A DNA stretch of 61,504 nucleotides, from contig JAAERL010001053.1 in assembly GCA_024230435.1 (NCBI GenBank), forward strand, positions 1-61,504. The letters run 5' to 3'. Under the pieces are notes generated by a model. The model did not search any database. It was not told the origin of the DNA and saw nothing but the letters and a program-made list of their open reading frames with translations. Shown in pieces: positions 1 to 61,504 of this stretch. This DNA comes from Desulfobacteraceae bacterium (GTDB lineage: Bacteria; Desulfobacterota; Desulfobacteria; Desulfobacterales; Desulfosarcinaceae). Both the position numbers and the translations under genes were made by a program. The stretch's first letter is position 1. Each line of letters starts with the position of its first letter.

Positions 1-140
1 AGCTTCGATTTTTTTTCGTATTCAAGGCGCGCCAAAGTTTTGCTGATCAGTTTGCATACTTAACGTATTCGGGCTTTGGCATAACGCAGAAGACGGGAAA
101 AAAGACATACAAGATGGTATATTCTTTAACACAAATCGCC
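1..140 (+). repeat. Family A MITE-like element, copy 1 (left end cut by window edge)
   Basis: This sequence is nearly identical to the intact element at 17086-17256, starting about 33 bases into it. The right terminal arm reads GGTATATTCTTTAACACAAA followed by TCGCC, then a TAA (141-143) matching the target duplication seen at other copies. The centre holds the small palindrome ATACTTAACGTAT flanked by CCAAAG/CTTTGG, so the whole unit can fold as one long hairpin. The left terminal repeat is missing because the window begins inside the element. Confidence 0.9.
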
Positions 141-192
141 TAAGTTCCATCTTTGCAATATCAATGTTTTCAACCTGAAAACATTAAATTTT

Positions 193-399
193 TCATCCAC
201 CTGACGGTTTGCATTTAGGCAGGTTGAAGCCCCCGCTTCCAGAAGGGATACCCTCCGGTCTAAAACTGCCTGCTGAAATAAGGCGTTTTACATCGGCGCT
301 ACAACAGGAAGGGCACCTGGGTAGTGGATCCATACTGGAAAGTTTTAAATATTCAAATTCGCAACTGCATTTTTTACATTGGTACTCATGAATCGGCAT
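193..399 (-). CDS. FmdB family zinc-ribbon protein
   Basis: A 68-residue protein that begins MPIHEYQC and carries two CxxC pairs (CKKC near residue 8 and CPSC near residue 29), the classic regulatory FmdB (CxxC_CxxC_SSSS) zinc ribbon. After the ribbon comes a Gly/Ser/Pro-rich tail ending KCKPSGG. Family members are short and were named after the formylmethanofuran dehydrogenase operon; most have no demonstrated function and a regulatory or metal-binding role is only presumed. It stands alone between two family A repeats. The family assignment is secure and the function is not known. Confidence 0.85.
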   Translation of the reverse strand: MPIHEYQCKKCSCEFEYLKLSSMDPLPRCPSCCSADVKRLISAGSFRPEGIPSGSGGFNLPKCKPSGG

Positions 400-467
400 A
401 TTTTTTCTCCCCGTTTTTTACTGGTGGATACATTAATGATTTATCAGTATTATGTTTTGGATATTAA

Positions 468-698
468 GGCGATTTTTGTTAAATAATATAAAAGCATCTT
501 GCATGTTTTTTTCGTCTTGCGCGTTATGCCAACGATGCGAATATACCACTTATGCTTGTCCTTGAATTCGGTTTCGTTATGTTGCGTCAATGTGCACAAG
601 CAATAAGTATGCACCCATTGACGCGCCTTGAAAACGAAAAAAAATTTAAGCCCGATATGGTATCTGTTAAGATGCTATATTTTTTTCCGCTAATCGCT
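468..698 (-). repeat. Long family A variant with family B core, flanked by TAA
   Basis: The ends are family A type (GGCGATT at 468; AATCGCT at 692-698) and each end is bordered by TAA (465-467 and 699-701). The interior is family B: it contains GCGAATATACCACTTATGC and CCATTGACGCGCCTTGAAAA, which also occur at about 19950 and 1190. At 231 bp it is longer than other family A copies, and its outer arms can pair. It therefore looks like a chimera or nested product of two element families inserted at a TAA target. It fills most of the gap between 400 and 772. Confidence 0.8.
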
Positions 699-772
699 TA
701 AAGAGTCATGGAAGAGGCGCATCATGCGCAATATCGGATGATTTGAATTTTCCACAGCCCTAAATCGGTTAG

Positions 773-1117
773 TTATATTATTAACCACCAACTATTCAAA
801 AAAACAAGAATCAGGATAACAAAAAGAAGGGACTTGGCTGAATAAGGCAAACGAAGGTTTGCATTATTTTGTTGATCAGTCAATTTGGATTTTAAAATTT
901 TTATACCCTTAATATCATTGGTTTTAACAAAGGCGCCCCCAGGTAATTTGATAATGCCTTGATCGCCGTAAGCAACTGAAAATCTTTTAAACGCAGCAAG
1001 CCGGAAAAATGGATATGACAAATGCCATATGTGCAGAGTCTCACCATCGAATTGTATCAGTACCCGGCTGGTATCTTTGTTTGTTTGATGGAAATAGTGG
1101 CCTTTGATTTCTATCAT
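773..1117 (-). pseudogene. Probable N-terminal fragment of an M48-type metalloprotease (DUF7092-like domain)
   Basis: A 114-residue ORF. Residues 1-75 (GHYFHQTNKDTSRVLIQFDG onward, with IIKLPGGAFV near residue 55) resemble the PH-like DUF7092 domain that precedes the membrane segment of some M48 peptidases. The C-terminal about 20 residues are strongly hydrophobic, a likely transmembrane helix. The expected HExxH peptidase domain is absent; the reading frame stops shortly after the helix, and the downstream sequence (700-770) is repeat-derived, including a family B-like right end at about 715-762. My reading is that repeat insertion or deletion removed the rest of the gene. The alternative is a genuine small membrane protein. 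Domain recognition is by pattern only. Confidence 0.45.
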
Positions 1118-1877
1118 ACGTTATTCATTCGACTGGCGCTGGTTGTTTTTGAATCCGTTTTTGCCTTAAGGCGCATACAATGAATAGGCGCCCATTGACG
1201 CGCCTTGAAAACGAATCTAAATCCGGCGCAATAACGGGTGTTTGTAACTTCCACGGTCCTAAAATTGTTTTCACAACATCATAAAAAAATAATACTCATT
1301 TTGTATTTTACTGAAATGATATACAAGCAAAATTGAGGCCAAAACACATATTCTCAGCAGGTCCGCTTCGCATATATGAAAATTGGATGGGATAGTTCAT
1401 AATTTTAATTTTTTATGACAAATTTTGTCAGGTTTCCGATTATTGTTGTCATTTTGGTCTACTCCCGGCAATGAATTGCCAGGAATAATTTTTGAAAAAT
1501 TTTAGGTTTATGGAAAATGAAAATAACTCACTCTTCTTATTTTTAGGATGAGGTAATTTCAGTCTATGGGCGCAGGCAATGAGTAAACAGAGTAACCATT
1601 TAATTGCGCATCTTTAAAGCGAATGTAATCGATTAGAGTGCCGGACAATTAGTATTTTTCGAAATCGCTAACCTAACGTTAGAAATAGTTTATATCGCAC
1701 CAATTAATATAAAAGTATCAGGAAAAAATGTGAATTCGGCTCAAGCTTACCTCAGTTTTTATAGCTTTGGATGGAATATTTGATTGATAAGCTGGTTTGG
1801 TTTAATTTATGCTATGATCAATGATTGGATGTCGAATATATTTGCAGCTCGTATTTCAGCTAAATGGGAAATGAACT
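1118..1877. other. Gene-free 760 bp with repeat fragments
   Basis: No convincing gene is seen here. About 1177-1259 is the right part of a family B element (shared CCATTGACGCGCCTTGAAAA and an end reading AACTTCCACGGTCC followed by TAA). At 1463-1484 there is a short hairpin, TCCCGGCAAT / ATTGCC(A)GGA, of which a close relative occurs at 17822-17842. The rest is AT-rich and presumably carries the promoter of the HNH gene at 1878. Confidence 0.55.
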
Positions 1878-2390
1878 ATGGCTCAATGTATTTTATTAAA
1901 CGCAGATTTTTCTTTCATGAATGTAATTGATTGGAAACGAGCCCTGCGCCTGGTTGTCAAAAACAAGGTGGAGGTTTTGAATTATTCTGATCGTTGCATT
2001 CAATGTGCAGAGGGAAGGATCGTGCGCATTCCTGCTGTTATGAAACTAATTAAGTTTATCCGATCCGTATATCGTTCAAGAGTTCCTTTCAGTAAACGCA
2101 ACGTACTTATCCGTGATGGGAACAAGTGCGCCTACTGCGGCGCACGCGGTGCTAAATTGACCATTGATCATATCATGCCCCGGTCCCGGGGAGGCAGATC
2201 TAATTTTGAAAATTGTGTCGCAAGCTGCCGGTCATGCAATACCCGGAAGGGGTGCCGCACACCTAATGAAGCAAATATGTACCTTAGAAAACGACCAGTC
2301 CAACCAACTATATCTGAATTTTTAAAATTTAAGCTGCAACGGTTAGGTATCAAAGATTTATGGCAGTACATTGGTTCGTTTGGCGGTTAG
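1878..2390 (+). CDS. HNH endonuclease
   Basis: A 170-residue protein. The N-terminal about 65 residues (LLNADFSFMNVIDWKRALRL) match the usual leader of this bacterial HNH family. The HNH fold follows at about residues 76-125: CAYCG zinc pair, LTIDHIMPRSRGG with the catalytic His, FENCVASCRSCNTRKG with the Asn and the second CxxC, then the typical RTPNEA motif. It is predicted to be a metal-dependent DNA nuclease; members of this family are widespread singletons without an assigned cellular role. It begins at an ATG and ends 13 bp before the diadenylate-cyclase-like gene, so the two are probably cotranscribed. No methylase or other restriction partner is present. Confidence 0.88.
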   Translation: MAQCILLNADFSFMNVIDWKRALRLVVKNKVEVLNYSDRCIQCAEGRIVRIPAVMKLIKFIRSVYRSRVPFSKRNVLIRDGNKCAYCGARGAKLTIDHIMPRSRGGRSNFENCVASCRSCNTRKGCRTPNEANMYLRKRPVQPTISEFLKFKLQRLGIKDLWQYIGSFGG

Positions 2391-2403
2391 GCGTCCGTAT
2401 AAC

Positions 2404-3867
2404 ATGACTAAAAAAAAAACGAATTTTAAGTATATTTTTCAGTGTCTAAGCGATACTTTGGAAGGTGTGCAAGACGGATTGTCTCATTTTTCAGGGCCAA
2501 GCAGGGCGTGCGCCATTTTTATTATTGATCCGAATTGCCCAGTATATATATTTGATCCCCAAAATTTGTTGCGCGGTCACGAGCCTATATTAGAAGATCT
2601 TTACCTTGAACAAAATAAGTGGCTTTATGATTTTCAGTTTCCTAATTATAAAAGTCCGTTCGGCCACTTATCGTCAGAAAGCAATTTGAAGCTTGCCGGA
2701 TTGATTTCCATGGGGGGCCGTTCCCGGCCGGTATTTTATCAGATGTGGTTTACCGAACATCATCCTGACATGTGTTCAATCGGGCCTACGGAGCGTTGGC
2801 TTGAGCACGCCGCTTGGCGTTTTTCCCATGATGTCGCCAACGAGTCTGTGTTGTACACCGGTATTTCAGGAAGCTTTTTAAGAGAATATGCAGCCCATGC
2901 AGTGCGTGATCATATTGTTGATTACATGAATGTTGCATTAGGATGGGATACTCAATTAAGGATTTATCCTATTTTAGACACAATACTTGAAATATCCAGA
3001 ACTCAGGAGGAAGGTTCATGGCCTCGAGGCAAGCTTATTTTTGTAGAAAACCGGGATCTGGATGTACCTTCTTATGTTGCCCGTTTTCCCGAAAAAGAAA
3101 CACCGCTCATCCAAAATGCCAAGCATGTGTGCAAACTGTTAACCACAGTGGAGAAATCACATAGGGCCTTGATCAGCGACGGTAAGCGGGTTGTAGGTAT
3201 TGCCGATGGCAATTTGCCTGATTTTTCAATCGTAGCAGATTACAGGGGGCAATACGGATTTTTAGGAATGAATACGGAATTGGTCTGCAGTTTTGCAGAC
3301 GGAAATTTCAGATCAACGACCCACCGGGCAAAGCTCGTCCAGGTTGAAGAGACTTTATTGGAATCTGATATTGATCCAGAAACATGTAATTTGCTTTTTC
3401 AAACGATTTCCAGCCTCGTTCACTACGCTGAAGAAAACAAATTCGGTTGTACTTTGGTTGTGGATTTAAATTGGACACCGGTTTCCATTTCTGGTCAAAA
3501 ATTGGATAAACCCCTTGATTTAAGGCAGCGGCGTTTTTTTCAGTTAGCCTATAGCCTGCTTAAAGTCGATGGTGCAATCCATATCAGCAGGGATCTTAAT
3601 ATTGTCGGTTTCGCCTGTTTGCTGGACGGGTTGGCTATAGAAGGTGAAGATATGTCAAGGGGTGCGAGATTTAACTCCGCACTCCGGTTTTCTGCATCTC
3701 ATAAAAATGTGTTTATTATTGTTGTTTCATCTGATAAACCAGCATCAATTATTCAAGAAGGTGTTGAAATCAGCTCTCACTGTCAATATCAGCCGGTTGC
3801 AGGTTTTCAAAGTGTTCCGGAAAAATTAACTGACTGGATTGAAAATGCTAATAGCGCCCATTCATAA
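2404..3867 (+). CDS. Diadenylate-cyclase (DisA_N/DAC) domain protein with N-terminal sensor region
   Basis: A 487-residue protein starting at ATG 2404; an upstream in-frame TTG at 2371 would overlap the HNH gene. The last about 130 residues look like a DAC domain: an opening beta-strand region with TLVVDLN, then LLKVDGAIHI with the DGA motif, then SRGARFNSALRF where DAC enzymes carry RHR, then NVFIIVVSS. DAC domains condense two ATP into c-di-AMP. The first about 350 residues resemble the ligand-sensor regions fused to DACs in many bacteria (for example SDGKRVVGIADGNLPDFS). The RHR site reads RFN, so activity is uncertain. The C-terminus (NSAHS) and stop are written by the start of a family C repeat, so the native end may have been replaced. 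It lies downstream of the HNH gene. Confidence 0.75.
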   Translation: MTKKKTNFKYIFQCLSDTLEGVQDGLSHFSGPSRACAIFIIDPNCPVYIFDPQNLLRGHEPILEDLYLEQNKWLYDFQFPNYKSPFGHLSSESNLKLAGLISMGGRSRPVFYQMWFTEHHPDMCSIGPTERWLEHAAWRFSHDVANESVLYTGISGSFLREYAAHAVRDHIVDYMNVALGWDTQLRIYPILDTILEISRTQEEGSWPRGKLIFVENRDLDVPSYVARFPEKETPLIQNAKHVCKLLTTVEKSHRALISDGKRVVGIADGNLPDFSIVADYRGQYGFLGMNTELVCSFADGNFRSTTHRAKLVQVEETLLESDIDPETCNLLFQTISSLVHYAEENKFGCTLVVDLNWTPVSISGQKLDKPLDLRQRRFFQLAYSLLKVDGAIHISRDLNIVGFACLLDGLAIEGEDMSRGARFNSALRFSASHKNVFIIVVSSDKPASIIQEGVEISSHCQYQPVAGFQSVPEKLTDWIENANSAHS

Positions 3868-4015
3868 ATGGTCAATTTGCCCGATATCTTCCACGAACCA
3901 TAAGTTGTGCTGGAAAATTGCACCCTCGGCATATCAATTGCGATGCCTGTGGAAAAATTTTTCGCACACCCTGATCTTGAACAAACTTTTCTATCTCCCA
4001 AACGGGCTATAAGTG
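3853..4015 (+). repeat. Family C repeat, copy 1
   Basis: The left end AGCGCCCATT(C)ATAAATGG followed by CAATTTGCCCGATATCTTC matches 8739-8780, and the stretch GGCATATCAATTGCGATGCC matches 8815-8835. It overlaps the last five codons of the preceding gene and supplies its stop codon. The termini are less clearly defined than in families A and B. Confidence 0.65.
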
Positions 4016-4027
4016 ATCAGGCTCTAT

Positions 4028-4366
4028 TCATGACTTGAACAAATAGCTGTGTATCATGTTCGATAAAGCTTGAATGGGCCGATCTTCTTCTATCTGGTTT
4101 TTAAATGTCTTGATGGCGTGTTTAACTTCCTCTGTAGCATAGCAAACGACAGTCGCCGCAGCTTCAATATCTCGTATACATAACTTTTGCGTGTACAATT
4201 TTATTTTTTCCGTTAAATGAAAAATGATTTCGGAACGGATATTCTGATAAAACGTTTCCACTTCCTGGTCACTGTATCTTAATGCCTTAACTTCGCGATG
4301 AAATTCAGGTGACAGTTCATTGGTATAGAGCAGGTTCTGAATCGTTCTTTGGATATTTTGCCTGGC
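4028..4366 (-). pseudogene. TetR-family regulator, C-terminal fragment
   Basis: The open frame from about 4366 down to 4028 encodes RQNIQRTIQNLLYTNELSPE, then HREVKALRYSDQEVE, IRDIEAAATVVCYATEEVKH and a final ALSNMIHSYL. This is the pattern of a TetR ligand-binding/dimerisation domain ending in the usual C-terminal helix. The N-terminal helix-turn-helix is absent. At the point where homology stops (about 4355-4370), a TnpB remnant begins on the opposite strand, so a transposon event probably removed the 5' half. A short protein from ATG 4261 (77 residues) could still be read, but it would lack DNA binding. Confidence 0.6.
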
Positions 4367-4534
4367 ATTTGCGGGTTTGTAGCTAATCGGGATTATAACG
4401 CAGCCCTTAATATTTTATTACTTGCCTTAATCAAGGCCGGGCTTAGAACCGTCCGAAGTGTGGAGATGGCGTACTTGCCGCCTCTATGAAGCACGAAACC
4501 GCCTCCATGTGAAACTTGGTGGCCGGTAGTTCAT
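4358..4534 (+). pseudogene. TnpB (IS200/IS605-IS1341 type) 3' relic with right-end hairpin
   Basis: The plus strand from 4370 reads CGFVANRDYNAALNIL and continues to VRSVEMAYLPPL before the stop at 4487-4489. The (D/N)RDYNAALNIL string is the conserved end of TnpB, holding the last zinc-finger residues and the final RuvC acidic residue. The stop is followed by GAAGCACGAAACCGCCTCC, a short loop, then GGTGGCCGGTAGTTCAT (ending about 4534), the typical hairpin plus TTCA-type right end of these elements, which in intact copies also forms the scaffold part of the guide (omega/re) RNA. Everything 5' of the last about 40 codons is missing. It directly abuts the truncated TetR gene. Confidence 0.72.
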
Positions 4535-4573
4535 AAAGTGCAAGTCTGATAGAAAAAAATGGCAAGCAGGGCT

Positions 4574-5566
4574 TCAAAATGTCCATCTAATCAGAGATGA
4601 TCCCCAGGTCAGCCCGGCTCCAAAGCTAACTAAAAGGATGCGGTCTCCTTTGGAAATTCGGCCATTGCGATAAGCTTCATCCAAGGCTATGGGAATGGAA
4701 GCTGCTGAAGTGTTACCATATTTATGCAGATTTGTATAAAATTTATCCATTGGAATTTCGAGTTTTTCGGATACGGCTTGAATGATGCGCAGGTTAGCTT
4801 GGTGTGGAATTACCCAATTAATGTCTTCCCCCTTTAAATTATTGTTTGCCAAGGCCTGTTTAGCAATACGGGCCATTGAGCTGACCGCTTTTTTAAATAG
4901 CCGATTGCCTTCCATTTTTATGTGAAATGGTTTTAGCTCCATGTCATGGAGTATATCCGGCAGGAATTTATTTCCATCTTCGGAGTAGAGCAGATCCCAA
5001 AGATGCCCGTTGGATTTTATATGTGTAGATAAAATACCTTCAGTGGATTGCCCCCCCTTTAACAGTATAGCGCCGGCGCCATCGCCTAACAGGACGCAAG
5101 TGCTTCTATCTTGCCAGTTCACAATGCTGGACAATCGCTCGGCGCCAATAACTAATACCGTTTTTGATGATCCTGTTTTTATAGAATTATTGGCGATATC
5201 AAGAGCATATAAAAAACCGGAACAACCTGCAGAAATGTCATAAGCCGCTGCATTGTTGGCGTTTAGTTCTTTTTGGATTAAACATGCTGTTGATGGAATC
5301 AGGCGGTCCCCTGTAACCGTTGCCACGACAATTAGGTCAATTTGATCAGGTGAAACATTTGCGGTTTTTAATGCCTTTAATGCCGCTTGGGTTGCCAAGC
5401 CGGTTGTAGTTTCCGTTCCATTATTTTTTGCGATACGCCGTTCTTTTATGCCTGATCGGCGAATAATCCATTCATCTGATGTTTCAATGATTTGCTCTAA
5501 ATCCTGATTGGATAAAATTCTTTCGGGTAAAGCGGAACCGGTGCCGATGATGTGCCCTTTTATCAT
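4574..5566 (-). CDS. fabH: Beta-ketoacyl-ACP synthase III
   Basis: A 330-residue protein of normal FabH length. It catalyses the first condensation of fatty-acid synthesis, acyl-CoA with malonyl-ACP, in the cytoplasm. The catalytic triad is visible: Cys115 in SAGCSGF, His255 in PHQAN and Asn285 in YGNTSAAS, together with the C-terminal SFGAGLTWGS motif. The start MIKGHIIGTGSALPER is standard. It stands alone rather than in a fab operon, with a hairpin (5627-5663) in its upstream region, so it may be a FabH paralogue with a different acyl preference. Substrate cannot be read from the sequence. Confidence 0.93.
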   Translation of the reverse strand: MIKGHIIGTGSALPERILSNQDLEQIIETSDEWIIRRSGIKERRIAKNNGTETTTGLATQAALKALKTANVSPDQIDLIVVATVTGDRLIPSTACLIQKELNANNAAAYDISAGCSGFLYALDIANNSIKTGSSKTVLVIGAERLSSIVNWQDRSTCVLLGDGAGAILLKGGQSTEGILSTHIKSNGHLWDLLYSEDGNKFLPDILHDMELKPFHIKMEGNRLFKKAVSSMARIAKQALANNNLKGEDINWVIPHQANLRIIQAVSEKLEIPMDKFYTNLHKYGNTSAASIPIALDEAYRNGRISKGDRILLVSFGAGLTWGSSLIRWTF

Positions 5567-5626
5567 AAATTACAGGTACTCCATGTGTATTTGTTTTAAG
5601 AAATTATTTTTTAAATAACAATCCGA

Positions 5627-5663
5627 ATCCGTTGTACTATTAATTTTTGATAATACAACGGAT
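5627..5663. promoter_or_regulatory. Perfect 10-bp hairpin in the fabH / alcohol-dehydrogenase divergent region
   Basis: ATCCGTTGTA (5627-5636) pairs with TACAACGGAT (5654-5663) across a 17-nt AT-rich loop. There is no T-run on either side, so it is not an obvious terminator. It lies 60 bp upstream of fabH and about 210 bp upstream of the divergent dehydrogenase gene, where a protein-binding inverted repeat would make sense. The rest of the 306-bp gap (5567-5872) shows nothing else I can name. Confidence 0.4.
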
Positions 5664-5872
5664 GGAATATCAACCATATGCCTGTGCTTTAACTTTCATC
5701 CATCTCCATCTATACCGTATTTATCTGATTTCGGATAGGCTGAGGAAAAAATATTATATGTGTTTATGATTTTGTTTTGCAAAGCGGCATATGTCCGTAT
5801 AAGCTTGTTTTCTTTTACGATGTATAAAAAAAATATTCAACACTCAAACTTGATTTGTAAAATAAATTTATC

Positions 5873-6833
5873 ATGCTTGCTGTATGGCTTGAAAATAAAC
5901 AAATTCGCCTAAAAAAGCGTGTCGCACTTCCTGATCCAGGACCATGCGAAGCGCTGGTAAAGGTTGTAAAAGCAGGTATTTGTTCTACGGATTTAGAAAT
6001 GCTGAAAGACTACTACCCGTTTGAAGGTATTCCGGGCCATGAATTTATAGGTATAATTGAAAAAGTTCCCGGGTCTCATTTGCAAACAGGGCAACGTGTT
6101 GTCGGCGATATTAATATTCGGTGCGGTAAATGCAACTTTTGTCAATCAGGATGGGGCAATCATTGTCTTAACCGTGAAGTCCTCGGATTATATAAACGGA
6201 ATGGCGCTTTTGCAGAATATCTAACGTTACCTGCAACAAATCTTTTGCCGGTGCCGGATAGTGTTTCTGATGAAGTTGCGGTTTTTACTGAACCAGTTGC
6301 CGCCGCTCTTAGGATTCAAGAACAAATTTGCTTCAAGCCCACGGACCGTATCTTGTTGCTTGGGGCAGGCCGTTTGGGGCAAATCATTGCGTACACAATT
6401 CGGCTTGCCGGATTCCCGCTTTGGGCCGTTGCCCGCTATAGGGGCCAAAAAGAGCGATTACAGGCTATTGGTGCAGTGCTTGTTGATGAAAACGATATTG
6501 CCTGGAAAAGTTTTGATGTTGTTATTGAAGCAACGGGAAACGCTGAAGGTTTTTCAATAAGCCGGAAAGCCGTGCAGGCCCGGCGGCTCGATTGTATTAA
6601 AATCAACCTTCAGGCTTGATACCCCGATTAATTTCTCTGATATCGCAGTTGATGAAATCAGCATTATTGGTTCTCGTTGCGGCCCAATGGATAAGGCGCT
6701 TGATTTTTTGGATAAACATGGTCTTGGGATTGCTGATATGATTGAAGCTGAATATCCTCTTGAACAAGCAATGAAGGCATATAAGCACGCAGGCGCCCAT
6801 GGCGCCTTGAAAATTCTAATTTCAGTCTGTTGA
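5873..6833 (+). pseudogene. Zinc-dependent alcohol dehydrogenase (threonine-dehydrogenase-like), frameshifted
   Basis: A medium-chain dehydrogenase with GroES-like N-terminus: CSTDLEML and GHEFIG for the catalytic zinc, and CGKCNFCQSGWGNHC for the structural zinc. A Rossmann segment follows (LLGAGRLGQIIA). The main frame derails at about 6577 and stops at 6619, but shifting one base (an extra G at 6577/6578) continues with PGGSIVLKST, DEISIIGSRCGPMDKAL and ends GALKILISVC at 6833, exactly the family C-terminus. The repaired protein is about 320 residues. Either the gene is newly inactivated or this is a sequencing error; the intact C-terminal coding argues for a very recent event. The substrate is unknown. 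Confidence 0.85.
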
Positions 6834-6883
6834 ATCATTTCCAAACAGCGAAAAGCTCTTGCAGCGGCCAAGAGCCTCTCAAG

Positions 6884-6906
6884 CCCCTCGGTCTTTAGCC
6901 GAGGGG
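6884..6906. terminator. Hairpin between convergent dehydrogenase and asd
   Basis: CCCCTCGG (6884-6891), a 7-nt loop, then CCGAGGGG (6899-6906), located between the stop codons of two convergent genes (6833 and 6921). The stem is GC-rich and perfect. The T-run is poor (TTGTTG on the plus side), so termination strength is uncertain. Confidence 0.5.
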
Positions 6907-6920
6907 TTGTTGACGTTATA

Positions 6921-8042
6921 TCAAGGCTCAAGGAATTTTCTGATGATCTGCAACGCTCTGCGCAATGGTTCCGCAGCTCCCCAGAGCAGTTGGTCGCCTA
7001 CAGAAAAGCCAGTAAGGTATGCCGGGCCGATGTTCAATTTGTGTAATCGTCCAATTGGAACAGAAAGTGTGCCGGAAACTTTAGCGGGAGAAAGTTCCAT
7101 TAATGTTTCGTGTTTTTCATTGGGGATTACTTTAACCCAGTCATTGCCATCGGCAATGATCGCTTCAATTTCATTAAGGGGTAAATCGCGGGTTAATTTG
7201 ATGGTAAACGCCTGACTGTGACACCGCATAGCCCCGATTCTTACACAAATACCGTCTATGGGGATAGGTGTATTTTCCCGTCCCAGAATTTTGTTTGTTT
7301 CAACGTAGCCTTTCCACTCTTCCCTGGTTTGACCGTTTTCCATGGGCCGGTCTATCCAGGGGATCAAACTGGCTGCTAAAGGCGCTCCAAAATTGTCAGT
7401 TGGAAAAGTAGCACCGTTTAGAGTAGCCGATACGTTTCGGTCCAGATCAAGTGCGGTTGATGCCGGATTTGTGATAAAATCAGAAGCGTTTTTGCCAATA
7501 TGCCCCATTTGCCGGACAAGCTCTTTCATGTTGGCCGCCCCTGCGCCGGATGCCGACTGGTAGGTCATCGATGTTACCCATTCGACCAGGTTTTGAGTCA
7601 GCAATCCGCCTAAGGCCATCATCATTAAAGAAACCGTACAGTTGCCGCCAATATAATTTTTGATACCATCGGTCAATGCCTGATCAATGACATTGCGATT
7701 TACCGGATCCAGGACGATGATAGCGTCTTTTTCCATACGAAGGGTTGAAGCTGCATCAATCCAATAGCCATTCCAGTTGTTGGCGCGAAGCTTGGGATAA
7801 AATGTTGAGGTATAATCTCCTCCTTGGCACGAAAGAATGATATCCATCTCGCTCAACAGGTCTATATCGTGGGCATCCTTTACGGAACTGGCCGATTGAC
7901 CGATATTGGGAGCTGGTTTTCCGGACTGGGAGGTGGAAAAGAATGTAAAGGCAAAGTTCTTAAAATCGTTTTCTGCTTGCATACGATCCATCAATACTGA
8001 ACCAACCATTCCGCGCCATCCAACAAAGCCGGTTTTTAACAT
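6921..8042 (-). CDS. asd: Aspartate-semialdehyde dehydrogenase
   Basis: A 373-residue protein of the enterobacterial-type Asd subfamily. It reduces beta-aspartyl phosphate to aspartate semialdehyde with NADPH, the branch point to lysine, diaminopimelate, threonine and methionine. The nucleotide-binding start is FVGWRGMVGSVL, the catalytic Cys135 sits in GGNCTVSL (same number as in the E. coli enzyme), and QASGAGAANM, with RCHSQAF near residue 274, matches the family. It is a single gene with its own upstream region (8043-8205), convergent with the broken dehydrogenase. Nothing unusual was seen. Confidence 0.95.
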   Translation of the reverse strand: MLKTGFVGWRGMVGSVLMDRMQAENDFKNFAFTFFSTSQSGKPAPNIGQSASSVKDAHDIDLLSEMDIILSCQGGDYTSTFYPKLRANNWNGYWIDAASTLRMEKDAIIVLDPVNRNVIDQALTDGIKNYIGGNCTVSLMMMALGGLLTQNLVEWVTSMTYQSASGAGAANMKELVRQMGHIGKNASDFITNPASTALDLDRNVSATLNGATFPTDNFGAPLAASLIPWIDRPMENGQTREEWKGYVETNKILGRENTPIPIDGICVRIGAMRCHSQAFTIKLTRDLPLNEIEAIIADGNDWVKVIPNEKHETLMELSPAKVSGTLSVPIGRLHKLNIGPAYLTGFSVGDQLLWGAAEPLRRALQIIRKFLEP

Positions 8043-8205
8043 GTCATTGCTCCTTAAATAATCAAAGTTTGAAAAATAGTTTAATTCATTTTATCTTGAA
8101 TTCCTTAGAGTTTCCTTTTTGAAATGTCAAGAGGTGCGCTAAGTGTCATTGTGTAAAAAACAATATGATATTGATTAATTCAGTTCAATTGCAAGAAAGA
8201 TTGAT

Positions 8206-8679
8206 ATGTCAGATACTCAATTAAAGAAAACACGAATTATTCCCAAGCAAGATGCCGTTTTCTGGATGGACGCGCAGGGGCGATGGTGTAATCAGCACGG
8301 ACGTTTTGAACATAAAAGAATCATTGATTATTTTAATTCCTGCATAGAAAAAGATGCGCAGGGATATTATGTCGGGCATACTATAGATGGCGTTTATGAA
8401 AAGGTTTATTTTAGATATGAGGATACACCGGTGTTTGTTGTTAGCGCGGATGTTTCTGATAAAATTATTCTGATTCTAAACACCGGGGCGCGGTTGCCTT
8501 TGCAAGTTAATCGTTTATTTGTCCGTAAGGATAGCTTGTATTTTCATTTTAACAGCGAGATTGCCAAATTTAAGGAAAATGTTCTTTTAAAGCTTGCGGA
8601 TCGATTAGATGAAAAACAGGGGCAATACCGTTTTTTTCATGATGACCAATGGCATTCTATAAAATGTGAAAACTCATAA
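8206..8679 (+). CDS. Uncharacterised protein, DUF1285-like
   Basis: A 157-residue soluble protein. The pattern FWMDAQGRWCNQHGRF, then IIDYFNSCIEKDAQGYYV and later VYFRYEDTPVFVV resembles the two small beta-rich lobes of DUF1285 proteins, whose function is unknown. No catalytic motif, signal peptide or membrane helix is seen. It begins at an ATG 163 bp from the divergent asd gene. Its TAA stop codon (8677-8679) coincides with the start of a sequence like the left end of a family B repeat (AGAATCGTGGAATTTGC), so a repeat may have landed on the stop codon. The family call is tentative. Confidence 0.6.
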   Translation: MSDTQLKKTRIIPKQDAVFWMDAQGRWCNQHGRFEHKRIIDYFNSCIEKDAQGYYVGHTIDGVYEKVYFRYEDTPVFVVSADVSDKIILILNTGARLPLQVNRLFVRKDSLYFHFNSEIAKFKENVLLKLADRLDEKQGQYRFFHDDQWHSIKCENS

Positions 8680-8735
8680 GAATCGTGGAATTTGCAGTTC
8701 ATTTCAAGATCTGAGCCCCCATAGCCCTGATTGGC

Positions 8736-8892
8736 GCTTATCCATAAATGGCCAATTTGCCCGATATCTTCGTTGTGCTTAAAATTTTACCGCCGCAAAT
8801 ATCAATCCTGGGCATATCAATTACGATGCCTGTGGAAAAATTTATCGAACGCCTTTATCTGGAACAAATTTTTTTGTTCCGCCGATGAACAC
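8736..8892 (+). repeat. Family C repeat, copy 2
   Basis: Begins GGCGCTTATCCATAAATGGC and includes GCCCGATATCTTC, GTGCTTAAAATTTTACC and GGCATATCAATTACGATGCC, shared with 3853-4015 and, inverted, with 28985-29108. The right end GCCGATGAACACTAA is shared with 11525-11545 (GCCGATGGACACTAA). It lies between the convergent stops of the DUF1285-like gene and the cyclase gene, overlapping the latter's tail region only at its edge. Confidence 0.65.
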
Positions 8893-8895
8893 TAA

Positions 8896-9801
8896 TTATA
8901 TGATTTGGAATTTGATCGCTAACGGTGAATTTAGTGAAACTTTTTTTCCTAACGAGATGACGCCTTTTGGAGGAAGAATGATTTCATCCCGGCGCATCAG
9001 AACGGTTTCATCGGCCTCCGGGAGAATATAGGTTCCATTAGTACTTTGGTCCACTAAAAGGAATTTACCCCGGCGAAGCTCTATACGCGAATGAATTCTT
9101 GATACGAGGGGTTCTTTTATCACCAGGTGGTTATTGATGTCCCTGCCGATCGTCACGATAGGCTGGGATTGATTGACGGTTATTTTTCTATTCTGGAACT
9201 GAATGACCATTTGGGATTCAAGCTGGTTTTGGAGCTCTAAATGCCCGCTCATGAAAGAACTCATCATGGTCACTTCTTCCGGTTGCCCCCAAGTAATTTC
9301 AAAAATTTCAAATACTTTTTTTTTCCCTTTAACACGGGTTTGATCCACAAGCCGGGCTTTATTCCGGTTGCTTGAACTCATCCGCTCAAGTGTGCTTCGT
9401 GTAGTAATGATTTGGCCTGACTTTGCCTGGCTTGCCATTCGCGCCGCCACATTGACAGCATCGCCATAAAGATCCCCCACCTTTTTTAAAGCTGGACCAT
9501 GATGAAATCCGGTCCTGAGGCGCATGCTATATTGCGACATAAGGTAGTCCTCAATGATTTTTTCATTCATTTCAATAGCAGATAAAGCAGCTTGATCTGG
9601 GTGTTCAAACCGGCACATAACTTCATCACCGATGGTTTTGATGATTTGTCCTTTATATTTTTCCGTTATGGTGTGAATTTTGCCGATACACGTATTCACC
9701 AATTCAAGGGCTTTGCGGTCCCCAAGCTGGTCATACAGCCTGGTGCTTCCTGTAATATCGGCAAAGAGAATAGTGCATTGTTTATTTTCAAAGGCTGTCA
9801 T
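8896..9801 (-). CDS. Class III adenylate/guanylate cyclase with C-terminal FHA domain
   Basis: A 301-residue cytoplasmic protein. Residues 1-170 form a class III cyclase domain: FADITGSTRLYD with the first metal Asp, GDEVMCRF with the second, and LYGDAVNVAARMASQAKSG with the conserved Asn/Arg pair. Residues about 205-300 form an FHA domain (TIGRDINNHLV, SRIHSRIE, DQSTNGTYI), a phosphothreonine-binding module. The product is therefore probably cAMP, under control of a Ser/Thr kinase. No kinase gene is adjacent. A cyclic-nucleotide-binding-fold protein is encoded at 31281-32453, a possible but unproven partner. The gene is monocistronic. Confidence 0.88.
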   Translation of the reverse strand: MTAFENKQCTILFADITGSTRLYDQLGDRKALELVNTCIGKIHTITEKYKGQIIKTIGDEVMCRFEHPDQAALSAIEMNEKIIEDYLMSQYSMRLRTGFHHGPALKKVGDLYGDAVNVAARMASQAKSGQIITTRSTLERMSSSNRNKARLVDQTRVKGKKKVFEIFEITWGQPEEVTMMSSFMSGHLELQNQLESQMVIQFQNRKITVNQSQPIVTIGRDINNHLVIKEPLVSRIHSRIELRRGKFLLVDQSTNGTYILPEADETVLMRRDEIILPPKGVISLGKKVSLNSPLAIKFQII

Positions 9802-9959
9802 GGGTAGTCCTTTTATTGATTGGTAGGGTTTGATTGTTTGACAATATATGCTTTAGGCTTTTATTATGCATTTGTTATTTTTGAAAAATGACATGAGTTG
9901 GTGATTAATGTCAACCTGCAATAGTAATCATTATCAGTATTTATATAAAACAATTATTT

Positions 9960-10075
9960 TGCCGATTTTTCCTTGTACTTAAAATTTTATCCTGGGTATC
10001 GGCTATATGTCTGTGGTAAAGTTTTTCGCATTTCTTGATCTTGGCTAAATTTGCATATTCTTAGATGAACATTCA
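9960..10075 (+). repeat. Family C repeat, copy 3 (degenerate)
   Basis: GTACTTAAAATTTTATCC, GGGTATCGGCTATATG and a right end reading TAGATGAACATTCATAA align with copy 2 (GTGCTTAAAATTTTACC; GCCGATGAACACT). It fills the middle of the 352-bp gap between the cyclase gene and speD. The remaining flanks are AT-rich, with no recognisable gene. Confidence 0.5.
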
Positions 10076-10153
10076 TAAGAAATCAGGTCCTTTGAAATGT
10101 GATTGTTTAATTTTTATTAAATCTTCATTTCAAAGAAATGGAAATCAAATAAT

Positions 10154-10546
10154 TTGAAAAAAAATGATAGCGATCAGGCTCTAAATGCCAAACATTGTTT
10201 ACTTGAGATTTATGAATGCTCCTTTGACCTGCTTGATGACGAAATTTATGTCCGTAATGCGGTGACAAAAGCTGCAAGTGAATCCGGCTCTATGTTAATC
10301 AATTTGACAAGTCATAAGTTTGAACCTTTTGGTGTTACGGCGGCTGCTTTGCTTGCCGAGTCACATATCTGTATTCACACTTGGCCTGAAAATGGTTTAG
10401 CCGCAGCCGATGTTTTTACCTGTGGTTATGATAGCGATCCTGAACATGCCTGTTTCGTTCTTGCGAATCAGTTCAAGTGTAAGAATCGTTTAGTAACTAC
10501 GGTCAGACGTGCATTTCAGGTGGACAAGGCTTATATAAAAGGATAA
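10154..10546 (+). CDS. speD: S-adenosylmethionine decarboxylase proenzyme
   Basis: A 130-residue small (Thermotoga/Bacillus-type) SpeD. It self-cleaves before a serine to create a pyruvoyl group and then decarboxylates S-adenosylmethionine to provide the aminopropyl donor for spermidine. The key residues are all present: Ser70 in AESH, His75 in CIHTWPE and Cys90 in VFTCG, spaced as in T. maritima Ser63/His68/Cys83. The frame opens with TTG at 10154 (no in-frame ATG before the conserved part), preceded by a purine-rich stretch. No spermidine synthase gene is nearby; the next gene, 5 bp downstream, is a SLOG-type protein. Confidence 0.92.
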   Translation: MKKNDSDQALNAKHCLLEIYECSFDLLDDEIYVRNAVTKAASESGSMLINLTSHKFEPFGVTAAALLAESHICIHTWPENGLAAADVFTCGYDSDPEHACFVLANQFKCKNRLVTTVRRAFQVDKAYIKG

Positions 10547-10551
10547 CAGGT

Positions 10552-11376
10552 TTGATCCATAAAATCATTTCATCAGCACAAGGCGGGGTTGAATTAGCAG
10601 CGCTGGATGTCGCTTTGAAATTGGATATTGGCTGTGGTGGATGGACATATTCTGATATATACCAAAAAGATAAAAACCTTGTCGAGAAATATAATTTGAA
10701 ATTTGCCCCGGCAATTGGATTTGATCAGGCAGTTGAAAAAAATGTGACACAATCCGATGGCACGCTTGTTATTTTTCGAAGCCGAAGATGTGATAAACTA
10801 GAACATGTAGCAAAAGCTGTTCTTGAAAACCAGAAGCAATTTCTGAATGCGGATTTTGCACAATATTCACATTTTGACATTGCTTCGTTAATCAGTTCCT
10901 GGATATCTATGCAGCGTATCCGAACCGTATACATCACCGGATCTGGTGAAGATCAAGATCGCAATATCTATTTATCTTCGAAAAAAATTTTGGAAACAGC
11001 TATTTATTTAGGATATGTGAAAACCGGTATTGATCCTTTACATTACCATAAGGCACATGACATATCTTCTTCAAAAATCGCTAAATATCCTTGCAATGTC
11101 AAAGAAGCGGTAGAAAAACTCAAGAAGGTCATTCCGCTCAAGGAGCGTACAATTTTAGCTAATTTGCAGCCGGACGATTTGAACCATTTGGGCGGTGGTC
11201 TGAGCGAATACATTAAACAGGCTTTTGGATTATATGCCGGTAATGCGGATTTGTTAAAATCCTGCGCTGAAACAGGAAGTTTGGACCGCCCTTTGGCAGA
11301 TGAAGCCAGCGCAGTGATTTTACGGGCTTTTTATGATTATTTGAAAAAAACTCATAAGCTTAGAGTTGTGAAATGA
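10552..11376 (+). CDS. SLOG/molybdenum-carrier-like protein with C-terminal DUF6794-like domain
   Basis: A 274-residue protein starting at TTG, 5 bp after speD, so probably translationally coupled. Residues 1-165 resemble the YpsA/putative molybdenum-carrier SLOG fold (KIISSAQGGVELAALDVALK, CGGWTYSD, TLVIFRSR, VYITGSG). The normally glycine-rich ligand loop (GGQTGVD in relatives) reads SAQGGVE here. Residues about 185-270 form a helical domain (VKEAVEKLKKVIPLKERTIL, YIKQAFGLYAGNADLLKSC) that looks homologous to the stand-alone protein at 13832-14140. SLOG proteins bind nucleotides or related ligands; why one is coupled to speD is unknown. Confidence 0.65.
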   Translation: MIHKIISSAQGGVELAALDVALKLDIGCGGWTYSDIYQKDKNLVEKYNLKFAPAIGFDQAVEKNVTQSDGTLVIFRSRRCDKLEHVAKAVLENQKQFLNADFAQYSHFDIASLISSWISMQRIRTVYITGSGEDQDRNIYLSSKKILETAIYLGYVKTGIDPLHYHKAHDISSSKIAKYPCNVKEAVEKLKKVIPLKERTILANLQPDDLNHLGGGLSEYIKQAFGLYAGNADLLKSCAETGSLDRPLADEASAVILRAFYDYLKKTHKLRVVK

Positions 11377-11499
11377 ACGGGCAACAGCAGAAACAGTAAA
11401 TTGACTTGGCATTAAATGCCTGTTATCAAGCTGACGAGTTTATTGCCGTTGAGTTTGTCATGGCGTTAGCTTGATAAGCTGCTCAATTTCAATTTGTTA

Positions 11500-11545
11500 A
11501 TATTGCCTATCGGCAAATTCGCCATTTCGCCGATGGACACTAAAT
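11500..11545 (+). repeat. Family C right-end fragment
   Basis: CATTTCGCCGATGGACACTAA matches the right end of copy 2 (TTCCGCCGATGAACACTAA) and, in inverse orientation, the 29080-29108 end (GGCCGTTTCGCCGATGGGCA). It is a short remnant in the 230-bp gap upstream of the DUF1015 gene. Confidence 0.45.
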
Positions 11546-11606
11546 TATTGGCTATCCAAGTTTTTGACTAATTGACCGCTTAATGCAAGGGCGTTAAGGA
11601 GTACAT

Positions 11607-12932
11607 ATGGCAGAATTTATCCCCTTTAAAGGGATTCGTTACAATCCTAATAAAATTGAAGATTTATCAAAGGTTATTGCTCCTCCTTACGATGTGATAT
11701 CTCCTAAAGAGCAGGATATGCTCTATCAGCGTCATTCTTATAATATTATCCGATTGATTTTAGGCCGATTCCACCAGCAGGATAACGAGAAAAACAATGT
11801 TCATACACGTGCTGCACAATATTTTCAGCAATGGCTGGAAAGTGGTTTTTTATTCAGGGACTCTGAACCTTCGTTTTACCTTACCAGAGTATCCTTCAGT
11901 TTATCGGGTAAACCGATTTCCCGTTTCGGGGTGGTTGGATTGGTTAGGCTTGAATCATTTGAAAAAGGCGTTGTTTTACCCCATGAACGCACATTTTCAA
12001 AGGTGAAGTCCGAGCGATTAAGGCTCATGAAGGCAAGCAATGCCAATTTTAGTCCTATATTTGGTCTTTATTCCGACCCTAACGGAACTTTAAATATTAT
12101 CAAGACAGCAGCTAAAGAGGCATCCTGCTTAATGGATGTAACCGATGATAAGGGGCTGGGTCATAAGCTTTGGAAAATCGTTGATGATGATATGCTTGAA
12201 TCGATTTGCCAGGATTTAAGCGGCCAGTGTATTTATATTGCCGATGGGCATCATCGATATGAAACCGCTTTGAATTATCGCAATTGGGTTCGTGAAAATA
12301 ATCCTGAATATCATGATCATCATCCATGTAATTATGTCATGATGAATCTTATCAGTATGCAAGATCCCGGGCTGGTTATTTTACCGGCGCATCGGCTGCT
12401 TAAGGATGTATCCGGCAAGCAAGCGCAACGATTATTTGATAATGCAAAAAACTATTTTGACTTTTATTCCTATGATTTTCGGCAAGAGCCTGAAAAAGCA
12501 TTAAAACAAGCAAATGAAACGCTCGTGTCATTTGCGGATAAAAATGCTGTTGGACTTTATGTTAAGGACAATTGTGTTATGCACGTTTTGGTATTAAAAC
12601 CGGGCAAAATGCAGCAATTGTTTGGAGATCAAATTCCTGAATCATTAATAGGTTTGGATGTGACGGTATTGACACAGCTGTTGATGATGGAACTGCTTGG
12701 ATTCGACCAGCGGCGTTTGGATGATGAAAAAAAAATCTTTTACCGCACCACAGCCAACGATGCTATTTCATCTATTGATAATGGTGAAGCCGACATCGCT
12801 TTTATCCTGAATCCAACAAAAATTGAACAGGTACGCCGTGTTTGCGAATCAGGCCTGATAATGCCGCGAAAATCCACTTATTTTTATCCTAAGGTTGTCA
12901 GCGGGCAGGTCATGAACTTGTTAACGGCGTAG
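11607..12932 (+). CDS. DUF1015 family protein
   Basis: A 441-residue soluble protein with the standard DUF1015 opening (FKGIRYNPNKIEDLSKVIAP followed by PYDVIS) and the IADGHHRYETAL motif near residue 210. The family is widespread in anaerobes and its biochemical function is not established. The sequence shows no membrane segment or signal. The start ATG at 11607 has a GGAG element eight bases upstream. It ends 5 bp before mutM, so the two form a tight operon; a link with DNA repair is suggested only by that position. Confidence 0.88.
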   Translation: MAEFIPFKGIRYNPNKIEDLSKVIAPPYDVISPKEQDMLYQRHSYNIIRLILGRFHQQDNEKNNVHTRAAQYFQQWLESGFLFRDSEPSFYLTRVSFSLSGKPISRFGVVGLVRLESFEKGVVLPHERTFSKVKSERLRLMKASNANFSPIFGLYSDPNGTLNIIKTAAKEASCLMDVTDDKGLGHKLWKIVDDDMLESICQDLSGQCIYIADGHHRYETALNYRNWVRENNPEYHDHHPCNYVMMNLISMQDPGLVILPAHRLLKDVSGKQAQRLFDNAKNYFDFYSYDFRQEPEKALKQANETLVSFADKNAVGLYVKDNCVMHVLVLKPGKMQQLFGDQIPESLIGLDVTVLTQLLMMELLGFDQRRLDDEKKIFYRTTANDAISSIDNGEADIAFILNPTKIEQVRRVCESGLIMPRKSTYFYPKVVSGQVMNLLTA

Positions 12933-12937
12933 TTTCT

Positions 12938-13780
12938 ATGCCCGAACTTCCCGAAGTACAAACTGTTGTTAATGATTTGATTGATTTGGGCTTATGCGGC
13001 CGAACAATTGTTAAAGCCAAAGTGCATTGGCCCCGCTGCATTTCAGGCTCTGAAGCCGAAAGCTTCTGTAAAAGCGTACAGGCAAGGCGGATCTGCAAAG
13101 TTTCAAGACGTGCAAAATTTATTGTACTTCAAATGGACTGTGAACAGTGGCTGGTCATTCATTTAAGAATGACAGGACGATTTATTTTAAAAAAAACACA
13201 AAAAAAAATCTCCAAACATATCCATGCAGAATTTTTTCTTGATGATCAAAGGCGGCTGCAATATCACGATACGCGCAAATTCGGCCGATTTTACCTTGTT
13301 AAAAATCCGGATGAATTTTTTAGAGAGTATGGCCCCGAACCATTGGAAAAAGGTTTTACGGTGGATGCATTGGTTCAAATTGTAAATCATCGCCGTAGAC
13401 AGCTTAAACCGCTTTTGCTGGATCAAAAGGTCATTGCAGGCTTGGGAAACATCTATGTGGATGAGGCGCTTTGGAAAGCTAAGCTGCATCCTGTGCAGCG
13501 AGCTGAAAATCTAACACTATCTCAGATCAGGACTTTGCACCGTGCGATTCGCGCCGTACTAAAAAAGGCAATTCAAAACAATGGGACAACATTAGGCAAG
13601 GGTGAAAACAATTTCAGCAGTGCTACAGGCGGCCGGGGGCGAAACGCAAATCATTTGAACGTTTTTCGCAGAACTGGTCACCAATGCCTAAGATGCCGTT
13701 GCTGTATTATAAAAATTATCGTGGCGCAGCGAAGCACTCATATTTGTCCTTCCTGCCAGAGGCTGGGCCAACTGTCATAG
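12938..13780 (+). CDS. mutM: Formamidopyrimidine-DNA glycosylase
   Basis: A 280-residue Fpg/MutM. It removes 8-oxoguanine and formamidopyrimidines and nicks the abasic site by beta/delta elimination. It begins MPELPEV, giving the Pro nucleophile and catalytic Glu after Met removal. Other motifs are the MTGRF loop, the helix-two-turn-helix QKVIAGLGNIYVDEAL, and the C-terminal zinc finger with CLRC and CPSC. The start overlaps no neighbour but is 5 bp downstream of the DUF1015 gene. Length and motifs are normal, so it should be active. A SMUG1-type glycosylase lies 1.3 kb further on, making this a small base-excision-repair neighbourhood. Confidence 0.95.
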   Translation: MPELPEVQTVVNDLIDLGLCGRTIVKAKVHWPRCISGSEAESFCKSVQARRICKVSRRAKFIVLQMDCEQWLVIHLRMTGRFILKKTQKKISKHIHAEFFLDDQRRLQYHDTRKFGRFYLVKNPDEFFREYGPEPLEKGFTVDALVQIVNHRRRQLKPLLLDQKVIAGLGNIYVDEALWKAKLHPVQRAENLTLSQIRTLHRAIRAVLKKAIQNNGTTLGKGENNFSSATGGRGRNANHLNVFRRTGHQCLRCRCCIIKIIVAQRSTHICPSCQRLGQLS

Positions 13781-13831
13781 GGGCTTGGAAGTTGTTTGGG
13801 GAATTGTAAATTTGATATCCTAAAAACCGCT

Positions 13832-14140
13832 CTATGTAATAACCACAAATCCATGAAAATTTTTAAGGATTTTTTTAACCTGTTCCAATATGATGCGGGC
13901 TGGATCTTGGTTTTTGCTGCTATTTTTACTGAAGCAGGACGCAAGAAGGGAGTCGTTGCCTTGCCAAAGTCTGAACTCATCAATCAAATAAGGGGTTACT
14001 TTGTCACACAGGGTATCGAATTGATCATCTGTCATCACCGATAAAGCTAGCAGATGTTGCATCAGCAAGTCGGATATTAATAATTCCGCCGCCTCTTCAA
14101 CATTTGAGGGCATACGATAGTGTGTGCTTTTTTCATACAT
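13832..14140 (-). CDS. Small helical protein, DUF6794-like
   Basis: A 102-residue protein. The stretch VEEAAELLISDLLMQHLL with YLIDEFRLWQGNDSLLASC lines up with the C-terminal domain of the SLOG protein at 10552-11376 (VKEAVEKLKKVIPLKERT; YIKQAFGLYAGNADLLKSC). The shared features are an EA(V/A)E start, a (G/R)L(Y/W)xGNxxLLxSC core and similar spacing. That internal match makes it likely to be a real gene although no function is known. No signal peptide or catalytic motif is seen. It is convergent with mutM. Confidence 0.6.
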   Translation of the reverse strand: MYEKSTHYRMPSNVEEAAELLISDLLMQHLLALSVMTDDQFDTLCDKVTPYLIDEFRLWQGNDSLLASCFSKNSSKNQDPARIILEQVKKILKNFHGFVVIT

Positions 14141-14682
14141 TTTTTTCCTCGCGCCTTTTTTGTTAATATTACCAAATATTACGCTGAGTTAAAAATACTC
14201 AAAAAAAAAACTTCATAGTTTACCTCTGCTGAATCAGGTTACCGATGTTGTTGGCCGATCCTATCGAACGTTTATTATTCGTCTGATGTTCTTTCAAAGA
14301 CCTTTCAATTGGATCAACCAAATCCAGCTTAGATTCGAGAGATTAAAACATGAAGCTATTTTTGAACGGCCGTTGTCTGCTAAGTCCAATATCGGCTATG
14401 TACGTTCGAGGTTTAGGTTTTTTAAAAAAAATCAAATTTGGCGCTTCCAAAACACGGGCTTGGTTATAACTTCGGCCGCCTTGATTTAGCGCCCGCAAAG
14501 GTGATATAAAAAACGTATTAATTCAAGATGTTAATGAAACTTGGGTGAACGTCTCATCTTCTGTGGCCGATATTAAAACCAAGCCCACTAATTGCATAAA
14601 GCGGCTTTAATTACGCCGGGGAAAATGGTAAGTGCACTATGCATTTATGATTATTCAAATTGAGCGCTTGGAGGAAAAGCCG
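14141..14682. other. Gene-free 540 bp with an imperfect inverted repeat
   Basis: No credible gene is seen. GGGCTTGGTTATAACTTCGG at about 14456 is partly complementary to CCGATATTAAAACCAAGCCC at 14571-14590, so the intervening about 130 bp could form a large hairpin or represent a decayed element. The promoter of the lipoprotein gene must lie in the last part. Confidence 0.4.
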
Positions 14683-15018
14683 ATGAAAAAACAAATTTTA
14701 ATGGCCTGTGTATTATGCATGATGATTTTTTCCTGTTCACAGGAAACTCAAAATAAAATTGGGCGAAGTCTTCAGAACTGGACAGGCACTAATGGCATTC
14801 TTGATATCTACGCAGGTGAGAAGTTGATTCGAAGATTTATTAAAATAGATAAATTATCAACTGGTTATGGAACCGATGATAAAAGTGTAAGACCCTACCG
14901 TTTTGGATATGGTTATCTGGATATGAATTTTAATTCCAAGATAGATCCGGGTGAAAAAAAAGTGTATTTTGAGTTTAGTGATTATTCAACAAATTATATA
15001 TTTTATGAAAGCCCTTAG
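14683..15018 (+). CDS. Small predicted lipoprotein
   Basis: An 111-residue protein from ATG 14683, chosen because GGAGG lies eight bases upstream and the product then begins with a perfect lipoprotein signal (MKKQILMACVLCMMIFSC). An in-frame ATG at 14632 would put 17 charged residues before it. The mature part is polar, with IGRSLQNWTGTNGILDIYAG and a C-terminal beta-rich region. I do not recognise a family. It is expected to be attached to a membrane by the Cys18 lipid. It is followed after 18 bp by the SMUG1-type gene. Confidence 0.65.
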   Translation: MKKQILMACVLCMMIFSCSQETQNKIGRSLQNWTGTNGILDIYAGEKLIRRFIKIDKLSTGYGTDDKSVRPYRFGYGYLDMNFNSKIDPGEKKVYFEFSDYSTNYIFYESP

Positions 15019-15036
15019 GATTTTGGAAGATGATAT

Positions 15037-15777
15037 ATGATCAAACCAATTCAAATAGAAGATATTGTAGATGAATTATTGGAGAGCTTGCGCCCGTTGC
15101 AATTCGGCAACCCGGTAAGTCATGTCTACAATCCTTTGGAATATGCAAGACTGATTCATTCAAAATATTGGACAAGATATGGCCGATCCCAAAAGGATAT
15201 TTTGTTATTGGGGATGAATCCCGGTCCTTGGGGCATGGCCCAAACCGGTGTCCCATTTGGCGATGTGGAAATGGTTCGTGATTGGCTCAAGCTTAAAGGA
15301 AAAATTGATCAACCTTTTGATTGTCACCCCAAGCGCCCGGTTCTCGGATTTGATTGCCGGCGTGGTGAGGTCAGCGGCCGCCGGTTATGGGGGTGGGCAA
15401 AGCAGACGTTTAAGTCGCCGGATTGTTTTTTCAGTCATTTTATGGTCATCAATTACTGCCCCTTAATTTTTATGGACAGTGGCGGACGCAACATCACGCC
15501 GGATAAGTTGTCTAAAAAAGAGAGAAACCCTATTATAGCAGCCTGCGATCAAGCTTTAATAAGAACGGTTCAGTTGCTTAAACCTAAATGGGTTGTTGGT
15601 ATTGGTGTTTACGCCGCTACCCGGGCAGTGCAGGCTTTGAAGGCGATGCAGGTGCGTACCGGCCGTATCACCCATCCGAGTCCGGCTAATCCAAAAGCCA
15701 ACAAGGGCTGGGCTGCTCTTGCCGATCAGGAATTTGCCGATCAGGGTATATTAATGAATGGGAAACAAAAGGTTTGA
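15037..15777 (+). CDS. SMUG1-type single-strand-selective uracil-DNA glycosylase
   Basis: A 246-residue member of the uracil-DNA-glycosylase superfamily. The first active-site motif reads LLGMNPGPWGMAQTGVPFGD, with the conserved Asn and Met of SMUG1, and the second reads HPSPANPKANKGW. Conserved RPVLGFDCRRGEVSGRRLWG lies between them and is characteristic of the SMUG1 branch. It removes uracil and oxidised pyrimidines from DNA. Bacterial SMUG1 genes are uncommon but known. The last 27 bp overlap the convergent flavoprotein gene, so the pair share a 3' end with no room for a terminator. Confidence 0.9.
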   Translation: MIKPIQIEDIVDELLESLRPLQFGNPVSHVYNPLEYARLIHSKYWTRYGRSQKDILLLGMNPGPWGMAQTGVPFGDVEMVRDWLKLKGKIDQPFDCHPKRPVLGFDCRRGEVSGRRLWGWAKQTFKSPDCFFSHFMVINYCPLIFMDSGGRNITPDKLSKKERNPIIAACDQALIRTVQLLKPKWVVGIGVYAATRAVQALKAMQVRTGRITHPSPANPKANKGWAALADQEFADQGILMNGKQKV

Positions 15778-16941
15778 AAAAGAGCCAGTGCCTTGAATGG
15801 CGGCTTCCAATCGTTTTGGAAATAAACGTAAAAAAAACCTCAACCCTTTGTAGCGGCGATAACGGCCGTCAAAAAATAACAGGTCGCGGTAGAGCCGAAT
15901 CCGTTTGAATTCACGCAGGATTTTCTTTCGTATCATTTTGTTGTAGAAAACTTCGGCCCTGCCGTAATCAGGCCGGGCTTGCCCAATTGCATGGGCTGCA
16001 AGTTGTGCACTCAGATGGGCGTAATAAATTCCTTCTCCTAAAAGCGGATCGGCAAGACCGCATGCATCTCCTACGAGAAAAATCCCGTTTTGTGAAGGGG
16101 TGCTGATAAAGTTGCCATAGGGCAAGGGATGGCCTTTTCTTGGTGTATCGGCATAATCATAATAACCGGATGCTTTGAGAAATTTTTCGAATCCTGCTTT
16201 GAAAGGCTCCTTATTTTTATGGGGGATTGAACATATGCCCAAAATATGAGTGCTTTTCCCCGGAAAGGACCAGGCATATCCCCAGGGTACGAATCCAAAA
16301 TGCAGTGATGAAAATTGTGGACAGAGGGTGTTTTCTGTGCATTGTTGCCGGATTTCTATGGTCATGGCCAACTGTTTGCGCCATTTTTGCTTTTCGATGC
16401 CCGTTTTTTGCATAACTTTGCGAACCGTGCTCAAGGCGCCATCGGCGCCTATTATTATTTTTGCTTTGATATGCCGGCCGGTATCCGTGACCACAGTTTT
16501 TTTTTCCGGCTCGATTGCTTTGATCCCCATCCCTGTATGGATCTGCGCTCCTGCCGACAGGGCATGTTGCATCCACAGACTGTCGTAGCTTGGCCTGTCA
16601 ACGAAGTGAAATGGAAAATCAAGGATTCCGCGTCCAATTTCTTTCTTCAAATAGAACACCCGGTAATCGCGGCAACTGTTCTTAATGATTTGGCGCTTGC
16701 AAAGCTCTTCGAATGAAATATTGAAAATGCGTTTGATCAAATCGGCTGTTTTCCAAGTAATTAAGCCGGCGCAAACCTTTTGCCGCGGGAAAACCTTTTT
16801 GTCGAACACCGTAACGTTGAAACCCTTTTTCGCTAAAAGGCAGGCACATGTCGAACCCGCGGGCCCAGCGCCAATTATTGCTACGTCGCATTTGGAGTCA
16901 ATTTTTGAATGTACTCTATTTGATGATGTCCTCATTGTCAT
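15751..16941 (-). CDS. Geranylgeranyl-reductase-family FAD-dependent oxidoreductase
   Basis: A flavoprotein of about 396 residues. It has the FAD dinucleotide site VAIIGAGPAGSTCACLLAKK near the N-terminus, PRQKVCAGLI with the Cys-Ala-Gly motif of this family, IIGADGALS in the middle and GDACGLADPLLGEGIYYA for the second FAD contact. The family reduces prenyl double bonds or aromatic/quinone-like substrates; the substrate here is unknown. The frame opens at a TTG (16962), but ATG 16941 or 16935 is more likely. This start lies inside the 3' end of the original GntR gene, so the two were a translationally coupled operon before the repeat insertion. Confidence 0.85.
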   Translation of the reverse strand: MTMRTSSNRVHSKIDSKCDVAIIGAGPAGSTCACLLAKKGFNVTVFDKKVFPRQKVCAGLITWKTADLIKRIFNISFEELCKRQIIKNSCRDYRVFYLKKEIGRGILDFPFHFVDRPSYDSLWMQHALSAGAQIHTGMGIKAIEPEKKTVVTDTGRHIKAKIIIGADGALSTVRKVMQKTGIEKQKWRKQLAMTIEIRQQCTENTLCPQFSSLHFGFVPWGYAWSFPGKSTHILGICSIPHKNKEPFKAGFEKFLKASGYYDYADTPRKGHPLPYGNFISTPSQNGIFLVGDACGLADPLLGEGIYYAHLSAQLAAHAIGQARPDYGRAEVFYNKMIRKKILREFKRIRLYRDLLFFDGRYRRYKGLRFFLRLFPKRLEAAIQGTGSFSNLLFPIH

Positions 16942-17761
16942 TTTTGTGAAACATAATCGCAAAAAGGTTTTTTATGGCATTTGCATTGTGAATTTTAATC
17001 AGCTCTTTAGCCCATTGAACATCTTTGATTTTTATGGCATCAAACAAGTTCTCATGCTCTTTTATAATTTCGATTTGCCTGCTAAGGCGATTGGCGGAAA
17101 AGAATATACCAGATTGAGCTTCGATTTTTTTTCGTATTCAAGGCGCGCCAAAGTTTTGCTGATCAGTTTGCATACTTAACGTATTCGTACCTTTGGCATA
17201 ACGCACAAGACGGGAAAAAGACATACAAGATGGTATATTCTTTAACACAAATCGCCTAAGCTTGTGATCCCCTGTATTGAAACGCAGAAAAATCCGCTGG
17301 CAAATGTCTTTGTATCGATTGACCAGATAATGGTTTTCAATCATTTCAATGGTACAAGCATGGTAGTCCGCATCTAAAATGAAAAGTTTGCGCAAAACGC
17401 ACCCGGAGATAGATTTTTCATATTCTATCTTTTTGGATTCCAAAAGAGCGAGCTTTTCCGGCGATATTTTTCTGATTGCCTTGCCGATGGCGCCGGCTTC
17501 AAGAATTTCTTTTATCTCATAAAGTGATACAGCTTCTTCAATGGTCAGTTTGTGAACAGTGTAGCCCTGGTTGGGAACAAAATCCAGATAACCCTCTTTG
17601 GCCAGAATGCTTAAAGCATTATTGACTGGGGTTCGGCTAACGCCTAATTGCTTGGCCAAGTCAACAAAGATTAATCGTTGCCCGGGTACAATATCATAAT
17701 GCAGCATCATTTGTTTTATACTATCGTATGCCGCCATGGTAAGGTTTTTTTGCCCGGCCAT
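16916..17761 (-). pseudogene. GntR/FCD transcriptional regulator interrupted by a family A element
   Basis: The N-terminal winged helix is intact (IVPGQRLIFVDLAKQLGVSR then TPVNNALSILAKEGYL), followed by the first half of an FCD ligand-binding domain. After GDHKL the frame enters the repeat (17086-17256) and stops at 17138. The missing C-terminus (SRQIEIIKEHENLFDAIKIK to NDNEDIIK, stop at 16916) lies on the other side. Deleting the 171-bp element with one TAA restores a continuous 223-residue GntR protein of normal length, reading HKLSRQIEI across the join. The truncated product would keep DNA binding but have a false C-terminus, so it is probably nonfunctional or constitutive. The presumed target is the downstream flavoprotein. 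Confidence 0.92.
17086..17256 (+). mobile_element. Intact family A MITE-like element inserted in the GntR gene
   Basis: A 171-bp non-coding element. The ends are inverted repeats (GGCGATTGGCGGAAAAGAAT and, on the other strand, GGCGATTTGTGTTAAAGAAT), and both sides carry TAA (17083-17085 and 17257-17259). Long internal arms make it nearly palindromic around ATACTTAACGTAT. The interrupted host gene proves it is an inserted unit. TAA/TTA duplications and short GG ends are compatible with mobilisation by an IS5-group (TNA-target) transposase, but no such transposase is in the window. Confidence 0.93.
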
Positions 17762-17886
17762 TGTAGAAACTCCTTATCACATGATATCTATTTTTCTTTT
17801 TTAAGATTATCCAGCGAGAATTCCCGGTAATTTATTGCCGGGAGCAGTCACCATGCAAATTTATAAATACTATAATAAGTAGAAAG

Positions 17887-17914
17887 TTGACACAAAATAT
17901 ATTGCATGTAATAA
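17887..17914 (+). promoter_or_regulatory. Candidate promoter upstream of the FmdE/Moco genes
   Basis: TTGACA at 17887 is followed, after 16 bases, by TAATAA within an AT-rich stretch (TAATAAAATATG). It lies between the divergent GntR gene and the FmdE-like gene. A short hairpin, TCCCGGTAA/TTGCCGGGA (17822-17842), lies just upstream. The assignment rests on the -35 match only. The remainder of the gap up to 17980 is empty. Confidence 0.35.
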
Positions 17915-17979
17915 AATATGTAAATTCAAAATCCCCATAGCGTAGCGATTCTTAGTGCCGGTTATTACTGGAAAAAGAA

Positions 17980-18168
17980 GTGTTGCGTTTATGGCGCAGT
18001 AAAAAATATAGCCTGGGCTATCAGGTCAAGGCTCTGGCTGGAAATAAAAGGCAAGGCGGGGATGCCCACTTGGCACAGACTGCCCATGAATTGGTTAAGC
18101 GGTTTGACAAGATTGCCATGGGGATGCGCCAAGCAATGGATGTCAGATTTGAACAAGAATTTAAATAG
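17980..18168 (+). CDS. Unidentified short ORF or gene remnant
   Basis: From GTG 17980 the frame encodes 62 residues (LRLWRSKKYSLGYQVKALAG, then AHLAQTAHELVKRFDKIAMG and DVRFEQEFK). In-frame coding-like sequence extends only a few codons upstream to a stop. The composition is protein-like (amphipathic helices, Arg/Lys-rich), but I cannot place it in a family. It could be a small helical protein or the tail of a lost gene. It is followed by a small inverted repeat (AATAGTG at 18166, CACTATT about 20 bp on). Confidence 0.3.
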   Translation: MLRLWRSKKYSLGYQVKALAGNKRQGGDAHLAQTAHELVKRFDKIAMGMRQAMDVRFEQEFK

Positions 18169-18257
18169 TGCCCATCCGGTTTCTGAATAGACACTATTTA
18201 ATTTTATTTGCGGTGGGCATAATATGCCACTCGATACGAAACTAATGGTGAAATTGC

Positions 18258-18866
18258 ATGAAATCATTTGATGAGCTTTTAAAAGAATCCGCTGCTTATC
18301 ATGGGCACTTGTGCGCCGGACAAGTGATCGGTGTCCGGATGGCGATACTTGGCTGCCGTCTCGTGGGTATCGATGATCCAAAGGAGCCGGAATTTCGCAA
18401 AAAACTTATGGTATTTGTTGAAATAGACCGTTGTGTAACAGATGCCATCGAATGTGTCACCGGTTGCCGTATGGGTAAGCGAACTCTGAAATTTAAGGAT
18501 TTCGGTATAAATGCAGCAACGTTTCTAAATTTGGATACCAAAAACGCTTATAGAATTCTATCAACTGAAAGCTCAAGGCAGGAAGTCAAAACATATGCCC
18601 CTGAGCAAGCGGATCAAAAAAAATGTCAGATTCAAGGCTATATGCGCATGCCTGATCGTCTTTTGTTCGATGTCCAGCCAGTTACAGTTGAATTGAATCA
18701 ATGGGAAATGCCGGGGCCGCCAAAACGTCATGCTCAGTGCATGCAATGCGGGCAAGTTGTTCGAGATGCAAGAGAAGTTGTTACTAATAGAAAAACGCTA
18801 TGCCGGCATTGCTCCGGGCAAAGTTATTACAAGGCCGCTTCTGGTGGTGTTGATATAGATCGGTGA
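18258..18866 (+). CDS. FmdE family protein (formylmethanofuran dehydrogenase subunit E-like)
   Basis: A 202-residue protein. The N-terminal FmdE domain carries the signature AAYHGHLCAGQVIGVRMAI and, about 45 residues later, RCVTDAIECVTGCRMGKRTL, whose His and Cys residues are the metal ligands of the family. The C-terminus is a treble-clef zinc finger (CMQCGQVV and CRHCSGQSYY). In non-methanogens FmdE proteins occur next to molybdopterin genes and are presumed to act in cofactor insertion or metal handling; this is not proven. It is the first gene of a plus-strand set running to 25422, 24 bp before the MPT-binding gene. Confidence 0.9.
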   Translation: MKSFDELLKESAAYHGHLCAGQVIGVRMAILGCRLVGIDDPKEPEFRKKLMVFVEIDRCVTDAIECVTGCRMGKRTLKFKDFGINAATFLNLDTKNAYRILSTESSRQEVKTYAPEQADQKKCQIQGYMRMPDRLLFDVQPVTVELNQWEMPGPPKRHAQCMQCGQVVRDAREVVTNRKTLCRHCSGQSYYKAASGGVDIDR

Positions 18867-18890
18867 AAAATCCGCAGTGGAGAAAATAGA

Positions 18891-19919
18891 ATGATTGAGG
18901 TAGTTAAAATTGAAGAAGCTGTTGGCTGCGCTTTGGCCCACGATATCACCGAAATTATCCCTGGTAAATTCAAAGGGCCGGCTTTTCTCAAAGGTCATGT
19001 CTTGCAAACCCAGGATCTGGATCATCTTCGAAGGCTTGGGAAAAACCACTTATATGTTTTATCCCCGCGCCCGGATCAAATGCATGAAGACGATGCCGCT
19101 ATAGCGCTTGCTGATGCTTTGAGCGGATCTGGGGTTTACTGGTATGAAGCTCCAAGAGAAGGTAAAATTTCATTAAGGGCAAGTTTCAGCGGTTTGCTTA
19201 AGGTGGATGTAAGGGCCTTAACCCAATTTAATCTGATCGGCGATATTATGTGCGCTACTAGGCATACCAATTCAATTGTATATAAAAGAGACGAAGTTGC
19301 AGCCACCCGGGCCATACCCCTGTTGGTAGAGAAACAAAAAGTTGAGGCTGCGCTGGAGGCAGCAGGCGATTCGGCTCAAGGGGTGATTCGGGTGCTTCCG
19401 ATGAAAAGGGCTTCTGCAGGGGTTTTGATCACGGGCGATGAAGTATATTCGGGGAAAATACAAGACCGGTTCGAGCCCGTCATACGAAAAAAAGTGTGTA
19501 GCTTGGGAGGTGAGGTTAAGCACGTTGCCTTTTTACCGGACAATGATGAATTGATTGCCCGGGCGGCCTTGGATCTTGTGGATAAAGGAGTAAATATTCT
19601 GATTACCACGGGGGGCATGTCTGTTGATCCTGATGACCGAACACGGTACGCCCTGCAAAAGGCCGGTGCAAAAGATATGGTTTACGGTTCTGCTGTATTG
19701 CCCGGAGCCATGTTCATGGTTGCCGAATTAAAAGGCGTTCCATTGCTCGGCATTCCAGCATGTGGTATGTATGCTGCTGCTACGATATTTGATCTGATCT
19801 ATCCGCGCGTGCTGGCGGGTGATAAGATCAATCGGCATGATGTGGCTGTATTGGGGCATGGAGGATTGTGTTTAAAATGTAAAAGTTGCCGTTTTCCTGA
19901 TTGCGCATTTGGAAAATGA
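18891..19919 (+). CDS. Molybdopterin-binding (MoeA/MogA-like) domain protein
   Basis: A 342-residue protein. The C-terminal half carries a MoCF-like molybdopterin-binding fold (AGVLITGDEVYSGKIQDRFE, ILITTGGMSVDPDDRTRYAL, LPGAMFMVAELKGVPLLGIP). The N-terminal half resembles the extra domain found in this anaerobe-typical group rather than canonical MoeA. It ends with a Cys cluster (CLKCKSCRFPDCAFGK). The family is regularly found beside FmdE and is thought to take part in molybdenum or tungsten cofactor maturation. Its sequence is distinct from moeA, which follows after a 203-bp gap that contains a family B element. Confidence 0.85.
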   Translation: MIEVVKIEEAVGCALAHDITEIIPGKFKGPAFLKGHVLQTQDLDHLRRLGKNHLYVLSPRPDQMHEDDAAIALADALSGSGVYWYEAPREGKISLRASFSGLLKVDVRALTQFNLIGDIMCATRHTNSIVYKRDEVAATRAIPLLVEKQKVEAALEAAGDSAQGVIRVLPMKRASAGVLITGDEVYSGKIQDRFEPVIRKKVCSLGGEVKHVAFLPDNDELIARAALDLVDKGVNILITTGGMSVDPDDRTRYALQKAGAKDMVYGSAVLPGAMFMVAELKGVPLLGIPACGMYAAATIFDLIYPRVLAGDKINRHDVAVLGHGGLCLKCKSCRFPDCAFGK

Positions 19920-19934
19920 CATGCAGATGCATAA

Positions 19935-20108
19935 GGGTCGTGGAAGATGCGAATATACCACTTATGCTTGTCCGTAAATTCGTTTTCGTTAGGTTGTGTC
20001 AATGTGCGCAGACAATTAGTATATAATCAGTCTGCACCCATCTTTGTTTCTTGAAAACGAATCCAAATCTAAGCGCAATAAGGTCTATATTGGCATCTTC
20101 CAAGACCC
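19935..20108 (+). repeat. Family B MITE-like element
   Basis: A 174-bp element with terminal inverted repeats GGGTCGTGGAAGATGC (19935-19950) and GCATCTTCCAAGACCC (20093-20108), flanked on both sides by TAA (19932-19934 and 20109-20111). The internal sequence (GAATATACCACTTATGCTTG and TGTGTCAATGTGCGC) is also present in the chimeric element at 468-698. It is inserted between two genes of the molybdopterin set and ends 14 bp before the moeA start codon. Confidence 0.85.
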
Positions 20109-20122
20109 TAAGGATATTTTAA

Positions 20123-21340
20123 GTGGTCAGACATTTACCCGTGGGATTAAATAAAGCGTTGCAGCTTGTGCTGGACAACGTATCCGGCCTGGAGGCCGAG
20201 TCCGGGCAACTCAATGAATGCGCTGACAGGATTTTAGCCGCGGACCTGTATTCAAAAGTGGACTCGCCATCTGTTAATGCATCATTAAAAGACGGCTATG
20301 CAGTGGTATCGAACGATGTTGCGCTGGCAACAAAAGATCAACCGGTACGACTTAAAAATATTGGCATGATAACAGCCGGTTCGGATAAGGTTTTGTCAAT
20401 TGATTCGGGATTTACGGCAAGGGTGCTCACAGGCGCCAAGATCCCTCAGGGCGCCGATGCCATTTTATCCGAAGAATATGTTAAAGTTCAACGGGATGCC
20501 ATTATTGCTCAAAACAGTGCGGAACCGGGACGCAACATTATGAAAAAAGGAAGTGATGTTTGCGCAGGTGATCGAATTGCGGCGAAGGGACAACAGCTTA
20601 CGCCGGGCATCGTCGGATTGCTGGCCGCAGCCGGATTCAACGCTGTCAGCATATTTCGAAATCCAATGGTTACCCTCATTGCTACAGGCGACGAGGTTAT
20701 TGCGCCAGGGATGCCTCTTACCGAGGGCAAACTGTACGCCAGTAATCTTACGGCCTTGAATGCATGGTGCCGCAGATACGGCATCAAGGCGCGTCTTGCC
20801 TTTGCAAAAGATATATCCCATGATATTAAAAACGCTCTGGAACAAGCCGCAGCCGTTTCGGATGCTGTAATCACAAGCGGTGGCGCCTGGACAGGGGACC
20901 GTGATATAGTTGTAAAAGTACTTGATACGATAGGCTGGCAACGGATATTCCATCGCATACGCATTGGCCCTGGAAAAGCCGTGGGTTTTGGGCTGTTGAA
21001 AAGCAAACCGGTTTTTATTTTACCCGGTGGCCCGCCGTCAAATCTTATGGGGTTTTTACAACTGGCATTGCCGGGGCTTTTAAAGCTTGCAGGCCATGTC
21101 AATCCCGGATTGCCGACAATTCCCGTTCGGGTCGCTTCGGAGCTAAACGGGCGTTTTGCGGATTGGACTCAATTCATTTTCGGTACATTGGCACAAGAAG
21201 AAGGTATGGCCGTTTTTCATGCCGATCGCAATAAAAGCCGTCTCAAATCAATGGCCTGCGCTCAGGCTATTGTGTCAATTGCAGAAGGAGTGACAAAAAT
21301 ACCACAAGGACAGATTGTTCCAGCTCAAATGTTGATATAG
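20123..21340 (+). CDS. moeA: Molybdopterin molybdenumtransferase
   Basis: A 405-residue MoeA. It inserts molybdate (or tungstate) into adenylylated molybdopterin. Domains in order: MoeA N-terminal region (KDGYAVVSNDV, AGSDKV), a lid/beta region with RVLTGAKIPQGADAIL and EPGRNIMKKGSD, the MPT-binding domain (TLIATGDEVIAPG, AVITSGGAWTGDRDIV, FHRIRIGPGKAVGFGLL, FILPGGPPSN) and a C-terminal beta domain. The start is GTG 20123. Because a family B element lies immediately upstream, its ribosome-binding site and any promoter must be within or next to that element. It is followed after 11 bp by moaA. Confidence 0.95.
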   Translation: MVRHLPVGLNKALQLVLDNVSGLEAESGQLNECADRILAADLYSKVDSPSVNASLKDGYAVVSNDVALATKDQPVRLKNIGMITAGSDKVLSIDSGFTARVLTGAKIPQGADAILSEEYVKVQRDAIIAQNSAEPGRNIMKKGSDVCAGDRIAAKGQQLTPGIVGLLAAAGFNAVSIFRNPMVTLIATGDEVIAPGMPLTEGKLYASNLTALNAWCRRYGIKARLAFAKDISHDIKNALEQAAAVSDAVITSGGAWTGDRDIVVKVLDTIGWQRIFHRIRIGPGKAVGFGLLKSKPVFILPGGPPSNLMGFLQLALPGLLKLAGHVNPGLPTIPVRVASELNGRFADWTQFIFGTLAQEEGMAVFHADRNKSRLKSMACAQAIVSIAEGVTKIPQGQIVPAQMLI

Positions 21341-21351
21341 GACTGGGAAGT

Positions 21352-22383
21352 TTGAGAATTTTTAAGTTCGGAGTAGCTGTGCAAACAAAAAATGAAAATA
21401 ACCGGCTGGTAGACGCTTTTAACCGCTGTGTTAGTTATTTGCGAATTTCCATAACAGACAGATGTAACCTTAAATGCCGATACTGCGCGCCCTATGATCA
21501 AAAACGCATCGATAAAAAAAAACTGTTAACCCTGGAAGAAATAGAACGTCTTGTAAGTATCGGTACAAGCCTTGGTATAACCAAAGTCCGTTTGACCGGA
21601 GGCGAGCCTTTAGTTCGCCAAGGGGCGATCAGCTTGGTTCAAAGGCTAAATGATGTAGAGGGCTTGAAGGATTTGTCTCTGACAACCAACGGCACGTTGT
21701 TAACGAAATATGCACGCGGGCTTAAACAAGCCGGATTAAAGAGGCTCAACATTAGCCTGGATACCTTCAACAGAGAAAAATTTCGCCAATTAACAGGACA
21801 TGACAGTTTTCCAAAGGTATGGGACGGTATCCAGGAAGCATTGAAAACCGGTTTTGATCCAATTAAAATTAATTCGGTGGTTATGAAAGGATATAATGAT
21901 GATGAAATCGAGCAACTGGCTGCTTTGACCTTGCAATTTCCCTTTCACGTGCGCTTTATAGAATACATGCCCATTGGCGCCCAGCCGCATTTAACTCATC
22001 CTTACTTTATTTCCGTTGTTGAAATTGAAAAGAGGCTATCCAGGATAGCCACCCTTATCCCGATAGCCAGTAAGCCCTTCGATGGCCCGGCGAAAAGGTT
22101 TCGCTTTAAAAATGCCAAAGGCGAAATAGGTCTTATCGGATCTATGAGCACTCACTTTTGTGGCGCTTGCAATCGTCTCCGTCTTACCGCCACTGGGCAT
22201 TTGCGTCCTTGTTTGCTGGCCGATGAACAGATTGATCTGCGCCATAGTCTTCGGCAAGGCGCAACTGATGAACAAATTGAATCCATTTTTTTAGAAGTAG
22301 TATCAAAAAAGAAAAAACAGCATCGAATATCCTTCACCCGCAAAACTGCATTAAACTCGCAAATGGTAAATATTGGCGGATGA
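21352..22383 (+). CDS. moaA: GTP 3',8-cyclase (molybdenum cofactor biosynthesis protein A)
   Basis: A 343-residue radical-SAM enzyme that converts GTP to the cyclic precursor intermediate of molybdopterin. The N-terminal cluster is CNLKCRYC (near residue 39), followed by VRLTGGEPLVR and LTTNGTLL. The C-terminal cluster is in HFCGACNRLRLTATGHLRPC with the third Cys downstream, and the chain ends in the conserved GG (NIGG). The start is TTG 21352; GTG about 27 bases later is an alternative. The stop overlaps the mobA start (ATGA), indicating coupling. No moaC, moaD or moaE gene is in the window. Confidence 0.95.
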   Translation: MRIFKFGVAVQTKNENNRLVDAFNRCVSYLRISITDRCNLKCRYCAPYDQKRIDKKKLLTLEEIERLVSIGTSLGITKVRLTGGEPLVRQGAISLVQRLNDVEGLKDLSLTTNGTLLTKYARGLKQAGLKRLNISLDTFNREKFRQLTGHDSFPKVWDGIQEALKTGFDPIKINSVVMKGYNDDEIEQLAALTLQFPFHVRFIEYMPIGAQPHLTHPYFISVVEIEKRLSRIATLIPIASKPFDGPAKRFRFKNAKGEIGLIGSMSTHFCGACNRLRLTATGHLRPCLLADEQIDLRHSLRQGATDEQIESIFLEVVSKKKKQHRISFTRKTALNSQMVNIGG

Positions 22384-23018
22384 TCCTGCGCAAGGCCCAA
22401 ACAGACAGGTTCACATGTTCGGCCGTGATTTTGTCGGGAGGACTTAATTCCCGTATGGGCGGTAAAAACAAGGCGTTTTTAAAAATCGGCGGGTTAACGA
22501 TCCTTGACCGTCTCATCCATACATTATCGCCTTTTTTTAGTGAGATTTTACTGGTGACCAGAGAACCTGGGCTATACTCGGGTGTGAAAGTAAAGGTGGT
22601 GACCGATATCTTTGAATACAGAGCCTCACTGGCGGGCATTCATGCAGGCCTTTGCAAATGTAAATCGGATTTTGCCTTTATAGTTCCATGCGATGCGCCA
22701 TTTATTGATCCTGAGCTTGTCAGGTATGTTTTAAATCAGGCTAAATCCTGTTTTGATATTATCGCGCCTCAGATCCGCGGCCGGTTTGAACCTTTGTGCG
22801 CCGTATATTCCAAGCGTTGTATCCCATTGATAGAAGAACAATTGGAAAAAAAAGATTTTAAAATTATTCGATTTTTTCATAAGATGAATTTAAAATTACT
22901 TCCCGAAGAGGATATTGAAAAAATCGATCCGCAAATGCATTCCTTTTTTAATGTGAATACTCCGCAGGCTTTTGTGGAATCTCAAAAAATAGCTAAAGAA
23001 TTGAGAATAAAAGGATAG
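22380..23018 (+). CDS. mobA: Molybdenum cofactor guanylyltransferase
   Basis: A 212-residue nucleotidyltransferase. The signature AVILSGGLNSRMGGKNKAFL binds GTP, FIVPCDAPFIDPELVRYVL carries the metal-binding Asp, and RFEPLCAVYSK is the usual central motif. It attaches GMP to Mo-molybdopterin, so the cell makes the bis-MGD cofactor used by DMSO-reductase-family enzymes such as formate dehydrogenases. It overlaps moaA by 4 bp and is followed by the acyl-CoA synthetase after 4 bp. Its partner mobB is on the opposite strand at 26868-27386. Confidence 0.92.
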   Translation: MILRKAQTDRFTCSAVILSGGLNSRMGGKNKAFLKIGGLTILDRLIHTLSPFFSEILLVTREPGLYSGVKVKVVTDIFEYRASLAGIHAGLCKCKSDFAFIVPCDAPFIDPELVRYVLNQAKSCFDIIAPQIRGRFEPLCAVYSKRCIPLIEEQLEKKDFKIIRFFHKMNLKLLPEEDIEKIDPQMHSFFNVNTPQAFVESQKIAKELRIKG

Positions 23019-23022
23019 CTCA

Positions 23023-25422
23023 ATGTCATACATAAAAATCGATTATGGCAATATCAATGGCCTTTTTTCTGAGGCGGAAAAGGAAAAGCGCGATTTTTTG
23101 TATGAATATGAAACTTATCAATTATTAAAACACTCAGGCGCCGAAACTCCGCCCAAAACACTCGTGTTAAAGAAGCAAGACAGACTATCCGATAAAGAGT
23201 TGATGGTCATGCCCGGCGGCAAAGCCGTGCTGAAAATCGTTTCTCCAACCATTGTTCACAAGACAGAAGTTGGAGGGGTCAAAATCGTTGAAAAAACACC
23301 GTCAAAAATCAGATCCGCCTTTCGGCGAATGCTTTCTGAAGTCCCGGAAAACTATACGCAACTTATAGAGCGGAATCCTTCAAGCGCCGCAGTCAAGTAC
23401 AAGAATTTATCGGGTGAACAATTGCGCAAAACAATTGCCGAAGATATTCGAGGTGTTTTGATGGTTCAATATATGCCCCCGGATTCGGAAGCCTTCGGCA
23501 ATGAGCTGATCGTTGGTATTCGAAACACACGCGAGTTTGGTATGATTATTAGCGCCGGTTTGGGCGGCACGGACACGGAGCTTTATGCGCAACGTTTCCG
23601 AAAAGAACAAGCCATTGTTATTGCGTCAACCGTTATGACAGACGGCGAGAGTTTTTTTGAAATGTTCCGAAAGACCATCAGCTATAAAAAACTTGCCGGA
23701 TTAACGCGTGGCCAGCGTAGAATTGTAACTGACGAACAGCTCATAGAGTGCTTTTCATCCTTTATTTGCATGGCCAATTATTTCTCCCCGTCCAATCCGG
23801 ACTCTGCCTATGTTATAGAAGAGCTGGAAATAAATCCTTTCGCTTTCACTGACTACCTGATGGTGCCCCTGGACGGTTTATGCCGATTTTCAAAACAAGG
23901 ACCGATTCTGCTTCCAAGGCCGTATCAAAAAATTGCAAAATTATTGCAACCTGAAACGATCGGTATTATCGGGGTTTCCACAGCAAGGGAAAACTTTGGG
24001 CGTATTATCTTAAATAATATTCGCGCCATGGGGTTTGAAAAAAACAGCCTGCGCATCATCAAGCCTGGTATGGATCGTTACGAAGGTATCCGATGTGTTC
24101 CGGATTTGAGCGGATTGGATGTAAAACTCAGTCTTCTTGTGGTTGCGGTGGCATCGGATAAAGTTCCCGGCTTGGTAGATGAAATTCTAGAAACAGATGC
24201 CACGGACTCTGTCATGTTGATTTCCGGCGGCATGGGTGAAACAAGGGAAAGTGAGCAACGGGCGCACCAGGTGATGAGCAAAATTGAACAGGCCCATGCC
24301 GCCAAGTCTGCCGGGCCGGTTTTTCTGGGAGCCAATTGCTTAGGTGTGATTTCTCATCCCGGCAAGTATGATACACTCTTTATTCCTGAAGCAAAGCTTC
24401 CCAAGCAGCGCGGCGCCCACAAACGCAATGCGGCTTTTATCAGTCAAAGCGGCGCTTTTATGATTACTCGTTTAAGCAAACGCCCTGAACTCGATCCGGC
24501 TTATTTGGTCTCCTTAGGAAATCAAAACGATCTGACTCTTGGAGATTTTTTGAGATATTTAAAAGATGATTCTTCAATTGATGTCATTGGCGTGTATGCC
24601 GAAGGATTCAAGGACCAGGATGGGCTGTCCTTTATCAAGGCGCTGAAAGAGGCTGTAATTGCAGGCAAGGATGTTATTTTTTACAAGGCGGGGCGCTCAC
24701 CCGAAGGAAAAACCGCAACCTTAAGCCATACGGCTTCCATCGCAGGTGATTACGTGGTTTGTGAATCATGTGTCCGGCACGCGGGTGGGATTGTCGCCCG
24801 GACATTCACACAATTTGAAGATTTACTTATGCTGTCCCAGCGGTTGCACAGCAAAAAAATAAACGCAAACCGTCTTGCCGCTTTAAGCGGCGCCGGTTTT
24901 GAAGCCGTTGGCATGGCGGATAATATTCAATCAGATGATTATGTCCTGCAATTAGCCCGGTTTTCAGATGAAACAAAACAGCGGATCAATAGCATACTGG
25001 AAGAAAAAGGCTTGAGCCATCTTGTGGAAGTTAAAAATCCGCTGGATATCAATCCCGGAGCTGATGATCAAACCCATGTGCTGGCTGTTAACTTTTTAAG
25101 CCAAGATCCAAATATTGATGCGGTGGTTGTGGGCTTGGACCCTCTGTCGCCGGTTATGAAAACATTGGCGCAAGGTCAGGCCCGGTGTTTAAATTTTGGT
25201 GAACCGGGAAGTATCGCCCGTGAACTGCCTAAACTGGTAAAGCGTTTGGACAAACCCGTGGCCGGTGTTGTTGACGCGGGAAAGCTTTACGATCCCCTGG
25301 TAGATGAGCTCATGGGCAAGGGGATGGCAATTTTCAGATCTTCGGATAGAGCGGTCAGGGCTTTGGCCATGTATATCGAAGGGCGTTTGCAGCGTAACAA
25401 GCTGCGAAACTTGCATTTATGA
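23023..25422 (+). CDS. ADP-forming acetate/acyl-CoA synthetase (NDP-forming, fused subunits)
   Basis: A 799-residue fusion. The N-terminal about 280 residues form an ATP-grasp (beta-subunit) domain (GKAVLKIVSPTIVHKTEVGG, MVQYMPP, ELEINPFAF). The CoA-binding domain then starts (IGIIGVSTARENFGRIIL), followed by the ligase-CoA parts (FISQSGAFMITR, KTATLSHTASIAGDY). The beta-then-alpha order is less usual than alpha-beta. The enzyme interconverts acyl-CoA plus ADP and acid plus ATP, and in anaerobes conserves energy from acetyl- or aryl/acyl-CoA. It lies at the end of the Moco set, 4 bp after mobA. A bidirectional terminator follows at 25535-25577. Confidence 0.9.
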   Translation: MSYIKIDYGNINGLFSEAEKEKRDFLYEYETYQLLKHSGAETPPKTLVLKKQDRLSDKELMVMPGGKAVLKIVSPTIVHKTEVGGVKIVEKTPSKIRSAFRRMLSEVPENYTQLIERNPSSAAVKYKNLSGEQLRKTIAEDIRGVLMVQYMPPDSEAFGNELIVGIRNTREFGMIISAGLGGTDTELYAQRFRKEQAIVIASTVMTDGESFFEMFRKTISYKKLAGLTRGQRRIVTDEQLIECFSSFICMANYFSPSNPDSAYVIEELEINPFAFTDYLMVPLDGLCRFSKQGPILLPRPYQKIAKLLQPETIGIIGVSTARENFGRIILNNIRAMGFEKNSLRIIKPGMDRYEGIRCVPDLSGLDVKLSLLVVAVASDKVPGLVDEILETDATDSVMLISGGMGETRESEQRAHQVMSKIEQAHAAKSAGPVFLGANCLGVISHPGKYDTLFIPEAKLPKQRGAHKRNAAFISQSGAFMITRLSKRPELDPAYLVSLGNQNDLTLGDFLRYLKDDSSIDVIGVYAEGFKDQDGLSFIKALKEAVIAGKDVIFYKAGRSPEGKTATLSHTASIAGDYVVCESCVRHAGGIVARTFTQFEDLLMLSQRLHSKKINANRLAALSGAGFEAVGMADNIQSDDYVLQLARFSDETKQRINSILEEKGLSHLVEVKNPLDINPGADDQTHVLAVNFLSQDPNIDAVVVGLDPLSPVMKTLAQGQARCLNFGEPGSIARELPKLVKRLDKPVAGVVDAGKLYDPLVDELMGKGMAIFRSSDRAVRALAMYIEGRLQRNKLRNLHL

Positions 25423-25534
25423 AGTTTCGCAAAACAGAATTTGGCTGCAACCTGAATTTTATACGCACTCAAACAAGTACCGGATAAAAGGCGAAGGCAA
25501 ACCGTTTATTGTGAGCGTATCCGGTTAGATTCAC

Positions 25535-25577
25535 AGGCAATGGCATTTTTCGTATTATGCGCAAAATGCCATTGCCT
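25535..25577. terminator. Bidirectional terminator
   Basis: AGGCAATGGCATTTT (25535-25549) and AAAATGCCATTGCCT (25563-25577) are perfect 15-base complements around a 13-nt loop, giving a T-run at the 3' side on both strands. It sits between the convergent stop codons at 25422 and 25588, so it should stop both transcripts. Confidence 0.9.
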
Positions 25578-25587
25578 ATCATGATTT

Positions 25588-26871
25588 TTAGCACAGCTCT
25601 AATGCCATGGCCATTCCCTGGCCACCACCGATACACAATGACGCCAAACCTAAAAAATGTCCTTTACGGACCATTTCATTCACAAGGGTCAATGTTATAC
25701 GTGCGCCGGAACAGCCGATGGGGTGGCCAAGAGATATACCGCTTCCCAAGACATTGGTTTTTTCAATATCGCACTTTAATTCACGAATACAGGCTATGGC
25801 TTGGGCTGCAAAAGCCTCATTCAATTCAATTGCGCCAAAATCCGATATTAAAAGGTTTTCCTTGGCGAGGAGTTTTCTGACCGCGGGAACCGGCCCCAGG
25901 CCCATAAATGCGGGATCGATACCGCCCGAGCAACTCGCTTTTATCTTTACCAGCGGCTTTAAACCCAGTTCCTTTGCTTTTTGTGCGGACATCAACAGCA
26001 TTGCTGCAGCGCCGTCATTGATGCCGGATGCATTACCGGCCGTGACCGTGCCGTCGCTTTTGAAAGCCGCTCTAAGTTTTCCCATTTTTTCAACATTCGT
26101 ATCCATGGGCCTTTCATCCGTATCAAAAGTAAGAGGATCACCTTTGCGTTGCGGAATAATCACAGGCTCAATTTCATCTTTGAATAATCCTTGCTTGATT
26201 GCAGTCATCGCTCGCTGATGACTTAATGCGCCGATTTCATCCTGTTCCTTTCGGGATATAGTGTATCGCTGTGCGATGTTTTCCGCAGTAACACCCATGT
26301 GGTACCCGTAAAAAATTTCATATAGACCGTCGAATACCATCAAATCAACGAGTTCGGCGCTATTCATTCGCGCGCCCCATCTGCCTGAGGGTAAGCAATA
26401 GGGGATCATGCTCATGTTTTCCATTCCCCCGGCCAATACAACTTCGGATTCTTCGCATCGGATAGATTGAGCCGCTAAGGCCAATGCCTTCATTCCTGAT
26501 GCACATACTTTGTTAATGGTAAAAGCCGGCGTTTCTTTGGCAATGCCAGCATGGATTAAAGCCTGCCGGGCAACATTTTGGCCTTGTCCGGCGCTTACTA
26601 CGTTGCCCATGATTACCTCATCTATCGTTACCGGCTGCAGGTTGTCATCATAGTCATGGTGTTGTTTCTCGAGGTCTATCAATCCTTGGTTTTCCAAGGC
26701 ATCGGGTTCGTACCGGGTTAGCTTTTCACCGGCAACGGGTTTTATGCCGGCTTTTTTTAAAGCGCTTTTTAAAACCATAGCGCCAAGTTCAACAACGGAA
26801 ATATTTTTCAAACCGCCGCCGAAATTAGCGATAGCTGTTCGTGCTCCAGATACAATTACAACCTCTTTCAT
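25588..26871 (-). CDS. Acetyl-CoA C-acetyltransferase (thiolase)
   Basis: A 427-residue thiolase. It carries the acyl-accepting Cys in INKVCASGMKALALAAQS, the NEAFAAQ motif, GHPIGCSGAR with the catalytic His, and the terminal CIGGGQGMAMALE with the second Cys. It condenses two acetyl-CoA or cleaves 3-ketoacyl-CoA. The N-terminal region has an unusually long insert (about residues 45-75, rich in Asp/Glu/His) before the conserved GNVVSAGQGQNVARQA. Its start overlaps the 3' end of mobB by 4 bp, so it is expressed from the mobB promoter or a nearby one. Converges with the acyl-CoA synthetase gene, with which it may share a pathway. Confidence 0.92.
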   Translation of the reverse strand: MKEVVIVSGARTAIANFGGGLKNISVVELGAMVLKSALKKAGIKPVAGEKLTRYEPDALENQGLIDLEKQHHDYDDNLQPVTIDEVIMGNVVSAGQGQNVARQALIHAGIAKETPAFTINKVCASGMKALALAAQSIRCEESEVVLAGGMENMSMIPYCLPSGRWGARMNSAELVDLMVFDGLYEIFYGYHMGVTAENIAQRYTISRKEQDEIGALSHQRAMTAIKQGLFKDEIEPVIIPQRKGDPLTFDTDERPMDTNVEKMGKLRAAFKSDGTVTAGNASGINDGAAAMLLMSAQKAKELGLKPLVKIKASCSGGIDPAFMGLGPVPAVRKLLAKENLLISDFGAIELNEAFAAQAIACIRELKCDIEKTNVLGSGISLGHPIGCSGARITLTLVNEMVRKGHFLGLASLCIGGGQGMAMALELC

Positions 26872-27386
26872 TGATATCCTCCTTTATTTTCAAGAAATGT
26901 TTTTTCAATAAATTGGGCAATAGAAACTACATCATTGATATCAAACCACGGCACGTTCAGATCAATAGGTACATCTGAAACAACTGCGATAAGCGTGTTT
27001 GGCTGTTCTTTAGTGTGTAAAGGCGAGTTATGGGCTGTGCTTCGAAATACTTCAATTTGTGGTTTTCCGGCTTTTTTATAGCCTTCGGTAATAACGATAT
27101 CCTCATTTGCAAAGTACCGCGCAACAATTTCATCAACGCCATATTCTTTAACAACATCTTTGATGACAGAAATTTTCCATGGTGAAGATATCGCAACGGT
27201 ATCTGCCCCGGCTTGTTTATGCCGCCAAGAATCCTTACCTTCATGATCAATATCAAAACCATGGGTGTCGTGTTTTATTATTCCAACGCGGTATCCGCGG
27301 CGCTTGAGTTCAGGGATCAATTTTTCCAGCAATGTTGTTTTGCCTGAATTTTTTTTGCTTACGATGGAAACGATTGGTGGTGGCAT
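26868..27386 (-). CDS. mobB: Molybdopterin-guanine dinucleotide biosynthesis protein B
   Basis: A 172-residue P-loop protein. Its Walker A is SKKNSGKTTLLEKLIPEL and the downstream KHDTHGFDIDHEGKDSWRH is the MobB signature. It binds GTP and assists MobA in forming the MGD cofactor. It starts at the ATG giving MPPPIVSIVSKKNSG and overlaps the thiolase gene by 4 bp, an odd pairing since the two have no shared pathway. It is likely transcribed from the 442-bp region upstream (27387-27828). Confidence 0.92.
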   Translation of the reverse strand: MPPPIVSIVSKKNSGKTTLLEKLIPELKRRGYRVGIIKHDTHGFDIDHEGKDSWRHKQAGADTVAISSPWKISVIKDVVKEYGVDEIVARYFANEDIVITEGYKKAGKPQIEVFRSTAHNSPLHTKEQPNTLIAVVSDVPIDLNVPWFDINDVVSIAQFIEKTFLENKGGYQ

Positions 27387-27828
27387 TCTATTCTCTTAAT
27401 AATTAAAAGTCTATTCATTTTTTTTATTGATGTTCGTCCGTTGGGAACCCGGATGGCAAATTCAAGTCCGCAGCGAGCCGGTAAGCTTTAGAGTCTGTTT
27501 GGGACTTGCTAAATTGGCTAAAAAAGCTCGATACCGTTCCAAAATAACGTAAATTTTCTATTTGCCAGGCTAACTATTATGATCGTAGAAGCTGCAAGCC
27601 ACCCAGCGCAATACCGGATGATTTGATTTTTCAGATCCCGCAGAGCTTTATATCAGTGTTGTTTTAATCTTTCAATTGTATTGCACTTAACTGATTGCCG
27701 GGAATTGAAACCCGGGCCGATTTGTAGTTTATTAAAATGGTTGACACAGTTAATGAATTATGGTCTTTTTAAGTTTTATAAGTAATAACACCTCTGTCTG
27801 TTAACTATTTAATGAATGGAGAGATCCC
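27387..27828. other. mobB-mdh divergent region with family D half-element and candidate mdh promoter
   Basis: TTA followed by GAGTCTGTTTGGGA at 27488-27504 matches the terminal repeat of the complete family D element at 50959-51040 (GAGCCTGTTTGGGAA on one strand); no second end is clear. ATACCGGATGATTTGATTTTT at about 27612 is shared with about 737 (ATATCGGATGATTTGAATTTT) and looks like family B debris. TTGACA at 27741 is a plausible -35 box for mdh, but the -10 is weak. No gene is seen. Confidence 0.45.
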
Positions 27829-28806
27829 ATGAAATCCCCAGTACGTGTCGCAATTACAGGCGCCGCAGGCCAAATTAGTTACTCACTGATTTTCCGTATT
27901 GCCCATGGCGATATGCTTGGCAAAGATCAACCCGTTATTTTACAGCTTCTTGAGATACCGCCTGCCATGAAAGCCCTTACAGGGGTTGTTATGGAGCTAA
28001 GTGATTGCGCCTTTCCACTGGTAAAAGGGATCGTCGCTACAGATGATCCGAATGAAGCTTTTAAAGACACTGATTATGCTTTGCTTGTTGGAGCGCGTCC
28101 ACGTGGTCCCGGCATGGAACGTTCCGATTTACTCAAGGCCAATGCTGAAATTTTTTCAGCACAAGGCAAGGCTATCAATTCACATGCAAGCAGAGATTTG
28201 AAATTATTGGTTGTGGGTAATCCCGCAAACACAAATGCAATGATCACATTAAAAAATGCCCCTGATATCAACCCGCGAAACATAACCGCCATGATGCGAT
28301 TGGACCACAACAGGGCTTTGTCTCAATTGGCTGAAAAAACCGGTGGCCATTCAAATGATATTGAAAAAATGGTCGTTTGGGGAAACCACTCTGCAACCCA
28401 ATATCCGGATATCAGCTATGCAACTTTAAGGGGCGAACCTGTAAAAAATAAAATAGACGGCAGTTGGTACGTGGACACGTTTATTCCTACCGTACAGCAA
28501 CGTGGCGCTGCTATTATCAAAGCCCGTGGTTTATCAAGCGCAGCATCGGCTGCTTCAGCGGCTATTGACCATATACGGGATTGGGCGCTTGGCAGCAATG
28601 GGCAATGGGTGAGCATGGGAGTTTACAGCGCAGGAAATTCCTACGGAATTGATGAAGATATCATCTATTCTTTTCCGATTGTTTGTGAAAAAGGACAATG
28701 GAAAGAAATCCAGGGGCTGGATATAAGCGAGTTCAGCCGTGAGCGTATGAAAATCACAGAAAAGGAATTAATTGACGAAAGATCGGCTGTTGCCAGCCTT
28801 TTATAA
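27829..28806 (+). CDS. mdh: Malate dehydrogenase
   Basis: A 325-residue NAD-dependent malate dehydrogenase of the cytosolic (type 2) subgroup: [20 protein letters not shown] for NAD binding, [17 protein letters not shown] with the mobile-loop arginines, and the active-site His in [13 protein letters not shown]. It interconverts malate and oxaloacetate. The ATG at 27829 follows a GGAGAG element at the right spacing. The gene is monocistronic: its own promoter region upstream and a strong terminator at 28839-28872. Nothing is missing. Confidence 0.95.
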
Positions 28807-28838
28807 AATTTTTTTGGTAAATTTAAAAGGGTAATTTA

Positions 28839-28872
28839 GGGGGCGGCGAATTTTTTGCCCCCCCTTTTTTTA
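28839..28872 (+). terminator. Rho-independent terminator of mdh
   Basis: GGGGGC (28839-28844), a 12-nt loop, GCCCCC (28857-28862), then CC and TTTTTTT. It lies 33 bp after the mdh stop codon. Confidence 0.88.
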
Positions 28873-28984
28873 GCTAATAGATCTGTTACTTTTTATCTTT
28901 TTATGTGAAAATAAGTTTTATGGAATAGATGGTATTTAATATCAAGGCCATTGATTCGAAAGTTAGTGTCTGCTCAACAATAAG

Positions 28985-29108
28985 TAAATTCGGTAAAGAT
29001 CCGGTCATACAAAATTTTACCTCCGGCATATGTTTGATATTCTGAGGATTAAATTTTGGGCACAACTAAGATATCCGTCAGATTGGCCGTTTCGCCGATG
29101 GGCACGAG
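28985..29108 (-). repeat. Family C repeat, copy in inverse orientation
   Basis: On the minus strand this reads GTGCCCATCGGCGAAACGGC, then CCAATCTGACGGATATCTTAG and GTTGTGCCCAAAATTTAATCC, matching the left half of copy 2 at 8739-8800. It lies in the 533-bp gap between mdh and the next gene. The rest of that gap (29110-29339) shows nothing I can name. Confidence 0.6.
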
Positions 29109-29345
29109 ATACTGTCAGTATGTATACCATATTGATATACCATGGATAACTGACTATTAATTATTGACTTATACTAGTAACACAAGGTAAATAAAATGAT
29201 TGTAGCCATGTAAATTATATGGCAGGCGGTTCGGTTTGCAGGGGGAGGGGTTACTAAAACAAATTGCATGCCGACTGCCGAGAAAGAGAAATAAATCAGT
29301 TAAGAATCTAACTATGCATATCGCCAGACAATAGCGGGATTGTTT

Positions 29346-30287
29346 ATGGATATAAAAAAGCGGCTTAAAGCCATGCTGCAAGAAGCTGAAATATATCGCT
29401 CCCAAGGATTAATAGCAGAGGCAAAGTCTATTTATAAAGAAGCTTCTGAGCATATCAATAGCATTGAAAAACTTAAAAACAAAAATAGCTTATTAAATCT
29501 TATTAATTCAAAAATTGTGGCCTTAGATGAAACTAAAACCAGGGTTGAGAAAGGACCTGCAGCTTCGCGGGAACTAGGCAAAAAAGCTCAGGATCTTATT
29601 AAAAATTTATTTGCTTTTTCAGAAAACAAAGATGCAGATTACGCTGCCCTTGAGGGGGCGGTCGCTCTGGCGAAATTTGGTCAGTTCGATCGTGCTTTCG
29701 ATGAGCTTAACGCCCTGATTGAAAAAGATAATGTTCGTGTTGAAGCTGGAAAAAATATTTTAAGATGCCATCTTGCCGCAGCAACTTCTGATGAGGCCAT
29801 TGAACAATATAAAAAATGGTTTTTAATGGACATTTTTTTACCAAGTCAATTGGAGACGCTCAGGTCTTATTTGGCTGATATCCTTCAAAAAAAAGGTGTT
29901 AAAGCATCCTTGCCTTCACCTTTGACCGATGGCGAACGTATGACAAGTGCAAACCACGAAACGGTCGTTTCGGTCGAACCCGAACTGGAAGAAGAATTTT
30001 TAGACATCACATCTATTGGAATAACTTTTGACAGCGGGCCCCAAAAGGGTAGAATGATTGAATTTGATGTTAATTTTCAATCCGGTAATATGTTAAGCTT
30101 GATAATATCAAAAAGTGATCAAGAACTCATCGAGGGATTGAAATCCGGCTCATCGTTACAAGATATTCAGTTCTATTCACCCATAGCTATTTTTAACGGA
30201 GCAGGAATGGTTGCGTCTAAAACAAAAATTAAGTCTGGCCCAAAACAGGGCGATTATTGTTTAGATATTAAGATTGTAAGTACATGA
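29346..30287 (+). CDS. Uncharacterised helical-repeat-like protein upstream of the MglA gene
   Basis: A 313-residue protein from ATG 29346 (a TTG two codons upstream opens the frame). The N-terminal half is helical and TPR-like (LQEAEIYRSQGLIAEAKSIY, VALAKFGQFDRAFDELNAL). A charged linker follows at about residues 195-220. The C-terminal about 90 residues are beta-rich and begin ITSIGITFDSGPQKG; this region could be a small PilZ-like or FHA-like sandwich but I see no diagnostic motif. No signal peptide is seen. It is 157 bp upstream of the MglA gene on the same strand, so a role in that signalling set is likely by context only. Confidence 0.6.
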   Translation: MDIKKRLKAMLQEAEIYRSQGLIAEAKSIYKEASEHINSIEKLKNKNSLLNLINSKIVALDETKTRVEKGPAASRELGKKAQDLIKNLFAFSENKDADYAALEGAVALAKFGQFDRAFDELNALIEKDNVRVEAGKNILRCHLAAATSDEAIEQYKKWFLMDIFLPSQLETLRSYLADILQKKGVKASLPSPLTDGERMTSANHETVVSVEPELEEEFLDITSIGITFDSGPQKGRMIEFDVNFQSGNMLSLIISKSDQELIEGLKSGSSLQDIQFYSPIAIFNGAGMVASKTKIKSGPKQGDYCLDIKIVST

Positions 30288-30444
30288 AAACGGTAAGGCG
30301 CGATGGGAACTAATGAAAAACATATAAAAATGGTCTTTTAATTCAGGTTGTTCGGGGGTATGAGCAAACAAGGCGTTTGGACTAAGCTTTATCACGATCT
30401 GAATAACCATGAAAAAAATCAGATCCTGTTGGGAGTTCCGGAAT

Positions 30445-31059
30445 ATGGCGATCTTTAATTTGAAAAAGCGGGAAATCGAATGCAAAGTTGTATTTTACGG
30501 CCCTGGGCGTTGTGGAAAAACAACAAATTTGGAATTTATTTTTAAGGCTTATAAAAAACAAGTAAAAGGTGAAATGGTTTCTATTAATACGGAGGGTGAT
30601 CGCACCTTGTTTTTTGATTTCCTTCCAATGGGATTGGGTAAGATACGAGGATGTGATGTCCGCGTTCAACTTTATACAGTTCCCGGTCAGATAAAATACA
30701 GCTCAACACGGAAACTCGTTCTCAGAGGTGTTGATGGAATTGTATTTGTCGCCGATTCGCTTGAGGTAAGGCGTGAGAAAAATATGATTTCATTGAAAGA
30801 TTTGCAATCCAATTTAAAAGAGTATGGAAAGAGCATTTTCCAGGTTCCCTTAGTTATGCAGTACAACAAAAGGGATTTGGCCGAACAGGGCATACCTTTG
30901 ATGCCTATTGAGCAGATGGAGAGGGATCTGAATCGTCAATTAAAAGTTCCCTCGATCAGTGCAAGCGCCGTTAAGGGAACCGGCGTCGGCGTAACATTAA
31001 AGGAGTGTTTGAAACAAACATTGAAACAGCTTCAAAGAGAGTTTAAGTGGGCCCAATAA
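30445..31059 (+). CDS. MglA-type small GTPase
   Basis: A 204-residue Ras-like GTPase. The ATG at 30445 is preferred because GGGAG lies ten bases upstream and MAIFNLKKREIECKVVFYGP is the family start; the frame itself begins 12 codons earlier. The P-loop is YGPGRCGKTTN, switch II is in YTVPGQIKYSSTRKLVLRGV, and the base-recognition motif is MQYNKRDL. MglA proteins set cell polarity and drive gliding or type IV pilus motility together with an MglB GAP. No roadblock/MglB gene is adjacent. The gene precedes a family A element and the DUF4388 protein on the same strand. Confidence 0.9.
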   Translation: MAIFNLKKREIECKVVFYGPGRCGKTTNLEFIFKAYKKQVKGEMVSINTEGDRTLFFDFLPMGLGKIRGCDVRVQLYTVPGQIKYSSTRKLVLRGVDGIVFVADSLEVRREKNMISLKDLQSNLKEYGKSIFQVPLVMQYNKRDLAEQGIPLMPIEQMERDLNRQLKVPSISASAVKGTGVGVTLKECLKQTLKQLQREFKWAQ

Positions 31060-31104
31060 TTTTGCTTGAGCAACACAGTTTAACATTTTTTTATTCCGCA
31101 ATAA

Positions 31105-31262
31105 GGCGATTGGAGGAAAAAATATAGCATCTTAACAGATACCATATTGGGCTTAGTTTTTTTCGTATTCAAGGCGTGCCAAAGTCTGCATACTTAACGT
31201 ATTCGAACCTTTAGCATAACACACAAGACGTAAAAGATGGTATATTTTTAACACAAACCGCC
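31105..31262 (+). repeat. Family A element between MglA and DUF4388 genes
   Basis: A 158-bp copy with ends GGCGATTGGAGGAAAAA and ACACAAACCGCC and TAA on both sides (31102-31104; 31263-31265). It belongs to the sub-type with AGCATCTTAACAGATACC in its left arm, shared with the rc of 660-690. It ends only about 15 bp before the start of the next gene and so contributes the whole 5' leader of that gene. Confidence 0.88.
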
Positions 31263-31280
31263 TAAAGAAAATGGCGTGTG

Positions 31281-32453
31281 ATGCGTGATAACGTAGTTCT
31301 TGCAGGAAACCTGAAATTTTTGGCTCTAGGAGATATCATGCAACTGTTAGGTTCTAACAGCAGCACGGGTATCCTTAGGTTAATTAGCCGTTATGCAAAT
31401 GAACCGGGTTTCATCTATTTTCATAACGGCAATCCTATTAACGCTTCATGCGGATCAAGGGTAGGTTTGGAAGCTGTGTATTCCCTTTTCGGCTGGACTG
31501 ACGGTGAATTCGAGTTTACCAAAGAAAATATTACAAGCCAAAAGGTAATTTCAAAAAGCCGCATGGGCTTAATTTTAGAAGGCCTTAAAATGGTGGATGA
31601 CGGCCAAGTTAAAAAAGTCGGCCCTGATGCAATCAGCCGTTTACATTTTAGCTCCAACGATCCTAACGCTGTTCCAATAATCAAGGGGCCGCTTGTAGAC
31701 TATATGTATGTTGCCGATGAAGAAGATTTTTTTGACGGTGAATGCATCGTGGAAGAGGGCAAGCATGGAAGTTGGATCTGGGTTGTTCTTGAAGGTGTTG
31801 TGGAAATTGTATGTGATACTCCGAAAGGGGCGCTACCCATCGTTCGGCTTGGTGATGGATCCTTTATTGGCAGTTTATCCTCATTTTTAATTCAGGGGCA
31901 CATAAGAACGGCAACAGCTGTGGCTGTGGGCAATGTCCAATTAGGTGTAATAGACTCACAGAGGCTGGCACAGGAATTTACCTGTCTTACCCCTGAGTTC
32001 AGGGGGTTTTTGGTAAGCCTTGATAAACGGCTGAAACAACTAAATGAGAGAGCTATTGAGTTTCGTGAGAAAAAAGCAAGTGGCGTTGATTTGACATATG
32101 ATAAAAAAGTTGTATTAAAAAAGGGTAGCACTGAAAATGCCCTTTACGTGATTCAAGATGGCACAGCCAGTGTAGTTAGGGACGAGGATTTTGGCCCTAT
32201 TCCAATAGCCCGGCTCTATAAAGGCGATTATTTTGGAAAAATTCCTTTTGTAGAGCTTGGGCACGAGCCGGATTTCGCATCTGTGATGAGTTCAGACGAT
32301 TTTAGGGTTCGAAAAATAGAATTGGTTCGGTTTCAAAATGAATATAATCAATTGTCTGCAACGTTCAAAAATTTTGTTGACAATGTAGCCACCTGTGTAT
32401 TGGTTACTACAAAAGTGGTTTGTGATTTTCAAAAAAAATATGGAAAGGGATGA
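31281..32453 (+). CDS. DUF4388 protein with two cyclic-nucleotide-binding domains
   Basis: A 390-residue protein (ATG 31281; GTG 31278 is an alternative). Residues 1-110 form a DUF4388 (PATAN-like) domain, LKFLALGDIMQLLGSNSSTG followed by FIYFHNGNPINA, typical of gliding/response-regulator partners. Two cNMP-binding-fold domains follow: about 145-240 (GSWIWVVLEGVVEIVCDTPK, LGDGSFIGSLSSFL) and about 265-370 (ALYVIQDGTASVVRDEDFGP, LYKGDYFGKIPFVEL). No DNA-binding domain is seen. It likely transduces a cyclic-nucleotide or protein signal in the MglA set. The cyclase at 8896-9801 could provide the ligand, but this is inference. It sits directly behind a family A element. Confidence 0.82.
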   Translation: MRDNVVLAGNLKFLALGDIMQLLGSNSSTGILRLISRYANEPGFIYFHNGNPINASCGSRVGLEAVYSLFGWTDGEFEFTKENITSQKVISKSRMGLILEGLKMVDDGQVKKVGPDAISRLHFSSNDPNAVPIIKGPLVDYMYVADEEDFFDGECIVEEGKHGSWIWVVLEGVVEIVCDTPKGALPIVRLGDGSFIGSLSSFLIQGHIRTATAVAVGNVQLGVIDSQRLAQEFTCLTPEFRGFLVSLDKRLKQLNERAIEFREKKASGVDLTYDKKVVLKKGSTENALYVIQDGTASVVRDEDFGPIPIARLYKGDYFGKIPFVELGHEPDFASVMSSDDFRVRKIELVRFQNEYNQLSATFKNFVDNVATCVLVTTKVVCDFQKKYGKG

Positions 32454-32515
32454 TTCTTATCTTCCTGATTTTTATTTAGGAATAGGCATAATATAATCAA
32501 CAAGGTGATTGCGTT

Positions 32516-32866
32516 ATGACCAAAGAAGAGAAAAGAAAACACTTGCGTATAGACTCAATGCATTTACTTAGCTATTTTTATTACGATAATGATGAAGATG
32601 AAGCCACTCAAGGAATGGGCCGGACTTTAAACGTATCCGAATCCGGTATTTTGCTTGAGACCCACAATCCGATAGGTAATGCAAAAAATATTAGAATTAC
32701 AATCGGATTTGACGAAGATATGGTGGAAATAAAAGGCCATGTCGTGTATACAAAGCAAAATGCCGATGGAAAGAACGAGTCGGGCATTGAATTTTTTGAA
32801 ATGGCCGAGAACGCAAAAAAAACTTTGAAGCAGTATATTGTTATTTTTAATACAGAACCTAAATAG
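32516..32866 (+). CDS. PilZ domain protein (c-di-GMP receptor)
   Basis: A 116-residue single-domain PilZ protein. Both c-di-GMP-binding motifs are present: RKHLR (RxxxR) near residue 7 and NVSESG (D/NxSxxG) near residue 43, followed by GIEFFEM. It should bind c-di-GMP. It lies 62 bp after the DUF4388-cNBD gene and 26 bp before purC on the same strand. Together with the MglA and DUF4388 proteins it points to surface-motility or polysaccharide control. Confidence 0.9.
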
Positions 32867-32892
32867 TTATTCACGCTCAAGAAAGAGGATCT

Positions 32893-33789
32893 ATGACAAC
32901 GCAAGCTGTACTGGAAACTGATTTTAAGGGACTCAAATTGATAAAACGCGGTAAGGTTCGAGACATCTATGATCTTGATGATTCTTTATTGCTGGTGGCA
33001 TCGGACAGAATTTCGGCGTTTGATGCCGTTATGCCTGAAGCGATTCCTGATAAAGGAAAAATATTGAACAAGATTTCATTGTTTTGGTTCGAAAACATGA
33101 AATCTATAGTGGCCAATCATATTATTTCCGGTGATGTTGAAGATTTCCCTGATGTCTGTAAACCCCATATAGATGCTTTGCGTGATCGTTCAATGCTGGT
33201 TAAAAAGACAGAGCCGTTATCCATTGAATGTGTCGTCAGGGGGTATATTTCCGGATCAGGCTGGAAATCCTACAAGCAAGATCAGGGCATATGCGGCATT
33301 GAGCTGTCTTCAGGACTCAGTGAGTCTGAAAAATTGCCAAACCCTATTTTTACTCCTTCCACAAAGGAAGATATCGGGCATGACATAAATATTGACTTTG
33401 AACATGCCTGTGACAGGGTTGGAAAAAACATTGCGGAAAAAGTGCGCGAGTTATCTCTGGCTATATACGAAAAAGGCGCTCAATTAGCTTTAGAGAAAGG
33501 AATCATCATTGCGGATACAAAATTTGAATTTGGTATCCTGAAAGATGAAATTATTCTTATCGACGAGGTTTTAACACCGGATTCAAGTCGATTCTGGCCT
33601 TTGGAAACCTATAAATCCGGTGGCCCTCAAAAAAGTTTTGATAAACAATATTTAAGGGACTATCTTGTCTCCATAAATTGGGATAAAAAGCCTCCAGCAC
33701 CACATCTTCCAGAAAATATCGTAAACCATACACGAGCTAAGTACGTGGAAGCTTACCGGTTATTGACCGGCTGCACAGATGAATTTTAA
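32893..33789 (+). CDS. purC: Phosphoribosylaminoimidazole-succinocarboxamide synthase
   Basis: A 298-residue SAICAR synthetase of purine biosynthesis: ATP-dependent joining of aspartate to CAIR. The N-terminal [20 protein letters not shown] followed by [13 protein letters not shown] is the standard ATP-binding start; [18 protein letters not shown] and [15 protein letters not shown] are also diagnostic. The length is that of the longer bacterial/yeast-like form. It overlaps the downstream ParB-like gene by 11 bp. Confidence 0.95.
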
Positions 33790-34750
33790 TTGCCGGGATA
33801 TACTTATTCGAGATATTTGTGTTGATGACGAAACATATAAAATATCAACCAATTATGATGCGGATAAGCTTAAAGCTTCCATCAGCCATATAGGACTTAT
33901 CAATCCGCCTATATTGCTTCCAGCCGAAGGTGGCGGATATCAAATTATATGCGGATATGGCAGAATCTACGCTTGTGCTGGAATTGGATTCAAGTCGATA
34001 AAGGCGCGCATATGGCCACGGCAAACTTGTGCTGAGAAATGTGTAGCTGTGGCCATCAATGAAAATACATCCCAGAGAGATTTGAATATTGTTGAAAAAG
34101 CCCGTGCTTTAAAGCTTTTAAAACAGGTCTGCCCAGATGAAGACAACTTGCTCAAAAATGCAGGATTTGTTGGATTGATGGTCAACCGGGATTTGGTTAA
34201 GAAGCTTGAACCCGTTACATGTATGCCACGTTTTTTGCAAGATTGCCTGGTGCGTGGAACAATTTCTTTACCTGTGAGTCTGAGGCTGCATGAATGGCAA
34301 AAAAAAGAAGATGTTTCAGATTTGATTGTCCTGCTCGATGAGCTTAATTTGAGTTTAAACAAACAAAGGGAACTCATCAGCATGATTGAAACATTAACGG
34401 TTTTAAAGCAACAGGCCATTTCTATCATTATAAAAAGTAAAGACATTGAACAGATAAGAAAAGATCCAAATTTCGATAATCGCCTAAAAAGTCAAAAGAT
34501 TAGAGAATACTTCAAAAAAGCATGTTATCCAACTATTTCAAAATATCAAAAATGTATTGAATTTCACTTAAAAAAGTTGCCTTTGCCCCCCAACACACAG
34601 CTAAAGCTTCCGCCGTTTTTTGAAAGCCCAGTGTATTCTCTTAATTTTAATTTCAAGACGTTAGAGGAAATAATCAGCTTTCATGAAAAAATGAGGAGCG
34701 TAATCGAGTCTCCACATTTTCAATGTGTGCTTGAACCGTTTGAAGGCTGA
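33779..34750 (+). CDS. ParB/Spo0J-like N-terminal nuclease domain protein
   Basis: A 323-residue protein. The N-terminal ParB-like fold has [40 protein letters not shown] in place of the usual GERRxxA motif, and [20 protein letters not shown] (ENxxRxxL helix). Its C-terminal half is helical without a recognised domain. ParA and parS-like sites are not seen nearby, so a chromosome-partition role is doubtful; many such proteins are stand-alone ParB-like regulators. It begins within the last codons of purC (11-bp overlap), giving tight translational coupling. Confidence 0.75.
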
Positions 34751-34802
34751 TATTATATTGTATTTTCTGCGAACTTAGATTCTGAGTGAAAAAAATTTAA
34801 CT

Positions 34803-34834
34803 TGACAAGTATATAACTAAAATTTTAGTTATAT
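34803..34834 (+). promoter_or_regulatory. TTGACA box followed by a perfect 24-bp palindrome (operator) upstream of acs
   Basis: TTGACA at 34803-34808 is followed two bases later by a perfect palindrome, 34811-34834, whose half-site is ATATAACTAAAA. The palindrome covers the space where the -10 would be, the usual position of a repressor operator for a dimeric regulator. The acs start is about 415 bp downstream; the intervening leader (34835-35248) has no ORF or RNA motif I can name. The regulator is not identified. Confidence 0.6.
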
Positions 34835-35248
34835 TTGTGTAATGAACTAAATTCATAAAATGGATTGCAATCGAAATCGATTGATAACAAGCTGTAATAG
34901 TAATGTCTTTTGCGCATAGGAATGCAACTTTCTACTCTTTTTGTATTGCCTGGGTGTATTTGCCTAGGATGAATTAAGTTTCGATTATCAAGGCTTCAGA
35001 TGCCCTGTTATATATATAATCCATAAAATCTGTATGTGATAACCTGCTTTGCAATTGAAAATGTAGCTGTTTGATAAAAAAATGTTAAAGAGCAACATCG
35101 TAGCTGATTGTATCTTTTTTTTAAATCAGGACTATATACAACATCATTTCCCTATCCAATTCCTGTTGAGAAAGGGGAGGCTAAAAATTTTATTCTCAAA
35201 GGTATGGCTCCAAATTAACTATATTTCAAAACGTAAGGAGAGCTTGCT

Positions 35249-37282
35249 ATGGCAGAAAAAGACGTTGTTGTAACTTCAGAGGCAGAAATCGCCGTGCATT
35301 GGCAGGAAGAAGCTTATGTCCATCCGTCACCGCAATTTATCGCACAAGCGAATATGACAGATCCTGATATTTACAAGCGGTTTAGTCTGGGAAATTTTCC
35401 AAATTGTTTTAAGGAATATGCCGATTTGCTTGATTGGTATGAATATTGGCACACAATCCTTGATACAAGTGATGCTCCGTGTTGGAAATGGTTTGTGGGT
35501 GGAAAGATTAATGCCAGCTATAATTGTATAGATCGGCATCTAACAAAGAATAAAAATAAGGCGGCCATTCATTTTGTGCCGGAGCCAATTGAGGAAAAAT
35601 ACGAACATATCACCTACCGCGAGCTTTATGTCAAAGTTAATGAATTTGCCGCTTTGTTAAGGCAATTTTGCGGTCTTAAAGCCGGTGACCGGGTGACGTT
35701 GCATATGCCCATGATTCCGGAACTGCCGATTACAATGCTAGCCTGTGCAAGATTGGGGGTTATCCATTCACAAGTTTTTGGCGGTTTTAGTGGAACCGCA
35801 TGCGCGGATCGAATTGTTGATTCGGGCAGCAATGTACTAATTACCGCCGATGCTTATTATCGCAGCGGAAATTTAATTGATCATAAGAAAAATGCAGACA
35901 TTGCGGTTCAAAATGCCGCCAGCCAGGGGCAAAAAGTGGATAAAGTCCTTGTTTGGCAACGATATACGGGAAAATCTTCAACCAAAACTCCTATGGTTCA
36001 AGGGCGGGATTATTTTGTCAATGATGTTATAAAAGACTTCTACGGGGCACGTATAGATCCTGTCCCAATGCCTGCCGAAGCCCCTTTGTTTCTGATGTAC
36101 ACAAGTGGAACGACCGGTAAACCAAAGGGTTGCCAGCATAGCACAGGTGGTTATCTGGCTTATGTTGCCGGAACTTCCAAGTACGTTCAGGATATTCGTC
36201 CTGAAGATGTATACTGGTGTATGGCCGATATTGGGTGGATAACGGGCCATTCCTATATTGTTTATGGGCCGTTATCGCTTTGCGCATCAACGGTAATGTA
36301 TGAAGGTGTGCCAACTTTTCCGGATGCTGGAAGGGCATGGAGGATCGCCCAGGATCTTGATGTCAATATTTTTCATACAGCTCCCACTGCAATCAGGGCT
36401 TTGCGTAAGATTGGCCCGGATGAACCTGCTAAATATAACTACCATTTTAAACATATGACTACGGTGGGTGAACCCATAGAGCCGGAAGTCTGGAAATGGT
36501 ATTACAAAAAAGTCGGTAAAGGGGAATCCATTATCGTTGATACGTGGTGGCAGACGGAAACCGGAGGCTTTTTATGCAGTACTTTGCCAGCATTAACGCC
36601 AATGAAACCCGGTAGCGCAGGTCCGGGTATGCCTGGAATTCACCCTATTATTTACGATGATGAAGGCAAGATATTGCCGCAAGGAGCAGGCAAAGCAGGC
36701 AATATCTGTATTCAAAATCCATGGCCAGGAGCGTTTCAGACGATATGGGGCGATCGTGACAGATTTGTGAATCAGTATTATGCGCGCTATTGTTCCAATC
36801 CTAAAAGTAAAGATTGGCGGGATTGGCCCTATCTTACCGGTGATGCTGCAGTTGAGGCAAAAGACGGCTATTACAGGATTCTTGGTAGAATTGATGATGT
36901 AATCAATGTATCAGGTCACCGGCTTGGCACCAAAGAAATAGAATCAGCCGCTTTGGTTGTGGATGAAGTAGCGGAGGCCGCGGTTGTTCCGGTTTCTCAT
37001 GAAATAAAAGGCAAGGAGCCGGATCTTTATGTTTCATTGAAACCGGGAGTAAAAGCTGATAAGGCTATTGCCGCCAAGGTGATGCAAACGATCATTGATG
37101 AGATCGGTAAGATCGCAAAACCACGTAAAGTATGGGTCGTACCGGATATGCCAAAAACAAGATCCGGTAAAATCATGCGTCGCGTACTCGGGGCAATTTC
37201 CAACAGTAAAGACGTTGGAGATGTAACAACCCTGGCGAATCCTGATGTTGTGGATACCATTCGGAAAATGGTTCAACAATAG
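35249..37282 (+). CDS. acs: Acetyl-CoA synthetase (AMP-forming)
   Basis: A 677-residue Acs. It activates acetate to acetyl-CoA by way of acetyl-AMP. The motifs are in order: FLMYTSGTTGKPKGCQHSTG (A3), DTWWQTETGG (A5), YLTGDAAVEAKDGYYRILGR with IDDVINVSGHRLGTKEIE (A7/A8), and KTRSGKIMRR containing the regulatory acylation Lys at about residue 641. The ATG at 35249 has AGGAGAG ten bases upstream. The gene is monocistronic and has a long leader with a palindromic operator at 34811-34834. It is independent of the ADP-forming enzyme at 23023-25422, so the organism can both use and release acetate. Confidence 0.95.
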   Translation: MAEKDVVVTSEAEIAVHWQEEAYVHPSPQFIAQANMTDPDIYKRFSLGNFPNCFKEYADLLDWYEYWHTILDTSDAPCWKWFVGGKINASYNCIDRHLTKNKNKAAIHFVPEPIEEKYEHITYRELYVKVNEFAALLRQFCGLKAGDRVTLHMPMIPELPITMLACARLGVIHSQVFGGFSGTACADRIVDSGSNVLITADAYYRSGNLIDHKKNADIAVQNAASQGQKVDKVLVWQRYTGKSSTKTPMVQGRDYFVNDVIKDFYGARIDPVPMPAEAPLFLMYTSGTTGKPKGCQHSTGGYLAYVAGTSKYVQDIRPEDVYWCMADIGWITGHSYIVYGPLSLCASTVMYEGVPTFPDAGRAWRIAQDLDVNIFHTAPTAIRALRKIGPDEPAKYNYHFKHMTTVGEPIEPEVWKWYYKKVGKGESIIVDTWWQTETGGFLCSTLPALTPMKPGSAGPGMPGIHPIIYDDEGKILPQGAGKAGNICIQNPWPGAFQTIWGDRDRFVNQYYARYCSNPKSKDWRDWPYLTGDAAVEAKDGYYRILGRIDDVINVSGHRLGTKEIESAALVVDEVAEAAVVPVSHEIKGKEPDLYVSLKPGVKADKAIAAKVMQTIIDEIGKIAKPRKVWVVPDMPKTRSGKIMRRVLGAISNSKDVGDVTTLANPDVVDTIRKMVQQ

Positions 37283-37316
37283 AAAATAAGGCCAGGGCTT
37301 ATTCCATCATAAAAAT

Positions 37317-37342
37317 CCGTCTCTGCCTTAAGGCAGAGGCGG
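37317..37342 (+). terminator. Probable acs terminator hairpin
   Basis: TCTCTGCCTTAAGGCAGAGG forms a strong stem around TTAA (about 37320-37339), 35 bp after the acs stop. The T-run is displaced (CTTTTTGTTTTTT about 20 bp later), so it is an imperfect terminator. Confidence 0.5.
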
Positions 37343-37426
37343 AGCATCATATTCCTAAGCTTTTTGTTTTTTAGAATATTGAAAATTGCTGATTTCTTAG
37401 CTATTGCGCTGAGATTCATTTTTTTA

Positions 37427-37526
37427 GGCGCTTGGCGGAAAAAAATTTAGCATCTTAGGCGATTGGCGGAAAAGAATATACCAGATTGAGCTTCGATTTT
37501 TTTTCGTCTTCAAGGCGCTGCCAAAG
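37427..37526 (+). repeat. Nested, truncated family A copies
   Basis: A first left end (GGCGCTTGGCGGAAAAAAAT at 37427) is followed 31 bp later by a second left end (TTA then GGCGATTGGCGGAAAAGAAT at 37458), so one copy inserted in another. The second copy runs to about 37520 and stops inside at GCCAAAG, where the IS256 relic begins. The right halves of both copies are missing. Confidence 0.85.
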
Positions 37527-38182
37527 ACGGCAAAAAAGAGCTTGTAGCCATCAATGGCGGCTTTCGTGAAAGCGAACTTTTCCTCGCGCGACCCAGTTGC
37601 TGACCGATCTTAAACCCACAGGGCTTACCAAAGCTATGTATTGACAGCCGGCACCGGCAGTCTATGTTTTTGGAAAGCTTTATCCAAGCTCTATCTTGAT
37701 AGCCGATTGCAGCGATGCTGGGTCCACAAGGTGACCAATGTTCTAAATAAATTACCAAAGAGCCTTCAACCAGTAGCCAAAAAAAAGCTGCATAATATCT
37801 GGCATGCCGACGGCAAAAAAATAGAGCGATTTTTTGGCGACTTTATACAAGTGTATGGGGCAAAGTTTCCTAAAGCTTCTCAGCGTCTGGAAAAAGACCA
37901 CGACGCCTTGCTAACCTTTTATGACTTTCCAGCGGAGCACTGGCGACAGATTCGAACTACTAACCCGATAGAATCAACCTTTGGTACCGCAGAGGGTTAC
38001 AGACAGCCAAGGCAAGGAGCTGTTTTTTCTTCCTATACGGTGATAACGATGGCATTTAAACTATGTCAAAACACTGAGAAAAATGGATGCGCCTGCATCG
38101 CCCTGAGCGCCTGATTGAAGCAATGAAAGTGAAAGGAGTGAAATTTGTGAATGAAATCGAAGAAAACCGGATCACCGCCTAA
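37520..38182 (+). pseudogene. IS256-family transposase relic
   Basis: The sequence starts mid-gene with AKDGKKELVAINGGFRES and continues as LYLDSRLQRCWVHKVTNVLN, KLPKSLQPVAKKKLHNIWHA, YGAKFPKASQRLEKDHDALL, TFYDFPAEHWRQIRTTNPIE, STFGTAEGYR and EKNGCACIALSA/WMRLHRPERLIEAMKVKGVK to a stop at 38180-38182. These are the C-terminal parts of IS256-type transposases, including the WVHK and PIESTF regions. The 5' half is absent, the frame is broken in at least two places and the codons around the third catalytic residue are partly rearranged. It cannot encode an active enzyme. Confidence 0.9.
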
Positions 38183-38417
38183 CTTTTCCATACACAACTA
38201 TTGGCCATAACTCATATTGGGGATTACGGCTTATTAAGCACAATGGTATAACTCGATCATCGAGTATAAATCTCTATAAATTTTAAAGTCAGAGATGGAC
38301 AAAATTCCCTTGCTATAATCAGTTCGTGTGCTTTACCATTTGTTATAGTTATTTTGGCGGTTATGCTTATCAGAACAAAATTCAGAATAAAGCAATACCG
38401 CTTATTAGGGAAACGAT

Positions 38418-39764
38418 ATGAATTTTAGGTATCTACTATTAATACCTGTTATTTTTTATGTGTCAATATGTTACGGCGCCGATTATTACGTAGCAAATAC
38501 AAAAAATTGCAGTAATTCCGGTACAGGTACTATCGCTGAGCCTTGGTGCACAATTCAAAAAGCTGCTCAAACTGCAGTGGCCGGAGATAATGTTTATGTG
38601 AAAGCAGGAAATTATTCTGAAAATGTCAAATTCAAAAATTCCGGTTCGGCTTCACGAGGATACATCACTTTTCAGAATTTTGAAAAAGATAAGGTCAGTT
38701 TGGATCCCGGTTCCTTTGAGCTTGAAAATATAAGCTATTTAAAGGTCATTGGCTTTCATATCAAAAACCCTCCAGGCGAACGTTCTGGTATCGAAATCGG
38801 AGGAACCGGCAGTTATGTTCAGATTCGCAATAACGAAATTACCGGTTGTGTGAACCTGGATACCGCGGCTGTTAGAGCCGGTGACTACATGCATCATTTC
38901 ATTATCGATGGCAATCATATCCATCATAATAATACTGGAACTCAAGAAGGGCTTCGAATTATGGAGCATACTCACGATTTTAAAGTTACAAACAATAAGG
39001 TGGACCATAATACCAACATCGGAATTGATATTGTTGGCTGGGCACAGTATGGAAAACCATACAATGGGCTTGTCAGGGGCAATTTATGCCATAACAATTC
39101 ATTAAAGGCGCCGTGGTCGGCCGGCATATATCTAGACAGCCCTAATAACATTATCGTTGAATACAATGTATCCTGGGGAAACGCTCGCGGCCTTGAAATG
39201 GGCTGCGAAAATAGAAAAGATCAATCTTCTGGAAACATCATGCGCTACAACATTGTTTACGAAAATCACGGAAGAGGGCTAAGTGTGGGCGGATATCAGG
39301 GAGGATTGGTTCACGATTGCGAAGTTTACAACAATATTTTTTACAATAACGGCGGTGCGGAAATCGGATTTGACAGTAATCCCGGCAAAAACAACAAATT
39401 TTACAATAATATTTTGTATGATCCTGGAACCGCGTTGATTTGCAATGCAGGAAACAAGAATATCTTTAAATACAATTGCTATTTCGGTAAAGGCGGTCTG
39501 GGAAGCAATAACATAACAGCTGATCCGCTTTTTGTAAATCAGGCTAAGTACGATTTCAGATTAAAACCGGCAAGCCCTTGCATTGATGCCGGGGATCCTC
39601 AGACGGCTAAAACAATTGGTTATAAAGGCAATAAGGCGCCCTTTGACGGCAATGGGGATAACGTGCCCCGTGTCGATATAGGCCCCTACGAATATACCGG
39701 GATTGTAAATTCAATACCAGCACAAAAGAATTTGCCTAAAAATAAACTGATGCCTAAAAAATGA
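38418..39764 (+). CDS. Secreted right-handed parallel beta-helix protein
   Basis: A 448-residue protein with a signal peptide (MNFRYLLLIPVIFYVSICYG, cleavage near A21-D22). It then carries a DUF1565-type start (YYVANTKNCSNSGTGTIAEP, WCTIQKAAQTAVAGDNVYVK) and many Asn-rich beta-helix coils (NNITADPLFV, YNNIFYNNGGAE). The C-terminus ends in CIDAGDPQTA, DIGPYEYTG and a short basic tail. Such proteins bind or cleave polysaccharides at the cell surface. No clear polysaccharide-lyase catalytic residues stand out. It lies at the end of the polysaccharide locus, on the opposite strand to it. Confidence 0.85.
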   Translation: MNFRYLLLIPVIFYVSICYGADYYVANTKNCSNSGTGTIAEPWCTIQKAAQTAVAGDNVYVKAGNYSENVKFKNSGSASRGYITFQNFEKDKVSLDPGSFELENISYLKVIGFHIKNPPGERSGIEIGGTGSYVQIRNNEITGCVNLDTAAVRAGDYMHHFIIDGNHIHHNNTGTQEGLRIMEHTHDFKVTNNKVDHNTNIGIDIVGWAQYGKPYNGLVRGNLCHNNSLKAPWSAGIYLDSPNNIIVEYNVSWGNARGLEMGCENRKDQSSGNIMRYNIVYENHGRGLSVGGYQGGLVHDCEVYNNIFYNNGGAEIGFDSNPGKNNKFYNNILYDPGTALICNAGNKNIFKYNCYFGKGGLGSNNITADPLFVNQAKYDFRLKPASPCIDAGDPQTAKTIGYKGNKAPFDGNGDNVPRVDIGPYEYTGIVNSIPAQKNLPKNKLMPKK

Positions 39765-39912
39765 ACAAATAACCTGGCATGACCAATTTATTTTCACATT
39801 TTTCATCACACAAAATAAAGGTAAAATAGCTCTTCCCGCCTTGTCCCATTTTTACTTTTTTCTTAATGCATTATTTTTCAGCTCAACATGGAAAGAAAAT
39901 CTAAACTATTAA

Positions 39913-40069
39913 GGCGACTGGCGGAAAAGAATATGCCATATTGGGCTTCGATTTTTTCGTCTTCAAGGCATGCAAAAGTTTGCATACTTAACGTATCTGT
40001 ACCTTTGACATAACACACAAGGCGGGAAAAAAGACATGCAAGATGGTATATTATTTAAGACAAATCGCC
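39913..40069 (+). repeat. Family A element between beta-helix gene and polysaccharide locus
   Basis: A 157-bp copy starting GGCGACTGGCGGAAAAGAAT and ending AGACAAATCGCC, flanked by TAA on both sides (39910-39912; 40070-40072). It shares the CATACTTAACGTAT centre. The rest of the 435-bp gap (39765-40199) is AT-rich with no gene. Confidence 0.9.
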
Positions 40070-40199
40070 TAACGGCGGCGTAAAATTTATCAATTAACCC
40101 TGCAACGGTACTTATTTGTTTTAGGTATAAGATGCAGTGCCTTACCGATTCTCTATAGGTAGTATATTGTGGAAAAAGCCGGCCAATTGCGTTGTATGA

Positions 40200-41312
40200 T
40201 TAATTGCGATGCATAAAATATTTTTTTACCACTTTTTTGAGTTTATCTTCCGCCCAAAGCATAAATGATCTTTTTTGAAGACGAACCATAAGCATTGTTG
40301 AGCTGTCAGTAGACAAGCATTTTTTGTATCTGGCAGGTTCTGCCAGAAAATCATATATCAAATACCCCTTTTTAGCATTCTTTTCAATTGCCATCATATG
40401 GCAGACAAGGCCTGGCTTTAGCTTGTTGTCCTGTTCGTATTTAATTCCGCTTTGATAGAAATAAACATTGTTGTTATATAGAAAACTATATAAACAACCG
40501 ATAGTTTCGCCTCCTACAGATATTCGTAAAAGCTGTATCTCTTTTTTTTCCATACCTTTCGTAATCAATTGCTTGTGAAAGTTATAAAAGTATTCTGACT
40601 CAAATGCCCCCTTTTTATTACGCGCCCTCCATACCTGGTTATGCAAATGACAGAGTTCTTCATATATTTCCATTGCAGATTGTTGATCATTTGCCTCTTC
40701 AAGAATGATTTCCCCTCTTTTTTTGTATAGTTTGAGGGAACGTCTGATTTGGTATCTGTTGTTCTTGCTCAATAACGCTAAAAAATCACCATTATTCTTC
40801 CTAATTGAATCAAGGCGAACATATGGTGAATCAATTTTTTCAATACTTAGACGATGGGCAACATCTATGTTTTCAATGGTATTTCCGGGAAATTTGCTAC
40901 CATCCAAAAATAGCATGACAAACTCGTTCCATTTTCCTTGCAATGAATTAACAACCTGGGCAAATGTTATAAGGTTTGGATCTTTTGTCAAAATCATATT
41001 ATATTCAAGGCAAAGATCGTAATCATTTCTCCCAGTAGCATTGAGGAACCGTCCATTGCTTTTAATCATACAGTATCTGTAGCAATTATTAGACCCGATA
41101 AAATAGGCAGCCACAGGTTTTGATTCATGAAAAAAAACTACAAATTTAATGTCAATTTTTCTTGGCAGGCTTAAAATCCATTGCTCAATCCAGGTCCAGG
41201 AAAAAAAATAGGAAAAATTATTTGATGATTTTAATTCTTCCCAAATTTCTTTAACTTTTTCCAAATCAGAAAATGGATCAATATACGCCGGCTTTAAAGT
41301 TTCCGGATTCAT
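40200..41312 (-). CDS. BioF2/FemAB-like GNAT N-acyltransferase, first of three
   Basis: A 370-residue protein. The C-terminal GNAT_6/BioF2 domain carries RYQIRRSLKLYKKRGEIILE, a conserved central FHKQLITKGMEKKEIQLLRI, SFLYNNNVYFYQSGIKYEQD and IYDFLAEPARYKKCLSTDSS. The N-terminal half is a related GNAT fold (SYFFSWTWIEQWILSL). Proteins of this type add an acyl or aminoacyl group to an amino sugar or lipid-linked substrate. The substrate is not known. It is the last gene of the polysaccharide locus, with the related gene 41500-42639 directly upstream. Confidence 0.8.
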   Translation of the reverse strand: MNPETLKPAYIDPFSDLEKVKEIWEELKSSNNFSYFFSWTWIEQWILSLPRKIDIKFVVFFHESKPVAAYFIGSNNCYRYCMIKSNGRFLNATGRNDYDLCLEYNMILTKDPNLITFAQVVNSLQGKWNEFVMLFLDGSKFPGNTIENIDVAHRLSIEKIDSPYVRLDSIRKNNGDFLALLSKNNRYQIRRSLKLYKKRGEIILEEANDQQSAMEIYEELCHLHNQVWRARNKKGAFESEYFYNFHKQLITKGMEKKEIQLLRISVGGETIGCLYSFLYNNNVYFYQSGIKYEQDNKLKPGLVCHMMAIEKNAKKGYLIYDFLAEPARYKKCLSTDSSTMLMVRLQKRSFMLWAEDKLKKVVKKYFMHRN

Positions 41313-41499
41313 TTAAATTCTTTATACCTTGAAGTGTTAATTTTTAAAAATAATGACGGCAGTTCAATCATTATTGATTAAAGTTAAGCGTTTACTTTTT
41401 AACTATCCTGCCGATCCGGCGAAATCTGTTATCATTAACACACCCGTTGTCACCACTGTTTTTTTTGCCAGCATATGTAGTGATACAGGCACTGCAGTG

Positions 41500-42639
41500 C
41501 TAATAAAGCACTGAAAAAACCTTTTTATATATTTGGTTTAACTTCCCAAGCCCGGAAATCGTTTCCTTAAAATGCTTTGCCCAAATTAAAGGCAGTAAGT
41601 GTATTTTCTTTTTGTTATATATTTCAATAGATATTAATCCTTTGCTGCTCGTTGCCCATTGTGTTTTATGTTTAGGCTTTTGTTGATACATCCCCATCAT
41701 ATCGTAATTTTCATAGAATGTGTCAAATAATGATTTCAGCACTTGAGCTCTTAGAATAATGGCTGGTGAATACTTGGAATAGTCAGGGTTATAAACAATC
41801 TGGCTTTCATATATTGTTTTTTTAAATTTCAGCAATATAATACCGGCCAAATCGACTCCTCCACTTTCCATAATATAAATGCAGGCTTGATAGTTCTGAA
41901 TGTCAAGCGCCAGTAATTCATTATAAAATTTTTTATGACACAAATTTCTGCCAACGCCTATCCGGGCACTCTTTTTCCATCCACGATTTTCTATTGCAAC
42001 GAATCTGTCCAATCCCCTTTTGAGGGATTTTTTGCCTTTAAAGCTCTCAATAGCAAATCCGCCATTTAGCTTATTTAGCTTTTTGAGGCGGCTCTTATAA
42101 CTATTGCGTACTTTTGATTTTAATATCATCAAGTAATTGTCCCAGGCGCCATCCAGAGAAATAAAATAGGAAAAGAATTCTTCTCTTAATTGCATATGTT
42201 TTTTAAAATCTGAAAACAATCTGGTTATTATCTCTTGCGAATCTTTGTCTTGCTCAGAGAATACAACTTTATCCCACGAAACAAAATTATTGTTCAAATA
42301 ATTATAGATATGATGCCATATTTGTTTTTTGTCAATATTTGTAATGATCCCCGGCTTGTCGCCTTCCCATTCAGAAATAAATTTAACAGTTTTTAAACTT
42401 ATCGGCAATTTATGTACTTTTTGCATAGACAATCGAAAGGGGACGATTCCGACAGTTTTACTGTTTTGCCTCATTACCATTATCATCAACTTGTCAGATG
42501 GGATACTGAAATAATTCCATGCTAATCGGATATAATCGAAAGTGGAAAAAAATGATATGTGAGCCTCATCAGACAACCTTTTCCATTCTTTTTCAAATTC
42601 AAGCAGCTTGTCAATAGAGTCGATTAGTGTAATTTCCAT
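41500..42639 (-). CDS. BioF2/FemAB-like GNAT N-acyltransferase, second of three
   Basis: A 379-residue protein with the same two-GNAT layout as its neighbour at 40200-41312: an N-terminal region (HISFFSTFDYIRLAWNYFSI), then RNSYKSRLKKLNKL and GIILLKFKKTIYESQIVYNP followed by a C-terminal GMYQQKPKHKTQWATSSKGL. Overall similarity to the neighbour is low, so it is a diverged paralogue and not a duplicate. It may use a different sugar or lipid acceptor. A 187-bp gap separates the two. Confidence 0.75.
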   Translation of the reverse strand: MEITLIDSIDKLLEFEKEWKRLSDEAHISFFSTFDYIRLAWNYFSIPSDKLMIMVMRQNSKTVGIVPFRLSMQKVHKLPISLKTVKFISEWEGDKPGIITNIDKKQIWHHIYNYLNNNFVSWDKVVFSEQDKDSQEIITRLFSDFKKHMQLREEFFSYFISLDGAWDNYLMILKSKVRNSYKSRLKKLNKLNGGFAIESFKGKKSLKRGLDRFVAIENRGWKKSARIGVGRNLCHKKFYNELLALDIQNYQACIYIMESGGVDLAGIILLKFKKTIYESQIVYNPDYSKYSPAIILRAQVLKSLFDTFYENYDMMGMYQQKPKHKTQWATSSKGLISIEIYNKKKIHLLPLIWAKHFKETISGLGKLNQIYKKVFSVLY

Positions 42640-42655
42640 AATTTATAGCGCACCT

Positions 42656-43354
42656 CTAAGTTATGGTTATTTGAGCAGCATGTATTAAAGTTGACAAATA
42701 TTCTCGCAAAGCATTAATGAACAGTGTTACGCCTATCATTTCCATAACTTCTTCACAGGTAATTATCATTGCGTAAAGCATATTTTGTTCTCCATATATA
42801 TCAGCATGATAACCACTGATCATTTCAATTCCGATTGCACCGCCGACATAAACGGCTCCCGCAATGATAAACCATACCTTTGTGCGAACGGGTAAATGGC
42901 ACAAAAATTTCCAGAAAATTATCCCCAAAACAATCAAAATAATTATGGCCGGAATGATCCATGAATAATAAAAAAAACCACCCATGTTAAACGCTTTTCT
43001 TAAAGGTTCAATGGGATACTCATGCAACATTGCTACCTCATCAATAGAAAGATAGAAAAACAATATCGCAAGAATTTTCCAGTGATGACGGTAAGAATCG
43101 TTTTTTTTATACTTTGCTACAGTAATTAAAAATAATAATAATGAGGCAAGAAACAGTATAAACGAAGAAAACCATGCAGGTATATTTGATTCCAAGTCCA
43201 GGTAAAAAAGCGGCACAAAACCAAACATCCATCCATGATTTAAATAGTATTTGAAAACCTGTCCAATAATACTAAGCAAGGCGAGTATTAAAATACAAAT
43301 AATTAAAATTTTAGATATTTTTTGCGCAGGAGGCAATTTAATATCAATATTCAT
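42656..43354 (-). CDS. Polytopic membrane protein of the polysaccharide locus
   Basis: A 232-residue protein with about six hydrophobic segments (for example ILIICILILALLSIIGQVF, FSSFILFLASLLLFLITVAK, YYSWIIPAIIILIVLGIIFW). A conserved-looking YLSIDEVAMLHEYPIEPLRK lies near the middle and an acidic EEVMEMIGVTLFI near the C-terminus; acidic/His residues could be functional, but I do not recognise the family. It lies between an acyltransferase gene and a 416-bp empty region, 16 bp from the former, so it probably belongs to the same transcript. Confidence 0.7.
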   Translation of the reverse strand: MNIDIKLPPAQKISKILIICILILALLSIIGQVFKYYLNHGWMFGFVPLFYLDLESNIPAWFSSFILFLASLLLFLITVAKYKKNDSYRHHWKILAILFFYLSIDEVAMLHEYPIEPLRKAFNMGGFFYYSWIIPAIIILIVLGIIFWKFLCHLPVRTKVWFIIAGAVYVGGAIGIEMISGYHADIYGEQNMLYAMIITCEEVMEMIGVTLFINALREYLSTLIHAAQITIT

Positions 43355-43770
43355 ATCTTATTATTTTTTTTTATAATGTTTTTTAATTTATTGTGGATAT
43401 TATTTTAACAAATTCCATACCATTATTCAATAAAAACATGCCTTGGGGCCATGGTGATTTCATCTTTATTTTCTCAAACCAATACCGACAAAATTAAAAC
43501 GTAACAATACAAGCAGTTATAAAATTGACGCATGCCGGATTAAAAGGCCGGATATGGTAAAAGGAAATTCTTTTTTCACATTAAAAAAAAGCTATACGCC
43601 TGTACGTTAACATAAATAATTTGATTGGCGATGCTCAATGCGATGACACAGTAACAGAACTTAAGATGGGCGCTTTGATGCAATGGCAGTACACTATTAA
43701 TCTTTAAATTTTCCCATCGCCCTGACAACAGTAGCGCACGCAGATAAATCATAGCTTCAGCAAAAATCCA
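43355..43770. other. Gene-free 416 bp inside the polysaccharide locus
   Basis: AT-rich, with no ORF of note. A weak stem CCGGATTAAAAGGCCGG at about 43532 and ATGGGCG near 43665 with CCCATCGCCC near 43709 could pair, but there is no repeat family match. A promoter for the three genes at 40200-43354 could lie here. Confidence 0.3.
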
Positions 43771-44913
43771 TTAAGGCGCATTTTCCAGGGCGTCCTGGAT
43801 GGCATAATAGGCGGGCTTTGCCGCATAGCCGGCGTCAAACAGTGATGGATACCAATCCGTGTGCCATCCACTTCCATCATATATATGCCAGGTATTCCAT
43901 CCCACTTTTCCTGCTGAGCGCTTTTCTAATAATACGTCCAGAATTGCACGATACGTGTTTGCCTGTTGTTCTAAATATGTTTCAGAATTGCCCTGCTTTA
44001 ACCAAACACTTGCTTCGGTAATATGAAACTCCAAATCGTTGCTATGGGCCCAATCAATCAGATCTCTTAAGCTGTCTATATTTTCTTCGCTTTCCCAACC
44101 GGCAGCAACATGCGCTTGCCAGCCAATCCCATCAACACGCAGATCCTGATTCTTCAGATAGCTGATCGTCTCTTTTATCAACGACCATGAATCTGTCTTT
44201 GCCGGTTGCTCATGATGATTGTAAATCAGCTTGATATCCGGCGCGTAATCATTAGCAATCTCAAAAGCCATCGGAATATAAAGCGGGGTTTGATTTTCAT
44301 CAGTATCTTGACCGATTTTATACCATGGATTTTCCCAGCCATAACCGGTTTTATCGGTAAACCAGCTGCCGTTTATAACCGTTTCATTGACAACATCCAT
44401 GTATTCAACACCCGCTTGTGCGTTATAACGCTCGCAGACAGCCTGCATAAAGTCCTCCAAATTGGTTTCTAGTTCGGAGGCGGTCCTGCTGTCATTATCA
44501 GCCCAATTGGAGCATTGAGGCCCTATGGGACAATGCATTCTCAATACCTGACCGCTCTGGGCGATATGCGCAATCCATGCATCTGGTTGCTCCCAGTTCC
44601 AGGTGGAATTATCAGGATGAATGTTCCCCTGCTTGAAATCGTTCTCAGGTGTGAGATAGCTAAACTCCCGATTCATAATTGTACCGGTATCCGTGTGTAA
44701 AGCCCAGGAGCCTGTTGTTCCGCCGATAATAATACTATTATCAGAGTATTTGTCTTCTACAATTGTTCGCAACCTGCGCCCTGCTGGCTCAGTAAGTCCG
44801 GTTTCGTCAGTTGGTTCAGTTTCTTCAATCTCAGCCGATGAGCTATTATTACAGGACACAAAATTCATGCATACGAAAAACAGTATAACTGTCATTGTGA
44901 GTATTCTTTTCAT
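43771..44913 (-). CDS. GH10 glycoside hydrolase lipoprotein (endo-beta-1,4-xylanase-like)
   Basis: A 380-residue protein from ATG 44913 (six codons inside the frame), with AAAGG upstream and a lipoprotein signal MKRILTMTVILFFVCMNFVS ending at Cys. A Glu/Thr-rich linker follows. The GH10 barrel has FSYLTPENDFKQGN, VLRMHCPIGPQCSNW, the acid/base Glu in YMDVVNET and the nucleophile Glu in LEFHITEASVWL, so both catalytic Glu are present. GH10 enzymes cut beta-1,4-xylan and related chains. In this context it more probably trims or releases the cell's own polysaccharide than digests plant xylan. Confidence 0.85.
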   Translation of the reverse strand: MKRILTMTVILFFVCMNFVSCNNSSSAEIEETEPTDETGLTEPAGRRLRTIVEDKYSDNSIIIGGTTGSWALHTDTGTIMNREFSYLTPENDFKQGNIHPDNSTWNWEQPDAWIAHIAQSGQVLRMHCPIGPQCSNWADNDSRTASELETNLEDFMQAVCERYNAQAGVEYMDVVNETVINGSWFTDKTGYGWENPWYKIGQDTDENQTPLYIPMAFEIANDYAPDIKLIYNHHEQPAKTDSWSLIKETISYLKNQDLRVDGIGWQAHVAAGWESEENIDSLRDLIDWAHSNDLEFHITEASVWLKQGNSETYLEQQANTYRAILDVLLEKRSAGKVGWNTWHIYDGSGWHTDWYPSLFDAGYAAKPAYYAIQDALENAP

Positions 44914-45028
44914 ATCACAACCTTTATCCATATCGTTTAATCGCAGTCCTGCGTCGCATTAGGCGCCTGGTCTGCTGCAGTTGCTTGATAGACATCAATT
45001 AGATTTTCACAGTGTGAATACGTATTTG

Positions 45029-45535
45029 TTAGTCACGGTCCGGCTCACATAAGGCGTTTTCACAAAATTCAACGCCTGCCTGAGTTCTTCCGTCCGTGAT
45101 TTTTATTCTAAACCCATCCGCAAGCACATAGTCTCCATCTGGCAGTTTTTCAATAGTTTCGGCCCAAAATGCCAGTATACCGAAAAGATTAAAACTAGTT
45201 TCCTGATAAAAATCGATTGCTTTTTTATCCTTTAACAAAAGCCTTCCAAGATATGGATAAAGGCATCCATTTCGTACCATAAAAGGCGTTGAATCGTATG
45301 CTTTATACACGTCATTGTTTACTTGTGCCGGTTTACCGTCTGTCTCTTGATAAACACGGACGTCACAATCACCGCTAAATTTCAATTTTTTTAGATGCTT
45401 TTCTGGTTTGCCATAAAACCCGATGAGCTCCCTTCCATCGTCCAGTTTAATTTTCTGATCACCAATTGCCGGCGCTGCTAAAAATAAACACAAACATAAT
45501 GCCGTCAGCAGTGTAATTCTTTTTTTTCTCATCAT
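45029..45535 (-). CDS. Secreted uncharacterised protein of the polysaccharide locus
   Basis: A protein of about 168 residues from ATG 45535 (or 45532), chosen because AAGGAGAT lies directly upstream. It begins with a signal peptide (MRKKRITLLTALCLCLFLAA, Ala-x-Ala cleavage near AIG). The mature part is beta-rich and contains four or more Cys (FSGDCDVRVY, RNGCLYPYL, EFCENALC). The order of charges (KIKLDDGRELIGFYGKPEKH) recalls small envelope proteins, but I do not recognise a family. It lies between the GH10 gene and a flippase gene. Confidence 0.6.
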   Translation of the reverse strand: MMRKKRITLLTALCLCLFLAAPAIGDQKIKLDDGRELIGFYGKPEKHLKKLKFSGDCDVRVYQETDGKPAQVNNDVYKAYDSTPFMVRNGCLYPYLGRLLLKDKKAIDFYQETSFNLFGILAFWAETIEKLPDGDYVLADGFRIKITDGRTQAGVEFCENALCEPDRD

Positions 45536-45562
45536 ATCTCCTTTTTTTTTGCAATTCTCCAC

Positions 45563-45888
45563 CCATTATCTCAGGCAGTTTTACCGCCTATCCGTTTCGA
45601 TTCTTATACGAACTGCTGCTGCATGCGTTTATATCCTTTGATTGTGAACGGCATTGGGACATCTTGATTTGAATACCCGCGGTAACAAGATCATTGACTA
45701 CTTCGCTTAACGGACAAGACTATGTGGCTGGTGTCAAAATCTGCTCTAAATCGTTTTCAGTGTATGTTCCTTCTTTTGATATATATAGCTCTTAACGATA
45801 AAAATAAGAATAACCGGAAGTATACCTGGTGAACCCCGGCAATGTACGGTTAAACAACGGGTAACAAACACCATGGCCGGGATGAGCC
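45563..45888. other. Gene-free 326 bp
   Basis: No gene or repeat-family member is seen. CCCCGGCAATGTACGG near 45835 weakly resembles the small CCCGGCAAT hairpins at 1463 and 17822. Confidence 0.3.
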
Positions 45889-47160
45889 TTAACATTTAAG
45901 TATGCAATACTTGCGGCAATAATAATAGGTGTACAATAATATTAAAACTTCATAAGCTATCATTGAATAAATAACCGAATACGCCGTGATATATTTTGTA
46001 AAATACAAAATCAAGAGTAACAATAGAAAAAAAAGAGATCCGTATATTCCGCTTAAATTATATTTTGTAGTATAGCCCATGACAACCAATCCATTGGTCC
46101 CCATCAAATCGGAAATTGGATAAATCGGTAATATTAAGCCCAATAGATAAAAATACGGTTGAGCCGCCATTAATTCTTTTCCTGCTAAAAAGAGAATGAT
46201 AAATTTAGAAAATACAGTCAAACAAATATACATAAAAACACCAAGCAAAAAACTCATACCAATTATTTTTTTCAAAAGGGGTATATTTTTTGTTCGGGCC
46301 ATTTGCGGATAAACAGCTGAATTAATAACCATAAAAGGAATATGCAAAATCCTGATCACCTTATTGGCCAGATCATAATAAGCTACTTCTGTCATTCCTA
46401 TAAAAGTTCCTAAAAACAAACTGGCTGACCGTTCAGTTATTTCACCTAACGACTGGGAAAGAAAAAAGGGAAAACTGTCCTTTAAATAGTAAAACAAACG
46501 CTCAAGCGGCATGATGAGCAATTTTAACTGTTCTTTTTTAAAAATAGCATAGAAAGTTACCGATCCGCCAACAATGTGCCCTATTGTAACAAGTCCAGGC
46601 ATCCATAGATAATCATCTGGTGAGTGAATAAAGATAAATATTAACGCAGAAAAAATCAGTTTTGAAATAATTTCAATAAAGGCAAGAAAGTGCATTTTTT
46701 CAGTTCCGAGAAAAAACCACCTGGGAAATAATATCTCATGGATACATGTAAAAAATGTGATCATCATGAGCAGCCGGTATTCCATGAGCATGGGACTGAA
46801 TGAAACAATTGCCGCCAAAAAAAATCCGCAAAGAATAAAAAGCACACATTTAATATAGGTTATTGATGAAAAAATTTCGGAAAGCTTGTCTCGATCTGCT
46901 CTATGTATTGCGACATTTTTTGTAGCAGATATGTTAAAACCATAATTAATTATTATCATGCACAGCGCAACTATTGACTGGGCATAGATAATAAGACCAT
47001 AGGTTTCCCTGCCCAACACTCTAATTAAATAGGGATAGGTAATAAGAGGCAAGCCAAAATTAAAAATCTGGATAAATGAAAGAGTTGAAAAATTGGACAA
47101 TAATGTTTTGTGTCTGCTAAGTATTTCAGCGCACTTATTTTTTATTTTATGTAAAACCAT
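45889..47160 (-). CDS. Polysaccharide flippase (Wzx/MATE-like), first
   Basis: A 423-residue membrane protein of about 12 hydrophobic helices. The N-terminal LSFIQIFNFGLPLITYPYLI followed by RVLGRETYGLIIYAQSIVA is typical of the RfbX/Wzx family; GTFIGMTEVAYYDLANKVIR is the usual central signature. It flips undecaprenyl-linked repeat units across the inner membrane. A second flippase is encoded at 54703-56001, which is unusual and may mean two repeat units or a gene cluster assembled by transfer. Confidence 0.85.
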   Translation of the reverse strand: MVLHKIKNKCAEILSRHKTLLSNFSTLSFIQIFNFGLPLITYPYLIRVLGRETYGLIIYAQSIVALCMIIINYGFNISATKNVAIHRADRDKLSEIFSSITYIKCVLFILCGFFLAAIVSFSPMLMEYRLLMMITFFTCIHEILFPRWFFLGTEKMHFLAFIEIISKLIFSALIFIFIHSPDDYLWMPGLVTIGHIVGGSVTFYAIFKKEQLKLLIMPLERLFYYLKDSFPFFLSQSLGEITERSASLFLGTFIGMTEVAYYDLANKVIRILHIPFMVINSAVYPQMARTKNIPLLKKIIGMSFLLGVFMYICLTVFSKFIILFLAGKELMAAQPYFYLLGLILPIYPISDLMGTNGLVVMGYTTKYNLSGIYGSLFFLLLLLILYFTKYITAYSVIYSMIAYEVLILLYTYYYCRKYCILKC

Positions 47161-47423
47161 GATAGTTTGTCACTTTTTAAAAAACGTCATTTTTTAAAAG
47201 GGCGTGGTAAATTTCTATCATTAAATATTTTCTGGAATTGCCAATATAGACGTTATTGCGCAAAATTTAATTTTGTTTTCATCAATGTGAACCAATGCGG
47301 GCATATTCATTTCCTGTGCCCTTTGATACCTTGACAGTAACAAGCGAAAACGGATTTAAAAGACCATATAAATTAAAACAAGCAACAGTGGTATATCTTT
47401 TTTTTTAAAGCTTTAACATAGTC

Positions 47424-48614
47424 TCATGACTCTTTTTTACTGCATTTTATCTGAGGCCTCATGTTTTTTGCATGTAATAGTTTTCTATAAATCAGACGCG
47501 CTCTATGTTTGAGTTTAATAACCGGAAAGGCCAAAATACCCGGTAACGTCTTATTACATATGTAAATTTCATATACATTTATTTTAGACGGCTTCCAATA
47601 GTCATAGTCGGACATATGGGTCATCAGGTTTAAATTTTTCATCTCAGGTCTTTTACCGTATCTTTGCAGCATATATTCAAGCAGACGATGACCCGGAGAT
47701 ATCTGTCTGTATTGTTCATCGTAGCCTGTTTTAACAGTGTAACAGGAGTCTTCTGCCAAAAGAACGAATTCAACGGCAATCGGTTTTTTATCAAGCCATA
47801 GTGAATTGATTTCGCAACATGCTCTTTTTGAGAAAGATTCTATAAGGCATCTGTAAAATTTTATAAGCCGTTTGTCCATCCTGATTGCAGTGCCCTGTTG
47901 ACCTTTCCAGCCAGAGGCTTCAATCTTCAGAAAGTGCGGATATCCCCGCATAAGTTCTTTATGCGAACTGTCTGTATGAAATGTTACCTTTCCCATTCGT
48001 GACAATTTGTTTTGTAAATTTCTTATTCCCTTTTTTCTTTTTTTCGAAATCTTTTCAAACATTGTGTCGAATGGCTCTATCATTATATATTTACAGTGTG
48101 TTACGTGATTTTTAATTGACATTTTGTTGGAATAAAGATTTAAAGCGGATAGGGCAAACGAGTCATTGAAAACGTTGCGGATGCGGACGATGTCACCTTT
48201 TAACGTTTTAGAATTCCGGATAAATCTCAATAAAGCAGTATAGATATCAAATGATACAATCTCTTCTCCAGCTACAATATCCCGAAATATCAGGTGATTA
48301 TGTTCCGGAACCTCCAGGATTGTCAATCCGATACCGAAAAAGCCGATATGTATTTGTTTAAAGGGTAGTATAGCTTCTAAGCGATGCTCTTTATAAAAAG
48401 CAAAAATTTTTGTATTATCCGGCTTTTTTTCAAGCGCAAAAAGATAGCTCTCATACCATTCAGGATAGTGGAAAAAATGTTTTTTTGGAATGCGCTTGAG
48501 AAGATGTTGCCAATCTTCTTTAATTTGGCGAAATCCTTCTATGCCCTGAAAAATTTTAATACAATACTCTTCATTGACAAGTGACATTTTTTTTTGTAAA
48601 GCGTGTTTATTCAT
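47424..48614 (-). CDS. BioF2/FemAB-like GNAT N-acyltransferase, third of three
   Basis: A 396-residue protein. It contains two GNAT folds with FEKISKKRKKGIRNLQNKLS, KIEASGWKGQQGTAIRMDKR, FYRCLIESFSKRACCEINSL, VEFVLLAEDSCYTVKTGYDE and YDYWKPSKINVYEIYICNK. This is the BioF2 (PF13480) pattern of polysaccharide-locus acyltransferases. It is related to but clearly diverged from the proteins at 40200-41312 and 41500-42639. Its acceptor is unknown; an amino sugar exposed by the nearby deacetylases is a plausible substrate. Confidence 0.8.
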   Translation of the reverse strand: MNKHALQKKMSLVNEEYCIKIFQGIEGFRQIKEDWQHLLKRIPKKHFFHYPEWYESYLFALEKKPDNTKIFAFYKEHRLEAILPFKQIHIGFFGIGLTILEVPEHNHLIFRDIVAGEEIVSFDIYTALLRFIRNSKTLKGDIVRIRNVFNDSFALSALNLYSNKMSIKNHVTHCKYIMIEPFDTMFEKISKKRKKGIRNLQNKLSRMGKVTFHTDSSHKELMRGYPHFLKIEASGWKGQQGTAIRMDKRLIKFYRCLIESFSKRACCEINSLWLDKKPIAVEFVLLAEDSCYTVKTGYDEQYRQISPGHRLLEYMLQRYGKRPEMKNLNLMTHMSDYDYWKPSKINVYEIYICNKTLPGILAFPVIKLKHRARLIYRKLLHAKNMRPQIKCSKKES

Positions 48615-48878
48615 ATTCTGTACTATGAAAACCTTTTTGAACCATGATATAACTGGTTGAATTTTTATTTATTAGGAATGCCCCCCACGGGTCTGTAACA
48701 TTATAAACAAAAGTATAGCATATAAAAAATAAAGCCGCACAGAATTTGTACGTCCCTGAATACATAGTGCCGGCCAGCAATGGCTTATTTGCCCGTTATC
48801 TTCATCGTCTTCGGTATATTTGCTGACTGCAATGGGCGCGATTTGCCGGTGCCAAAAAGGGTTGTCATTTAGTCACGG

Positions 48879-50018
48879 TCATATTGAATCGGTGACTTTT
48901 TTAGTATATATTCTAATAGTTTGTATGCTTTTATAGACCTGAATCGTTTTTCGCGCGATGCGCCGCCAGTCGAATGTGCCGGTGACATAAAAAATTTGTT
49001 CCTTTGCATGCCGGGATGATAAAGGCTGACTCATATAACGCCGCATCTTATCTTCAAGCGATTTACTTTCGCCTGGCTGAAAAAACCTGTCTTTGTCCAA
49101 ATTTATTGAACGAGTGCCCTGGATATCACTAACAATACAGGAGAGCCCGTAACTCATGGCTTCAAGCAATGCTATGGGCAGACCCTCATAATATGAAGGC
49201 AATGCGAATAAACCTGCATGACTATATAATTGGTGAAGGTAATCTCCGGCAAGATAACCGGTCATGATAATATTACTGTTTTGTTTGGCGCTATTTTTTA
49301 GTTTTTCAGAATACTCATCTTCGTGATCCGCCTCGCCTGTAATCACAAGTTTCCAATCCTTTGAACCGACGTTGTTAAACGCATCTATCAGAGTATGAAA
49401 ACCTTTTTCCGGCACCAATCGCCCAACGGCAAAAATATATTTATTCGGTACTATATTCAATTCCTTTAAAAGTTCAGTCTGCTGGGTCTTATTTGCCACG
49501 GAGATCCCATTTGGAATAATTATCGATGATTTACCATATTTGGATTGTATTTCATCGTGGATATAATTGGAGATTACAATTAGCCTGTTTGAAAAATGAA
49601 CCCCCATGAATTCGCCGATTTTGAGGACGAATTTTGCGAACCCGCCCCATTTTAAATGCCGGTAATTTGATCCATGGGAGGTTACGACTACTTTCATCCC
49701 CATTAATCTTGCCAAAGGAGTAAATATAGCCGGGCCGATGGCCTGGATATGCAAGATATCCGGTCTAAGTAAAAATGCAACAAATAATCCCATCAGGGTG
49801 TGCAGTACAGCCTCAATTGATTTAATTTTAAATGCAGTAAGACATATTAATTTCACGCCTTTGTATTGCTTAATACGAGGGTCAATATATGGTTTTCGCG
49901 TAATCACATAAACATCGCATCCCTTTTGCGCCAGATTTACAGACAGATGCTCGCAATGTGTTTCCACTCCGCCCTGCACATTAGGAAATCCTCTTGTTCC
50001 AAGAATAACAATCTTCAT
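48879..50018 (-). CDS. GT4 family glycosyltransferase
   Basis: A 379-residue GT-B enzyme. The N-terminal TRGFPNVQGGVETHCEHLSV is the acceptor-side loop of GT4 enzymes, followed by VVTSHGSNYRH, and the donor site follows in YIFAVGRLVPEKGFHTLIDA and FALPSYYEGLPIALLEAMSYG with the E(x7)E motif. It resembles rhamnosyl/galactosyl transferases of the WcaL/EpsD type, but the sugar cannot be read from the sequence. It is separated from the deacetylase gene upstream (50051-50884) by 32 bp, so the two are likely cotranscribed. Confidence 0.88.
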   Translation of the reverse strand: MKIVILGTRGFPNVQGGVETHCEHLSVNLAQKGCDVYVITRKPYIDPRIKQYKGVKLICLTAFKIKSIEAVLHTLMGLFVAFLLRPDILHIQAIGPAIFTPLARLMGMKVVVTSHGSNYRHLKWGGFAKFVLKIGEFMGVHFSNRLIVISNYIHDEIQSKYGKSSIIIPNGISVANKTQQTELLKELNIVPNKYIFAVGRLVPEKGFHTLIDAFNNVGSKDWKLVITGEADHEDEYSEKLKNSAKQNSNIIMTGYLAGDYLHQLYSHAGLFALPSYYEGLPIALLEAMSYGLSCIVSDIQGTRSINLDKDRFFQPGESKSLEDKMRRYMSQPLSSRHAKEQIFYVTGTFDWRRIARKTIQVYKSIQTIRIYTKKVTDSI

Positions 50019-50050
50019 TGGTATATCATCTCCAGCCTTAAAGAATTTAT

Positions 50051-50884
50051 CTATGTCATTTTCAATAATTGCCGCATCTGTAACGCAAGCTTGCTTTCAA
50101 AGATACCTGATAATCTAACTTTGAAAACATACAACGGGCATTGTCTTATGCCAATCCTCTTCAACTCATAAAGGTTATCGCCTTTTTCCAATGCTCCATT
50201 TTCGGTCGTAAAGGCTGCCTTATAACCAACTTTATGTAAAATACGCTTAACGGATTCATTATAGTGTTTCTTTTTCCCCTTTGGGTATGCAAATAAGTTG
50301 ATTTTTGAACCCAATATCATCTCAAGATCATTTTTTGATTGATCAAGTTCTTTTAATATTTCTTTTTCATTAAGATCTGACAAAATGGGATGATTGACAG
50401 TATGGCTACCAAATTCCATCCCTTTTGCTTTCATTTTATTTATTTCTTCAATATTAAGAAATTCATCCGAATTTCCAATCTTGCCGCTTAGCAAAAAAAT
50501 AGTAGCGCAGCAATTGTGCTGCATCATAACAGGAAAGGCATTTTGGTAATTATCTTTGAAACCATCATCAAATGAAATGGCCACATGATCTTTTGAGATA
50601 GTTTGGCGCGATGATAAATTCTCTACCGCTGAAAACAAAGAAGTTATTTTGAAATTTTTTTTTAAATATGCGATTTGTTTTCCAAAGCTTTTACTTGTGA
50701 CACTAATATCAGAACTTTTGCCATCATCTCTGACACGATGATATGTAAGAACTACAGTTCGATAATTGTTTAAATATTTTTTCCGAGCAAATGTGTATAG
50801 GTGCGAAATGCCGGAATAGTATACAATCAAGCAAATCAAGTTGCCTATTTGCCATAATAGCCGATATTTTAGTTCGTCATTCAT
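50051..50884 (-). CDS. Polysaccharide deacetylase (NodB/CE4), first
   Basis: A 277-residue CE4 enzyme. An N-terminal hydrophobic segment (LLWQIGNLICLIVYYSGISH) may anchor it to the membrane. The catalytic motifs are VAISFDDGFKDNYQNAFPVM (metal Asp and catalytic base), GMEFGSHTVNHPILSDL (HxxxH), and FAYPKGKKKHYNES near the C-terminus. It removes N-acetyl groups from amino sugars in a secreted or lipid-linked polysaccharide. It pairs with a second deacetylase at 51125-52024 and may expose amines for the locus acyltransferases. Confidence 0.87.
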   Translation of the reverse strand: MNDELKYRLLWQIGNLICLIVYYSGISHLYTFARKKYLNNYRTVVLTYHRVRDDGKSSDISVTSKSFGKQIAYLKKNFKITSLFSAVENLSSRQTISKDHVAISFDDGFKDNYQNAFPVMMQHNCCATIFLLSGKIGNSDEFLNIEEINKMKAKGMEFGSHTVNHPILSDLNEKEILKELDQSKNDLEMILGSKINLFAYPKGKKKHYNESVKRILHKVGYKAAFTTENGALEKGDNLYELKRIGIRQCPLYVFKVRLSGIFESKLALQMRQLLKMT

Positions 50885-50958
50885 TTATATTGCTTTCCGA
50901 TTTTTGTATAATTTTTATTCGACAATTAAGTATCTCAAAAAAAAGATTTCATTTTTTA

Positions 50959-51040
50959 GAGCTTGTTCGGGAAATAGAAAATTTAGCGAAAAAGTGCTCT
51001 CGCGCTTTTGCTGCCGATTTAATAATTCCCAAACAGGCTC
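50959..51040. repeat. Family D MITE-like element
   Basis: An 82-bp element with inverted ends GAGCTTGTTCGGGAA (50959-50973) and TTCCCAAACAGGCTC (51026-51040), flanked by TTA on both sides (50956-50958; 51041-51043). It lies between the two deacetylase genes. A half-copy occurs at 27488-27504. Confidence 0.75.
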
Positions 51041-51124
51041 TTAGATACCCTGATTAAGAAATTAATTTATTATGGTTGTTTTTTGCTATCAAAAAAGGCA
51101 GAGGCGTGATTTATAAATTAGTCA

Positions 51125-52024
51125 TTAAATGATTTTTGGGGCCTTTCCATTAAAACTGCCTTTCATTGCAAATCTAAGATATCCTGCAATGCCATAAAGC
51201 TGTGTTATCATAACATTAACGGACGCATCATCTTCTATTGCCATGCTTTTCATAAGAAAAGGGTCCGTATTTGAGTGATTCCAGCCGATATCACATGTCC
51301 TTGCAGATCGATAACCGGCTTCTTTAACCTGGATAACTGTTTCATCGGAATAGTCCCCAACCGGGTAGCAAAAATGTTTGACATCTTTTTTTAACATATC
51401 CGATAGCTTCTTTTTTGATTCGTTTATTTCTTTCGAAGATTCCTGACCGATGCACCGCGTCAGTAATGGATGGTATTTAGTATGTGATTGAAAATCTATA
51501 AATGGCTCCATTTTTTTGATCTCGTCAAGATTTAAAGCTTGCCTGCTGGTGTACTCTTTATCGAGTGTATACCCATATTTTTTGAATAACAATGCCAGCA
51601 TTTCACTGTTTTCGTACTTGAAATACAAATGAGGATCAATACCGTTTTGTTTGAACCAGAACTTTTTGTTGGTATTAACAATATGGCTGCAAATGAATAT
51701 CGTTGGCCTGAAGCCATATTGATCGCACAATTTTAACAGCTTGTAATTATCTTTAAAACCATCGTCGATTGTTATTATTAAAGCGTTGTCAGGAATTGAA
51801 TCCCAGCTTTTAGAGTATATTGCATCCACCAAGGTATCCAGTGAAATAAATACAAAATATTTTTTTAAATATTTCAAATGACTATCAAGGATTTCCACGG
51901 ATGGATCGTGATATAAAAGGATAGTCACTTTTCTTTTGATAGTCTGGTTGATAAAACTCGCTATACCAGTATAGCGGATAAGCATGCCAACCAGTTCTTT
52001 TAGTTTTATTTTAGCAGAATTCAT
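51125..52024 (-). CDS. Polysaccharide deacetylase (NodB/CE4), second
   Basis: A 299-residue CE4 protein. Its motifs are LIITIDDGFKDNYKLLKLCD (Asp pair), IDFQSHTKYHPLL (HxxxH) and KHFCYPVGDYSDE. It lacks a clear signal peptide; the first 30 residues contain a hydrophobic stretch (GMLIRYTGIASFI). Sequence similarity to the neighbouring deacetylase is limited to the motifs, so this is not a fresh duplication. It is the second amino-sugar deacetylase of the locus, separated from the first by a family D element. Confidence 0.85.
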   Translation of the reverse strand: MNSAKIKLKELVGMLIRYTGIASFINQTIKRKVTILLYHDPSVEILDSHLKYLKKYFVFISLDTLVDAIYSKSWDSIPDNALIITIDDGFKDNYKLLKLCDQYGFRPTIFICSHIVNTNKKFWFKQNGIDPHLYFKYENSEMLALLFKKYGYTLDKEYTSRQALNLDEIKKMEPFIDFQSHTKYHPLLTRCIGQESSKEINESKKKLSDMLKKDVKHFCYPVGDYSDETVIQVKEAGYRSARTCDIGWNHSNTDPFLMKSMAIEDDASVNVMITQLYGIAGYLRFAMKGSFNGKAPKII

Positions 52025-52160
52025 TTTTATCGCCCAATACTGTTAGGTTCGACTATTAGATCATGTTTAAAATTTTATTCTCGACATATAAAAGGTATGC
52101 CTGCTGAAAAATTCAGCACGCCTTGATTTTAAACTATTTTGCCAATTTTCCATTTTGGCA

Positions 52161-53387
52161 TCAGTCACAAACACCAAGAACACGCTGGTATATTTTTTTA
52201 AGACTCTTATAATAAGTCCCGGCGTTCAATTTTTTTTCAATTAATTTTCTTGCATTGGTACCCATTTTTACAATCATTTCCGGGTCTTTCGAAAGAGTTA
52301 TAATTTTATCCCTTAAATCTTCTTCACTTTCCGGATTGAAAGTAAATCCTGTCCTGTTGTTTTGGACAAGCTCCGGAATACCTCCTATATCGCTTCCAAT
52401 AACCGGCTTTCCAAGCGAGAAAGCTTCAATAACTGATAGTGGATTGTTTTCATACAATTGAGAAGGTACGATAACAAACATTGAATTTTTTATTTCAGTA
52501 TGTAAATCTTGACCGGTTTTAAAACCAAGCAGGCGCACATTTGAAATATTTTCAGTCCGTATTTTTTCTTGGATATATTTTTTTAAAGGTCCTTGTCCGA
52601 TAATCTTCAATTCGATACCATCAATTGTTTTAACAGCGTTGATTAACGATAAAACACCTTTGTTACCCACTAAACGCCCGAAATATATCACTGATCGCTG
52701 TTTCCATTGGTAGTCGGGTATAAATTGTTCCAAGTTTACAAAATTAGGCAAATAAACTATTTCACCTTTAAATCCCAATTCGAGTATTTTATTTTTAATA
52801 AAAAGACTAGGCGCAATAAAGATATCAATATGGTTGTATATTTTCAGAAAACTATGGTGCAAATACATCTCCAACGTTCCCAAGCAGCTTTTTAAAATAG
52901 AGCCTTTTACACATGTGTTAATTGCACAATTAAAATAGCGTCCATTTTTGCATGCCTCGCAGATTCGGCCACGTGTGTATAATGCATAAACAGCGCATAC
53001 CAACTTCAAATCGTGTATTGTCATAACCATCGGTACGCCGTAATTTTTAACAGCATGGATAATCGATGGCGATAGCTGATGGTAAATATTGTTCAAATGT
53101 ACAATATCAGGCTGGTAATCTGCCAAAAGCCTGCGGATTTTATTCTTAGCTTCGAATGAATACAATAATTGTGACGATGCCGCCAGGATATTTGAAAAAC
53201 TCAGATCGTGATTATTCCATTGCCTGACAAAATATTTATTATCCGGGCTATCGAAGTTATTTTTGTGATGCATGGAAAAGTAATTAATCTTATGCCCTTT
53301 TCTCTTGAGCATATCTGCAATAGAAAACAGATAAGTCTCAGCACCCCCTTTTATGTAAAAATATTTATTTGCAAGCAATATTTTCAT
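52161..53387 (-). CDS. GT4 family glycosyltransferase
   Basis: A 408-residue GT-B enzyme. Start MKILLANKYFYIKGGAETYL; the N-terminal domain contains VMTIHDLKLVCAVYALYTRG and a cysteine-rich stretch (CEACKNGRYFNCAINTCVKG) typical of a subgroup of GT4 enzymes in polysaccharide loci. The C-terminal donor domain has VIYFGRLVGNKGVLSLINAV and PLSVIEAFSLGKPVIGSDIG. It likely adds one sugar to the lipid-linked repeat unit. The donor sugar is not known. The Cys cluster could bind a metal. Confidence 0.87.
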   Translation of the reverse strand: MKILLANKYFYIKGGAETYLFSIADMLKRKGHKINYFSMHHKNNFDSPDNKYFVRQWNNHDLSFSNILAASSQLLYSFEAKNKIRRLLADYQPDIVHLNNIYHQLSPSIIHAVKNYGVPMVMTIHDLKLVCAVYALYTRGRICEACKNGRYFNCAINTCVKGSILKSCLGTLEMYLHHSFLKIYNHIDIFIAPSLFIKNKILELGFKGEIVYLPNFVNLEQFIPDYQWKQRSVIYFGRLVGNKGVLSLINAVKTIDGIELKIIGQGPLKKYIQEKIRTENISNVRLLGFKTGQDLHTEIKNSMFVIVPSQLYENNPLSVIEAFSLGKPVIGSDIGGIPELVQNNRTGFTFNPESEEDLRDKIITLSKDPEMIVKMGTNARKLIEKKLNAGTYYKSLKKIYQRVLGVCD

Positions 53388-53466
53388 TTTGCTTCCCGCA
53401 CCGCAGTCTTTATGCCAGCTATAATTTGTCTATGGAAGTTCAAAGAAAGAATTATAAAACGATGGT

Positions 53467-54675
53467 TTAACCCGCGCTTATAGATAAATTTAGAGATTCT
53501 CCCTTATTTTTATATAAAAGAACAGCGATAAACATAAAAATGAATAAAGGAGAGGTAAAATAAATAAAATTATCAGTAATCAAAAAACAAACAATTATTA
53601 AGTAACCAATTAGAATAATATCATTATTTTTATTTAGATTTTTATATATCAATCGAATAATAAAAAGTATCATATTTAAAAATAGCAATAATCCTATAAT
53701 GCCAAGATCATAGAAGGTCTTTATATAATCATTATGGGGTGCAAGATTTATTGGATACGTATTTATTCCAAAAGAATTAGGATACAGGTCTGCGGCGCCT
53801 ACACCATGTCCGAACCAGAAAGATGCAGACGGACTGAACTCAAGAAATTTAGCCCAGTGACTAATACGCCATTGCAGAGAGGCAGCGTTATTTCTTGAAT
53901 AATAATCCTCATATTCTACTATTTCCATATTGGACCTGATCAATAATGTATATGCAACTATTATGATTACTAATGAAAAAACAATATCTTTTTTGGTAAT
54001 GGGTTTATTAAAAAATGATTTAATCATTAATAAACTAAGGCACGCGGCAGATAAGACAGGACCCCTTGTACCGGTGAACAAACAGGTGAGAACCGATATG
54101 ACAAACCAACCATAATTCCGGTTTTTAAAAAAATAAAGCGAAAATGGAATAATACAAATTAAAAATGTGTTGGGGTGATCAAAAATCCCTGAAACTACAC
54201 GCGAATTATATACCTGAGAAATATTACCGACCCCATTTGTTTTAACTGATAGTATGAATTGTACAGCACCTAAAATTATAATAAATTTCGCTATATAGAC
54301 AAAGATTTTTTCAAGTTTTTCCAATGTGAATGCATCTCTCTTGCAAACTTCTATCGTAAGAATAAAGGATGTCCAAACAATACATTCAGCAAGAGCACAT
54401 TTAAGTGAATATGAATTCGTAAATTCGGTACGTATTATCTGAAATATCAAAAATATCAAAATGGGGCTATAATCTTTAACAATATTTTTTTCCTTCTTTG
54501 TAATGATAAAAAGTATTGGAAAAACTATCAATGGCAAAAGGCCTAACATCATCAAAGACCAAATGTAATTTGCTCGATCAAAAACATAATTATTCACTAT
54601 TTCGGCTAAAAATCTAGATATAATGATAATGAACAGTATGGGAGCAACTTTATTTTCTTTTATCTTTACCATCAT
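53467..54675 (-). CDS. O-antigen ligase/polymerase-like (Wzy/WaaL) membrane protein
   Basis: A 402-residue protein with about 11 predicted membrane helices. The large periplasmic loop ends with the motif WFGHGVGAADLYPNS and APHNDYIKTFYDLGIIGLLL, the signature of the O-antigen ligase/Wzy family (PF04932). The TGTRGPVLSAACLSLLM stretch is also typical. It would polymerise repeat units or ligate the chain at the periplasmic face. The start is MM at 54675/54672. Confidence 0.85.
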   Translation of the reverse strand: MMVKIKENKVAPILFIIIISRFLAEIVNNYVFDRANYIWSLMMLGLLPLIVFPILFIITKKEKNIVKDYSPILIFLIFQIIRTEFTNSYSLKCALAECIVWTSFILTIEVCKRDAFTLEKLEKIFVYIAKFIIILGAVQFILSVKTNGVGNISQVYNSRVVSGIFDHPNTFLICIIPFSLYFFKNRNYGWFVISVLTCLFTGTRGPVLSAACLSLLMIKSFFNKPITKKDIVFSLVIIIVAYTLLIRSNMEIVEYEDYYSRNNAASLQWRISHWAKFLEFSPSASFWFGHGVGAADLYPNSFGINTYPINLAPHNDYIKTFYDLGIIGLLLFLNMILFIIRLIYKNLNKNNDIILIGYLIIVCFLITDNFIYFTSPLFIFMFIAVLLYKNKGESLNLSISAG

Positions 54676-54702
54676 TTGTTAGTCTGCAATACTTGTATTA
54701 GA

Positions 54703-56001
54703 TCATTTATTGAACGATATTTGCGCTCTATTCGAAAAAATATGAAATCGTTTTTTTATTAATATAATCGTAATCACTGTAGATACTATCAGCGTAAGGG
54801 TGAATGAATAAGCAGCGCCGATAGTACCATATATCGGTACAAATATATTAAGTAGCACATAACACATTGCCAATTTGCATAATTCAATAGCAAATTTTGT
54901 TTGCGCCCGCTCTAATGCCAAAAATAAAAAGGAAAATGGAATATAAGCGATATTGAATACCCATCCAATTAATAGAACTCGCATAATTTTTATTGAAGGT
55001 AAATAATGCTCACCATAAAAAAAGTTCACAATATAGGGCGCTGTAATATACAATATTATCATACCGAACAGGATTAATGCTATTATAAAAAGGCAATCTA
55101 TCAAATAATTTCTAAAGTCTTTTTCAGACTTGACCGCAAGACTGGCTTTAGGCAGACATACACCTGCTAGCGATCCTGCGGCAAGAGCTATGATTGTAAC
55201 TAATTGCGCAGCTATAGCATACTGTCCTAAACTTACATAGTCCACAAACCGTGTCAAAAAAAGTATGTCAATTCTAGCAAAAATACAGTATGTCGCCGAA
55301 GCAAAAAACATCCATTTGGATTGTCCGAAGGCACGAAAAAAAATAGATCGGTTAATTTTCCGGATAGTGCCTACCCTTATTGATAAATTATAAATACTTA
55401 ATATACCGATGCCCAGCGATATTGCCAAATAGATAGAAAATATTGCAGTCAACGTAATCTTACTTTTCGAAAGCACCATAACAATCAGCGCAACAAAAAT
55501 CGAACCGGTGTATATAGCATGAATCGTGGCAAAATGGCCGTAACGTTCCTTTTCCTGATAAGTTGAAGCGATGGTAAATAAAAAAGTTAAGAATGACCCG
55601 CACACCAGAGCCAATATTAGTGGCTGATTTAAATTAGGTTTACCAAAAATATACTTACCGATCAATATAGCCAAAGGATATGATATCACTAAAACGACAG
55701 TTAAATATAGCAATTTAAAAGTCAACGAACTTTTTAAAAACTCGATTTTGTCAGCCTTATTTTCTGTTTTTTTTGCCAGTGAGACAAAAACTCCGTCAAA
55801 TGATTGAGGCAGTTGCCATGTCAAAATCATAGCAGTATAAAAAATAGCAAATACACCATATTGAGCAGGACCAATCAACTGGGCAATAATAATTGTATTG
55901 AGTAAAGCAATTCCTCTTGAAAAAGCCGAGCCAAACGCTATGTACAATATGTTTTTTATCAACGTAATTGCCGGTTGGCGTACCGGTTTTAGTTGATCCA
56001 T
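54703..56001 (-). CDS. Polysaccharide flippase (Wzx-like), second
   Basis: A 432-residue membrane protein. The start ATG at 56001 is preferred because AAGGAG lies ten bases upstream and its A overlaps the previous gene's stop (TAATG), showing coupling; the longer frame upstream would overlap the phosphotransferase gene by 75 bp. The family pattern is seen in IAFGSAFSRGIALLNTIIIA followed by QLIGPAQYGVFAIFYTAMIL and about 12-14 helices. It flips lipid-linked sugar units. The related gene at 45889-47160 makes this a two-flippase locus. Confidence 0.85.
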   Translation of the reverse strand: MDQLKPVRQPAITLIKNILYIAFGSAFSRGIALLNTIIIAQLIGPAQYGVFAIFYTAMILTWQLPQSFDGVFVSLAKKTENKADKIEFLKSSLTFKLLYLTVVLVISYPLAILIGKYIFGKPNLNQPLILALVCGSFLTFLFTIASTYQEKERYGHFATIHAIYTGSIFVALIVMVLSKSKITLTAIFSIYLAISLGIGILSIYNLSIRVGTIRKINRSIFFRAFGQSKWMFFASATYCIFARIDILFLTRFVDYVSLGQYAIAAQLVTIIALAAGSLAGVCLPKASLAVKSEKDFRNYLIDCLFIIALILFGMIILYITAPYIVNFFYGEHYLPSIKIMRVLLIGWVFNIAYIPFSFLFLALERAQTKFAIELCKLAMCYVLLNIFVPIYGTIGAAYSFTLTLIVSTVITIILIKKRFHIFSNRAQISFNK

Positions 56002-57422
56002 TAATAGCCGCTCCTTGTTGACAAGACAACCAGAATTGTTTTTAACAATATCTTGATATCCAACCACACCGACCATTTGTCTATATATTCTCTATCCAAT
56101 TCCATCCATTTATCAAATGGCACATTATTTCTTCCACTGACTTGCCATAAACCGGTTATACCTTGCTGCACACTCAATCTCCTGTGATCGTCTATACTGT
56201 ATAGATTCACTTCACTAGGCAATGGCGGTCTTGGGCCAACTAAACTCATATCGCCCTTCAATACATTAAAAAGCTGGGGCAATTCGTCAACACTTGTTTT
56301 GCGAAGAAAAGCTCCTACATATGTAATGCGAGGATCTTGTTTAATTTTAAAGACCGGTCCGTCAAGTTCATTCATGGACATTAGATTTTTCTTCATGCTT
56401 TCGGCTTCTTTAATCATTGTTCTAAATTTTAGCAATTTGAACATTCTTCCATTGTAACCAACACGCTTTTGGGTAAAAAATATCGGCCCTTGAGAGGTGA
56501 ATTTAATTAACATTCCGGTTATTAAAAATAGCGGCGAAAGTATAACAATGGCAGTTAACGACACGGAAATATCAATGATTCGCTTAACAATGATTCGTCC
56601 GACATCGGTTTGGGGACTGGTATAAAAATTAATGGTTTTCATTCCTCCAAACATGGAAATACCGGATTTTGAAATTTTCACCTTAAAAAGTTCAGCATGC
56701 ATTTCAACTTCAACCCCCATCTTTTCACATATTGCAATAATTTTTTCAATTTCGCTGTATAAAGATTTAAGGGGCAAGGTAATAAATACCAGATCAATTA
56801 TGCTTTCTCTTAGAATAGTTTCGAGACGATTGATATCGCCAAGATAATCGATATTTTTCATATATCTATTATTATTATTATTATGGACATCTATATACCC
56901 TGCAATGTTCAAACCATATTCTTTGGAGTTGAAAATATTGCTTAGCAATACTTCAGACCTGTAATTTTTCCCAATAATCAGAATCTGGCGCGGATTATAA
57001 CCTTTTTTCCTTATATACCGTATGAACAAACGCAAGGCGATTCTAATTGTACTCAAAGAAAATGTTTGAATACACCATAATAGAATAAGAAACATCCTGC
57101 TCAAGGGGTATTCGCGGATAAAAAAAGCGGGTATCATCGCGATAACGATACATATACTGGTAGACCTTACAACGTCCAACGCTTCATACCTTAACTGCAA
57201 TATTCTTTTTGTGTTGTACTCTTGTCTGCGTTTGGACATATAGACCCAGGCAATCAAGTAAGCCATAAAGAATATTGTATACTCTGTAGCTGGAAGAATT
57301 ATAAAACTTCCGGTATTGCCGAATTTTAGACGATAGGCCGTATAGAACGAAACCAGCGTAATCACTAAGTCGCTTATTGATACAATATTCTGAAAGAAAA
57401 ATTTGCGTTCATTAAGCAACAT
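56001..57422 (-). CDS. Undecaprenyl-phosphate sugar phosphotransferase (initiating enzyme)
   Basis: A 473-residue polyprenyl-phosphate hexose-1-phosphate transferase of the WbaP/WcaJ type. The N-terminal half has about four membrane helices and a CoA-binding-like fold (RQILIIGKNYRSEVLLSNIF). The C-terminal Bac_transf domain has VKRIIDISVSLTAIVILSPL, KLLKFRTM (catalytic region), DELPQLFNVLKGDMSLVGPR and QGITGLWQVSGRN. It starts repeat-unit assembly by placing a sugar phosphate on undecaprenyl phosphate. Its stop overlaps the next gene by one base. Confidence 0.92.
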   Translation of the reverse strand: MLLNERKFFFQNIVSISDLVITLVSFYTAYRLKFGNTGSFIILPATEYTIFFMAYLIAWVYMSKRRQEYNTKRILQLRYEALDVVRSTSICIVIAMIPAFFIREYPLSRMFLILLWCIQTFSLSTIRIALRLFIRYIRKKGYNPRQILIIGKNYRSEVLLSNIFNSKEYGLNIAGYIDVHNNNNNRYMKNIDYLGDINRLETILRESIIDLVFITLPLKSLYSEIEKIIAICEKMGVEVEMHAELFKVKISKSGISMFGGMKTINFYTSPQTDVGRIIVKRIIDISVSLTAIVILSPLFLITGMLIKFTSQGPIFFTQKRVGYNGRMFKLLKFRTMIKEAESMKKNLMSMNELDGPVFKIKQDPRITYVGAFLRKTSVDELPQLFNVLKGDMSLVGPRPPLPSEVNLYSIDDHRRLSVQQGITGLWQVSGRNNVPFDKWMELDREYIDKWSVWLDIKILLKTILVVLSTRSGY

Positions 57423-57539
57423 ATCCCATTATCCTTTCAATTCAGCGTTTCCTATGAAGGCAACCATAGGTCAAAGGCAGCATGTACTTCTAATTGGATA
57501 TAATTAAACAACCGATTGTAAAAAAATTCTTTTCTAATC

Positions 57540-58289
57540 TTAATCTAATGTATCATTTAGAGAGTAATCAAAGCTTATTCCAAAACCGCTAAACATCATC
57601 AGTTCTCTGATGTAATCATCCATGAATTGGTTTAATCGTGATATAGCTGTTTTTGGTATATAAACAATATCTTGTGGTTTCAATAAAAAATTGGCTCCCA
57701 CATCTCTTTTAGTTATTTTTTTTATGTTCACACGTAAAGGCACCGGACGATTATCAGCATTTTTACGAATTACAACTGCTTTAGCAGGCAATGCGTCTTT
57801 ACGAAAACCACCCGCCATATAAACTGCCTGCAATATGGACATACCATTTAAATAGTCCACCATTCCTTGTTTCTCTATTTCCCCACCAAGAAATATTTTT
57901 TGATTTGTAAATGATCTTACAATTACTGTTAGTCTTGGCGATTTTAATTCTTTGCCATATTGCCTTGATAATACTCTATCTAATTGCGCGGGCGTTTTTC
58001 CGGCCGCGCGTACATCGTCTATCATTTGAAGTGATATTTTTCCGTCCGGCCTTACCGTTACAGTTTCATTTAACGCCTTATTGTAAAAAAACTTGATTTC
58101 CAATTTATCACCATGCTGGATGACGTAGGCAGTTTGTTTATGAAAAGAAGCGCTTTTCTGGTCATTCGATTTAACATCAGGATGTTTTGCCTTTCGAATA
58201 CTTAATTGCGAGGCGCAGCTCGTAAAAAAAGCAACAAAAAGAAAAACAAAAATAATTTTAGATATATTATTATATCGCATTATGTTCAC
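57540..58289 (-). CDS. Polysaccharide export protein (Wza/OPX), lipoprotein
   Basis: A 249-residue outer-membrane polysaccharide export protein. The N-terminus is a lipoprotein signal ending FTSC. The poly-export domain has YVIQHGDKLEIKFFYNKALN and VTVRPDGKISLQMIDDVRAA, followed by SLBB-like repeats (FLGGEIEKQGMVDYLNGMSI, FLLKPQDIVYIPKTAISRLN). It is shorter than E. coli Wza and lacks the long C-terminal helix, as usual for this family in deltaproteobacteria. With the Wzz-like protein upstream it forms the trans-envelope channel. Confidence 0.88.
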   Translation of the reverse strand: MNIMRYNNISKIIFVFLFVAFFTSCASQLSIRKAKHPDVKSNDQKSASFHKQTAYVIQHGDKLEIKFFYNKALNETVTVRPDGKISLQMIDDVRAAGKTPAQLDRVLSRQYGKELKSPRLTVIVRSFTNQKIFLGGEIEKQGMVDYLNGMSILQAVYMAGGFRKDALPAKAVVIRKNADNRPVPLRVNIKKITKRDVGANFLLKPQDIVYIPKTAISRLNQFMDDYIRELMMFSGFGISFDYSLNDTLD

Positions 58290-58357
58290 CTCTTATGAGA
58301 CTTAGATCTTTATACAGCATCCCAAGTGTTTTTAAATTAAAGTATTTCACGAATATA

Positions 58358-59107
58358 TTAAATTTTATTGTAAAGCCAAATAGGAATGTGAAACTTTCTT
58401 TTGTTAAGTATCGCACCCAATATGTTCGAATTACTGTGCTCGAGTTCTTGCTTGGCTTTTAAAGCAACCTGACGGCGGGTTTTATCTGCTTCAATAACCA
58501 TAATAACACCATCGACCATGGGTCCGATAATCCGGCAAACTGATGAATTAAGCACCGGAGGAGCATCAATAATGACATAGTCAAACTCCGAGGCAGCCTC
58601 ATCCATAAAATTAGCAAATGAAAAATTCTTCAAAATATTTGATGTGCTTGACGTGTTTTTACCTACAGGCAAAATGTAAAGATTGCCCGGATCGACCTTT
58701 TTAACAAAAGATTTGACATTACCATTGTTTTTTATTAAATCAGCCAAGCCTTCCATAGTAGGATCTACATTAAATAATTTAACAAAATTTGGGTTTTTTA
58801 GTTTTACATCCATCAATAAAATTTTATATGGACTATCAATAGCAAGAGAATGTGCATATTGGATAGCAATTTCTGTAGAGCTTTCACCATTGGAGGAACA
58901 AGCAAACATGATTTTTCGTTTCGGCTTAGTTTTAGTCGATGGCATCAACCTAGATGAGATATTATCGAACTGATCATCGGATGATGCAACAGTCAACGCC
59001 ATATGATCATGCGTAACAACTGATTTGTCTGATGGTTGACAGGTTGCATATTTAGTAGAAAAATTTATTTGTCGGTCAAAACCTTTATAAATATTTTCCA
59101 TTCCCAT
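58358..59107 (-). CDS. CpsD/CapB-like BY-kinase, Walker A degenerate
   Basis: A 249-residue MinD-like NTPase placed where the tyrosine autokinase of polysaccharide loci is found. Walker A' is present (ILLMDVKLKNP) and Walker B is clear (YVIIDAPPV). Walker A reads ACSSNGESSTEIAIQYAH, where active kinases have GEGK(S/T): the invariant Lys is replaced by Ser. The Tyr-rich C-terminal tail of substrate tyrosines is also absent, with only one Tyr in the last residues. It may therefore be a structural or regulatory pseudokinase. It lies between the Wzz-like and Wza-like genes. Confidence 0.85.
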   Translation of the reverse strand: MGMENIYKGFDRQINFSTKYATCQPSDKSVVTHDHMALTVASSDDQFDNISSRLMPSTKTKPKRKIMFACSSNGESSTEIAIQYAHSLAIDSPYKILLMDVKLKNPNFVKLFNVDPTMEGLADLIKNNGNVKSFVKKVDPGNLYILPVGKNTSSTSNILKNFSFANFMDEAASEFDYVIIDAPPVLNSSVCRIIGPMVDGVIMVIEADKTRRQVALKAKQELEHSNSNILGAILNKRKFHIPIWLYNKI

Positions 59108-59177
59108 ATCTTACACCATTCATCTAATATATTTTTAATTATTTATATTTATTGTAACAAATACGCTTTAGCCGATA

Positions 59178-60590
59178 TCAAGATTCAACTGCCGGAATTG
59201 ACGCCAAGACCGGCACCCTAAGCAGATCTTCTATTTCTTTGACGGAATCAATGGTGTCATCAAAATACTCTAAACAAAAAGCTATTGAAATACCGCCGAA
59301 AATACCAAAAAAAATACCTAAGGCGATGTTTAGCATTACTTTTGGGCTTTCCGGTGTTAACGGAGGTGTCGCAGATTCCATAATACTGACGTTTGCTATT
59401 TTTTCGGAATCCATAGCTTTAGACATCCTTGTTTCTTCTATCTTGCCAAGATATAGCCGATAGTTATCTCTGCCTAAAAGAACTTCAGATTGTAATTTTT
59501 GATAATCGGATTCTAGCTGATTGAGCATATCAAGTCTTTCGCTACATTCCGCCAATTGGTTCCGCTGTATTTTTCTCCGAGTTTGCAATGCCACATTATT
59601 GGCCTTAAGGCTTGAATATAATTGATTTTTAATACTCTTTATTTCTTCAGAGATGTTTGTTATAAATCGACTGTCCTTTTTAAATTGAAGTAGTAACTTT
59701 TTCTTTTCCAACTCCAAATCCGTGAGTTTGCTTTGCAAGGAGTTGACTATGGTCATATCAGGTTCCATAACAAGGGTTTTAGGCAAGTTATGAGAGACTT
59801 CTGGAAAGTAATCTTCAAACATGGCAATACGATAATTTACTTCAATAATATTACTATTTGTTTTTTTCAATGCCGTTTCAAGCGTTGAAGATTGCTCAAG
59901 TAAAAGCTTTCGCTCTTCCGGCAGCGACTTGATGTTATGTTCCTTTTTAAAGGCGGCAAATGACATTTCAGACTGATTCAGCTGGTCTTTTAAAATTTGA
60001 GACTGTTTTTCGAAAAACAAGTAAGAATGATTCGGACTATGAATACTCAAGTGGTGTTCAATATAAAAATATAACAATGTATTGGTTACTTGTGCCGAAA
60101 TATCCGGGTCCTTATGTTTAAAGCCAACCTTGATAATAGAGGAGTCCTTTACCTGGGAAACGGCAAGGCAGTCTTGATACGCTGCTATTGCCTTTCCCAA
60201 CAGGTTAGATTTCTTTTTAGCAGCATCAAAAGACGTGCCTATATTTTTCTCGCTGGTCTTTAAGCTTTTAAATATTTTACCCGGCCCCAACTTGTTGAGA
60301 ACTTTTTCTGCGATTGCCCGGCTTTTGATGAGCTGTATTTCAGAATTCGCATAATTGGTCAGACTCCTTGAAATTACCTGGCCATAAGGTTCTCTGTTTC
60401 GACTATGCAGATTCTCTCGCCCCACATTAATCATTATTTGTGCTGTCGATTGATATTTCGATGGCATTAGCATGGTTACTATTGTGGTCATGCAGGTTAC
60501 CGTTACGAAAAAGATAGTAATTATCCTTTTCCTTTTAAAAAATACGTGTAACAAATCGCGTAGAGATATATTTATGTTTGAATTGTCCAT
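59178..60590 (-). CDS. Wzz/GNVR chain-length determinant protein
   Basis: A 470-residue protein. The ATG at 60590 is preferred (CAGGGAAT upstream; the product then begins MDNSNINISLRDLLHVFFKR like other members). An upstream in-frame start at 60677 adds a spurious hydrophobic leader. The N-terminal Wzz domain has a transmembrane helix (IITIFFVTVTCMTTIVTMLM), a long coiled coil (about residues 180-380) and the second helix near the end, preceded by PESPKVMLNIALG. It controls chain length and export together with the Wza-like and CpsD-like proteins. It is the first gene of the polysaccharide locus. Confidence 0.9.
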   Translation of the reverse strand: MDNSNINISLRDLLHVFFKRKRIITIFFVTVTCMTTIVTMLMPSKYQSTAQIMINVGRENLHSRNREPYGQVISRSLTNYANSEIQLIKSRAIAEKVLNKLGPGKIFKSLKTSEKNIGTSFDAAKKKSNLLGKAIAAYQDCLAVSQVKDSSIIKVGFKHKDPDISAQVTNTLLYFYIEHHLSIHSPNHSYLFFEKQSQILKDQLNQSEMSFAAFKKEHNIKSLPEERKLLLEQSSTLETALKKTNSNIIEVNYRIAMFEDYFPEVSHNLPKTLVMEPDMTIVNSLQSKLTDLELEKKKLLLQFKKDSRFITNISEEIKSIKNQLYSSLKANNVALQTRRKIQRNQLAECSERLDMLNQLESDYQKLQSEVLLGRDNYRLYLGKIEETRMSKAMDSEKIANVSIMESATPPLTPESPKVMLNIALGIFFGIFGGISIAFCLEYFDDTIDSVKEIEDLLRVPVLASIPAVES

Positions 60591-61366
60591 GATATGTATT
60601 CCCTGTACTCCCGACGATTTTATTTCTTTTAAAGTAAAAAATATAATAATCAGCAAAAAAATTATAATTCGCCACACCTTTTTCCAAAATAAAATAATTG
60701 CATTTAAATATTGGAAATGGTTGCGAATATAACTTTATTTTTTATTTTTTCACAGCCTTTGCTCCAGCTTGTCGGCCTTTTAAAAAAATTATTCTATTCA
60801 GGCGGCCCGATTTAATACAATTTCCGCATCAGTGTTTGGCAACCGTTACCTGGAGCCATAGGATGTTAGTATTGATAACCGATTTGCTAAAAAGCTATAT
60901 TTTGATGATGCCGAAGGATGTGGAACTAAGCTATGATGTGTTTAAATTGATTATATTAGATATCTAACAGCAAAACGAACTCTATAATGTTTCAGCATAT
61001 CATCGGCTCAACACAATCCTATATCATTTCGCATCTATACTTTCTCCTAAGTTACATGTGATCAATGCAACATTGCTGCCAAAGCATTAAAAAATATAAC
61101 TAACATAAATACAGGATGTTAACCCCTTTATTTAATCATTTTGTTCATAGGTTAACTTGGAAATGTTATAAAAAAAAACACAGGATTTATCTTATTTCAG
61201 ACATCGATACAGTATGGCCATATTGCAGCATTTTAGGAATACTGCTGAATAGGTCTGCTTTAACGCCTTGGCAACGATAGTTGTAATAATGTCATGTAAC
61301 TTGCTGATATTATAATAGTATAAAGTTCAATAGGCAAATTTCAGATCTTATAAATTCAGGTGCTTA
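60591..61366. other. Leader region of the polysaccharide locus, no gene recognised
   Basis: About 770 bp of AT-rich DNA upstream of the first polysaccharide gene. A short plus-strand frame ending near 60967 (SYILMMPKDVELSYDVFKLI) is not recognisable as a family and has no convincing start. Promoter elements for the locus should lie close to 60600-60750, but no box stands out. Confidence 0.35.
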
Positions 61367-61504
61367 GGCGATTTGCAGTTAAAGAATATACCATCTTGTA
61401 TGTCTTTTTTCCCGTCTTCTGCGTTATGCCAAAGCCCGAATACGTTAAGTATGCAAACTTTGGCACGCCTTGAATACGAAAAAAAATCCTGCTCAATCTG
61501 GTAT
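61367..61504 (-). repeat. Family A element, inverted, cut by window edge
   Basis: Starts GGCGATTTGCAGTTAAAGAA, preceded by TTA (61364-61366), and runs through TACGTTAAGTATGCAAACTT to the window end at CAATCTGGTAT. This is the reverse complement of the 17086-17256 element, missing only about the outer 20 bases. It is inverted relative to copy 1 at the window start. Confidence 0.92.

Follow-up and report, generated by a model that had tools for sequence, protein, structure and literature searches.

What is the short sequence that interrupts a GntR/FCD regulator gene at positions 17086-17256, how did it reach this site and what does its interior represent? The window (i.e. the whole stretch of 61,504 nt analysed here) is one contig of a host genome of 6.13 Mb distributed over 1238 contigs. 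The regulator is encoded on the minus strand, starting from position 17761. Its 5' part (17257-17761), recognised from ORF reading and Pfam, encodes the wHTH and the first two thirds of the FCD domain, and its 3' part (16916-17085), recognised from the repaired frame, homologues and Pfam, encodes the end of the FCD domain. As it stands, the interrupted frame runs for 39 codons inside the insert and stops at 17138, giving 207 residues. An earlier note on this DNA had described a 171-bp element whose removal, together with one TAA, rejoins both gene halves. Its coordinates and length proved exact: excision restored an in-frame protein of 223 residues (...GDHKL/SRQIEI...) with a stop at 16916-16918, and the Pfam match to the FCD domain, which covers profile positions 2-80 in the interrupted gene, then reached 2-123 of 125 (30.0 to 53.9 bits).

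Alignment with GntR/FCD homologues, the check proposed in that note, pointed in the same direction. The repaired protein matched all seven homologous loci compared (L055-L061) across the junction, with phmmer E-values from 5.7e-67 to 4.9e-25, and none of these seven loci contained an insert of the element's size. In five of them (L055-L059) the alignment was gap-free within 12 residues of the junction; the two most distant homologues (L060 and L061) displayed one single-residue gap on each side within that distance. The best homologues (L055-L057) shared 50-52 % identity with the repaired protein. Their neighbouring genes, as read from frame lists, differ from those of the window, and they are therefore considered as homologues with no claim to orthology.

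The loss of a regulator announced in the earlier note was partly borne out. The end of the FCD domain is lost indeed, but the wording was overstated as the 207-residue remnant retains the DNA-binding domain. Because this domain is kept and the last third of FCD is gone, the gene probably specifies a null or unregulated protein. A FAD-dependent oxidoreductase gene (flavoprotein; 15751-16962, minus strand, TTG start, from ORF and Pfam) covers the regulator's end, so that the overlap with a downstream flavoprotein gene was correctly perceived. Upstream of the split regulator, FmdE-like, MoCF-domain and MoeA-like genes of a molybdenum cofactor region were observed (18258-21340).

The insert itself (17086-17256, plus strand) reads GGCGATT...AATCGCC and is flanked by TAA on the left (17083-17085) and on the right (17257-17259). 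Sequence inspection and an end-pattern scan delimited two terminal inverted repeats, the A end GGCGATTGGCGGAAAAGAATATACCA (17086-17111, plus strand) and the B end (17231-17256), which reads GGCGATTTGTGTTAAAGAATATACCA on the minus strand. Complementarity between both ends extends over ~26 bp, although they recurrently differ at positions 8-13. Flanking trinucleotides were scored for 52 elements of the host genome and three related ones, of which 50 had passed a filter and two were included manually; L016 and L030, cut by contig ends, and L077, which displayed CTG/TAA flanks and was dropped by the filter, were left out. TAA/TAA was encountered in 26 cases, TTA/TTA in 18, mixed pairs in four and others in four, i.e. 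TAA or TTA occurred on both sides in 44 of the 52 elements, with a highly significant left/right concordance (Fisher p = 3e-9). This concordance implies a target duplicated as in cut-and-paste transposition rather than a fixed border. It upholds the boundaries and the three-bp TAA/TTA duplication given in the earlier note. Among the best hits of 30 genomes at the level of the order, 19 displayed the same TWA on both sides, two were mixed and nine were different. Among 20 further elements, TWA was found in 16, TTG in one and no duplication in three; the 16 out of 20 is a selected figure because the script preferred boundaries with identical flanks, and 19 out of 30 is the plainer one.

The segment 17086-17256 is thus a non-autonomous MITE that entered a TAA of the FCD-encoding part through DNA transposition and duplicated this TAA. 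Boundaries, duplication, restored frame and repaired FCD domain all uphold the mobility put forward in the earlier note as a past event; its expression "caught in the act" went too far, as what speaks for recency is confined to the 97-98 % identity with the nearest copies and to the open 3' frame. Two loci might also have been joined by the assembly through a collapsed repeat copy, in which case the gene would not truly be split. The genome is highly fragmented and both ends of the window's contig fall within element copies, but the two halves join into a single frame with a single FCD domain, all seven homologues align over the junction and TAA matches on both sides. A chance join is therefore unlikely and an assembly error was regarded as very improbable. 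The transposition event can accordingly be treated as a clean natural experiment, which fixes boundaries, three-bp duplication and disrupted regulator at once.

The element is short, lacks a transposase gene and belongs to a family (A) that is present in many copies. Throughout the genome, 422 family A ends were detected at two mismatches or fewer, as against none with a reversed-pattern control, which corresponds to about 200 copies. Among 35 elements of the genome, four were located where the joined flanks yield an open frame of 40 codons or more to the left as well as to the right, and two such frames exceeded 200 codons. Most of these copies are therefore probably situated between genes or near gene ends.

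The window contains nine copies or pieces; two additional match rows reflect two of these nine, weakly and on the minus strand. Besides the element in the regulator, they comprised a second complete family A element of 157 bp (39913-40069, plus strand) and a variant of 158 bp (31105-31262, plus strand), both flanked by TAA on either side, and two family A elements cut by the contig ends (1-140, plus strand; 61367-61504, minus strand). A composite element of 231 bp (468-698, minus strand) displayed family A-like ends around a core that belongs, together with its inner ends, to another family, again with TAA on both sides, and whole hybrids of this kind can apparently still transpose. The remaining ones were a degenerate relative with another end type (1119-1255, minus strand), a relative with ends GGGTCKTGGAAGATGC (family B; 19935-20108, minus strand) and the A-end half of an element (37458-37574, plus strand), broken off at a remnant of an IS256-like transposase, named by eye. 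The region of this last piece (37458-38190), where the A-end half abuts the degenerate IS256-like remnant and a second A-like end occurs just upstream at ~37426, represents nested and broken mobile elements.

Between the terminal inverted repeats lies a core forming an asymmetric, imperfect hairpin (17112-17230, plus strand), as derived from the structure of the element and its near relatives and from an alignment of the wider class. Its unpaired junction was conserved in sequence and asymmetric, with the motif CAAGGCG on the 5' side (17139-17145, plus strand) and AACGCACAAG on the 3' side (17200-17209, plus strand; coordinates of both were hand-counted). In an alignment of 40 elements chosen for diversity, from which the structure was also taken (this favours the pairing figures), 30 core pairs were formed in 94.8 % of the cells as compared with 76.6 % after shuffling; 26 of the 30 pairs displayed compensatory changes, i.e. 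changes on both sides, as compared with 16.0; and the covariation score reached 0.562, as against 0.199 after shuffling and 0.118 or less when the partners were slid. Rfam 15 provided no match above gathering, the best E-value for the window element being 2.7, and a scan of four loci gave no match either. Two known kinds of hairpin were tried and rejected by eye: an intrinsic terminator, as no U run follows the hairpin, and an integron attC-like site, as the box motifs familiar from such sites were not recognised.

The local family described in the earlier note is part of a wider class, present in many families of the phylum, whose structured core is conserved. DNA matches to the element were found in six genomes out of 30 in the family, among them the host genome. 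A covariance model built from 22 elements gave matches in at least 150 of 389 genomes of the order, representing 71 of 150 genera, and a second model, built from 40 diverse elements, in at least 36 of 395 genomes of the phylum at E-values of 1e-4 or lower (these E-values being rough). Both counts are lower bounds obtained by scoring the best seven candidates per genome. Of the 36 matching genomes at the level of the phylum, 28 lay outside the order. Elements of the order were generally ~155-162 bp long, and family A of this genome carries an extra insert. The ends vary between species, yet largely match each other within one element. A literature search revealed, in titles and abstract openings, no description of such elements in Desulfobacterales and none of ISAzo13-linked MITEs.

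A set of 28 loci from the search at the level of the phylum displayed CAAGGC in 22 cases, AACGC[AC]G in 20 and both motifs in 18. At least three types of ends were encountered around these similar cores. The first consists of GG...AAATAA ends with TWA duplications, represented by L208, L209, L210 and L228, all with TTA on both sides. Ends of the second type read TGTNACGTCA or TACCCTGTAAC and were flanked by CTAG on both sides (L212, L213, L216 and L217; for L216, the border can be read as CTAG or GTAC). The third type comprised GGGTRYCTTGAAAAATTAG-like ends, with four-bp duplications in five of nine loci: TGAA in L222, TTAC in L223, TGTA in L225 and ATAA in L229 and L231 (the latter also readable as CATAAG). 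The four CTAG loci obtained model E-values between 1.3e-19 and 5.9e-15; those of the five loci with four-bp duplications were weaker (3.8e-9 to 1.8e-6). L212 and L213 lacked both strict core motifs; L229 and L231 each lacked one.

The core is thus bound to no single end type, which is the most surprising result of this study. Judging from ends and duplications, the three types would belong to unrelated transposase families. The hairpin being conserved and common to MITEs with other end types, the core is probably a functional module, as RNA or single-stranded DNA, rather than filler; the covariation suggests that the folded form, whether RNA or extruded DNA, may be under selection. The class looks like a MITE variant with a conserved and possibly transferable structured core, of which the single insertion described above is in itself an ordinary case. 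It is tentatively proposed, with slightly less than even confidence, that the core of ~110 bases functions as a structured nucleic acid, is selected for a role of its own and was captured repeatedly between unrelated transposon ends (of TWA, CTAG and four-bp type) in Thermodesulfobacteriota. It could, for instance, bring a host factor to the transposition complex or protect the host from insertion damage. If true, this would make the core a transferable module of mobile elements, as opposed to the degraded interior of a single insertion sequence.

Pairing in the core could also reflect the mere maintenance of a palindrome, through correction of one arm by the other or through an origin from two inverted copies, the folded form being functionless. 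A palindromic build is inherent to MITEs, and hybrid or flipped elements do exist: one element of the host genome (L022, 1502-1672) has an A end at either extremity, as though one end had replaced the other with its own copy, and an element of the relative G014 (L085) has two different ends. Correction between arms would however make them symmetrical, and the persistent asymmetry of the junction motifs counts against it. CAAGGC was found on the 5' side in 39 of the 40 aligned elements, and one element carried the mirrored motif within the 3' half; on the 3' side, AACGC[AC]G was found in 21 and the looser AAC[AG][AC][AC]G in 35, and the exact mirror of AACGCAG was encountered in none of the 5' halves. 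Cores with the same motifs moreover sit between other end types. Palindrome maintenance was therefore held rather unlikely, and a functional core is retained as the preferred reading. According to PMC10969869, bacterial MITEs are thought to derive mainly from insertion sequences. Their interiors are therefore commonly seen as leftovers. The persistence of one recognisable folded core across many families of the phylum, while ends change, renders selection on MITE interiors testable, as well as the question of which host factor these interiors serve.

As for the mover, the element has no gene of its own, and a transposase must therefore presumably act in trans. This would be a DDE transposase, most likely of ISAzo13 type, moving the element to a TWA target. 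For the class as a whole, rather than for this family or genome, ISAzo13-family DDE transposases were considered with somewhat better than even confidence as the most likely kind of mover, because ISAzo13 elements of the same order display three-bp duplications of TAA or TTA and possess similarly designed GG...AAATAA ends. According to PMC10045372, duplications of three bp are produced by ISAzo13 and by its eukaryotic relative Zator.

ISAzo13-family genes (PF07592) were detected in at least 104 of the 389 genomes of the order, a lower bound obtained from the best five candidates per genome. A total of 51 PF07592 loci (31 + 20) was screened with a script that allowed any identical flanking trinucleotide. 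The best pair of ends reached at least 19 matches out of 28 in 18 loci, and the trinucleotide was TAA or TTA in all 18 (in L179, tied with a TTC pair). One more ISAzo13 element, missed by the script, was delimited by eye in the complete genome of a relative (G014) from three copies (TTA, TAA and TTA), bringing the number of delimited elements to 19. The other 33 loci displayed no pair with at least 19 matches; pairs with 16-18 matches and other trinucleotides were taken as chance. An end search restricted to TWA gave nothing in L126, L127, L129 and L135. Several PF07592 genes, among them L128 (G293), were split into two overlapping frames or contained internal stops, which programmed frameshifting or decay may explain.

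Resemblance between both kinds of ends was evaluated with 38 MITE ends (19 end sets, two from this genome and 17 from the 20 further elements, L191, L193 and L200 being left out) and 37 IS ends from the 19 delimited elements, identical ends of one IS being entered once. The mean match amounted to 18.4 out of 28, as against 14.5 after shuffling, and none of 300 shuffle sets reached 18.4. An earlier null had excluded 28-mers with at least 21 matches to known ends, which lowers the null, and the shuffle test was run without such a filter. The window family's own ends reached just 16 out of 28 against IS ends, which is not significant alone (p = 0.12 and 0.18). One MITE, L228 (157 bp), is flanked by TTA on either side and contains the two core motifs; one of its ends matches both ends of an ISAzo13 element from G316 at 26 out of 28 positions. 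The genome of L228 (G149) is not among the 104 with a PF07592 match.

A profile search for PF07592 gave no match in the genome of the window. MITEs and ISAzo13 genes were both detected among best candidates in 50 of the 389 genomes, MITEs alone in 100, ISAzo13 alone in 54 and neither in 185. PF07592 thus occurred in 50 of the 150 MITE-bearing genomes and co-occurrence was weak (odds ratio 1.7, p = 0.025). Fragmented assemblies may account for the absence of transposases. The exact core motif was absent from the 19 delimited IS, four of which carried TTCAAGGCG with one mismatch; the MITEs are therefore not simple deletion derivatives of those IS.

The same insertion could have been mediated by a transposase of IS5/PIF-Harbinger type. 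Relatives of this group use TNA or TWA targets and have ends starting with GG, so that the TWA duplications and GG-starting ends observed here would suit them as well, and six PF01609 matches exist in the genome. None of these six loci is however surrounded by the element's ends (five mismatches or fewer); in L033, a separate complete element lies beside an unrelated transposase. A PF01609 element on contig C541 displayed different ends by eye. PF13359 was not found in this genome and provided one match in one of five genomes. On the basis of these two families, an IS5/PIF-Harbinger mover was judged unlikely. Searches through PF01609, PF13359 and PF07592 revealed no cognate autonomous element with the same ends in the genome of the window, and neither one pattern scan of viral contigs nor blastn against plasmids and phages gave a match. 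The ISAzo13-type mover thus remains preferred, and the explanation as a whole, i.e. a MITE inserted with the help of an ISAzo13-type transposase acting in trans, a damaged regulator and a functional core, was considered likely. The TWA target rule and the end design would then single out one transposase family.

Several known systems resemble these elements in part. ISAzo13 elements share the three-bp duplication, TAA or TTA in the 19 delimited cases, and the GG...AAATAA ends; they differ from the MITEs in carrying a transposase gene and in having no exact copy of the core motifs, and none was found in this genome. Tourist-type MITEs of the PIF/Harbinger group in plants likewise have TWA duplications and ends starting with GG, but their hosts are eukaryotic and a PF13359 transposase was not found in this genome. 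REP/RAYT systems rely on a tyrosine HUH transposase acting on a hairpin and produce no target duplication; the duplications encountered here argue against them. Bacterial MITEs, as described in PMC10969869, are similarly short and geneless, with terminal inverted repeats, target duplications and stem-loop transcripts, and are mostly intergenic and sometimes intragenic. The present elements differ in that a length of ~160 bp and a sequence-conserved asymmetric core recur across many families of the order and outside it, while the ends change. ERIC elements (127 bp), known from Enterobacteriaceae and Vibrionaceae, according to PMC10969869 and PMC2267715 share the high copy number, a single long stem-loop and the spread over related families. 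They are set apart, by that description, from elements of Desulfobacterales and relatives with TWA duplications and several end types around one core.

An autonomous partner was also sought in the complete relative G014, where 20 stretches were read around ends without near partner; several had in fact a partner at ~157 bp. Thirteen orphan ends were retained. For 12 of these 13, no distant partner end (six mismatches or fewer) was present within the stretch read, the inward stretch of L089 comprising 378 bases. Five corresponded to truncated copies (L081, L082, L088, L091 and L093), and next to that of L091 lies a transposase-like gene, with no partner end (frames were listed for four stretches). 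Two were ~36-bp internal-deletion derivatives in which both extreme ends persist (L075, near 4435; L080, near 328), and two were hybrids with two different end types (L078, 4240-4413; L085, 318-476), the latter with TAA on both sides by eye. The remaining four were solo ends (L074, L084, L089 and L092). Two of them, the solo B ends of L084 (near 327) and L089 (near 378), are located upstream of glnD-like and glgA-like genes, respectively, as seen by eye, which hints at a possible regulatory reuse.
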